42,380 nucleotides of DNA from Gammaproteobacteria bacterium (GTDB lineage: Bacteria > Pseudomonadota > Gammaproteobacteria > Eutrophobiales > Eutrophobiaceae). Shown one piece after another: positions 1-42,380 of this stretch (position 1 is the first letter of the stretch; every line of letters starts with the position of its first letter). The DNA lies in NCBI GenBank assembly GCA_030829955.1, contig JAURNY010000007.1:1-42380 (forward strand). Reading direction: 5' to 3'. The translations under genes were made by a program, and so were the position numbers. A model generated the notes under the pieces. It made no database searches, was not told the DNA's origin, and saw only the letters and a list, made by a program, of their open reading frames with translations.

Positions 1-682
1 TATGGGGCATAGTGGCTCTGGCAAATCAACTCTCTTTAAACATACTCTTGGTCTACTAACTCCTCATAGCGGCTCTATTCAGATATTCGATAAGGAAATT
101 ACCTCAAGTACGCAACAGGAATTATATGCTTTAAGAAAAAAAATAGGCGTTGCTTTTCAAAATGGTGCTCTATTTAGTTCAATGTCACTCATTGAGAATA
201 TTGAACTCCCTTTGATAGAACATACATCACTTGATAAACAAACCATACGTATTATGGCTCGCATGAAACTGGAACTCATGAAGCTTGCAGAATATCAAGA
301 CCTGATGCCTGCGGAATTATCAGGTGGTATGTTAAAACGCGCTGGATTGGCAAGAGCAACGGTCATGGATCCTGAAATATTATTTTTTGATGAGCCGTCT
401 GCGGGTCTTGATCCCATCGCTTCGGCTGAACTGGATCAGTTAATTCTGCAACTGCGCGATGCCTTTAACATGACCATCATTGTCGTCACTCATGAACTAG
501 AAAGTGCATTCAAGATTGCAGATAAAATGACTGTATTAGATAAAGGCGAACAGATACTAACCGGAAATAGAGAAATGGTTCTTGCCAGTCAGGATCCACG
601 TATTGTGAATATGCTACAACGACGTGCCAGCGATGACATCATTGATGGCGATGCCTATATTGATCAACTCACGCGAGAATAA
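1..682 (+). CDS. mlaF: MlaF-type ABC ATPase (5'-truncated by window edge)
   Basis: This is the ATPase of the Mla phospholipid transporter, which moves lipids between the inner membrane and the periplasmic carrier MlaC. The visible 226 residues begin at the Walker A motif (GHSGSGKST), so about 40 N-terminal residues lie outside the window and the first ATG is not the true start. Also visible are a Q-loop region (GVAFQNGALF), the signature LSGGM, Walker B (EILFFDEPSAGLDP) and the switch His (VVTHE). The ending, with a C-terminal segment after the ATPase core, resembles MlaF. The mlaE start lies 1 bp after the stop and mlaD follows, which supports MlaF over a generic ABC ATPase. The family assignment is firm. 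Only the start is unknown. Confidence 0.9.
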   Translation, partial: MGHSGSGKSTLFKHTLGLLTPHSGSIQIFDKEITSSTQQELYALRKKIGVAFQNGALFSSMSLIENIELPLIEHTSLDKQTIRIMARMKLELMKLAEYQDLMPAELSGGMLKRAGLARATVMDPEILFFDEPSAGLDPIASAELDQLILQLRDAFNMTIIVVTHELESAFKIADKMTVLDKGEQILTGNREMVLASQDPRIVNMLQRRASDDIIDGDAYIDQLTRE

Positions 683-683
683 T

Positions 684-1466
684 ATGGAACGAGTTGAAAC
701 AGATAATATTATCATTGCTTATATATCTCGCTTCGGTTTATCGGGAATATTTTTATTCAAGTCATTGCGTAAGATATTCTCATGGCCCTTTCCTTATCGA
801 GCCAGCATAAAGCAGATTGCTTTTGTCGGTGCAAGATCAATGTTGGTCATTACTGTATCCGGTTTATTTGTAGGGATGGTGTTATCACTACAATTTTATG
901 ACACTCTAGTTAGATTCGGTTCAGTAGGTTTATTAGGTTCAGCAGTTGGTTTAAGTCTAATAAGAGAATTAGGTCCGGTGCTAACAGCATTGATGGTTAT
1001 TGGACGCGCCGGTTCCGCCATGTGTGCTGAAATAGGTATTATGCGTACTGATAATCAAATCGATGCTCTGGATTGCATGGCGATTGATTCATATCGTTAT
1101 TTATTTGCCCCAAGAATGTTGGCAGGCATTATTTCTATGCCGTTGCTTACTGCCATTTTTATTATTGTCGGCATCTTTGGCGGTTATATCATCGGAGTCT
1201 GGATATTTGGTGTCAGTGCCGGTGCCTATTTTCAAAGCATGGCTGATACCGTAAACTTACGTGATGTATTTATGGGAATTTCCAAATCATTTGTCTTTGG
1301 CTTAATTATAGTCTGGGTCGCTTGTGACAAAGGCTATTATTTACATCTTGATAAACGCGGCATCTTTGGTTCGGAAGGAGTTAGCAAAATCACAACCGAA
1401 GCAGTAGTTATATCGGCAATGGCTGTGTTGTTCAGCGATTATTTACTCAGTGCTTTTATCCTGTAA
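684..1466 (+). CDS. mlaE: MlaE-family ABC permease
   Basis: This is the inner-membrane permease of the Mla lipid transporter. I chose the ATG at 684, just after the mlaF stop (680-682), giving 260 residues, the usual family length. An in-frame ATG at 624 would overlap mlaF by 59 bp and add a tail with no family resemblance. The protein is hydrophobic with about five to six membrane segments. It has the typical core: a segment rich in Gly/Ser/Leu followed by SLIRELGPVLTALMVIGRAGSA, then a cytoplasmic EIG...MRT...IDAL stretch. It sits between mlaF and mlaD in the usual order, so it probably forms the MlaF2E2D6 complex with their products. Confidence 0.93.
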   Translation: MERVETDNIIIAYISRFGLSGIFLFKSLRKIFSWPFPYRASIKQIAFVGARSMLVITVSGLFVGMVLSLQFYDTLVRFGSVGLLGSAVGLSLIRELGPVLTALMVIGRAGSAMCAEIGIMRTDNQIDALDCMAIDSYRYLFAPRMLAGIISMPLLTAIFIIVGIFGGYIIGVWIFGVSAGAYFQSMADTVNLRDVFMGISKSFVFGLIIVWVACDKGYYLHLDKRGIFGSEGVSKITTEAVVISAMAVLFSDYLLSAFIL

Positions 1467-1475
1467 TATGAAGCT

Positions 1476-1928
1476 ATGAACTCACAACGACATATCGAAC
1501 TTATTTTAGGCATGTTTATGCTGGCCGGCATTATTGCCATAACCTTTCTCTCCGTTCGTTTGGGTAATATTGATGTTTTTACCAGTGATGAATATCAACT
1601 GATTGCTAAATTCACCTCCGCATCCGGCTTAAAGCCGGGCGCATCTGTAGAGATCGCTGGAGTGCGTGTTGGTCATATTCAATCAATCACGTTTGACTCT
1701 AATGATTATCTGGCTGTCGTTAACCTAGCGCTAAATAATGAAGTCAAGGTTCCTGATGATACTATTGCTTCTATTCGCACAGCAGGCATTATTGGCGACA
1801 AGTTTTTAAAATTATCGGCAGGTGGTAGCGATATCTATTTGGAGAATGGCGAAGAAATACTGGAAACCGAACCATCAATAAATCTGGAAGAATTAATCAG
1901 TAAATATATATTTGAATCTGACAGCTAA
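1476..1928 (+). CDS. mlaD: MlaD-family MCE-domain protein
   Basis: This is a 150-residue MCE (mammalian cell entry) protein. It has one N-terminal membrane anchor (about residues 8-30) and a single MCE domain (about 40-118) with FTSASGLKPGASVEIAGVRVG and the later TAGIIGDKFLKL. Proteins of this family form a hexameric ring in the periplasm on top of MlaE and pass phospholipid to or from MlaC. It begins 9 bp after mlaE and is therefore in the mlaFED operon. It is somewhat shorter than the E. coli protein (183 residues), lacking much of the C-terminal tail. Its last codon and stop interlock with the stop codon of convergent mlaC. Confidence 0.92.
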   Translation: MNSQRHIELILGMFMLAGIIAITFLSVRLGNIDVFTSDEYQLIAKFTSASGLKPGASVEIAGVRVGHIQSITFDSNDYLAVVNLALNNEVKVPDDTIASIRTAGIIGDKFLKLSAGGSDIYLENGEEILETEPSINLEELISKYIFESDS

Positions 1929-2551
1929 TAGTGCCCGCCATCTGACGCATCTACCTGTTCTGATTCAGCTGCTTTATGTTTATTGATACGTAATTGAATA
2001 TTATTTATCAGGCCATCCATACCGTCATTATTAACAATAGCTGCAAATGTACTTCTGTAATTGCTAACCAGACTAACACCTTCAATTACGACATCATAAG
2101 CAAACCACACACCATCATTATTTTTTAATTTATAATTAACGGGTATAGATATGCTATCAGTAATAATTTTTGTTTCGACAACTGCGCGTTTGCCTCTAAT
2201 AGTTTCACTTACGTAGTCAACATGTTGGTTAGTGTATGATTCAATTTTGGTACGATAGGTTTCGGATAAATATTGTGAAAAATAATCCACGAACTGCTTT
2301 CGTTCTTCAGGCGTTGCCTTTTTCCAGTTTGTTGCCAAAATACTTTGAGACATGCTGCGAAAATCAAAACTATCATCGATAATCACACCAATTTTCTTCC
2401 AGCGTGATTCCTTATCAATACTTTTATCTTTTAGTATTATAATAACTCTTTCTACCGAATCTTTTACTCTCGCCATTGGTTCAGTAAATTCAGCATGACT
2501 TTGAGAACTTGCAAAAAACAGCATAAGAAAGACGGCAAGTATTTTTTTCAT
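1925..2551 (-). CDS. mlaC: MlaC/Ttg2D-type periplasmic phospholipid-binding protein
   Basis: This is a 208-residue protein with a clear signal peptide (MKKILAVFLMLFFASSQSHA, cut before E21) and a mature part typical of MlaC. Features include VKDSVERVI, FDFRSMSQSILATNWKKATPEER near the middle, a FVDYFSQYLSETYRTKIESY helix and the late NYRSTF segment. The family ferries phospholipid across the periplasm between the outer-membrane MlaA complex and MlaFED. In most genomes mlaC follows mlaD on the same strand. Here it faces mlaD and overlaps it by 4 bp (shared CTAA), so it must have its own promoter upstream of 2551. The family call is firm and the placement is unusual. Confidence 0.88.
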   Translation of the reverse strand: MKKILAVFLMLFFASSQSHAEFTEPMARVKDSVERVIIILKDKSIDKESRWKKIGVIIDDSFDFRSMSQSILATNWKKATPEERKQFVDYFSQYLSETYRTKIESYTNQHVDYVSETIRGKRAVVETKIITDSISIPVNYKLKNNDGVWFAYDVVIEGVSLVSNYRSTFAAIVNNDGMDGLINNIQLRINKHKAAESEQVDASDGGHY

Positions 2552-3070
2552 TATTATTTATCCAGCTAAATTGATAATAAATCGTACTCTTTCGGGAATA
2601 AATTTCAAAAGATTTGTCGATATATAATTACAACAGATACAGTGTAATCAGCATATCGAAAATACAATATCTGTCGTATTGCAGCGATCCGACCTTAAAT
2701 TAAAATTATATCATATTGATTTATATGGTTTATTTTTGATAAAACATGCTAAATTAATATTTATCCTTGTCATTTTCAATGCAAATCAAGTTACTGCTGT
2801 AAAATAGAAACAGGTAATTGGTTATTTTTACCGGAACTAGGTGCTGTATCAAGTCTTATCATCGTAGCCTGAAACTCGATAAATAAAAAATGAAAAATCA
2901 ATAAGCGTAAGATTATGAGCACTTACTAAAGATTAAACTCGGTTTATTAAAAAAGTTAATTGGTTTTTTCTTACCTATTAGAAAATCAGTGTCTATAGAA
3001 GATTTGTTTTTTTGCTTTTCTGCTCTTCGTTTTAGTTAAAGTACTCGATATCAATACCTAATGAAGTAAA
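2552..3070. other. 519-bp AT-rich spacer without a gene
   Basis: The spacer lies between two divergent genes, mlaC (-) and the DedA/TVP38 gene (+). It is strongly AT-rich, with stop codons in every frame and no open frame of note. Apart from the candidate mlaC promoter at its left edge I see no RNA gene, no long repeat and no convincing terminator. It presumably holds both divergent promoters. Confidence 0.6.
2581..2608 (-). promoter_or_regulatory. candidate sigma-70 promoter for mlaC
   Basis: On the minus strand TTGAAA (2608-2603) is followed after 16 bp by TACGAT (2586-2581), about 30 bp upstream of the mlaC start. Since mlaC is not in the mlaFED operon it needs its own promoter. The -10 hexamer is imperfect, so this is tentative. 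Confidence 0.35.
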
Positions 3071-3796
3071 ATGACTAGAACAATAGTTTCTGCTTATTTT
3101 TTTATGAACAAAAAACAGATATTACTACTGACCACCCTCATCGGTATTATTACCTTATTTTTTCTATTCGATTTTCAACAATACCTCAATCTTGAACACA
3201 TCAAATCTCAAAAAATATTAATCAATAACTATTTTCATAATCATCCTCTATTTACAGGATTCCTGTTTTTCATATTTTTTGTTCTTGTAACCAGTATTTC
3301 GCTACCTGGCGCAGGCATCCTCACGCTTACATCTGGCGCTATATTTGGTGTTTTCTGGGGGACGGTGATTAGTTCGTATGCGACACTTGCTGGCGCAACA
3401 ATCGCCTTTTTGATATCACGATATATTTTACGTGATTTTATTCAACGCCGTTTTTCCCAACAAATAGAACCTATAAATCAAAGTGTCATTGAAGAAGGTA
3501 GATTTTATTTATTTAGCATGCGTATGATCCCAGTGTTTCCTTTTTTTATAATTAATAATGTGATGGCAATGACACCAATAAAGACTATTCATTTCGTCTG
3601 GGTCACTCAGCTAGGGATGTTTTTACCCACATTAATATTTGCAAATGCGGGCACCAGGCTGGCAAACATTGACACTCCTCAGGATATATTATCCATAGAA
3701 TTATTATTCTCGTTGGCCATAGTGGGGGTTTTTCCAATATGTGCGAAAAAAGTATTGGGGTTTATTAGGAATAAAAAGAATAATAATGAAGTCTAA
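3071..3796 (+). CDS. TVP38/TMEM64 (DedA-like, VTT domain) membrane protein
   Basis: This is a 241-residue integral membrane protein with about five hydrophobic segments. The family core is visible: [42 protein letters not shown] (about residues 78-118), then the reentrant-type stretch ending [22 protein letters not shown]. These VTT/SNARE-associated proteins are linked to lipid scrambling or flipping and membrane homeostasis. The substrate here is unknown. The start at 3071 has only a weak GAAG upstream. An ATG at 3104 (MNKKQ) is the alternative and lacks a Shine-Dalgarno sequence. The gene is convergent with the sigma-54 activator, overlapping by 4 bp, so it is unlikely to belong to the sulfide module. 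Confidence 0.85.
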
Positions 3797-5136
3797 ATTT
3801 TATATTTCTTTCGCTTGCGCCATAGTGTGGTACGCCCTATTCCAAGTATCTTTGCTGCCAGTGCTAAATCACCCTCACTTTCCATTAATGCCTGTTTAAT
3901 CTTTTTATTCTCATTTTCAGAAATAGAAGAATCATTATTCATATTCGTTTGATGTTTGTTTTCCAGAAATTCCGGAGGTAAATCCTTTAATGTCATTGTT
4001 GATGTTCGACTAACCGCATTAGCATATTCAACTACGTTTCTTAACTCTCTTACATTGCCCGGCCATTCATAGTTCAATAATCGTCTCATAGCGTCAGGAT
4101 GAATATCGTTGATTTTTCTTGATGCAGATAACTGCAACTCACTAATAAAGTAATTTAGTAACAAGGTTATATCACTTTTACGTTCGCGTAATGGCGGTAA
4201 GAACAAAGGTACAACTCGTAAGCGATACATAAGATCTTCACGAAATCTGCCTTCATGCACGAGCTTACGTAATGACTGATGTGTTGCCGCCAATAGTCTA
4301 ATATTTGCTTTTATAACCTTATTACTTCCAACGGGGGAGTATTCACGCTCCTGAATTACACGTAATAGTTTTGCCTGCAAATCCAAAGGTATCTCGGCAA
4401 CTTCATCCAGTAATAATGTGCCGCCCTCTGCACGAGAGATTAAACCCTGATGATCACGAATAGCATCAGTAAAAGCTCCTTTTACATGACCAAATAATTC
4501 ACTTTCAAGCAAACTCGCACTGAGAGATGCACAATTTAATGCCATAAAAGGTTTATCTGACCGAAGACTTTCTTCGTGTATCGCCCTAGCAATTAATTCC
4601 TTACCTGTGCCAGATTCGCCACGCACCAAAACATTGACATCAGTTTGTGCTACACGTTTTACTAACTGAAAGACTTCCTGCATAACAGAATCATTACTAA
4701 TAAGACCGTGAAAATAATATTTCTTTGTATTTGATAATTGTAGACTTGACGGAAAATCTTTGTTTAGCGGCAGCAATATTTCGACACCACCTTCAAACTC
4801 ACCCTGTTCATTGATTGCAGCAGTTGCATACTTACTAAATTGAAGTGGATATCCCTGCTTGTGATACAAAGTAACATCCATATTATCTACATGACCAAAT
4901 TTACTGATGCTACAACTTTCCATACATTGTTGGCATCGATTTCCGGTTAAACAGTTTTCCCCTATTAATTCTTTTGCGCTAAAACCAAGTAATGCCTCTG
5001 CACCATCACTCCAATAACGAATCCTTCTATTACTATCCACTGTAAAAATAACGGCAGATGGAAATAAACTGTTTAGTTTTTGCAAATGTTTATTATCAAA
5101 ATTGCTCATATTGATAGTCAATATGCCCTGTTTCAT
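3793..5136 (-). CDS. sigma-54-dependent activator with Cys-containing PAS domain (FisR-like)
   Basis: This 447-residue enhancer-binding protein activates sigma-54 RNA polymerase. An N-terminal PAS-like sensor (about 20-125) holds four clustered cysteines, C62, C68, C71 and C75. The AAA+ domain has Walker A GESGTGKE (173-180), the sigma-54 contact loop as GAFTDA (220-225; canonical GAFTGA), Walker B LLLDE (241-245) and the R-finger region. A Fis-type helix-turn-helix ends the protein (about 423-447). FisR of Cupriavidus senses sulfane sulfur through cysteines in its N-terminal domain and controls sqr and pdo genes. Its divergent position beside SQR and PDO genes suggests the same job here. The start at 5136 lies within the upstream repeat array, and the ATG at 5109 (MSNFDNK) would keep the array intergenic. 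Neither start has a clear Shine-Dalgarno sequence. Confidence 0.9.
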
Positions 5137-5197
5137 GTTTCATTTATAATAAACAATATGAAACATTAATGAAACATATAATGAAACAATATTTCAT
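5129..5197. promoter_or_regulatory. ATGAAACA repeat array: likely activator-binding (enhancer) sites
   Basis: Six copies of one octamer occur in 69 bp: TGTTTCAT at 5129-5136 and 5136-5143, then ATGAAACA at 5158-5165, 5169-5176 and 5181-5188, and a partial ATTTCAT at 5191-5197. The segment 5135-5143 / 5158-5166 is a perfect inverted repeat of ATGTTTCAT with a 14-bp gap. The array ends about 60 bp before the sigma-54 promoter, a plausible place for the binding sites of the divergently encoded activator. Binding itself is inferred. Confidence 0.65.
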
Positions 5198-5256
5198 AAA
5201 TAATATTTTTATAATTATATACCATTGTTTTTAATATGTTTTTTATGAAAATAATA

Positions 5257-5273
5257 TTGGCATAAGGTTTGCT
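5257..5273 (+). promoter_or_regulatory. sigma-54 (-24/-12) promoter of the sulfide-oxidation operon
   Basis: TTGGCATAAGGTTTGCT has the invariant GG (5259-5260) and GC (5271-5272) separated by exactly 10 bp, matching the TGGCAY-N5-TTGCW consensus almost fully. It precedes the SQR-fusion gene by about 45 bp and faces away from a sigma-54 activator gene, so both partners are present. Transcription would start near 5284. Confidence 0.82.
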
Positions 5274-5319
5274 GTGTTTTAATATATATTAATCGACAAT
5301 ATAAAAAGAGAACTTAGTA

Positions 5320-6990
5320 ATGGCAATTAAACAAATTGATTCAAAATATTACGTTAGTGAACAAATTCAGGTGACTGATCTGGATGACATCAAAGCTCAA
5401 GGTATACGTTCTGTAATATGTAATCGACCTGATGGTGAAGCAGAAGATCAACCAACACATGTAGAGATAGAAACGAAGGCAAAATCATTGGGACTCGAAT
5501 TCAGATATATCCCGATCGATAGAGGCATGATTAATGAAGAACAAGTACAGGCATTTAATAGCACCTTTACTGAATTGCCTCACCCCGTTTTAGGTTTCTG
5601 TCGTAGTGGTATGCGATCAACTTCCTTATGGGCATTAGCCAATGCGCAAAATATGGAGCTTGACGACATTATGACAAAAGCATCTGCAGCTGGCTATGAT
5701 ATGACGCCAATGTCTGAACGTATAAAAAATCATGGCAAAGTACCCGTTGAGAAACCAGACATTACCCATGACATAGTCATTGTTGGAGGTGGTGCTGCAG
5801 GAATTGCAGTTGCTTCTAGTTTATTAAAACGACGCTCTAATCTCGATATCGCTATTATCGAGCCTGCTGATAAACATTATTACCAACCAGGATTCACCAT
5901 GGTAGGTGGTGGCATTTTTGAAGCAAAACAAACTGTAAAAACTATGGCACATTTAATTCCTAATAATGTGAAATGGATAAAAGCTGCAGTTGCCGCGTTT
6001 GATCCTGAACATAACGCATTAATTCTCGAAGGCTGTCGTGTCCTAGGGTATAAACAACTAATTGTTTGTCCAGGATTAAAATTAAATTGGGCAGGTATCG
6101 AAGGACTTGAAGAAACATTGGGTAAAAATGGCGTAACCTCAAATTATCGTTTCGATCTTGCACCATATACATGGCAACTAGTACAGGAACTACAATCGGG
6201 AAAGGCACTATTTACTCAACCTCCCATGCCGATTAAATGTGCAGGCGCACCGCAAAAGGCAATGTATTTATCCAGTGACCATTGGCACAAACAAGGACTT
6301 ATTAATAATATTGATGTCTCATTCTTTAACGCCGGACCAGCCCTTTTTGGTGTTAAGGAATACATACCCGCTTTAATGGAATATGTTAAAAAATATAAAG
6401 CTAAACTTAATTTTGGTCATAACCTTGTAAAGATTGATGGTGCAAATAAAAAAGCCTGGTTTAGGAAAGTCAATGAAAATGGAGAAGATGAGATCATTGA
6501 AGAAAACTTTGACATGATCCATGTGTGCCCCCCTCAACAAGCGCCAGATTTTATCCGTGCCAGTAAATTGGTTGACGCAAGTGGATGGGTTGATGTTGAT
6601 CAGGACACCTTACGACATAAAACCTATGAAAATATTTATGCGCTTGGCGATGTTACTAATGCACCTAATGCAAAAACTGCTGCTGCTGCTAGAAAGCAGG
6701 CACCAATTGTTGCGCATAATTTATTAAATTATCTCGATGCCAAAAATGAACCTGCACTTTATGACGGTTATGGCTCATGTCCGTTAACTGTAGAGCGAGG
6801 CAAGATTGTACTAGCTGAGTTTGGCTATGGTGGCAAACTGCTACCTTCTTTTCCTAAATGGTTTATTGATGGTCAAAAACCAACGCGTCTTGCATGGTTC
6901 TTAAAAGAAATACTATTACCGCCCATTTACTGGAAAGGCATGTTAAAAGGTCACGAATGGCTGGTTAAACCAAAACCTGTGAAACGATAA
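5320..6990 (+). CDS. DUF442 sulfurtransferase - sulfide:quinone oxidoreductase fusion
   Basis: This 556-residue fusion starts with a DUF442/Blh-type phosphatase-rhodanese-like domain (about 1-115), whose loop CRSGMRS places the active Cys at 94. A flavoprotein follows with a dinucleotide fold at about 150 (IVIVGGGAAGIAVASSLL). The flavoprotein resembles mitochondrial-type (type II) SQR. It has VKC-like IKCAGAPQK (C307) and YGSCPL (C487), whose 180-residue spacing is close to that of the catalytic cysteines of human SQOR (201 and 379), plus GDVTNAPNAKTAAA near the FAD. SQR oxidises sulfide to persulfide and reduces quinone. The N-terminal domain probably takes up sulfane sulfur. AGAGA precedes the ATG. 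It is the first gene after the sigma-54 promoter. Confidence 0.88.
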   Translation: MAIKQIDSKYYVSEQIQVTDLDDIKAQGIRSVICNRPDGEAEDQPTHVEIETKAKSLGLEFRYIPIDRGMINEEQVQAFNSTFTELPHPVLGFCRSGMRSTSLWALANAQNMELDDIMTKASAAGYDMTPMSERIKNHGKVPVEKPDITHDIVIVGGGAAGIAVASSLLKRRSNLDIAIIEPADKHYYQPGFTMVGGGIFEAKQTVKTMAHLIPNNVKWIKAAVAAFDPEHNALILEGCRVLGYKQLIVCPGLKLNWAGIEGLEETLGKNGVTSNYRFDLAPYTWQLVQELQSGKALFTQPPMPIKCAGAPQKAMYLSSDHWHKQGLINNIDVSFFNAGPALFGVKEYIPALMEYVKKYKAKLNFGHNLVKIDGANKKAWFRKVNENGEDEIIEENFDMIHVCPPQQAPDFIRASKLVDASGWVDVDQDTLRHKTYENIYALGDVTNAPNAKTAAAARKQAPIVAHNLLNYLDAKNEPALYDGYGSCPLTVERGKIVLAEFGYGGKLLPSFPKWFIDGQKPTRLAWFLKEILLPPIYWKGMLKGHEWLVKPKPVKR

Positions 6991-7023
6991 ATTTTATTTA
7001 TCAGAAACAGGCCTGAGTCAGCT

Positions 7024-8781
7024 ATGAAGTATTTTCCTATCCTGAATACATTAAGAGCATATCGTCTTGAAACCGGACGCGATGATCTTATTGCAGCGAT
7101 CACAGTCACTATCATGTTGATTCCTCAGTCACTTGCCTATGCCATGTTAGCAGGCTTGCCACCGAAAATAGGCTTATATTCCAGCATTCTTCCATTAATG
7201 TTTTATGCTGTATTTGGTACTAGCGGCAGTTTAGCCGTCGGTCCTGTCGCAGTTGTTGCTTTAATGACTAGTGCGGCAATCGGTGAAGTTGCCAGTATAG
7301 GTCAATATTCTTCTGTAGAAGTTGCCATTACTCTTGCGAGTCTATCAGGAATAATACTGATAATTATGGGACTCTTCAGGATGGGATTTATTGTTAATTT
7401 CATCAGTCGATCAGTCACCGAGGGTTTTATCATTGCCTCTGCCATATTGATTGCATTTAGTCAGTTAAAACATATTCTAGGCATCAAAATGACAGGGCAT
7501 AATCTATATGAAATGGTTGTTTCTCTCGTAACTCATATTACTGAGTTGCATCTACCCACATTTCTACTTGGTGGAACGGTGTTAATTGTATTATTAATTA
7601 CAAAACCATTAACCCGCTATTTTTCACCAAAATTGAATTTGATTAACAAATGGCAAGACTTTTTACCGCGCGCCATTCCTGCCATCATGGTCATTATTAC
7701 TATTTTAATCATGAATTTTTCGAACATTGGAAATTACAACATTGATATTGTCGGTTTAATACCTAATGGTATATTCGATATACAGCTAATTTCGTTTAAT
7801 GATTCCCTGTTTGAATTACTGATTATTCCGGCAGCATTGCTATCAATAGTTGGTTACGTTGAATCGATATCCGTTGCCAGTCGTTTTGCTGCTAAAACCC
7901 GAACACATATTGATCCTAATAATGAATTAATAGGTTTGGGCGCTGCTAATATTGGCAGCAGTCTATCAGGAGGCATGCCGGTCACAGGTGGATTTTCTCG
8001 TTCTGTCGTCAATTTTAACGCGGGCTCCAAAACACCTTTATCAGGCGTTTACTCCGCATGTTTTATTACAATCTTGGTCTCAGGTTTTATGGGTTTTCTG
8101 GAGCAACTCCCGAAAGCTACTTTAGCTGCCGCCATTATTGCTGCAGTTATTGGCTTAATTGATATTAAAAAATTAAAAGCTATCTGGGAATATTCAAAAT
8201 CAGATTTCATACTTATGCTGATAACAATTCTGGTAACGCTTTTCTTTGGTGTAGAAACCGGTATTAGCACTGGAATAATTTTATCAATTTTCATGTATCT
8301 CTATTTAACCAGTAAACCTCATATGGCCATTATTGGTCAGGTTCCTGGTACTGAGCATTTCAGAAATGTCTTACGTCATGAAGTTCAAACTATACCTGAA
8401 ATCATAGGCATCAGAATTGATGAGCGCTTATATTTTGCAAATGCTTCCTATCTAGAACAGGAGTTATTTCATCTTGTCAGCAAGAATCAATTAATAGAAC
8501 ATTGCATACTGATGTTTTCTGGAGTTAGTGATGTTGACGCAAGTGCATTGGAAAGTCTTGAAAAAATTCATGAACAACTCACCGACATCGGGATCACCTT
8601 GCATCTTTCAGAAGTAAAAGGTCCTGTTATGGATAAGCTACGTTCAACTAATCTTGTTAAGCATCTGAATGGTCATATTCATTTGTCGCATTTTCAGGCA
8701 GTAAAAGAATTAAGCGCAAAATACGATTCGCATAAGGCTGAATCAGATGTTTATGAAACCAATTTAAACCCTTTTAAATAA
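7024..8781 (+). CDS. SulP/SLC26-family anion transporter with STAS domain
   Basis: This is a 585-residue transporter. The membrane domain (about 1-430, 10-14 segments) begins with the family signature region LIAAITVTIMLIPQSLAYAMLAGLPP and GLYSSILP, and contains NIGSSLSGGMPVTGGFSRSVVN. A C-terminal STAS domain (about 445-560) contains FSGVSDVDASALESLE. SulP proteins carry sulfate, bicarbonate or other anions. Lying between SQR and persulfide dioxygenase genes (33 bp and 21 bp gaps), its likely substrate is a sulfur oxyanion such as sulfite or sulfate, with direction unknown. Bicarbonate transport cannot be excluded from sequence. Confidence 0.9.
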   Translation: MKYFPILNTLRAYRLETGRDDLIAAITVTIMLIPQSLAYAMLAGLPPKIGLYSSILPLMFYAVFGTSGSLAVGPVAVVALMTSAAIGEVASIGQYSSVEVAITLASLSGIILIIMGLFRMGFIVNFISRSVTEGFIIASAILIAFSQLKHILGIKMTGHNLYEMVVSLVTHITELHLPTFLLGGTVLIVLLITKPLTRYFSPKLNLINKWQDFLPRAIPAIMVIITILIMNFSNIGNYNIDIVGLIPNGIFDIQLISFNDSLFELLIIPAALLSIVGYVESISVASRFAAKTRTHIDPNNELIGLGAANIGSSLSGGMPVTGGFSRSVVNFNAGSKTPLSGVYSACFITILVSGFMGFLEQLPKATLAAAIIAAVIGLIDIKKLKAIWEYSKSDFILMLITILVTLFFGVETGISTGIILSIFMYLYLTSKPHMAIIGQVPGTEHFRNVLRHEVQTIPEIIGIRIDERLYFANASYLEQELFHLVSKNQLIEHCILMFSGVSDVDASALESLEKIHEQLTDIGITLHLSEVKGPVMDKLRSTNLVKHLNGHIHLSHFQAVKELSAKYDSHKAESDVYETNLNPFK

Positions 8782-8802
8782 ATCAATTCCAGAAAAATCA
8801 TC

Positions 8803-9885
8803 ATGTTAATTTTTAGACAATTATTCGATCCACAGTCATCAACCTATACCTATTTACTGGCTGACAGTGAATCGACTGAAGCCATATTGATAGATCCTGT
8901 TTTTGAACAAGAAAGACGTGATATAGCAATGCTGCGTGAATTAAAATTAACGTTACGTTATGTACTCGATACACATTGTCATGCTGATCATGTCACCAGT
9001 GCATGGCTGTTAAAACAAAAAACCGGTGCAGAAATTATCATCTCCAAAAAGGCTGGGGTTAAGAATGCAGATAATTATGTAGTTAATGGTGACCAGATTG
9101 TATTTGGTGATCGCTATATTTCTGTAAGAGAAACGCCCGGACATACAGATGGTTGCTTAACATTTGTGCTTGATGATAAATCCAAAGCCTTTACCGGTGA
9201 TTGTTTATTAATACGCGGTTGTGGTCGTACCGACTTTCAACAAGGTGCAACAAATCATTTATATCACTCTGTACACGAACAAATCTTTTCATTACCAGAT
9301 GACACGTTGCTTTACCCTGCGCATGATTACCGCGGTTTAACCGTTACCAGTGTTGGAGAAGAAAAAAAATATAATCCGAGATTGGGCGGTAATTTAAGCG
9401 AGTCTGATTTCATAGGGTTTATGAATAATTTAAATCTTCCCCATCCAAGACAAATTGATATTGCGTTGCCAGCAAACCTTCAATCAGGTAAGCCAGAAAA
9501 TAATTTACCTATAAGCGAAGATTTACAATGGGGTGATATTCATTTTACATTTGCGGGCATACCTGAGATTGAACCGGAATCATTGGAAGAATTAATAGAC
9601 AATGTTCAAATTATCGATGTTCGTGAAGAAGATGAATTTTATGGCTCTATGGGACATATAGCCAAAGCCAAATGGATACCGCTCGGTGAACTAAAAGATC
9701 GGGCCAATGAAATTGACCACGATAAACCAGTTGTTACTATTTGTCGTGCTGGAGGTCGTTCTGCACAAGCAGTAGTTATATTGTATAAGTTAGGAATTAA
9801 TAAAGTAGCTAATTTGTCTGGTGGAATGTTGCGTTGGTGTTCAGAAGGCCATAGCATTGTTGTAGAGAAAAACACTGTTATTTAA
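8803..9885 (+). CDS. persulfide dioxygenase (ETHE1-like) - rhodanese fusion
   Basis: This is a 360-residue two-domain enzyme. The metallo-beta-lactamase part (about 1-240) has the THCHADHVT motif (H58, H60, D62, H63), a later metal His in TPGHTDG (H114), FTGDCLL and YPAHDY. This is the pattern of ETHE1-type mononuclear-iron persulfide dioxygenases, which turn glutathione persulfide and O2 into sulfite. The C-terminal rhodanese domain (about 260-355) has the active loop CRAGGRS with C314, and could feed persulfide to the iron site or make thiosulfate from sulfite. Such fusions are known from bacteria (for example the Burkholderia PRF protein). It is the third gene of the sulfide operon, 15 bp before cydA. 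Confidence 0.92.
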   Translation: MLIFRQLFDPQSSTYTYLLADSESTEAILIDPVFEQERRDIAMLRELKLTLRYVLDTHCHADHVTSAWLLKQKTGAEIIISKKAGVKNADNYVVNGDQIVFGDRYISVRETPGHTDGCLTFVLDDKSKAFTGDCLLIRGCGRTDFQQGATNHLYHSVHEQIFSLPDDTLLYPAHDYRGLTVTSVGEEKKYNPRLGGNLSESDFIGFMNNLNLPHPRQIDIALPANLQSGKPENNLPISEDLQWGDIHFTFAGIPEIEPESLEELIDNVQIIDVREEDEFYGSMGHIAKAKWIPLGELKDRANEIDHDKPVVTICRAGGRSAQAVVILYKLGINKVANLSGGMLRWCSEGHSIVVEKNTVI

Positions 9886-9900
9886 ACAAGGAAATATTAC

Positions 9901-11265
9901 ATGTTTGATGTAGATCCATTCACACTCTCACGTATTCAATTCGCATTGAATATCAGTTTTCATATCTTATTCCCAACCATTACGATTGGCCTGTGTTGGA
10001 TATTGTTATTATTCCGCACAATTTACACCTACACTGAAAATAAGGACTGGGAATATGCCTATTTTTTCTGGATAAAAATATTTGCACTAACATTTGCATT
10101 AGGTGTTGTGTCTGGAATAACGATGAGTTTCCAGTTTGGGACAAATTGGCCTGGTTATATGGAAAAAGTTGGTGATATTGCAGGCCCACTACTTGGCTAT
10201 GAAGTACTTACAGCTTTTTTTCTGGAAGCATCATTCCTAGGCATTATGCTATTTGGCAAAAATCGTGTTTCAAACCGAATTCATTTAGTCTCATGTTGGA
10301 TGGTTGCTATTGGAACTACGCTATCAGCATTCTGGATTCTAAGTTTAAATTCATGGATGCAAACACCAACTGGCTATGCATTGGAAGATGGTGTTTTTGT
10401 TGTAAAAGACTGGTGGTCAATTATATTTAATCCGTCATTCCCTTATCGTTTTTCACATATGTTGATTGCATCAATATTAACCAGTGCATTCCTTATTATG
10501 GGTGTGAGTGCTTGGAGAATGATAAAGAAAGTAGACGGACCTGAAACAAGAAATGTTATGTATACAGGCATTATTATTGCGGCAATATTCACACCGATCC
10601 AGATATTTGTTGGCGACTTGCATGGCCTAAATACTCTAGAACATCAACCTGCAAAAGTAGCAGCAATTGAAGCTATCTGGGATACAGAAGAAGGTGCACC
10701 ACTAACTTTATTTGGTTTTCCTGATGAGACAGAAAAGAAAACCCATTTCGCAATAAAAATACCAAAGCTGGCAAGTTTAATTTTAACACATGAGTTAAAT
10801 GGTGAATTAAAAGGTATTAATGACTTTAAGGATGAAACGCCACCAGTATCGCCAGTATTCTGGGCATTTAGAATCATGGTAGGTGTTGGCACATTAATGC
10901 TTATAGTCTCATGGTGGGGTGTGTTCACAATATGGCGAAAAAAGTCGATTGGAAAACCGCTACTGACTATTATGTCTGTAATGACTTTTTCAGGTTGGGT
11001 AGCCGTTTTATCTGGCTGGTATGTGACAGAAATTGGGCGCCAACCCTATATAGTTTATGGTGCATTAACTACTGCAGATGTTGTGGCTGATCATCCTGCT
11101 GGAATGTTATTAAGCACCTTAATTGCATATGCATTAATTTATATATTTTTGCTAATTTCATACATTATGACAATTCGCTACATGGCAACTAAACTAGCTC
11201 GCTCTCAAACTATGATCCACGGGTATCATAATAAATCTACGCAATTAACAGGAGAAAAAGCATGA
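9901..11265 (+). CDS. cydA: cytochrome bd-type quinol oxidase subunit I
   Basis: This is a 454-residue membrane protein with about nine segments. H21 (FALNISFH) and H186 (YRFSHM) match the haem-ligand histidines H19 and H186 of E. coli CydA. The acidic proton-channel segment AFFLEASFLG is present, as is a C-terminal GRQPY in the place of the usual GRQPW. The quinol loop is short, as in the cyanide-insensitive (CIO) subgroup. The enzyme reduces O2 with electrons from quinol. bd oxidases are known to resist sulfide, which blocks haem-copper oxidases, so its place at the end of the SQR operon makes functional sense. It overlaps cydB by 4 bp (ATGA). Confidence 0.94.
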   Translation: MFDVDPFTLSRIQFALNISFHILFPTITIGLCWILLLFRTIYTYTENKDWEYAYFFWIKIFALTFALGVVSGITMSFQFGTNWPGYMEKVGDIAGPLLGYEVLTAFFLEASFLGIMLFGKNRVSNRIHLVSCWMVAIGTTLSAFWILSLNSWMQTPTGYALEDGVFVVKDWWSIIFNPSFPYRFSHMLIASILTSAFLIMGVSAWRMIKKVDGPETRNVMYTGIIIAAIFTPIQIFVGDLHGLNTLEHQPAKVAAIEAIWDTEEGAPLTLFGFPDETEKKTHFAIKIPKLASLILTHELNGELKGINDFKDETPPVSPVFWAFRIMVGVGTLMLIVSWWGVFTIWRKKSIGKPLLTIMSVMTFSGWVAVLSGWYVTEIGRQPYIVYGALTTADVVADHPAGMLLSTLIAYALIYIFLLISYIMTIRYMATKLARSQTMIHGYHNKSTQLTGEKA

Positions 11266-12257
11266 TGGAATATTGGTTACCCGTATTTTTTTATGGTGCT
11301 ATGGGACTCGCTATGCTGATATATGTCGTGCTTGACGGTTATGATCTTGGCGTTGGTTTACTATTACCTGCAGGAACAGATGAAGAAAAAGACACTATGA
11401 TAGCGTCAATAGGTCCATTCTGGGATGCGAATGAAACATGGATAGTACTAGGAGTAGGAATATTACTTATCGCCTTCCCAAAGGCACATGGGATGATATT
11501 AACTTCCTTATATCTCCCCGTTACTATCATGTTACTTGGACTTATTTTGAGAGGGGTATCATTCGACTTTAGAGTCAAGGCGCAAGACTCACATAAAGCC
11601 ATGTGGAATAAATTATTCTTTGTTGGCTCGTTAGTGGCCACAACTTCTCAGGGTTGGATGTTAGGTTCTTTTGTAACTGGATTACAAAACTCAACAACCA
11701 ACTTATTATTTTCCGTTTTAATCGCTATTACTTTACCAACACTTTATATCATGCTTGGTACAGCATGGTTAATGATAAAAACAGAAAATGAATTACTCTT
11801 AAAATCGATAAAATGGGCTAAACGTGCAATATTACCTATGGGTGTTGGTCTCTTGTTAATTTCAATAGCAACACCAATGGTTAGTCATGATATTGCAGCG
11901 AAATGGTTCACCTTGCCAAATATTATCGCGTTACTACCGATACCATTTGCCTGTGCCATTTTTTATATCACGATAATTTGGTTATTGAGTAGAGAAGATA
12001 TTCTTAAAACAAACTACAACTGGATAGTTTTTGCGATGCTAATAGCGATCTGTTTATTGGCAGCCGTTGGATTAGCATATAGTATTTTTCCTGATGTCGT
12101 GATTGGAAAAATCACAATTTGGCAGGCAGCGTCTTCAATAGGTTCATTAAAATTCATCCTTGTTGGCACATTAATCGCACTACCTGCTATTGTAGTTTAT
12201 ACAATATTCATCTATCGAATATTTCGTGGTAAAGCTACAACATTATCTTACGAATAA
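11262..12257 (+). CDS. cydB: cytochrome bd-type quinol oxidase subunit II
   Basis: This 331-residue, highly hydrophobic protein has the CydB features VVLDGYDLGVGLLLP near residue 25, GPFWDANETWIVLG (about 50-63) and GVSFDFR. It pairs with CydA to build the bd oxidase. Start ATGATGG overlaps the cydA stop, which suggests translational coupling; either of the two adjacent ATG codons could be used. No small CydX-like gene follows, because the convergent metal-efflux gene ends 1 bp after the stop. It is the last gene of the sulfide operon, and no hairpin terminator is visible. Confidence 0.93.
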   Translation: MMEYWLPVFFYGAMGLAMLIYVVLDGYDLGVGLLLPAGTDEEKDTMIASIGPFWDANETWIVLGVGILLIAFPKAHGMILTSLYLPVTIMLLGLILRGVSFDFRVKAQDSHKAMWNKLFFVGSLVATTSQGWMLGSFVTGLQNSTTNLLFSVLIAITLPTLYIMLGTAWLMIKTENELLLKSIKWAKRAILPMGVGLLLISIATPMVSHDIAAKWFTLPNIIALLPIPFACAIFYITIIWLLSREDILKTNYNWIVFAMLIAICLLAAVGLAYSIFPDVVIGKITIWQAASSIGSLKFILVGTLIALPAIVVYTIFIYRIFRGKATTLSYE

Positions 12258-12258
12258 A

Positions 12259-13143
12259 CTAGACTGGATCTTCATGGATGAGGATATCGGCCTCAGGAAA
12301 AGCTTCCTGTAATTTTTTTTCTACGCTTTCGGCAATACTGTGTGCCTCGTATAAACTCAGTTTCTTATCCAGATCCAGATGAAACTGAATAAATATATCT
12401 CTGCCCGACATTCGCGTGCGTAATTCATGCAGATCAATCACCTGACTATGCGATTTAACAATTTCGATAATCTTATTACGTTCTTCATCTGGTAATTCTC
12501 GATCCATTAGTTGTGCTAGTGAATCTACTGCTATATTTTTTGCCGTTAACGATATATAAATAGCAATTCCAATTGCAAGTATCGGATCTATCCACCAGAG
12601 TTTAAATTGACTAACTAAAACTAATGAAATAATCACTAGTGTATTCAACAGGAAATCACTCATGTAGTGGATAGAGTCTGCTCTAATTGCGACAGAGCCC
12701 GTCACTTTTACGACATATTGCTGATAGCGCACTAAAGCATATGTGGCAATTAAAGAGATAATAATAATGACAATGCCGATATTGGCATAGTCCAGAGGTT
12801 GCGGGTATTTCAATCGACGTATAGCCTCAAACAATAAAAATCCCGAAGACGCAATAATAAAACCTGCCTGAGCAAAACCCGCTAGCGGTTCAGCTTTACC
12901 ATGACCAAATCGATGTTCTTTATCTGCGGGCTCTAATGCATGGCGTACAGCGATAAGATTAATAATAGAAGCCAGTGAATCGAGCAACGAGTCCATTAAG
13001 CTGGACAATAAGGTTACCGAGCCAGTTAAGGTATAACCTACCATTTTGATTAAGATTAAAAACACTGCTACAAAGACCGAGGCATGAGTTGCTCTGGTCA
13101 TCAGGCGAGAATCTTTTTCCTGTTTTGATGTTTCTTTGTTCAC
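12259..13143 (-). CDS. cation diffusion facilitator (FieF/YiiP-like) metal efflux protein
   Basis: This 294-residue CDF transporter has about six membrane segments. The first metal-site helix reads SLMDSLLDSLASI and the partner helix reads RADSIHYMSDFLLN, giving the Asp/His set of site A in FieF. The loop HRFGHGKAEPLAGF is the CDF signature. The C-terminal cytoplasmic domain (about 210-294) has H/D residues (HELRTRMSG, QFHLDLD). It probably exports Zn2+ or Fe2+ in exchange for protons; the metal cannot be fixed from sequence. The start is a GTG at 13143 with poor Shine-Dalgarno support, and ATG at 13101 is an alternative. It is convergent with cydB and divergent from gor. Confidence 0.88.
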   Translation of the reverse strand: MNKETSKQEKDSRLMTRATHASVFVAVFLILIKMVGYTLTGSVTLLSSLMDSLLDSLASIINLIAVRHALEPADKEHRFGHGKAEPLAGFAQAGFIIASSGFLLFEAIRRLKYPQPLDYANIGIVIIIISLIATYALVRYQQYVVKVTGSVAIRADSIHYMSDFLLNTLVIISLVLVSQFKLWWIDPILAIGIAIYISLTAKNIAVDSLAQLMDRELPDEERNKIIEIVKSHSQVIDLHELRTRMSGRDIFIQFHLDLDKKLSLYEAHSIAESVEKKLQEAFPEADILIHEDPV

Positions 13144-13201
13144 ATCCGTACTTTACCATTGATTCCGCTAAAATAGTGTCTTCGTATTTAGCTATCGCAT
13201 T

Positions 13202-13232
13202 GATAAATATTCTCAAATAGAGTCTATTTATC
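13202..13232. repeat. nested inverted repeats between the metal-efflux gene and gor
   Basis: GATAAATA (13202-13209) and TATTTATC (13225-13232) are perfect inverted copies. Inside and overlapping them AAATAGA-G-TCTATTT (13215-13229) forms a second palindrome. They lie in the 132-bp divergent promoter region, where an operator could sit. The stretch is AT-rich, so chance is possible. Confidence 0.35.
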
Positions 13233-13275
13233 ATTTACGATAATCTAGCTTATTTTATAAATATGAGTGCGAAAC

Positions 13276-14631
13276 ATGTCTGAATATCAATACGATCTAT
13301 TTGTCATTGGCGCCGGCTCCGGTGGTGTACGTGCTGCGCGCATGAGTGCAGATCTTGGTGCTAAAGTAGCAATTGCAGAAAACCGCTATCTGGGTGGCAC
13401 CTGTGTAAATCTTGGTTGTGTGCCTAAAAAATTATTTATGTATGCCTCGCACTTTGCCGAAGACTTTGAAAACGCCAAAGGTTTTGGCTGGAATGTTGGC
13501 GCTCCCGAGTTTAACTGGAAAACACTCCTGTCCAATAAAAATTTAGAAATAAACCGCTTAAATAGTGTCTATCAACGCATATTGGATAATGCCGGTGTTG
13601 AAACCAAACTTGGTCACGGCAAGATTATTGATGAGCATACGGTGCAAGTTGGTAATGATACTTTTACATCAGAACGTATTTTAATTGCGACCGGTGGTTG
13701 GCCTTCTATTCCTGATATCCCTGGCAAAGAACATATCATTTCATCGAATGAAGCCTTTTATCTGGAATCATTACCAGAAAAAGTCATTGTTGTCGGTGGC
13801 GGTTATATTGCGGTGGAATTCGCCGGCATCTTTCATGGCTTGGGAGTTGATACCACCCTACTCTATCGTGGCGATTTATTTTTACGCGGCTTTGATTATG
13901 ACCTGCGAGAAACACTGGCAGATGAAATGACAAAGAAAAATATTAATATGCAATTCAATGCCAATATTAGTACCATTGAAAAAGAAGGCGAGCAACTTAT
14001 CGCAACACTTGAAGATGGTAGCAAGCTTGAAGCCGGAAAGATCATGTATGCCACTGGTCGTATTCCTATGACGGAAAACCTCGGCCTTGAAAATGTTAAT
14101 ATTACTTTAGATAAAAAAGGCGCAATTGTAGTTAATGAAGAATACCAAACCAATGTACCGTCTATTTATGCCATTGGTGATGTCACTGATCGTGTACAGC
14201 TGACACCAGTTGCACTAGCCGAAGGTATAGTGTTGGCAAGACGTTTATATACTGGACAGGATGGTGATGTTGATTACAGTGACATTCCCACTTGTGTATT
14301 CAGCCAACCGAATTTGGGAACCGTTGGCTTAACAGAAGAAGAAGCCAGAGCGAAATATGGTGAAATTGATATTTATAAATCCACATTTAAGCCAATGAAG
14401 CTATCATTAACTGATAGTGATGAGAAAACATTAATGAAATTGATTGTTGATAAAGCTAGTGACAAAGTTGTTGGTGTACACATGCTTGGTCCTGATGCGG
14501 GTGAGATAATTCAGGGCATAGGTATTGCCATGAAAGCCGGCGCCACCAAAAAGGTATTTGATTCTACTATTGGTATTCATCCAACGGCGGCAGAAGAATT
14601 TGTAACTATGCAGAACCCTGTCAAACAATAA
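13276..14631 (+). CDS. gor: glutathione-disulfide reductase
   Basis: This 451-residue flavoprotein disulfide reductase has an N-terminal FAD fold ([14 protein letters not shown]), a redox disulfide [13 protein letters not shown] (C43 and C48), a second nucleotide fold [19 protein letters not shown] and, near the C terminus, the catalytic HPTAAEE. The arginine-bearing [12 protein letters not shown] after the second fold is typical of NADPH-dependent glutathione reductase, as opposed to lipoamide dehydrogenase. It keeps glutathione reduced, which would also supply the cosubstrate of the persulfide dioxygenase encoded nearby. I prefer ATG 13276, with GAG 8 bp upstream, to the in-frame GTG at 13267. 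Confidence 0.94.
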
Positions 14632-14632
14632 A

Positions 14633-15622
14633 CTAGTTATAGTGTTGCTCTATTGTTTGTTTAACAACCTCCATAGGTATAGCCGTCATCTCTTTTGACC
14701 CAAAAAAAGATGCCTCTATTACTATTCGTTTGTCATATTTGGAGATAAACTTGGCGCTATTACTTGGTCCAAACAAGGTAATTGTTTTACAGCCAGACAA
14801 TGCTATCGCGTGACCAATTCCGGCATCATTCGTAACTGCTAACTTCAGTTTTTTTGCTAATGCTATAGCAAGTAACGGCCCTTTAACTTGTTCATGTTTG
14901 TTATGTATTTCCGGGAATAAGGCTTCTGGTATCGCTTCTTTAACCTGTAAATAAATATCCTGCTCTTTTGGTCCTAGGAAAAATACAGGCGTTCGTCCCG
15001 AATCTACTTGTTCCTTTGCGACATTAATAAAGCTCTCCAAAGGCCATATCTTGTTATCTCCGCCAGCGCCTGGCGCAAAACCAATGTAATGATCGGTATC
15101 AGGTAATAATCCATCTGCAACAGAAGTGACTTCATCTGATAGATTTAAATCAAGTTTAGGTTCAAAGGATGTATTTCCGGCAAGATTAAACAACAACATA
15201 ATTCTCTCTTGCAAAGACACATCATAATAGTCAGATAATTGCTTAGGTTTATTATCAGAAAGAAGAAACTTTAACGATGGCGATATAAATCGACCATGAG
15301 TAATTCGTAATAACGATAAGGTACAAAGTAGTTTTTGTTGTGTATCTATAATGACATCGTAATAATCATTGATAGGACAAGAAGATAAAAATTCTTTCCA
15401 TGATTTACCAAACACGACATCGTCTTTAATCACATCAATCAAATTAGATGCTAAAGAATTGAGATGAGTTTTATAGACGGTAGGTCCACAACCAGCAAAC
15501 CAGGTTATTTCATATTCAGGAAATATATCATGCAGTCTGGCAACCGCAGGTAATTTAATCAGTGCATCACCCAGAATATCGGTATGCACATAGACGAGGA
15601 CTTTCTTTTTGTTTGATTCCAT
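14633..15622 (-). CDS. glycosyltransferase family 9 (ADP-heptose:LPS heptosyltransferase-like)
   Basis: This 329-residue protein of the GT9 (WaaC/WaaF/RfaQ) family has an N-terminal VLVYVHTDILGDALIKLPAVARL, the family opening with GD and a later Pro. The middle has PGAGGDNKIWPLESF and the C-terminal nucleotide-sugar domain has TNDAGIGHAIALSGCKTITLFGPSN. Members transfer ADP-heptose or related sugars onto the LPS core from the cytoplasmic face. Sequence identity to a specific heptosyltransferase cannot be judged here. It lies 90 bp downstream of the peptide-transporter operon on the same strand and ends 1 bp from the gor stop. Confidence 0.85.
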   Translation of the reverse strand: MESNKKKVLVYVHTDILGDALIKLPAVARLHDIFPEYEITWFAGCGPTVYKTHLNSLASNLIDVIKDDVVFGKSWKEFLSSCPINDYYDVIIDTQQKLLCTLSLLRITHGRFISPSLKFLLSDNKPKQLSDYYDVSLQERIMLLFNLAGNTSFEPKLDLNLSDEVTSVADGLLPDTDHYIGFAPGAGGDNKIWPLESFINVAKEQVDSGRTPVFFLGPKEQDIYLQVKEAIPEALFPEIHNKHEQVKGPLLAIALAKKLKLAVTNDAGIGHAIALSGCKTITLFGPSNSAKFISKYDKRIVIEASFFGSKEMTAIPMEVVKQTIEQHYN

Positions 15623-15712
15623 TCAAGGATTATCTTTGAAATATATAAATCAATCGATACTGACCTTATTGAGACCAAAAAATAAACATCATTCTTTTAT
15701 GAATAACTATTG

Positions 15713-17362
15713 TTAATCAAGTACGTATTGCTTGACGATATTGGCTCTTGGCACAGCTGATAATAGTTTTTTCGTATAATCGTTTTGCGGGTTTTGCAGA
15801 ACATGATCTACGCGCCCTTGTTCAACCACCTTGCCCTTGTACATTACTGCAACATAATGCGCTATGTACTCAACCACACTAATATTATGTGTAATGAATA
15901 AATAACTAATCTTGTATTGTTGTTGTAATTCTTTCAATAGTGCCAGTATCTGTGCCTGAACGGACACATCCAATGCACTGGTTGGTTCATCACAAATAAT
16001 GAGCTTAGGTTTTAATGCCAGTGCACGTGCTATACAAATGCGTTGACGTTGACCACCGGAAAACTCATGCGGATAGCGATATTGATGTTCTGGTAATAAA
16101 CCAACCTGTTTCAGTAGTTCAGCAGTCATTTTATCTCTTGCCTGATTATTTTCACCAATGTCTTGCGCCAGCATGCCTTCCTGTAAAATATCGCGAATCA
16201 TCATGCGTGGATTCATTGATGAATAAGGGTCCTGAAAGATAATCTGTATATCTGAACGACGTTTACGTAAAGCTTCATCTTCAAGTTGTGATAAATCTTC
16301 ATCATCAAACAATATCTGTCCATCCGTTGTCTGCAGTAATTGCAATATACCTTTGCCCATCGTTGTTTTGCCTGAACCGGATTCGCCAACCACGGCTACT
16401 GTTTCGCCTTGATGTACATCAATGGAAACACCATCAACCGCGCGAACGTAATCCACTATGCGTTTAAATACTCCCTTGCGAATAGGGTAATAAACTTTTA
16501 AATCTGAAACGTTTAATAATTTTTCACGCACAGTCTTATCAGTTTCAATATCACCTTGTTCAGCAACACGCTTTTCCCAACTTGGAATCGTGTCAAATAA
16601 TTGGTGTGTATAAGGATGTTCTGGATTGGAAAAAAGTTTGGATTTGGTTTTTGCTTCAACAATAATACCTTGTTTCATTACCGCAATATGATCAGCAATT
16701 TGTGCAGCTACACCTAAATCATGTGTAATAAACAAAATAGCCATGCCGGTTTTTTGTTGTAACTCTTTCAACAGCTCCAGCACCTGCGCCTGAATAGTGA
16801 CATCCAAAGCAGTAGTTGGCTCGTCGGCAATCAATAATTTTGGTTCGCCCGCCAGTACAATAGCAATCATGATACGTTGTTTCATGCCACCGGAAAATTG
16901 ATGTGGATATTCATTTACTCGGCGTTCTGGCTCTGGAATGCCGACAGCATCAAGTAATTCAATACTGCGAGCTATACGGTCTTTCTTTGATAATTTTTTA
17001 TGTCGATAAAGTGTTTCCTGAATTTGTTGGCCTGCTGTTAGTACAGGATTCAACGAACTTTGTGGTTCCTGAAAGATCATGCCGATACCCCCACCACGAA
17101 TATCGCGCATTTGTTTTTCCGGCAGTTTAAATAAATCTTGCCCATTCAAAATTACTTCACCACTGGTAACAGATGCAGCGGGTGGCAATAACCGCATAAT
17201 AGAAGTAGCCGTGATAGATTTACCGCTACCAGACTCACCAAGCAGCACAAAGGTTTCACCTTCATTAATCGAGAAACTTACATCATTTACAACCTTGTTT
17301 GCATGATCACCATGACCAAACTGTGTTGAGAGATGTTTGACTTCCAGTATGGTTTTACTCAT
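15713..17362 (-). CDS. oligopeptide ABC transporter, fused double ATPase (YejF-like)
   Basis: This 549-residue protein carries two complete ABC ATPase domains. Domain 1 (about 1-265) has GESGSGKS, SGGMKQR and LLIADEPTTALD. Domain 2 (about 283-540) has GESGSGKT, SGGQRQR and LIICDEPTSALD. Each is followed by the short Opp/Dpp-type C-terminal extension (HPYTHQL and NDYTKKL). The layout equals YejF of the Yej peptide (microcin C) importer. It powers the two permeases encoded just upstream. A 5-bp gap separates it from the thioesterase gene, so it should be in the same transcript. Confidence 0.92.
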   Translation of the reverse strand: MSKTILEVKHLSTQFGHGDHANKVVNDVSFSINEGETFVLLGESGSGKSITATSIMRLLPPAASVTSGEVILNGQDLFKLPEKQMRDIRGGGIGMIFQEPQSSLNPVLTAGQQIQETLYRHKKLSKKDRIARSIELLDAVGIPEPERRVNEYPHQFSGGMKQRIMIAIVLAGEPKLLIADEPTTALDVTIQAQVLELLKELQQKTGMAILFITHDLGVAAQIADHIAVMKQGIIVEAKTKSKLFSNPEHPYTHQLFDTIPSWEKRVAEQGDIETDKTVREKLLNVSDLKVYYPIRKGVFKRIVDYVRAVDGVSIDVHQGETVAVVGESGSGKTTMGKGILQLLQTTDGQILFDDEDLSQLEDEALRKRRSDIQIIFQDPYSSMNPRMMIRDILQEGMLAQDIGENNQARDKMTAELLKQVGLLPEHQYRYPHEFSGGQRQRICIARALALKPKLIICDEPTSALDVSVQAQILALLKELQQQYKISYLFITHNISVVEYIAHYVAVMYKGKVVEQGRVDHVLQNPQNDYTKKLLSAVPRANIVKQYVLD

Positions 17363-17367
17363 TTTTA

Positions 17368-17766
17368 TTAATCCGGTAATACTCTAGGTCGACGATTTTC
17401 ATCTAACGCGACATAAGTTAATTGTGCTTCGGTTACTTTTACAGTTTCAAGGTTAGCTGGATTACGTTCGGCATAAACATCTACCTTGACTGTGATAGAC
17501 GATTTACCAGTATTCACAATCTCTGCATAACAACTAATCATATCACCAACAAATACCGGCTCATGAAATTCAACTGAATTGACAGCGACTGTAGCGACTC
17601 TACCTTTGGCGCGTTCCAATGCTGGAATCGATGCAGCAGTATCTATCTGTGACAATATCCAGCCGCCAAAAATACTACCGCCAGGATTAGTATCTTTTGG
17701 CATGGCAACAACACGTATCACTGGCAAACGATCAGCAGGTAATGTGATTTTTTCTTGATTTGCCAT
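17368..17766 (-). CDS. acyl-CoA thioesterase, hot-dog fold (YciA-like)
   Basis: This 132-residue single hot-dog domain protein has VVAMPKDTNPGGSIFGGWILSQIDTA near the N terminus. Asp in PKDTNP and the following GG.. helix are the catalytic hallmark of the YciA/BACH acyl-CoA hydrolases. The domain continues VATVAVNSVEFHEPVFVGDMI. It should hydrolyse fatty acyl-CoAs in the cytoplasm. It is placed inside the peptide ABC transporter operon, directly abutting the permease gene (stop at 17767) and 5 bp before the ATPase gene, so it is co-expressed with a transporter to which it has no obvious link. Confidence 0.9.
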   Translation of the reverse strand: MANQEKITLPADRLPVIRVVAMPKDTNPGGSIFGGWILSQIDTAASIPALERAKGRVATVAVNSVEFHEPVFVGDMISCYAEIVNTGKSSITVKVDVYAERNPANLETVKVTEAQLTYVALDENRRPRVLPD

Positions 17767-19173
17767 TTAGTCGATACCTCTTAATCTTGGATCAAATGCA
17801 TCCCGCACCGCATCGGAAAATAAATTTGCTGCTAGCACCAATAGAAACATAAAAATAAATGAAGCTGCTAACGACCACCAGACAACCGGGTCACGCGCCA
17901 TTTCCAGACGAGCACCATTAATCATATTGCCCCAACTATGCATACTTGGATCAACGCCAATATTGATATAAGACAATACGGCTTCTGCCAAAACCAGTCC
18001 GCTAAAATCCAGCACAATAGAAATCATCACAATATGCATTACGTTTGGCAATAAGTGGCGCATCATGATCTTGAAATTACCCACACCAAATGCCTTTGCC
18101 GCTTGCACATAATCTACTTCACGCAGTTTTAATGTCTCTGCACGTAATAAGCGACACAAACCAGTCCAACTGGTAATTCCGAGAATAATACATAAAAACA
18201 ATAAACGTAGATCAGCACGCTGCTCAAGACTTGTAAATTCAGCTTCATGCTTACCGATATAAACCTGTAATAATAAAATAGATGCGGCAATAAGTAGCAC
18301 GCCAGGTATTGAATTTAAGGTCGTGTATAGATATTGAATAACATCATCAATCCAGCCGCGAAAATAACCGGCCATTAATCCCATCATGATAGCAAAGGGT
18401 AACATTACCAATGTAGTCAATGTACCGATAACCAGACCCGTACGAATACTTTTTACAGCCTGATACAAGATATCCTGCCCTACTTTGTCAGTACCAAAGA
18501 CATGATAGTGACCGGATAATTGAAATATGATTGAAAAGATGATCAGTAATACACTAACCGTTAGCAAAATTGCATACCAGGGAACGTCCAGTTCATCTTT
18601 AATTAAACGTTGAAAAATGTTTCTGGCATTTAATTGCATTCGTTTTGCTTGAAGCCAGACAAACAGTAAAAGCAAAATAGAACCGATAAATACCCCCATC
18701 AATATCCCAATAAAACTTCTTAATAAGATATCTGGCACGCGTTCTGTTTCAGGGTTATTTAAATACGCACCGCCATAAAGTAAACGAGGATAATCACGTA
18801 CCTGAGTACCATCTTCCTGTTCTATAATTTCTTTGGCAAAGGCATGTGCCGCGAGTGGTGCGGAGTAGGTTCTCTCTGTATTTTGACGCAAATCATTCAA
18901 CAATAAATCCAGCACACTATTAATTTCCGTTGAATAAACAGTATTACCTTGATTATCCGGCTCATCGAGCGCGGGGTGAAAGTGTAGAGAGTCTAATAAC
19001 CCTATTACGATATAAACCAACAACACTACCGCAGCTGACATTGCCAACGGGCGTTTAGCTACTTCGCGCCATGGGGCGCGTAAATGTTCATGCCGTCTTG
19101 CATAGAAAACAAAACCGATAACCATAGCAAGTAATAAGAAGATGAATGCGTCTGTTATGAATATGACTGGCAT
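17767..19173 (-). CDS. oligopeptide ABC transporter permease (YejE/DppC type)
   Basis: This 468-residue permease has two hydrophobic segments near the N terminus (about 5-25 and 45-62), a long presumably periplasmic stretch, and then the binding-protein-dependent transport domain (about 250-465). The domain carries the EAA-loop type motif VQAAKAFGVGNFKIMMRHLLPNV and a closing FDPRLRGID, as is usual for DppC/OppC partners. It is longer than the E. coli YejE (341) because of the N-terminal insertion around residues 62-200. It shares one base with the upstream permease gene stop/start (19173). Confidence 0.9.
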   Translation of the reverse strand: MPVIFITDAFIFLLLAMVIGFVFYARRHEHLRAPWREVAKRPLAMSAAVVLLVYIVIGLLDSLHFHPALDEPDNQGNTVYSTEINSVLDLLLNDLRQNTERTYSAPLAAHAFAKEIIEQEDGTQVRDYPRLLYGGAYLNNPETERVPDILLRSFIGILMGVFIGSILLLLFVWLQAKRMQLNARNIFQRLIKDELDVPWYAILLTVSVLLIIFSIIFQLSGHYHVFGTDKVGQDILYQAVKSIRTGLVIGTLTTLVMLPFAIMMGLMAGYFRGWIDDVIQYLYTTLNSIPGVLLIAASILLLQVYIGKHEAEFTSLEQRADLRLLFLCIILGITSWTGLCRLLRAETLKLREVDYVQAAKAFGVGNFKIMMRHLLPNVMHIVMISIVLDFSGLVLAEAVLSYINIGVDPSMHSWGNMINGARLEMARDPVVWWSLAASFIFMFLLVLAANLFSDAVRDAFDPRLRGID

Positions 19174-20150
19174 TAGTTCAGCCTTACCCTTGGATCGACA
19201 AGAGTGTATGAAATATCAGTCAATATCAAACCGATGATATAAAGCACTGAACCAAGAAAAACCATTGAACGTACAATGGCAAAATCCTGTGCATTGATTG
19301 CATCAATCGTATAACTGCCCAAACCGGGAATGGCAAAAAATGATTCAATAATCAAACTACCGATAAATAATGTGGGCAATAACACTACAACGCCGGTAAG
19401 TATGGGTATTAAACCATTCATAAACACATGTTGATAAAGTACTCGCGTTTCAGACAGTCCTTTTGCTCTGGCTGTACGCACATAATCCTTGTTCATTTCC
19501 TCGAGGAATAATGTGCGGTACCAGCGCGTACTTGCACCTATACCACCAACCAGACCAACGACAACGGGTAAAATAGTAAATTTAATTGCTTCCCAACCTG
19601 TGTCATAACCAGAGATGGGGACAAGATGTAATGTCTTACCGATCAAATATTGTCCGCCAATGATATAAAACAAACCGGATATCGACATCATAATGACACA
19701 GAGTATAACGCCAGACACATCGACATAAGTCCCGCGAAAAAAGGCAAGTATCAATCCGAAACTGATGTAGGAAAATAAACCAAGCAATAGACTGGGCACA
19801 GTAATTGCCAGACTGGGCCACATGCGTTGACTGATATCATAACTGATATCCCGACCGTTATCAGAACGACCGAAATCAAACACAAATAATTTAATCGAGT
19901 TTTCGAAGAATATTGTATTCGTTATTTTTTCAAATGATTGTGCTTCACTATTCCACACAACCGGTTTGTTATAACCGCGCTCTTCTTTCCACTTTAGAAT
20001 TGCTTCATCAGTAACGCGCTTCATGCCAAGTTGCATGCGGGCCATATCATCAGGCGTATTTACAACAAAGAACAACATAAAGGTAATGACGTTTACGCCA
20101 ATCAATATCGGCACAGCGTAAAGTATTCGTCGCAAGATATAGCTAATCAT
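19173..20150 (-). CDS. oligopeptide ABC transporter permease (YejB/DppB type)
   Basis: This 325-residue permease opens with MISYILRRILYAVPILIGVNVITFMLFF, the standard start of DppB/OppB/YejB proteins. It carries DYVRTARAKGLSETRVLYQHVFMNGLIPI, the EAA-type loop that contacts the ATPase, and ends VDPRVRLN. About six membrane segments are visible. It heterodimerises with the following YejE-type permease. Its ATG overlaps the end of the binding-protein gene by 4 bp, indicating coupled translation. Confidence 0.92.
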   Translation of the reverse strand: MISYILRRILYAVPILIGVNVITFMLFFVVNTPDDMARMQLGMKRVTDEAILKWKEERGYNKPVVWNSEAQSFEKITNTIFFENSIKLFVFDFGRSDNGRDISYDISQRMWPSLAITVPSLLLGLFSYISFGLILAFFRGTYVDVSGVILCVIMMSISGLFYIIGGQYLIGKTLHLVPISGYDTGWEAIKFTILPVVVGLVGGIGASTRWYRTLFLEEMNKDYVRTARAKGLSETRVLYQHVFMNGLIPILTGVVVLLPTLFIGSLIIESFFAIPGLGSYTIDAINAQDFAIVRSMVFLGSVLYIIGLILTDISYTLVDPRVRLN

Positions 20151-22294
20151 GATATCGATCTCGTTTCATTACGACGATAAGATATAGCTGCCGGTAAAAT
20201 TACAAAAATTAAAATCAATATGATAACGACTACAGGCCACCACACTGCCTGGTTCCATTGCTGCTGTTTCTCATAGCGACTTTCAGGATCAATTCGTTTG
20301 TATTTAAGTGTGTTATTTGCCATGAGGTTTGGCTTGGAATTTTTATACCAGCCATGATGCAATGAAAAACCGACAGGGTGAAACCCCCACAACCAGGGCG
20401 CATCACGACGAACGATTTCCACCATATCATTGATAACGGCTTGTCGAGCCTCACCATTTTCCATGCTCTTCATTTGATTGAATAACTCATCGTATTCATC
20501 ATTTTGATAATTGGCAGCATTCTCACCATTGTGTCCAACTTTCGCGTTTATACCATAAAGTAAAAAGAAAAAGTTTTCCGGATCTGGATAATCAGCATTC
20601 CAGCCCCATTGAAATATTTGTGCTGTACCTTTACGCATCTTCTCCTGAAAACGATTGTAATCAGTCGCTCGAACGACAAGATTGATGCCGATCTTTGCAA
20701 ATTGTTTTCGTAACCAATCAAACCTGGCTTTTGTTCCAGGTCCTGCTGCTGGTGTGTCAAGATTGAGTGTTAATGGTTTTCCTGTGGTTTCATCTCGTCC
20801 ATTTGGGTAACCTGCTTTAGTCATTAATTCTTTAGCAATTTCAATCGGCTTTCTAATGGCTTTATTATTTTGCCAATCATAAACATAATGATTAATCCCT
20901 GCTTCACCTGGGACATGACCAAAGATACCTGGCGGGATTGGTCCTTGTGCAGACTCGCCTCTTCCATTTGCAAAGATCGAAATGAATTCTTCATAATCAA
21001 CTGCAATAGAAATTGCCCGACGTAAAAGTCTCGCACGATCACTATCACCACCAACAACATCATCAACCATATTAAAGCCCATATAATAAGAAGACGTTGT
21101 TACGGCGGTTTTTAAACGAATATCCTTTTCTTTCATTTCATCAGTTAATTCTGCTTCTCCGGCAGCACTGAATGTGATCGCCTGATCAAAACTGTCAGAG
21201 ACTATTCCTGATGTATCATAATAACCTTGTAAAAATTTATTCCATGCAGGAATGGATTCTTTTTCCAGACTGTAAATGGCCTTATCAATAAATGGCATGG
21301 GTTTACCTGCATCTTCCAATAAACCTGCTGCATAATCTTCAGCATCACCGTCTGTTGGGTAGGCTTCTCCATGAAAATTCGGATTTCTTTCCAGTACCAT
21401 GCGACGGTTAGGGTTATTTTCTTTCAGCATGAAAGCACCTGTACCAATCGGGTACCAATCAAGCGTAATATTTTTATCATTCATGCCAGGCTGAGAATAA
21501 AAATAATCGGCCTCCCAAGGCATTGGAGAAAAGAAATACATTGATAACCAATATCGAAACTGCGGATATTTTTGCGTTAGCGTAATTTCAAATATATGTT
21601 CGTCGATTACCTTAACACCAGGTAAGTCATATTTTCTTAAATCAAGAAAGTCATGAGGGTTTTCTTCTAAAGCCTCTGAAAGTAATTTTGCATATTCACT
21701 CAATCCAAGAATATATTTCGCCATTAGTCCAGCTATTGGTGAATGCACCTTTGGATGTGCCATACGTTTAATTTGATAAACATAATCATGCGCAGTTAAT
21801 TGTCGCGTACCCACCAGATTGAAATCAGATAGCTGATAAATATTTGATAGTTTTTCTTCATCAAGATCATGATAAACATATTGATTGTTCGCATCCTTCG
21901 CGAAGGCAGGATGCGGCTGAAATAAAATATTTTTTTTCAGGTTGATACGATAAACCACTTTGGCAATATCTTCTTCTCGAGCACTTCTCTCAATGAGCAA
22001 ACCCTGTTCATCATAATAAATTGGGTCGGGAACTGATGTTGCTGTTAGGGGGATTAACTCGTAAGGACGTTTTAAAAAATGATACTGCAATGGTGGCTCA
22101 TAGATTTGACCAAGAAAAACATATTCATTAGCACTATAGGAACTAACTGGATCAAGATGTTTGGGTCGTTCAGAAAAAGAATCATAATAGACATTTTGCT
22201 TTACTTCTTCGGCAGAGTAAGGGTTATTCCATGCTGCACTATCACATCCACTGATAAATATGCAGAAAAACAGGGTTGCAATGATATTAGGCAT
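20147..22294 (-). CDS. peptide ABC transporter substrate-binding lipoprotein (SBP family 5)
   Basis: This 715-residue family 5 solute-binding protein begins with a lipoprotein signal whose lipobox ISGC puts the lipidated Cys at 17, followed by Asp (D18). In E. coli, Asp at position +2 keeps a lipoprotein in the inner membrane. The body has SBP_bac_5 features (YPIGTGAFMLKENNPNRRMVLERNPNF; later QWGWNADYPDPENFF). Unusually, residues about 687-708 (VVVIILILIFVILPAAISY) form a C-terminal membrane segment followed by a basic tail. It is thus likely doubly tethered, and should deliver oligopeptides to the two permeases encoded downstream. Confidence 0.9.
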   Translation of the reverse strand: MPNIIATLFFCIFISGCDSAAWNNPYSAEEVKQNVYYDSFSERPKHLDPVSSYSANEYVFLGQIYEPPLQYHFLKRPYELIPLTATSVPDPIYYDEQGLLIERSAREEDIAKVVYRINLKKNILFQPHPAFAKDANNQYVYHDLDEEKLSNIYQLSDFNLVGTRQLTAHDYVYQIKRMAHPKVHSPIAGLMAKYILGLSEYAKLLSEALEENPHDFLDLRKYDLPGVKVIDEHIFEITLTQKYPQFRYWLSMYFFSPMPWEADYFYSQPGMNDKNITLDWYPIGTGAFMLKENNPNRRMVLERNPNFHGEAYPTDGDAEDYAAGLLEDAGKPMPFIDKAIYSLEKESIPAWNKFLQGYYDTSGIVSDSFDQAITFSAAGEAELTDEMKEKDIRLKTAVTTSSYYMGFNMVDDVVGGDSDRARLLRRAISIAVDYEEFISIFANGRGESAQGPIPPGIFGHVPGEAGINHYVYDWQNNKAIRKPIEIAKELMTKAGYPNGRDETTGKPLTLNLDTPAAGPGTKARFDWLRKQFAKIGINLVVRATDYNRFQEKMRKGTAQIFQWGWNADYPDPENFFFLLYGINAKVGHNGENAANYQNDEYDELFNQMKSMENGEARQAVINDMVEIVRRDAPWLWGFHPVGFSLHHGWYKNSKPNLMANNTLKYKRIDPESRYEKQQQWNQAVWWPVVVIILILIFVILPAAISYRRNETRSIS

Positions 22295-22332
22295 GAAATT
22301 TATGTTTGTGATTATTCTGATAATAAAAGTAC

Positions 22333-22338
22333 ATTATA
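22333..22338 (-). promoter_or_regulatory. candidate -10 box of the peptide-transporter operon
   Basis: The minus strand reads TATAAT at 22338-22333, about 38 bp upstream of the binding-protein ATG. The -35 region 16-18 bp upstream is not a good match. It mirrors the fabI -10 box at 22370-22375. Confidence 0.4.
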
Positions 22339-22369
22339 AACATGTCGTTTTTTCTGTACACTTTGAGTT

Positions 22370-22375
22370 TATAAT
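22370..22375 (+). promoter_or_regulatory. candidate -10 box of fabI
   Basis: TATAAT lies 36 bp upstream of the fabI ATG, with no good -35 hexamer at the usual distance. With the opposing TATAAT it forms the inverted repeat TTATAAAC (22334-22341) / GTTTATAA (22367-22374). Confidence 0.4.
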
Positions 22376-22411
22376 TAATAAATAATTCAATTCAGTACTA
22401 AGGATAAGGAT

Positions 22412-23188
22412 ATGGGCTTACTTAAAAATAAACGTGTATTAATTGTCGGGGTTGCCAGTAATCGTTCTATCGCCTGGGGTATAGCACAGGCGATGCATAG
22501 AGAAGGAGCAGAACTAGCGTTCACCTATCAAAATGACAAATTACGAGAAAGGGTAGAGAAATTTGCCGCAGAGCTTGGTTCTGAAATTACCGTACCCTGT
22601 GATGTTTCCAGTGACGAGCAAATTCAGTCAGTTTTTGAACATCTGGACGATTATTGGGATGGTCTGGACATTCTAGTTCATTCAGTCGCATTTGCGCCTA
22701 AAGAACAACTGGAAGGCGATTATCTGGAAAATGTCACCCGCGAGGGTTTCATCACCGCTCATGAAATTAGTTCTTACAGTTTTTCGGCTCTAGGCGATGC
22801 CGCACGGGAAATGATGAAAGGCAGAAATGGTTCTATGCTGACTTTGAGTTATATTGGTGCGGTACGAGCCATGCCAAACTACAATGTCATGGGACTGGCA
22901 AAGGCAAGTCTTGAAGCCAATGTGCGCTATATGGCATCCAGCCTGGGTCCTGAAGGAATACGCGTAAACGCAATTTCAGCCGGACCGATTCGAACTCTTG
23001 CTGCTTCTGGTATCAAAGGTCTACGGGAATTCCTGACACAAGTAGAAAATAATGCGCCATTAAGACGTAATGTTACGATTGAAGAAGTTGGAAATGCGGC
23101 AGCTTTCCTATGTTCTGATCATGCCTCTGCTATCACTGGTGAAATCACCTATGTTGATTGCGGCTATAACTCAATCGGTCTTTCCTAA
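22412..23188 (+). CDS. fabI: enoyl-[acyl-carrier-protein] reductase (NADH)
   Basis: This 258-residue short-chain dehydrogenase-type enzyme catalyses the last reduction of each fatty-acid elongation cycle. It opens [24 protein letters not shown], the FabI nucleotide site. The catalytic pair is in YNVMGLAK (Tyr and Lys six residues apart), and [12 protein letters not shown] precedes the substrate-binding loop. GGATAAGGAT gives a good Shine-Dalgarno sequence. Its position next to ppiD and a peptide transporter agrees with the gene order I recall in Pseudomonas. The triclosan-sensitive type is expected from the sequence class. Confidence 0.95.
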
Positions 23189-23222
23189 TCATTTTAATAT
23201 CTAGTTAAACCAGAGAATGGCA

Positions 23223-24428
23223 ATGAACGAAAACAAGCTCGTCATCGCCATTCTTGTTGGTGCCCTGCTCGGCATTCTTTGCGGTTGGTTATTCGGACCA
23301 ACTATGTCAAAGATTGCCTGGCTAGGAAATTTCTTTCTCGATATTCTTAAAATGACGATTATCCCTTTAATCGTCGCAGCTGTAATTAGTGGTGTCACCT
23401 CTTTAGGTGATATTCGCAAATTAGGCAAACTCGGAAGCATAACATTGCTTTACTATGCCTCCACTACTGCAATAGCCGTTTTAGTAGGACTAATTATTGT
23501 CAATATTATTCAACCCGGTAGTGGTATTGAACAACCCAGTAACGTAGTACCTGATATTGTGAGTGAGAAAGGTGGTATCGGCTTTGTCGATATTATTCGT
23601 TCTTTGGTAAGCCCCAACATAATTGACGCTGCCGCCAATACCCAACTATTACCTCTGATTGTCTTTTGTTTATTGTTTGCTACGGCAATGACAACGATAG
23701 GTGAAAAAGGTGAGCATATAATTCGCTTTTTTGATGCGCTTAATGACACCATGATGAAACTGGTTGTCTGGGTTATGAATGCTGCACCGATAGGTATATT
23801 TGCATTGATTGCAGGCAAGATTGGTGAAGCTGGAGGTGGTGATGCCATTTATCAGGAATTGGTTTCAGTTGGCGCATATTGTTTAACCGTAATATTAGGG
23901 TTAAGCGTTCATTTCCTTATTTTATTTGGCATTCTGATATTACTAACACCTCATGGTAAACATTATTTACTTCAGCTTTCTCGTGCATTAATGACAGCAT
24001 TTGGCACGGCAAGTTCTTCTGCAACACTACCGCTAACAATGGAATGTGCGATTGAGGCAAGAGTCGATAAACGTTCGGTTAGATTCGTCACGCCGCTAGG
24101 CGCAACAGTCAATATGGATGGCACCGCACTATATGAAGCTGTTGCCGTCATGTTTATTGCACAGGCTTATAACATCCCTCTGGGTATTACCGAACAAATT
24201 GTGATTTTTATAACCGCAACACTGGCAGCAATCGGAGCCGCTGGAATTCCTCAAGCAGGGTTGGTAACAATGATTATTGTATTGAATGCCGTCGGTTTAC
24301 CCGTGGAAGGGATAGGATTATTACTTGCAGTTGATTGGTTTCTTGATCGCTTTCGCACCACAGTTAATGTATGGGGAGATAGCGTTGGGGCAGCTGTAAT
24401 GGAGAGATTTTTACCTGATAAAGATTAA
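23223..24428 (+). CDS. dicarboxylate/amino acid:cation symporter (DAACS, GltP/DctA type)
   Basis: This roughly 400-residue transporter has eight membrane segments and two reentrant loops. The hallmarks are TASSSATLPLTME (first hairpin tip region) and GATVNMDGTALYEAVAVMFIAQ (the NMDGT cation/substrate motif), followed by the second hairpin GAAGIPQAGLVTM. It takes up C4-dicarboxylates or glutamate/aspartate with H+ or Na+; the choice is not certain from sequence. I place the start at ATG 23223 because AGAG lies 7 bp upstream. ATG 23217, two codons earlier, is too close to that site. It follows fabI by 34 bp and interlocks with the convergent ppiD stop. Confidence 0.9.
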   Translation: MNENKLVIAILVGALLGILCGWLFGPTMSKIAWLGNFFLDILKMTIIPLIVAAVISGVTSLGDIRKLGKLGSITLLYYASTTAIAVLVGLIIVNIIQPGSGIEQPSNVVPDIVSEKGGIGFVDIIRSLVSPNIIDAAANTQLLPLIVFCLLFATAMTTIGEKGEHIIRFFDALNDTMMKLVVWVMNAAPIGIFALIAGKIGEAGGGDAIYQELVSVGAYCLTVILGLSVHFLILFGILILLTPHGKHYLLQLSRALMTAFGTASSSATLPLTMECAIEARVDKRSVRFVTPLGATVNMDGTALYEAVAVMFIAQAYNIPLGITEQIVIFITATLAAIGAAGIPQAGLVTMIIVLNAVGLPVEGIGLLLAVDWFLDRFRTTVNVWGDSVGAAVMERFLPDKD

Positions 24429-26329
24429 ATATTCTCTTCGAAGATCATCACTTTTGCTTTGTCTTTTGAATTCGTCAAAAACTCTCGCCATTCAGCAGAA
24501 GACTTCAGTCGCTTTAATTCATTTTCTACTTTTTTGCTATCGCCTTCTTCGATGTTATCCAGATTTCCATCTTCTACCGCAGTCACCATAACAACAGCAT
24601 AATCACCGCTACCAAAACGATAACCGTCAATTGCTACCTGACCATTAGAAGGTGTTAACTGAAACGCCTTACGTAAAATTGAACGACTAATATTTACTGA
24701 ATCACGTTTTGCAGCAGACTCGCTCTCCCACTTAATTTCTTTATCTATCTCGAGTGCTTCTGGTGCCACGCCGTCTTTTAGTTGTGAGATAATTTCTTTA
24801 CCAATACTTTCAAGCTTATCTGCTGTTAGTTGCTGCTTAATATCGGCGATAACTTCTGCCTTTACATATTCAAGCGGTTTAATCTCCGAAGGTTTGTGTT
24901 CAAGAACACGTATTACAGCAATATGGTTTTCACCAAGTTCAATGGCATCACTATTAATCCCTGATGAGATTAATTCTTCATTGAAGCTGCTTGCTATAAG
25001 GCGATCATTACCAATAATTCCTTCATCATCATTATCACGGGCAAAATAGTCTGATTCCTGAACAGGTGAATCTATCGCCTCTGCTGCCAACTCAAGTGAA
25101 TCAGGGTATTCATATGCTAGAGTCGTTAACTGATCGGATAATTCAAAATATTTAAGTTGTGCTTGATTCAACTTATAGTCATTGACAACCTGCTCGGCAA
25201 CCTTTTCATAAATATTTTTCGGTCCTCCACGAATCTCGCCGACTTTAATGATGTTAAAAGTATCTTTGGATTCGATCATGCCGCTGATTTCATTTTCTTC
25301 TGCGGAAAATAGAAATTCATCAATCTCATCTCCCATGATGCCTCGCACTACGAATGCATGTTCACTAAATTGCAACGCACCTTTACCTTCTTCTGTAAAT
25401 TCCTCAATGATTTTTTCAAATTCAATACCATCATTAGCCATGGCAAGCGCGTTTTCAATAACCGTTTTCGCGTTGGCTATTTGCTCTTCACCAGCCTCTT
25501 CATCAATCTTCACAAACAACTTAGTGACCGACCGTTGTTCATCTACATCATAGGTGTCTTTATTGCTTTGGTAATACGCGCGTAATTCGTCTTCTATTGG
25601 CTTTATTGATTCGGCAATCTTGTTTACATCCAGATCAATATAAGCAATCTTCACCATCTCTGGTGTTTTATAATTATTTTTATTTGTTTCGTAATAACTA
25701 TTTACCTGTTCATCAGATACTTCAATGTCGTCGATATAATTGCTTACAGATAAAAGCGCATAGGTTATATCTCTGGTTTGATTATCAAGTTTCAGTATTT
25801 GATTTAGTTCAGCTTCAGTAACGAATACAGTTTCAGCAATTCCTGACTGCAGCTGCTCCGCCAATAAGTCTTTACGCATTTCAAGTTCAAACATTTTGGG
25901 AGTTAAACCAAGGTTTGCGACACCAAGTTCATATGCCATCATGTCAAAACCAGATTCATCCTGAAATATTTCGAGACTTTGAATGGTATTTGCGACTTGT
26001 TGATCGCTTATTCTTAAACGCTGTTCAGCGACAATTTGATTGACCAGACTAGTATCAATTAAGCGTTGCAAAGTCTGTTGACGAATTAATTCTTCTTCAT
26101 CAAGTGAAATTTCTTCGCCAAATATCTGCTGCATTTGACGACGTAAATTAACGAGCGCTCTCTGATAAGTTTGCAAATCAATTTCAGTATCATTGACCAT
26201 GGCTACATTAACCTGTCCACCTTGACCAAAATAGGAATTGACCCCCCAGAGTGCAAAAGAAATTATAAGAGCACCGACAATAATTCCGGCAATCCAACCT
26301 GACGCTTTATCTCGTATTGAACCTAACAT
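24425..26329 (-). CDS. ppiD: PpiD-like membrane-anchored periplasmic chaperone/peptidyl-prolyl isomerase
   Basis: This 634-residue protein has a short cytoplasmic start, one membrane segment (about 12-31, WIAGIIVGALIISFALWGVN) and a large periplasmic part. A SurA-like N-terminal chaperone region (about 35-180) is followed by a parvulin-type domain (about 255-365; VTKLFVKID, FEKIIEEFTEEG, MIESKDTFNIIKVGEI) and a C-terminal chaperone-like region. PpiD helps outer-membrane and periplasmic proteins leave the Sec channel. Downstream of lon and hupB is its classic place, here with two tRNA genes between. The isomerase domain is divergent, so catalysis is uncertain. Confidence 0.9.
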   Translation of the reverse strand: MLGSIRDKASGWIAGIIVGALIISFALWGVNSYFGQGGQVNVAMVNDTEIDLQTYQRALVNLRRQMQQIFGEEISLDEEELIRQQTLQRLIDTSLVNQIVAEQRLRISDQQVANTIQSLEIFQDESGFDMMAYELGVANLGLTPKMFELEMRKDLLAEQLQSGIAETVFVTEAELNQILKLDNQTRDITYALLSVSNYIDDIEVSDEQVNSYYETNKNNYKTPEMVKIAYIDLDVNKIAESIKPIEDELRAYYQSNKDTYDVDEQRSVTKLFVKIDEEAGEEQIANAKTVIENALAMANDGIEFEKIIEEFTEEGKGALQFSEHAFVVRGIMGDEIDEFLFSAEENEISGMIESKDTFNIIKVGEIRGGPKNIYEKVAEQVVNDYKLNQAQLKYFELSDQLTTLAYEYPDSLELAAEAIDSPVQESDYFARDNDDEGIIGNDRLIASSFNEELISSGINSDAIELGENHIAVIRVLEHKPSEIKPLEYVKAEVIADIKQQLTADKLESIGKEIISQLKDGVAPEALEIDKEIKWESESAAKRDSVNISRSILRKAFQLTPSNGQVAIDGYRFGSGDYAVVMVTAVEDGNLDNIEEGDSKKVENELKRLKSSAEWREFLTNSKDKAKVMIFEENI

Positions 26330-26349
26330 CGTATTTTTTCTGTATTTTT

Positions 26350-26388
26350 AAAATTAAATACGGGCGTATCATACATTGATACACCCGT
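26350..26388 (-). terminator. rho-independent terminator after the hupB-tRNA-Val-tRNA-Asp unit
   Basis: On the minus strand a 12-bp stem (arms 26388-26377 and 26371-26360, one G-T pair) closes a 5-nt loop. It is followed by ATTTAATTTT. It lies 13 bp after the CCA end of tRNA-Asp and 30 bp before the ppiD start. The T tract is interrupted, so read-through into ppiD is possible. Confidence 0.7.
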
Positions 26389-26401
26389 GATTCTTTAATG
26401 T

Positions 26402-26478
26402 TGGCGGAGTGGACGGGACTCGAACCCGCGACCCCCGGCGTGACAGGCCGGTATTCTAACCAACTGAACTACCACTCC
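26402..26478 (-). tRNA. tRNA-Asp (GTC)
   Basis: On the minus strand this is a 77-nt gene with 5' GGAGTGG pairing with the 3' acceptor strand, D-arm TAGTTCAGTTGGTTAGAA, anticodon loop CTGTCAC giving GTC, T-loop GGTTCGAGTCC and an encoded CCA. It lies 10 bp downstream of tRNA-Val. Confidence 0.96.
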
Positions 26479-26488
26479 CTAAGGATAC

Positions 26489-26564
26489 TGGTGGGTGCTG
26501 AGAGGCTCGAACTCCCGACTTTCGCCTTGTAAGGGCGACGCTCTACCAACTGAGCTAAGCACCC
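26489..26564 (-). tRNA. tRNA-Val (TAC)
   Basis: On the minus strand this is a 76-nt gene with 5' GGGTGCT, D-arm TAGCTCAGTTGGTAGAGC, anticodon loop CTTACAA giving TAC, T-arm GGGAGTTCGAGCCTCTC-type and an encoded CCA. It starts only 9 bp after the hupB stop, so it is probably transcribed as part of the hupB message and released by RNase P/E. Confidence 0.96.
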
Positions 26565-26573
26565 GAAGGCGCG

Positions 26574-26846
26574 CTAGTTTATGGCATCCTTAAGAGCTTT
26601 ACCAGCTTTGAAACCAGGGACTTTTGAAGCTTTGATCTTAATTTCTTCTCCTGTTCTTGGATTTCTACCTGTGCGAGCGCTACGTTTTCGTACAGAGAAA
26701 GTTCCAAAACCAACTAGCGTAACTGTATCTCCCTTTTTGAGAGCTTTAGTTATCGTGCCAATTGCAGAGTCAAGTGCTCTACTAGCAGCAGCTTTTGATA
26801 AATCTGCAGAATTAGCAATTGCGTCGATAAGTTCGGCTTTATTCAT
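26574..26846 (-). CDS. hupB: DNA-binding protein HU-beta
   Basis: This is a 90-residue HU protein, the standard length. It starts [26 protein letters not shown], contains the beta-arm motif [24 protein letters not shown] with the conserved Pro at the arm tip region, and ends [12 protein letters not shown]. It compacts and bends DNA as a homo- or heterodimer. AAGGGGA provides a strong ribosome site. It lies directly downstream of lon as in many gammaproteobacteria, and has its own promoter (26945-26973). Confidence 0.97.
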
Positions 26847-26944
26847 AGTATATTTCCCCTTGTCATTTTGTTACTCAAGAACAGACTTAGGTTTCTGTCG
26901 TGAGGTAGTGTTTAGTTGAATGCCCGCATTTAAGAAACGCCTGA

Positions 26945-26973
26945 TTTATACCAACTGCTATAAAGCGCGTCAA
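26945..26973 (-). promoter_or_regulatory. sigma-70 promoter of hupB
   Basis: On the minus strand TTGACG (26973-26968) and TATAAA (26950-26945) are separated by exactly 17 bp. This is one of the best sigma-70 matches in the window. It predicts a leader of about 90 nt before the hupB ATG. Confidence 0.75.
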
Positions 26974-27018
26974 GCAATGTGATCGAACTATGCGAACGTA
27001 TAAATGATACAGCAATAA

Positions 27019-29427
27019 TTAGTGAGGACGAATCAAGTCGTTTTTTCCGCTACTACGAATATCATCACCTTTCAATATATCAGATTTTCCTTTTTGTTTG
27101 ACTCCCGGATTCGGCATTTTTTCAAGTGCCACCTCCAACACCTGATCAATCCAACGCACAGGCCTAATATCAAGATTTTGTTTGATATTCTTTGGTATCT
27201 CTGCTAACTCTCTATTATTTTCCTCTGGAATTAATACCGTTTCGATACCGCCACGCAATGCTGCCAGGAGTTTTTCTTTTAATCCACCTATTGGTAACAC
27301 CTCACCTCGTAGGGTGATTTCTCCTGTCATAGCAACACTGGATTTAACAGGTGTGCCCATTAATGAAGAAACCATTGCAGTACACATAGCAACACCGGCA
27401 CTTGGGCCATCTTTAGGTGTTGCGCCTTCCGGCACATGGATATGAAAGTCATGGTCTTTATAAAAATCAGCCTCAATACCCAGTACTGCACTACGACTTC
27501 TGACAACTGTCATGGCCGCTTCAATAGACTCCTGCATGACATCACCAAGTTTACCTGTACGGGTAATTTTGCCTTTTCCGTCAACAATAGCCGCTTCAAT
27601 CGTTAACAATTCACCGCCGACTTCAGTCCACGCTAAACCAGTAACTTGACCAATACGGTTTTCTTCTTCTGCTTTGCCATAACGATACTTTTTAACACCT
27701 AGTAGTGATTCAAGCTTTTTTGATGTAACTACAATACGTTTATCTGTCGGTTTTAACAGGACCTGTTTCACAACCTTTCTACAAATGTTTGCAATCTCAC
27801 GATCCAGATTTCTAACACCTGCCTCGCGAGTGTAATATCGAATAATGTCTCTGATAACATTATCGCGAATACTTATTTCTGTATCTTTTAAACCATTATT
27901 TCCTAGCTGTTTTGGAATCAGATATTTCTTAGCGATATTGACCTTTTCGTCCTCGGTGTATCCGGAAAGACGGATCACTTCCATACGATCCAATAAAGGT
28001 GCCGGTATATTCAAGCTGTTTGCCGTGGTAACGAACATAACTTCCGATAAGTCATAATCAACTTCAAGATAATGATCGTTAAAGGAATTATTTTGTTCCG
28101 GATCAAGAACTTCTAGTAAGGCAGACGCCGGGTCACCTCTAAAATCCATCGCCATTTTATCAATCTCATCTAGCAGGAAGAGCGGGTTTTTCTTACCGGC
28201 TTTAGACATTCCTTGTACAATTTTGCCAGGCATAGAACCGATATATGTTCGTCTGTGACCACGAATTTCGGCTTCATCACGCACACCACCTAACGACATA
28301 CGAACAAATTTACGGTTTGTTGCGCGAGCAATCGAGCGGCCCAATGATGTCTTACCGACACCTGGAGGTCCAACCAGACACAAAATAGGTCCTTTCATTT
28401 TTTTTACACGTTGTTGAACAGCGAGATATTCAAGAATACGCTCTTTAACTTTTTCCAGACCATAATGATCTTCTTCTAATACTTCTTCTGCCTGTTTAAT
28501 ATCCTGAGATACCTTGCTTCGTAACTTCCAAGGAACCTGCACCAACCAATCAATATAGTTTCTGACGACAGTCGCTTCTGCCGACATCGGAGACATCATG
28601 CGTAATTTATTTAATTCTGCTTCGGCTTTTTCTTTCGCTTCCTTATGCATACCAGCCTTTTCAATCTTTTTTTCAAGTTCTTCCAGTTCATTAGGTACAT
28701 CTTCCATTTCGCCCAATTCTTTTTGAATGGCTTTCATCTGCTCATTCAAATAATACTCTCGCTGACTTTTTTCCATTTGTGATTTCACACGACCACGAAT
28801 GCGCTTTTCTACCTGTAAAAGGTCAATTTCTGATTCCATGAGAAGAATTAGATGTTCAAGTCGTTCCTTGACGTCAATGATTTCCAGAACATGTTGCTTT
28901 TCTTCGATCTTAATCGACATGTGTGCCGCTATCGTATCTGCAAGTCGACTGGCATCATCAATGCTAGATAATGAAGAAATTATTTCGGGTGGCACTTTCT
29001 TATTAAGTTTTACATATTGCTCAAATTGATTCATGGCAGAGCGCGCGCACACATCTATTTCCTGTTCATCAATTGATTCAGGTTCCAGAATTTCCACATC
29101 AGCAAGAAACATACCCTCGTCTGCTCTGTAGTTTGCAATGCTGGCACGAGCTGTACCCTCTACTAACACCTTGATTGTGCCATCGGGTAATTTTAGTAAC
29201 TGTAGAATACTTGCCAATGTACCAATGGTATAAGTTTGATCCTCACTAGGGTCTTCTTCAGCAGCACTTTTTTGTGCTACTAAAAGAATTTGCTTATTAC
29301 CCTCCATAGCCATATCCAATGCCTTGATAGACTTTTCTCGTCCGACAAAAAGTGGAATTACCATATGGGGGTAAACGACTACATCTCGCAAGGGTAAAAC
29401 GGGCAAGGTTTCAATTTCTTGTGTCAT
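27019..29427 (-). CDS. lon: ATP-dependent protease La (Lon)
   Basis: This 802-residue protein has all Lon parts: an N-terminal substrate domain (about 1-200, [23 protein letters not shown]), a coiled helical linker, and an AAA+ module with Walker A GPPGVGKT and Walker [10 protein letters not shown]. The C-terminal serine protease domain carries the catalytic Ser in PKDGPSAG and the Lys in GGLKEKL. It degrades misfolded and regulatory proteins in the cytoplasm. The start is supported by AGAAGAGA upstream. Its upstream region carries a candidate heat-shock promoter, and the terminator of clpX separates it from that gene. Confidence 0.97.
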
Positions 29428-29475
29428 AAGTCTCTTCTTAAAATAGGAAAGGAGTATGAATAGATCATACGATAG

Positions 29476-29504
29476 AAGTGAGGTTATTTCCGCCTAAATT
29501 CAAG
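29476..29504 (-). promoter_or_regulatory. candidate sigma-32 heat-shock promoter of lon
   Basis: On the minus strand CTTGAAT (29504-29498) is followed, after 14 bp, by CCTCACTT (29483-29476), compared with the CTTGAAA / CCCCATNT consensus. lon is a known heat-shock gene in enterobacteria. The predicted leader is about 40 nt. Confidence 0.55.
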
Positions 29505-29513
29505 CAGAAATAG

Positions 29514-29545
29514 AAAAAAATTCAGTATTTTACAAAATGATTGAA
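29514..29545 (-). terminator. rho-independent terminator of the tig-clpP-clpX unit
   Basis: It starts directly after the clpX stop. TTCA (29545-29542) pairs with TGAA, and ATTTT with AAAAT, in an imperfect 25-nt hairpin (29545-29521) followed on the minus strand by seven T. The stem is AT-rich with one bulge and one mismatch, so its efficiency is uncertain. Confidence 0.55.
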
Positions 29546-30826
29546 TTAATCATCAGAAGCTACCTTTTGGATATCTGTGCTGTCATAAATCATTAGTGGT
29601 TCAGATTCACCATTTATTACGCCTTCATCAATAACCACTTTCGTAACATTATCCATAGAAGGCAAATCATACATGGTATCCAGTAATACATTTTCCATAA
29701 TAGAGCGTAATCCACGCGCGCCTGTTTTTCTCTCCATGGATTTGCGAGCTACTGCACGCAGCGCATCATCACGAAACTCAATTTCACAACCTTCCATCTC
29801 AAACAAACGACCATATTGTTTAGTAATCGCATTTTTAGGTTCAGTCAGAATCTCTACTAATTGAGTTTCATCCAGCTCATCCAGTGTCGCTGCAACAGGT
29901 AAACGTCCAACAAATTCAGGAATTAAACCGTATTTAATCAAATCTTCTGGCTCAACCGTATGCAATATCTCACTGACACTCTTACGGTCATCCTTGCTCT
30001 TAACATCTGCTGAAAAGCCTATACCACCTTTTTCAGAGCGATCACGAATGATGTTATCAAGGCCTGCAAACGCACCACCACAAATAAACAGTATGTTACC
30101 TGTATTAACTTGCAGAAATTCTTGCTGAGGATGTTTTCGACCACCTTGTGGCGGCACAGAAGCAATGGTTCCTTCAATCAATTTCAGCAAAGCTTGCTGT
30201 ACGCCCTCTCCTGAAACATCACGGGTAATAGATGGGTTGTCAGACTTCCGTGAAATCTTGTCAATTTCATCAATATAGACGATGCCTGTTTGTGCCTTGT
30301 CGACATCGTAATCGCATTTTTGCAAAAGCTTCTGAATAATATTTTCAACGTCTTCACCAACATAACCTGCCTCAGTCAACGTAGTGGCATCAGCAATGGT
30401 AAACGGCACATTGAGTAATCTAGCCAATGTTTCCGCAAGTAAGGTCTTGCCACTACCAGTTGGGCCAATTAACAATACATTGCTCTTGGTTAGCTCGACT
30501 TCAGACTTTTTCATACCTTGTTCAAGACGTTTATAGTGGTTGTATACCGCTACAGACAGAATTTTTTTCGCTCGAGTCTGACCAATAACATATTCACCAA
30601 GAATATTATTGATTTCATGAGGTGTTGGTAACTCAGCACCTACGCCTGTGACTGATTTATCCTGAATTTCTTCTCGAATAATGTCATTACACAACTCAAC
30701 ACATTCATCGCAAATAAAAACGGAAGGGCCGGCTATCAGCTTTCTGACTTCATGCTGACTTTTACCGCAGAATGAGCAATAAAGCAGCCTATCACCATCA
30801 CTTTTTCCATTTTTACGATCAGTCAT
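29546..30826 (-). CDS. clpX: ATP-dependent Clp protease ATP-binding subunit ClpX
   Basis: This is a 426-residue unfoldase. The N-terminal zinc-binding domain has CSFCGK...CDECVELC (four Cys). The AAA+ module shows Walker A GPTGSGKT, the pore loop GYVG, Walker [12 protein letters not shown] and the sensor/arginine-finger region EFVGRLP. It unfolds tagged substrates and threads them into ClpP. GGAGTAATCA is a good ribosome site. It lies 45 bp downstream of clpP in the usual tig-clpP-clpX order. Confidence 0.97.
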
Positions 30827-30871
30827 TGATTACTCCAAAGTTACCAAAAGACGAGAAGTTGCCTATACATA

Positions 30872-31513
30872 CTATTCATTTGTCGCCGATTTGTCAGCAG
30901 AACCAGGTCTGGAAGATAACACTTCATCAATGATGCCATATTCTTTGGCTCTTTCAGCACTCATGAAATTATCGCGTTCAGTATCTTTCTGAATCTGTTT
31001 AAGAGGTTGTCCAGTATGATTTGCTAAAATTTGATTCAATCTTTCTCGTGCATAGAGAATTTCTTTAGCATGGATATCGATATCCGTCGCTTGCCCCTGA
31101 AACCCGCCTAATGGCTGATGAATCATTACACGCGAATGTGGCAAACAATATCGTTTACCAACAGCGCCACCGGCTAGCAATAAAGCACCCATACTTGCTG
31201 CCTGACCAACACACATAGTGCTGACCCTTGGCTTGATAAATTGCATGGTGTCGTAAATGCCTAAACCAGCAGTCACTGAACCACCAGGGGAATTTATGTA
31301 GAAGTGAATATCTTTATCAGGATTCTCCGACTCAAGGAAAAGAAGCTGTGCAACGATTAAGTTAGCTACCTGATCTTCAACAGGACCAACCAAAAATACC
31401 ACCCGTTCTTTTAAAAGTCGGGAATATATGTCATAAGAACGTTCACCTCTAGAGGTCTGTTCCACAACCATTGGCACCAGATTTAGTGCCTTGATTTCAT
31501 TATCGTTTTTCAT
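30872..31513 (-). CDS. clpP: ATP-dependent Clp protease proteolytic subunit ClpP
   Basis: This is a serine peptidase of about 213 residues that forms the two-ring chamber fed by ClpX. The catalytic triad is visible: Ser in [11 protein letters not shown], His in MIHQPLGG and Asp in KDTERDNFM. The N-terminal [26 protein letters not shown] is typical of mature ClpP. I chose ATG 31513. A GTG two codons upstream (31519) is in frame, but the only Shine-Dalgarno-like sequence (AGGTGA) overlaps that GTG and favours the ATG, although spacing is tight. It lies about 30 bp after tig. Confidence 0.96.
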
Positions 31514-31545
31514 AGTCACCTATAACGGATACAAGACGTAAATCT

Positions 31546-32862
31546 CTAACCTGTAGTCTGCCTTTTATTCATAATTTCGTCAAACGAACGCTCGTTTTCG
31601 TTCACCTTTGCATTTGCCAACACCCAGTTGATAACTTCTTCTTCTAACGCCAGCGCTTCTACTTGTGCCAGATTATTTTTATCTGAGTAATACCAGTTGA
31701 TGACAGTATTAGGATCCTCATAACCTGACGCCATATCCTCAATCATAGCTCTAACCTGCGCTTGCTCGGCCTTAATATCATTTTGCTTGATAATTTCAGC
31801 AACAAGCAATTGCAACGCAACACGCTTTTCGGCCTGTTCTTTAAATAGAGAATCATCCGCGTCTTTCATGGATTTCGAATCGATACCCTGACGCTTCATG
31901 TTTTGTTCAAGTTCTTCGCGGACACGTTGAATTTCCTGGGTAACCATAGTTTGTGGTAATTCCACTTCATTTACTTCATGCAGAGTATCTAACACCTTAA
32001 TTTTTAATTGTTGACGCAAGGTTAAATCAACTTCACGTTCCATATTGCGTTTAATTTCAGCATTAAAGGCAGCTTCATCGCCATCCTTTATACCGAACAT
32101 TGCAATAAACTCGTCATTAATTTCAGGTAGAACCGGTTCATTAACGCTGTTCACTTTGACCTTAAACTGGACATTCTGGCCTTTTAGCTCTTCCTTGCCA
32201 TAGTCATCCGGAAATTTGAGGTCTAGTGTTAATTCCTCGTCTGCTTTTTTACCAATGAGACCAGCTTCAAATCCCTCTATGAAACTATTTGAACCTAACT
32301 CAAGATTATAATTTTCCGCTTTACCACCTTCGAATGCCTCATCATTTAAAAAACCTTCAAAGTTAATATTTACAATATCCCCATCCTTTGAAGCACGTTC
32401 AACAACTTCCTGACGACGTTGCTGTTTTCTTAAAACATTAATCATATCAGTGACATCTTGATCAGAAACATTACAAATTGGCCGTTCAATCTTAACATCG
32501 GAAATGGGTTTTAAGGTCAATTCAGGATAGACTTCAATAACAGCGGTGTATGCTAGATCCTTACCACCCTCATCATTAATTTCCTCAATTCTAGGTGGAC
32601 CGGCAGGTTTTAAATTTTCCTGATTTAATGCTTCATGCAAACTGGATTGCAAAAGCTCACCCAAAACTTCCTGACGTACCTGAGCGCCATAACGACTCTG
32701 CACCACTTTTAAAGGCGCCTTACCCGGACGAAAGCCCTGAATCTTCGTAGTTTTACTCAGACGTTGCAGACGGCTACTGACTTCTGAACTAATCTTTTCT
32801 TCAGGTACTTCCACACGTAACTTACGCCCCAGTGAACCTGTGTTCTCAACAGATACTTGCAT
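31546..32862 (-). CDS. tig: trigger factor (ribosome-associated chaperone)
   Basis: This 438-residue protein has the three trigger-factor domains: the ribosome-binding domain with the signature GFRPGKAP (about 44-51), an FKBP-type isomerase domain (about 150-245; DGDIVNINFEGFLNDEAFEGGKAENYNLELGS pattern) and a helical C-terminal chaperone domain. It shields nascent chains at the ribosome exit. It heads the tig-clpP-clpX cluster, and tRNA-Leu lies 53 bp upstream on the same strand. Confidence 0.97.
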   Translation of the reverse strand: MQVSVENTGSLGRKLRVEVPEEKISSEVSSRLQRLSKTTKIQGFRPGKAPLKVVQSRYGAQVRQEVLGELLQSSLHEALNQENLKPAGPPRIEEINDEGGKDLAYTAVIEVYPELTLKPISDVKIERPICNVSDQDVTDMINVLRKQQRRQEVVERASKDGDIVNINFEGFLNDEAFEGGKAENYNLELGSNSFIEGFEAGLIGKKADEELTLDLKFPDDYGKEELKGQNVQFKVKVNSVNEPVLPEINDEFIAMFGIKDGDEAAFNAEIKRNMEREVDLTLRQQLKIKVLDTLHEVNEVELPQTMVTQEIQRVREELEQNMKRQGIDSKSMKDADDSLFKEQAEKRVALQLLVAEIIKQNDIKAEQAQVRAMIEDMASGYEDPNTVINWYYSDKNNLAQVEALALEEEVINWVLANAKVNENERSFDEIMNKRQTTG

Positions 32863-32915
32863 TCCTTGATTAACCTCTAAATGTACTTATAAAACAATAG
32901 CTTAATTAAAGTAAT

Positions 32916-33000
<85 letters not shown>

Positions 33001-33126
33001 GAATATATTTATCCTGTTTCAACAGAGCATATATGAAACATAGGCCTTACCCTAAGGCAGGCTTATTCTAATCATATTTCTGTGAAATGGGGACGGAGTT
33101 TGTTGGAAATAATCTAAAAATTCAAA

Positions 33127-33408
33127 TCAAAAACATTCTTCTATAAAAGACTGACAAACTCGACGACATTTACGACTTCCAGTCGAGGGGTTGAGTATAC
33201 AGTTTTCGCCCCATTCTTTACATACAGTTAAACATTTTTTCTTCTCCTGACCATGCTCGTAGTCATCAGGAAGTAGTAATTCACCATCAATCACCCGCTG
33301 GGCCTTAGGTTGCTGCTCATTATCCGTGTCTGCGAGTGCTATCGAAAAAACAAATGACAACATAGATATTGACGCTATTAATAGTAATGGTTGAATTAAT
33401 TTATACAT
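33127..33408 (-). CDS. small secreted protein with duplicated CX3CX6C motif
   Basis: I do not recognise this 93-residue protein. It starts with a signal peptide (hydrophobic to about residue 23, likely cut at ALA-D, 26/27). An acidic, low-complexity middle precedes a Cys-rich end: C59-X3-C63-X6-C70 and C81-X3-C85-X6-C92. The two units also share Val before the second Cys and Glu two before the third (VC...E.C), which suggests internal duplication. Six cysteines in an exported protein imply three disulfides or a metal or redox site. The Shine-Dalgarno sequence is weak. It lies alone between the prp operon and tRNA-Leu. The signal peptide and regular motif argue that it is a real gene. Confidence 0.72.
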   Translation of the reverse strand: MYKLIQPLLLIASISMLSFVFSIALADTDNEQQPKAQRVIDGELLLPDDYEHGQEKKKCLTVCKEWGENCILNPSTGSRKCRRVCQSFIEECF

Positions 33409-33532
33409 AAATAATTTAGACTCTCGTTAGTTACTTTGTTCACTAAAAAAGTGGATAAATCAGAAGAACATTAATAACAAGTAACTTTGTCTTGTTCCAA
33501 CAAATACTATATTGTGTAGCACTGCATAAATA

Positions 33533-35431
33533 CTATTCAGATTCGCTCCGATAGCCTATCGTTTTTAACGCCTCAGTAATCTCATTCAATATCACAGGAT
33601 CATCAATCGTCGCCGGAATGGAATAATGTTCACAATCGGCAATTTTTTTCATAGTACCACGCAGTATTTTACCGGAACGTGTTTTAGGTAAACGATCAAC
33701 TATTACAGCTTTTTTAAACGAAGCAACAGCGCCAATTTCTTTTCTGATCAACTCAACCAATTGCGTGATTAATGTTTCATGTTCAGTTTTGGCACCACTC
33801 TTTAATACAACCAGACCTATTGGTATCTGTCCTTTGAGTTCATCAGCTACACCAATTACTGCACATTCAGCTACGTCAGGATGTGAAGCAAGTACCTCTT
33901 CCATACCACCAGTTGATAAACGATGACCTGCAACATTAATAACATCACCCAAACGACTCATCACCCAAACATCACCATCACTATCTATGTAGCCGGCATC
34001 CCAAGTCATATAATAACCTTCATGCATGGAGAGATAGGCTTCGATAAACTCTTCATCTTTTTGCCATAATGTAAGCAAACAGCCGGGAGGCATTGGTAAC
34101 TTAACAGCCATTTTACCCATTTCACCACACGGTAAAGGATTTCCCTTATCATCAAGAATTTTCAGGTCATACCCGGGACTGGGACGTGATGCAGAACCGT
34201 GTTTAATTGGAAATTGTTCTAGACCTAAACAATTTGCAGATATTGCCCAACCTGTTTCTGTTTGCCACCAATGGTCAATCACTGGCACCTTAAGTTGTTC
34301 TTCTGCCCATGCTAATGTCGGTGGATCACTGCGCTCACCCGCCAGAAATAAAGTTGCTAGCGAAGAAATATTATAATCTTTAATTAATTTACCTTCGGGG
34401 TCATCACGTTTGATTGCTCTAAAAGCAGTCGGAGCAGTAAATAAAACTTTCACTTTATGTTGCTCAATCACTCGCCAAAAAGCTCCTGCATCAGGTGTAC
34501 CGACAGGTTTACCTTCATAAACTAAAGAGGTACAACCATAGATAAGTGGTGCGTAACATATATAAGAATGGCCGACAACCCAACCGACATCTGAAGCTGC
34601 CCAATATACATCGCCAGGTTCAACATTATAGATATTCTTCATTGTCCAGTTCATCGCTACGGCATGACCACCGTTATCGCGCACCACACCTTTCGGCATG
34701 CCTGTTGTTCCAGATGTATATAAAATGTATAACGGATGAGTGGCTTCTACAGACACACAGTCAACAACATTCGCAGTTGCTTCTACTTCTTGCCAGTCAT
34801 GGTCACGCCCATCGATCATTCCTGCTTTACACTGAGAGCGTTGAAGAATGATACAACTATCAGGTTTATGTATAGCCTGTTCGATGGCTGCATCCAGCAA
34901 TGGTTTATATTCAATCACCCGATTAATTTCTATACCACATGTTGCAGACACGATGACTTTAGGTTTAGCGTCATTAATACGAGTTGCCAGTTCTTTTGGC
35001 GCAAAACCACCAAAAACCACTGAATGAATCGCACCGATACGTGCGCATGCCAACATGGCGATAACTGCTTCGGGCACCATTGGCATATAAACAACAACAC
35101 GATCACCTTTACTCACATTAAGTTTTGTTAACGCGCCAGCAAATTTGGCAACGCGATTTTTTAATTCGGCATAGGTGATATATTCAACTGTTTGTGTTAC
35201 CGGACTATCATATATAAGAGCAGCCTGCTCACCTCTCCCATTTTCAACATGACGATCGACTGCGTTATAACAGGTATTTAATTTCCCATCCGGATACCAG
35301 CGATAGAAAGGGATATTGGAACTATCTAATACTTTCGTAAAAGGAACATCCCAATGAATACCTTGTGCAACTTCAGCCCAGAATTCTTCAGGGTTATCTA
35401 ATGCGCGTTGATAAGTATCCATGTAAGACAT
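33533..35431 (-). CDS. prpE: propionate--CoA ligase
   Basis: This 632-residue acyl-CoA synthetase is close in length to E. coli PrpE (628). It has the AMP-binding P-loop YTSGTTGMPKG, the aromatic WWQTETGW motif and the C-terminal lysine motif PKTRSGKILRG, which needs Lys deacylation for activity in this family. It activates propionate to propionyl-CoA, feeding the methylcitrate cycle. The operon context favours PrpE over acetyl-CoA synthetase. AGGAGG lies 6 bp before the ATG, an almost perfect Shine-Dalgarno sequence. It is the last gene of the prp operon, and I see no terminator after it. Confidence 0.93.
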   Translation of the reverse strand: MSYMDTYQRALDNPEEFWAEVAQGIHWDVPFTKVLDSSNIPFYRWYPDGKLNTCYNAVDRHVENGRGEQAALIYDSPVTQTVEYITYAELKNRVAKFAGALTKLNVSKGDRVVVYMPMVPEAVIAMLACARIGAIHSVVFGGFAPKELATRINDAKPKVIVSATCGIEINRVIEYKPLLDAAIEQAIHKPDSCIILQRSQCKAGMIDGRDHDWQEVEATANVVDCVSVEATHPLYILYTSGTTGMPKGVVRDNGGHAVAMNWTMKNIYNVEPGDVYWAASDVGWVVGHSYICYAPLIYGCTSLVYEGKPVGTPDAGAFWRVIEQHKVKVLFTAPTAFRAIKRDDPEGKLIKDYNISSLATLFLAGERSDPPTLAWAEEQLKVPVIDHWWQTETGWAISANCLGLEQFPIKHGSASRPSPGYDLKILDDKGNPLPCGEMGKMAVKLPMPPGCLLTLWQKDEEFIEAYLSMHEGYYMTWDAGYIDSDGDVWVMSRLGDVINVAGHRLSTGGMEEVLASHPDVAECAVIGVADELKGQIPIGLVVLKSGAKTEHETLITQLVELIRKEIGAVASFKKAVIVDRLPKTRSGKILRGTMKKIADCEHYSIPATIDDPVILNEITEALKTIGYRSESE

Positions 35432-35474
35432 GAATAACCTCCTCTCTCATAACGGTTTTTATATTTATATTTTT

Positions 35475-36653
35475 TTAAAACGAATCTTCGGGAACTCTGA
35501 CCCAACCTTCCATGAGTACTCTTGCGCTTCTGCTCATAATGGCTTTTCTCGCTACCCATTGACCGTTTTCTTTACTAACTTCCGCGCCGACCTTTAATAT
35601 GCCGGAGGGATGGCCAAATCTAACATGTGTACGTTCACCACCACCTGCAGCAATATTCACCAACGTCCCGGGTATCGCTGCAGCAATACTTATTGCCACT
35701 GCTGCCGTACCCATCATGGCATGGTGTAATTTCCCCATTGATAATGCGCGCACGAGTAAATCAATTTCATTTTTATAAATTTGTTTACCGCTTGATGCAA
35801 TACAGTCAGCTGTTGCAGCGACATAAGCAACCTTGGGTGTATGTTGACGACTAGCTGCTTCTTCAATTGTATCTATCAGACCCATCTTTAATGCGCCATG
35901 TGCCCTGATTAATTCAAAACGTGCCAACGCATTTTCATCATTATTAATATCGACTTGTAATTCAGTGCCCCTGTATCCGACATCTTCAGCATTAATAAAA
36001 ACAGTCGGTATACCCGCATTGATCATGGTTGCCTTTAACACGCCGACACCAGGCACATCCAGATCATCCACTACATTCCCTGTTGGAAACATGGAACCAT
36101 CGCCATCTGCAGGGGCCAGAAACTCGACTTGTATTTCTGCTGCGGGAAACGTTACTCCATCTAACTCAAAGTCGCCGGTTTCCTGAACTTCACCATTCAT
36201 CATTGGAATCCGTGTAATAATGGTTTTGCTGATATTTTGTTGCCAGATTCGTACTTCGGCCATACCGTTGTCAGGCAATTTTCTCTTATCAACAAGACCA
36301 TTACTGATTGCAAATGCTCCAACAGCTGATGTTAAATTACCGCAGTTACCACTCCAATCGATCTTTGCTTGATCAATCGATGCCTGGCCAAATAAATAAT
36401 CGACATCATGATCCTGCTTTGTACTTTTAGAAAGAATCACAGTCTTGCTGGTACTTGACGTTGCCCCCCCCATACCATCAGTATGTTTTTGATAGGGATC
36501 AGGACTCCCAATAATTCTTAATAATAATGCATCACGAATAATACCCGGAGTTTGTGCAGCATTTGGTAAATCAGATAAGTTAAAGAACACACCCTTACTG
36601 GTACCGCCGCGCATGTAAGTAGCAGGTATTTTTATTTGTGGTCTATGTACCAT
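35475..36653 (-). CDS. prpF: 2-methylaconitate cis-trans isomerase
   Basis: This 392-residue protein of the PrpF family (diaminopimelate-epimerase-like fold) starts RPQIKIPATYMRGGTSKGVFF, the family N-terminal signature. It continues with GSPDPYQKHTDGMGGATSSTSKT and has a C-terminal GGGERTHVRFGHPSG. It isomerises the 2-methylaconitate isomer released by AcnD so that the next hydration can occur. It starts 2 bp after the acnD stop. PrpF and AcnD occur together as the alternative to PrpD. Confidence 0.95.
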   Translation of the reverse strand: MVHRPQIKIPATYMRGGTSKGVFFNLSDLPNAAQTPGIIRDALLLRIIGSPDPYQKHTDGMGGATSSTSKTVILSKSTKQDHDVDYLFGQASIDQAKIDWSGNCGNLTSAVGAFAISNGLVDKRKLPDNGMAEVRIWQQNISKTIITRIPMMNGEVQETGDFELDGVTFPAAEIQVEFLAPADGDGSMFPTGNVVDDLDVPGVGVLKATMINAGIPTVFINAEDVGYRGTELQVDINNDENALARFELIRAHGALKMGLIDTIEEAASRQHTPKVAYVAATADCIASSGKQIYKNEIDLLVRALSMGKLHHAMMGTAAVAISIAAAIPGTLVNIAAGGGERTHVRFGHPSGILKVGAEVSKENGQWVARKAIMSRSARVLMEGWVRVPEDSF

Positions 36654-36655
36654 CG

Positions 36656-39247
36656 TTATGCTGCCTGTTCAGATTCCAGAAAATCTTTTGCAAAACGTTG
36701 CAAGACTCCCCCTGCAGAATATACAGTGACTTCTTCTGCAGTATCCAAACGACATATCACCGGCACAGTAACTTCCTCGCCATTCTTTCGATGGATGATG
36801 AGTGTCAATGTTGTTCGTGGAGAAGGTTCACCAATAACATCAAACATTTCAGAGCCATCGATCTTCAATGTTTTACGAGTTGCGCCATCTTTAAATTCCA
36901 ATGGTAATACACCCATGCCAATCAGGTTAGTTCGATGTATTCGTTCAAAACCTTCCGCAACGATTGCTTCTACACCGGCAAGCCTGACGCCTTTAGCTGC
37001 CCAGTCGCGAGATGAACCCTGACCATAATCTGCACCGGCAATGATGATTAATGGTTGTTTGCGTTCCATGTATGTTTCGATTGCTTCCCACATACGCATA
37101 ATTTTACCTTCCGGCTCCAAACGCGCTAATGAACCCTGTTTAACCTCACCATTTTCCATCACCATTTCATTTAAAAGTTTCGGGTTGGCAAAGGTGGCGC
37201 GTTGTGCAGTTAAATGATCACCACGATGTGTGGCATAGGAATTAAAATCTTCTTCCGGTAAGCCCATCTTAGCTAAATACTCACCGGCAGCGCTACTTGG
37301 CAAAATAGCATTTGAAGGTGATAAATGGTCAGTTGTAATGTTATCGCCAAGAACTGCAAGTGGACGCATTCCTTTTAATGAACATTCCCCTGCTAATGCG
37401 CCTTCCCAGTAAGGTGGTCTTCTTATATATGTACTTTTTAAATCCCAATCATATAGTGGGCTCTCGGCTTCTTTAATCTTGCCAAGATCAAACATCGGTG
37501 TGTAAACCTGACGAAACTGTTCAGGCTTAACAAATTTTTTAACTATGGCGTCAATCTCTTCATCACTCGGCCAAATATCTTTTAATATAATGTCATTACC
37601 ATTGCCATCTTTACCTAGCAGATCCTTTTCAATATCAAATCGTATCGTACCGGCAATCGCATAAGCAACAACTAAAGGTGGCGACGCGAGGAAAGCCTGT
37701 TTGGCATACGGATGAATACGACCATCAAAATTTCGATTACCTGACAAGACAGCCGTTGCATATAAATCTCGTTCTATAATTTCTTGTTGTATCTTTGGAT
37801 CAAGTGCACCACTCATACCATTACAAGTAGTACAGGCAAAGGCAACAATACCGAAACCAAGTTTTTCAAGTTCAGTCAATAAACCTGATTCTTCCAGATA
37901 AATCTTTGCGACCTTGGAACCCGGAGCAAACGAAGACTTAACCCAGGGTTTTCTGATCAAACCAAATTCATTTGCTTTTTTTGCTAATAAACCTGCAGCA
38001 ACAACATTACGCGGATTCGACGTATTCGTGCATGATGTAATTGCTGCAATAATCACTGCTCCATCTGGCAATTCATCTTCTTTCTCTTCCCACTTCCCCG
38101 CAATGCCTCGTTCAGCTAATGATGATGTCGGTAACCGACGGTGCGGGTTTGATGGTCCTGCCATATTTCTGACAACAGAAGACAGATCGAACTCTAATAC
38201 ACGTTCATATTCTGCTTGTTTAAGATCATCTGCCCATAAACCTATTGTCTTGGCATAATGCTCAACTAGTTGAATTTGCTCTAGTTCACGACCAGTTAAC
38301 GTAAGGTAATCAATCGTTTGTTGATCAATGTAAAAGAGTGCAGCCGTCGCACCATATTCTGGGGTCATATTTGAAATGGTTGCACGATCTCCGATCGTTA
38401 ATCCTTTCGTACCTTCACCAAAGAACTCTAAATAAGCAGAAACAACACGTTCATTTCTCAAAAATTCAGTCATGGCTAATGCAATATCTGTGGCGGTAAT
38501 GCCCGCTTGGCGTTGACCTGTAATCTTTACACCTACAATTTCAGGCAAGCGCATCATAGATGGACGACCTAACATGACTGTTTCCGCTTCAAGTCCTCCA
38601 ACACCAACAGCGATTACACCAAGTGCATCAACATGTGGCGTATGGCTGTCCGTTCCAACACAGGTATCCGGATAAGCAACACCATCTCTCGCCTGTATAA
38701 CCGGCGACATCTTCTCAAGATTTATCTGATGCATAATGCCGTTACCGGCTGGTATCACATCCACATTTTTAAATGCTGTTTTTGTCCATTCAATAAAATG
38801 AAAACGATCTGCATTACGTCGCTCTTCAATCTCGCGATTCTTGTCAAATGCATCTGGATCAAAACCGCCATGCTCAACAGCCAGAGAATGATCAACAATT
38901 AACTGTGTTGGTACGATAGGATTTACTTCAGAAGGGTCACCGCCTTTTTCCGCAATAGCATCTCTTAAGCCTGCAAGATCAACTAATGCGGTTTGTCCCA
39001 AAATATCATGACAAACCACCCTTGCCGGATACCATGGAAAATCCAGATCCTGTTTACGCTCGATAATTTGTATTAATGCATCGCCCAGTTGTTGTGGATC
39101 GCAACGGCGTACAAGCTGCTCAGCTAATATACGAGAAGTATAGGGTAAACCTTCATAGGCACCAGGTTTGATTGCCTCTATCGCTTCACGCGCATCATAA
39201 TAACTAAGCTGTATGTCAGGTAATTGTTTTCTATAACATGTATTCAT
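36656..39247 (-). CDS. acnD: Fe-S-dependent 2-methylcitrate dehydratase AcnD
   Basis: This is an 863-residue aconitase-family enzyme. The three cluster cysteines are in ITSCTNTSNPRN and FACTTCNGMSG. The swivelling C-terminal domain carries GADYGQGSSRDWAAKG. Length and context (prpC before, prpF after) identify AcnD over the TCA-cycle aconitase AcnA (about 890 residues). It dehydrates 2-methylcitrate to 2-methylaconitate. The start ATG (MNTCYRKQLPD) is 21 bp after prpC. Confidence 0.95.
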   Translation of the reverse strand: MNTCYRKQLPDIQLSYYDAREAIEAIKPGAYEGLPYTSRILAEQLVRRCDPQQLGDALIQIIERKQDLDFPWYPARVVCHDILGQTALVDLAGLRDAIAEKGGDPSEVNPIVPTQLIVDHSLAVEHGGFDPDAFDKNREIEERRNADRFHFIEWTKTAFKNVDVIPAGNGIMHQINLEKMSPVIQARDGVAYPDTCVGTDSHTPHVDALGVIAVGVGGLEAETVMLGRPSMMRLPEIVGVKITGQRQAGITATDIALAMTEFLRNERVVSAYLEFFGEGTKGLTIGDRATISNMTPEYGATAALFYIDQQTIDYLTLTGRELEQIQLVEHYAKTIGLWADDLKQAEYERVLEFDLSSVVRNMAGPSNPHRRLPTSSLAERGIAGKWEEKEDELPDGAVIIAAITSCTNTSNPRNVVAAGLLAKKANEFGLIRKPWVKSSFAPGSKVAKIYLEESGLLTELEKLGFGIVAFACTTCNGMSGALDPKIQQEIIERDLYATAVLSGNRNFDGRIHPYAKQAFLASPPLVVAYAIAGTIRFDIEKDLLGKDGNGNDIILKDIWPSDEEIDAIVKKFVKPEQFRQVYTPMFDLGKIKEAESPLYDWDLKSTYIRRPPYWEGALAGECSLKGMRPLAVLGDNITTDHLSPSNAILPSSAAGEYLAKMGLPEEDFNSYATHRGDHLTAQRATFANPKLLNEMVMENGEVKQGSLARLEPEGKIMRMWEAIETYMERKQPLIIIAGADYGQGSSRDWAAKGVRLAGVEAIVAEGFERIHRTNLIGMGVLPLEFKDGATRKTLKIDGSEMFDVIGEPSPRTTLTLIIHRKNGEEVTVPVICRLDTAEEVTVYSAGGVLQRFAKDFLESEQAA

Positions 39248-39268
39248 GCTACTGCTAAATTCCGTTTA

Positions 39269-40423
39269 TTATTTTCGTTTTGAAATCGGGACAAACTTAA
39301 GGTTTTCCGGACCAATATAATTCGCACTTGGTCTAATTATCTTGCCGTCTTCGCGCTGTTCTATTACATGCGCTGCCCAACCCGATGTGCGCGATATAAC
39401 AAACAATGGCGTAAACATGGCAGTTGGCACATTCATTAATGAATAAGAAACAGCAGAAAACCAGTCAAGATTAGGAAACATTTTCTTTTCATCCCACATT
39501 ACTTTTTCAATACGCTCAGCAACCTTATGCATCTTCATATCTTTCTTTTCAGTTGCGAGTTGCTTTGAAACAGCTTTAATTACCTTGTTTCGTGGATCAC
39601 CAATCGTATAAACCGGATGACCAAAACCGATAATGATTTCTTTACGCGCCATACGTTCACGAATATCAGCTTCAGCTTCATCAGCATTGTTGTAACGTGA
39701 TTGAATATCGAAAGCCACTTCATTCGCACCACCATGCTTAGGACCACGTAACGCGCCTATCGCGCCTGTAATTGCAGAAAATATATCAGAGCCTGTGCCG
39801 GCAATAACACGACCAGTAAAGGTTGATGCATTATATTCATGTTCTGCATATAAAATAAGTGAAGTATGCATTGCACGCACCCAACTCTCGGATGGTTTTT
39901 CACCATGTAATAAATGTAGGAAATGTCCACCGATAGAATCATCATCAGTTTCAACATCAATACATTTGCCATTCACAGCAAAGTGATACCAGTACAGCAA
40001 CATGGAACCAAATGATGCCATTAAACGATCTGCAATATCTTTCGCACCTTGTTTATTGTGATCTTCTTTTTCAGGCATGACAGCACCTAATACAGAACAA
40101 CCAGTTCTCATTACATCCATCGGATGTGTGGAAGCAGGTAATTGTTCAAGTGCCATTTTAACTGCCATGGGTAAACTACGTAGTGATTTTAATTTGGTTT
40201 TATAGGATTCAAGTTCAACCCTAGTTGGTAGTTTTCCATGCACCAGTAAGTATGCAATTTCTTCAAACTCACAAACTTCTGCGATATCAAGAATGTCATA
40301 CCCTCTATAATGCAAGTCATTACCGGTACGACCTACTGTGCATAACGCCGTATTACCTGCCTCAGTTCCGCTTAATGCGACTGACTTTTTAGCCTTTGGT
40401 TTTTGAGTCGTTTTTGTTGCCAT
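39269..40423 (-). CDS. prpC: 2-methylcitrate synthase
   Basis: This is a 384-residue citrate-synthase-family enzyme. The active-site histidines and aspartate are in [25 protein letters not shown] and the later [10 protein letters not shown] region. [13 protein letters not shown] and [12 protein letters not shown] are typical of PrpC. It condenses propionyl-CoA with oxaloacetate. The short N terminus ([20 protein letters not shown]) lacks the longer domain of the TCA citrate synthase, supporting PrpC. It lies 11 bp after prpB. Confidence 0.95.
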
Positions 40424-40434
40424 GTTAAATATCC

Positions 40435-41313
40435 TTATGCTTTTTCATTTTTAAAAAGTTGATCGAGTTTTTGTTCATAGTCGTGGTAACCCAGAAATTG
40501 GTATAACTCTTCTCTGGTTTGCATATCACCAAGCACATTTTGTTGAGTGCCTTCTATTCTAAGTGATTCATAAACTTTTAATGCCGCCGCATTCATCGCA
40601 CGAAATGCAGACAATGGATAAAGCGCCAGAGCAACATTCGCCGATGCCAATTCCTGAATGGTAAATAAAGGCGTTGAACCAAATTCAGTTATATTTGCCA
40701 ACACCGGGACGTTAACTGCGTCAGCAAACTGTTTATACATGTCCAGTTCTGTCATTGCTTCAGGGAATATCATATCCGCACCAGCTTCGACACAGGCACA
40801 AGCGCGTTCAATCGCTGCTTCAAGACCATCAACTGATAAAGCATCTGTTCTTGCCATAATGACAAAATCATCATCTGTTTTTGCATCCACCGCAGCTTTA
40901 ATACGATCAACCATTTCACCCTGAGAAACAATGGCTTTATTAGGTCGATGACCACAACGTTTTTGTTGCACCTGATCTTCAATATGAATTGCGCCGGCAC
41001 CTGCCTTTATCATTGAACGCACAGTACGGGCAATATTAAATGCACCACCCCAACCGGTATCAACATCAACCAAAACAGGTAAATCGGTCACATCTGTAAT
41101 ACGACGCACATCAATTAATACATCTTCCAATGTTGTTATACCCAAATCAGGAATACCACATGAACCAGCAGCAACACCGCCGCCAGAAACATAAAGTGCA
41201 TTAAAACCCGATGCTTCTGCCAGACGAGCATGATAAGCATTAATAGCCCCTACAACTTGTAAAGGTGATTCATCTTTTACCGCTTTTTTGAAACGGACGC
41301 CCGCTGACATCAT
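40435..41313 (-). CDS. prpB: 2-methylisocitrate lyase
   Basis: This is a 292-residue member of the isocitrate lyase/PEP mutase superfamily. The catalytic loop KRCGHR with its Cys, the metal-site VDVDTGWGG and the substrate-binding [18 protein letters not shown] are all present. It cleaves 2-methylisocitrate into pyruvate and succinate. The ATG at 41313 overlaps the stop of the regulator gene (ATGA). A second ATG directly follows (41310), so the exact first residue is ambiguous by one. Confidence 0.96.
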
Positions 41314-42020
41314 GCTTGATTACCCCAATTCTGTTCTTGTGATTGTTCTTGCAACATCAATTCAACATTTTTTCGTGACTGGCTGATATGACGTTTCATT
41401 AAATAAAATGCTAATTCCGAATCTCGTTGTCGTATTGCATCAACAATATGCCCATGCTCAAGAAAAGCGCGGGAAACTCTCCTACTCGCCATACCGAATT
41501 GAAAGCGATACAAACGAATTAATTGATAAAGATCGTTAAAAAATAAATTGATGAGCGTTTCGTTCTTACTTCCCTTCACAATACGAAAATGAAAATCCAT
41601 ATCACCTTCTTTTTGAAAATAATGATGATCTGTCTGAATCTGTTTTTCATGTTGTTTTAATAATGCATCCAGCTCTTTAATCTCTACCTGACTCATATTT
41701 TTCGCCGCTAACTCCGCAGCTAATGATTCGATCGCTTCTCTTAGTTGATAGATTTCTAGAAGATGTTCATGTGACAAAGTGATAACGCGACAACCAATAT
41801 TCGGTTTTCTAGTTATAAGACCTGCACTTTCAAGTCGTCCAAGTGCCTCGCGCAAAGGCGCACGACTAACACCATATTCCTTTGCGATAACGGGCTCGCT
41901 CAATTTTGACCCTGTAGCAATCCTGCCTTCTACAATTTCCTGCTGTAACCGATGAAACAGTTTATCGACAGTCGTTTCTGTACTGACGGATGTGATTTCT
42001 CTGGATTCTCCATAATTCAT
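41310..42020 (-). CDS. GntR-family (FCD) regulator of the methylcitrate operon
   Basis: This 236-residue protein has an N-terminal winged helix-turn-helix (about 17-82; [39 protein letters not shown]) and a C-terminal all-helical FCD ligand domain with His residues ([16 protein letters not shown]) that often bind a metal. It is first in the prp operon and overlaps prpB by 4 bp, so it likely controls the operon, including itself, in response to a methylcitrate-cycle intermediate. The palindromes just upstream fit GntR-family operators. A GntR-type prp regulator called PrpQ has been described by comparative genomics; whether this is the same protein is not shown here. Confidence 0.92.
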
Positions 42021-42028
42021 AATAAGCT

Positions 42029-42044
42029 ATATTGTCGACAATAT
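42029..42044. promoter_or_regulatory. operator palindrome 1 of the prp operon
   Basis: ATATTGTCGACAATAT is a perfect 16-bp palindrome 9 bp upstream of the regulator ATG, overlapping the proposed -10 box. GTCGAC-centred palindromes are typical of FCD-type GntR sites. Binding here would block transcription. Confidence 0.72.
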
Positions 42045-42069
42045 TAGATATGAGAAACAAATTTAACAA
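42041..42069 (-). promoter_or_regulatory. candidate sigma-70 promoter of the gntR-prp operon
   Basis: On the minus strand TTGTTA (42069-42064) and TAATAT (42046-42041) are separated by 17 bp. The -10 box runs into operator 1. It is the only promoter-like pair between the two palindromes. Confidence 0.55.
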
Positions 42070-42090
42070 AAGATTAGCCATAAAGACAAT

Positions 42091-42106
42091 ATATTGTAGA
42101 CAATAT
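42091..42106. promoter_or_regulatory. operator palindrome 2 of the prp operon
   Basis: ATATTGTAGACAATAT matches operator 1 at 15 of 16 positions and lies 62 bp away centre to centre. It is preceded by an overlapping ACAATATATTGT palindrome (42086-42097). It could allow a repression loop over the promoter. Confidence 0.65.
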
Positions 42107-42111
42107 TGGTA

Positions 42112-42165
42112 TGGTGGGCCGTGTAGGGGTCGAACCTACGACCTTGGGATTAAGAGTCCCCTGCT
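42112..42165 (-). pseudogene. 3' fragment of tRNA-Lys (CTT), probable attachment-site remnant
   Basis: On the minus strand the sequence runs from the end of the D-stem (AGCAG) through the anticodon arm (loop CTCTTAA, anticodon CTT), T-arm (GTAGG TTCGACC CCTAC), acceptor strand ACGGCCC, discriminator A and CCA. The 5' acceptor strand and most of the D-arm are missing: the bases before AGCAG are AT-rich and unrelated. Such a fragment, complete at the 3' end, is what tyrosine integrases leave at one end of an element inserted in a tRNA gene. An intact copy would be expected further right, beyond the window. Confidence 0.7.
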
Positions 42166-42380
42166 TAAATTTATAAATACCTAATAAATACAGTTTGTTA
42201 GGGTTATTTTCAATCTAAAATACTATATTAATAGACGTATAGTAGACGTTTTCGATTTACTGAATGATCTAGACTAATTTATTAACAATATCTACCTGCT
42301 AGATTTAAAGCCTATCCATATCAACTTGCATACTAAATAGGTAACTGTACTTACTAACAGCAACATAAGAGGGGGAAGAA
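42166..42380. other. AT-rich non-coding DNA, possible end of an integrated element
   Basis: This stretch has no open frame of note. It holds two direct copies of TAGACGT, 42232-42238 and 42243-42249, exactly 11 bp apart. If the tRNA fragment is an attachment site, this is the first part of the inserted element and the repeats could be arm-type sites. Nothing else is recognisable. Confidence 0.4.

Follow-up and report, generated by a model that had tools for sequence, protein, structure and literature searches.

A family of small exported six-cysteine proteins with a predicted beta-hairpin module in an order of Gammaproteobacteria

The locus and its product

The window (the whole stretch of DNA analysed here, 42,380 nucleotides) contains a small leftwards-transcribed gene with an ATG start codon, whose product (MYKLIQ...EECF) carries six cysteines near its C-terminus (Table 1). 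The cysteines are spaced CX3CX6C-X10-CX3CX6C, with C59-X3-C63-X6-C70 in the first half and C81-X3-C85-X6-C92 in the second; C92 is the penultimate residue, followed by a single residue and the stop codon. The codons from C59 to C92 occupy 33234..33133, exactly the span given in the original prediction, which described two units of identical spacing with shared valine and glutamate positions; this is correct as stated, the shared residues being V62/V84 and E68/E90. The protein had also been called exported, in agreement with an N-terminus that, judged by eye, resembles a signal peptide (ALA↓DTDN) and stays hydrophobic in the homologues.

Table 1. Features of the cysteine-protein gene and its conserved neighbours, in window coordinates.
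Feature	Coordinates	Strand	Basis
Predicted exported small cysteine protein, 93 aa	33127..33408 (incl. stop codon)	minus	ORF, homologues, selection
Putative signal peptide, residues 1-26, ALA↓D cleavage site	33331..33408	minus	by eye; hydrophobic N-terminus in homologues
Acidic/flexible linker, residues 27-58, with conserved G-x-L-x-L-P (residues 42-47)	33235..33330	minus	alignment, dN/dS, low pLDDT
Half 1, C59-X3-C63-X2-W66-G67-X2-C70, predicted strand 59-72	33199..33234	minus	alignment, AlphaFold2, permutation
Loop/turn 71-80 (NPSTG turn), family length 9-23	33169..33198	minus	homologues, AlphaFold2
Half 2, C81-X3-C85-X6-C92, predicted strand 79-92	33133..33168	minus	alignment, AlphaFold2, permutation
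tRNA-Leu(TAG), conserved downstream neighbour (context only)	32916..33000	minus	locus comparison
tig (trigger factor), conserved next neighbour, then clpP, clpX, lon (context only)	31546..32862	minus	locus comparison

Conservation of the neighbours in other genomes, which the original prediction proposed to check, holds on the downstream side: the tRNA-Leu(TAG) and tig genes lie downstream in 31 of the 33 order loci examined, with clpP, clpX and lon beyond tig wherever the contig extends. The exceptions are G003 and G006, where the gene is located elsewhere. A weak terminator-like hairpin (33044-33058) lies between the cysteine gene and the tRNA, so the gene may be transcribed alone. The upstream neighbours differ among the order loci; in the window the gene adjoins a methylcitrate-cycle cluster at its prpE end (33536-42020; FCD/GntR regulator, prpB-like, prpC, acnD, prpF and prpE), and prpE was not found near it at the remaining order loci that were fetched, the same genus included. 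Farther away, a beta-lactamase-hydrolase-like phosphatase domain is fused to a pyridine nucleotide-disulphide oxidoreductase (5320-6987; possibly SQR-like) and is followed by a sulfate permease with a STAS domain (7024-8778), which might reflect sulfur metabolism.

Conservation and distribution

The gene is present in 47 of the 53 genomes of the order (one family, 18 genera) and in 32 of the 33 near-complete ones. Assembly could account for all six absences, since no tig was found in four of these genomes (G013, G028, G407, G408) and tig is at a contig end in the other two (G010, G022). It is mostly single-copy; the exception, G409, carries the gene twice, on different contigs, which may mean that the bin is mixed. 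The copy in G023 is frameshifted and split after W66-G67 (L033:4900-5110), either by an assembly error or because the copy has decayed. An alignment-based scan of genome contigs recovered 36 loci, and a single-sequence scan of them gave no match. When 58 related genomes were searched, most of those in the same family had clear relatives, and no convincing relative came up outside it. Public records carrying relatives are metagenome-assembled genomes labelled Thiotrichaceae, Legionellales, or unclassified Gammaproteobacteria or Proteobacteria. We note that one such contig labelled Klebsiella pneumoniae (L085; CAMDWI010000006.1) bears both the cysteine gene and the tig locus of the order, and the label is very probably wrong.

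Eight residues (C59, C63, W66, G67, C70, C81, C85 and C92) are invariant in 31 aligned members of the order, and all six cysteines and W66 are kept across 31 to 36 aligned homologues even though the loop that separates the halves can be anything from 9 to 23 residues long, so the pattern is not due to chance. A second conserved motif, G-x-L-x-L-P, lies in the linker. Among close relatives the median dN/dS is about 0.06 for the hairpin region, 0.11 for the linker and 0.29 for the signal peptide, indicating that the gene is under strong purifying selection; the frame is real and translated. Longer members (L042, L045-L053, L021-L031 and L073-L088) have another hydrophobic stretch, hhLA[QED], a short way past the signal peptide, which is kept as a motif while the linker around it varies.

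The two halves share a repeat consensus, [W/F]-G-[E/Q]-[D/E]-C-[I/F], and their similarity at non-cysteine columns exceeds that of column permutations, with P in the range 5e-5 to 3e-4 (2.5e-4 for order members, 5.5e-5 for a wider set). The suggestion that they arose by internal duplication is thus supported; convergence within a symmetric hairpin is an alternative reading of the same similarity.

Relatives outside the order are found in four other Gammaproteobacteria families (f140, f97, f133 and f92) in a class sample of 369 genomes. The tRNA-Leu/tig/clpP/clpX/lon context is retained in f140 (L101) and in one f97 genome (L103), and in f133 and f92 the gene comes immediately 5' of putative genes for a HAD nucleotidase (yrfG-like), trmB and thiG, names assigned by reading the sequences. 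In f92 the gene is present in 10 of 36 genomes, and this patchiness looks real, as the f92 genomes lacking a profile match have no six-cysteine ORF of the same pattern near yrfG. The remote consensus is roughly C-x3-C-x2-W-x3-C-[ND]-V-D-P-R-G-V-Y-K-C-x-R-x-C-x2-F-G-x2-C-E. In several remote members (L099, L117, L119 and L096) the plain signal peptide appears to be replaced by a lipobox; the lipobox-like N-termini among remote members include LALGAC-AQ, LSAC-AT and VAGC-AS, which suggests that the product is retained in the envelope. Sampling 398 genomes across the phylum yielded no further clear member, with only two matches at E 0.005-0.009. A function cannot be read from the neighbours, as the products of tig/clpP/clpX/lon and of yrfG-trmB-thiG are cytoplasmic and seem tied to the gene by position only, and G003 and G006 carry it elsewhere.

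The predicted fold of the cysteine module

AlphaFold2 predicts the module to be a two-stranded antiparallel beta-hairpin. For the window protein (36-row alignment) the strands are 59-72 and 79-92, with pLDDT 96-97 over residues 61-90, and for a second query with a loop of nine residues (L076; 28-row alignment) they are 68-82 and 86-100, with pLDDT about 96; both alignments are shallow and overlap each other. The pTM values are low (0.38 and 0.33), and the signal peptide and linker are modelled with low confidence. Numbering the cysteines C1 to C6, both registers (i+j=151 and 168) place C1 opposite C6 and C3 opposite C4. The turns, NPxTG in the order and DPRG in remote members, are compatible with a hairpin in which C3 and C4 face each other; the remote form C-[DN]-V-D-P-R-G-V-Y-K-C matches a type I turn that has a glycine bulge, which sets C3 directly across from C4. 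Should W66-G67 and F88-[G/A/T]89 each form a classic bulge, the six cysteines would all lie on one face with C2 and C5 as diagonal neighbours, giving a three-disulfide ladder 1-6, 2-5, 3-4. The pairing of C63 with C85 and the placement of the cysteines on one face, with W66 and F88 on the opposite one, are reasoned from these paired bulges.

The original prediction had likened the protein to small disulfide-bonded helical hairpins on account of its twin CX3C pattern, a kind to which the CHCH and small Tim proteins belong. The spacing of the CX3C pairs is indeed the same, and positions i, i+4 and i+11 would share one face of a helix, but both AlphaFold2 runs give strands with high confidence, the loops are beta-turn-like, and Pfam scans covering 31 members and 10 remote ones show no CHCH match; the likeness is not borne out, and we consider a helical fold decidedly improbable.

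Solved structures resemble the module no further than a generic hairpin: a PDB profile search returned only ribosomal eL18 (E=3.6), Foldseek against the PDB gave nothing below E=0.3, and a VIA structural comparison nothing above Z 2.2. Pfam, NCBIfam, PHROGs and PADLOC were blank or gave only sub-threshold chance matches, among them a weak match to Conotoxin (PF02950; 8.6 to 18.5 bits, below the curated cut-off of 25.1). Among the publications found to carry the string CX3CX6C, one, going by its title, deals with snail metallothioneins, and the others are unrelated. The view that no described bacterial family matches is therefore upheld by the profile searches; the family is new, and its general kind is already known.

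A proposed envelope role and related systems

The signal peptide or lipobox, the linker and the oxidisable cysteines point to a periplasmic location; DsbB is encoded in the same genome. That the gene keeps to one locus, mostly as a single copy, and is strongly constrained speaks for a housekeeping role. We propose, with about an even chance of being right, that the protein is a DSB-oxidised, periplasm-retained binding module, a hairpin on a linker, with a housekeeping role in the envelope. The polypeptide would be exported by Sec to the periplasm, as a lipoprotein in some relatives, where a flexible acidic linker would bear the C-terminal disulfide-stapled hairpin, which would have arisen when a C-x3-C-x2-[W/F]-G-x2-C half was duplicated. 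The DSB system would oxidise the hairpin once exported, most likely to a ladder of nested bonds (C59-C92, C63-C85, C70-C81) along one face, so that W66 and F88 sit on a rigid face opposite. The hairpin could then serve as a small constant binding module, an adaptor or structural factor, docking on a conserved envelope partner, probably assisted by the GxLxLP motif of the linker. We infer the oxidation state, the C2-C5 bond, the face assignment and the binding role; the analysis identified neither a partner nor a phenotype for the protein, nor a functional operon that is conserved around its gene.

Two other envelope roles seem unlikely. In one, the protein would bind metal or act in thiol redox in the periplasm, its six cysteines being reduced and binding Cu or Zn, or one pair cycling. 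Export and six invariant cysteines would suit such a protein, but the module contains no CXXC and no conserved His or Met beyond a common Met60, the cysteines are even in number with pairs facing each other in the predicted hairpin, and none of the neighbours tested is a metal or cytochrome gene. In the other, a periplasmic domain would regulate or inhibit, for instance, a protease or a peptidoglycan enzyme, its hairpin acting as a lid or as a loop that resembles a substrate. Rigid disulfide-bonded loops are frequent enzyme inhibitors, which gives this reading some appeal, but it amounts to a narrower form of the binding-module proposal, and nothing specific points to it.

A secreted bacteriocin or antimicrobial hairpin peptide, the toxin role raised in the original prediction, is very unlikely. 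Beta-hairpins stapled by disulfides do form a known class of antimicrobials (PMC4410394), but vertical inheritance and a single-gene locus disfavour this reading: the gene is inherited order-wide, mostly in single copy and in synteny, no relative was found in phage and plasmid searches, and some remote relatives are lipoprotein-like. No toxin- or immunity-like neighbour is present at the loci examined, where the constant neighbours are tRNA-Leu and tig. A strongly cationic amphipathic peptide is not what is encoded: the net charge of the module is only -1 to +5 in six members and that of the acidic linker -2 to -6, compared with +6/+7 for tachyplesins (PMC4410394).

An unannotated family universal in the order, with a module under strong purifying selection, probably has a necessary envelope job in these largely uncultured Gammaproteobacteria. 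It is possible, and we put it forward tentatively, that it constitutes a bacterial housekeeping family with a three-rung cystine-ladder beta-hairpin, a pseudo-twofold mini-fold made by internal duplication, that is a necessary envelope component order-wide and has no described relative. The cysteine motif makes members easy to recognise, and their small size should allow quick structure determination and disulfide mapping.

Among known systems, the twin-CX3C and twin-CX9C proteins of the CHCH and small Tim kind share the twin CX3C spacing, two antiparallel arms and an oxidising compartment, but are helical and eukaryotic, whereas the arms here are predicted beta strands without a profile match. 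The aphid BCR3 peptides (CX3CX6C-X21-25-CX6CX3C) have the same first-half spacing but are insect peptides with a mirrored second half, and there is no evidence of homology to the cysteine protein (PMC9604261). Tachyplesins and theta-defensins have a single beta-hairpin, as is predicted here, held by cross-strand disulfides, as is inferred here, three in number in theta-defensins (PMC4410394). Those peptides are animal, short and cationic, and theta-defensins, with their ladder of disulfides, are also cyclic, whereas the cysteine protein is bacterial, longer-stranded, nearer neutral, linker-bearing and vertically inherited.
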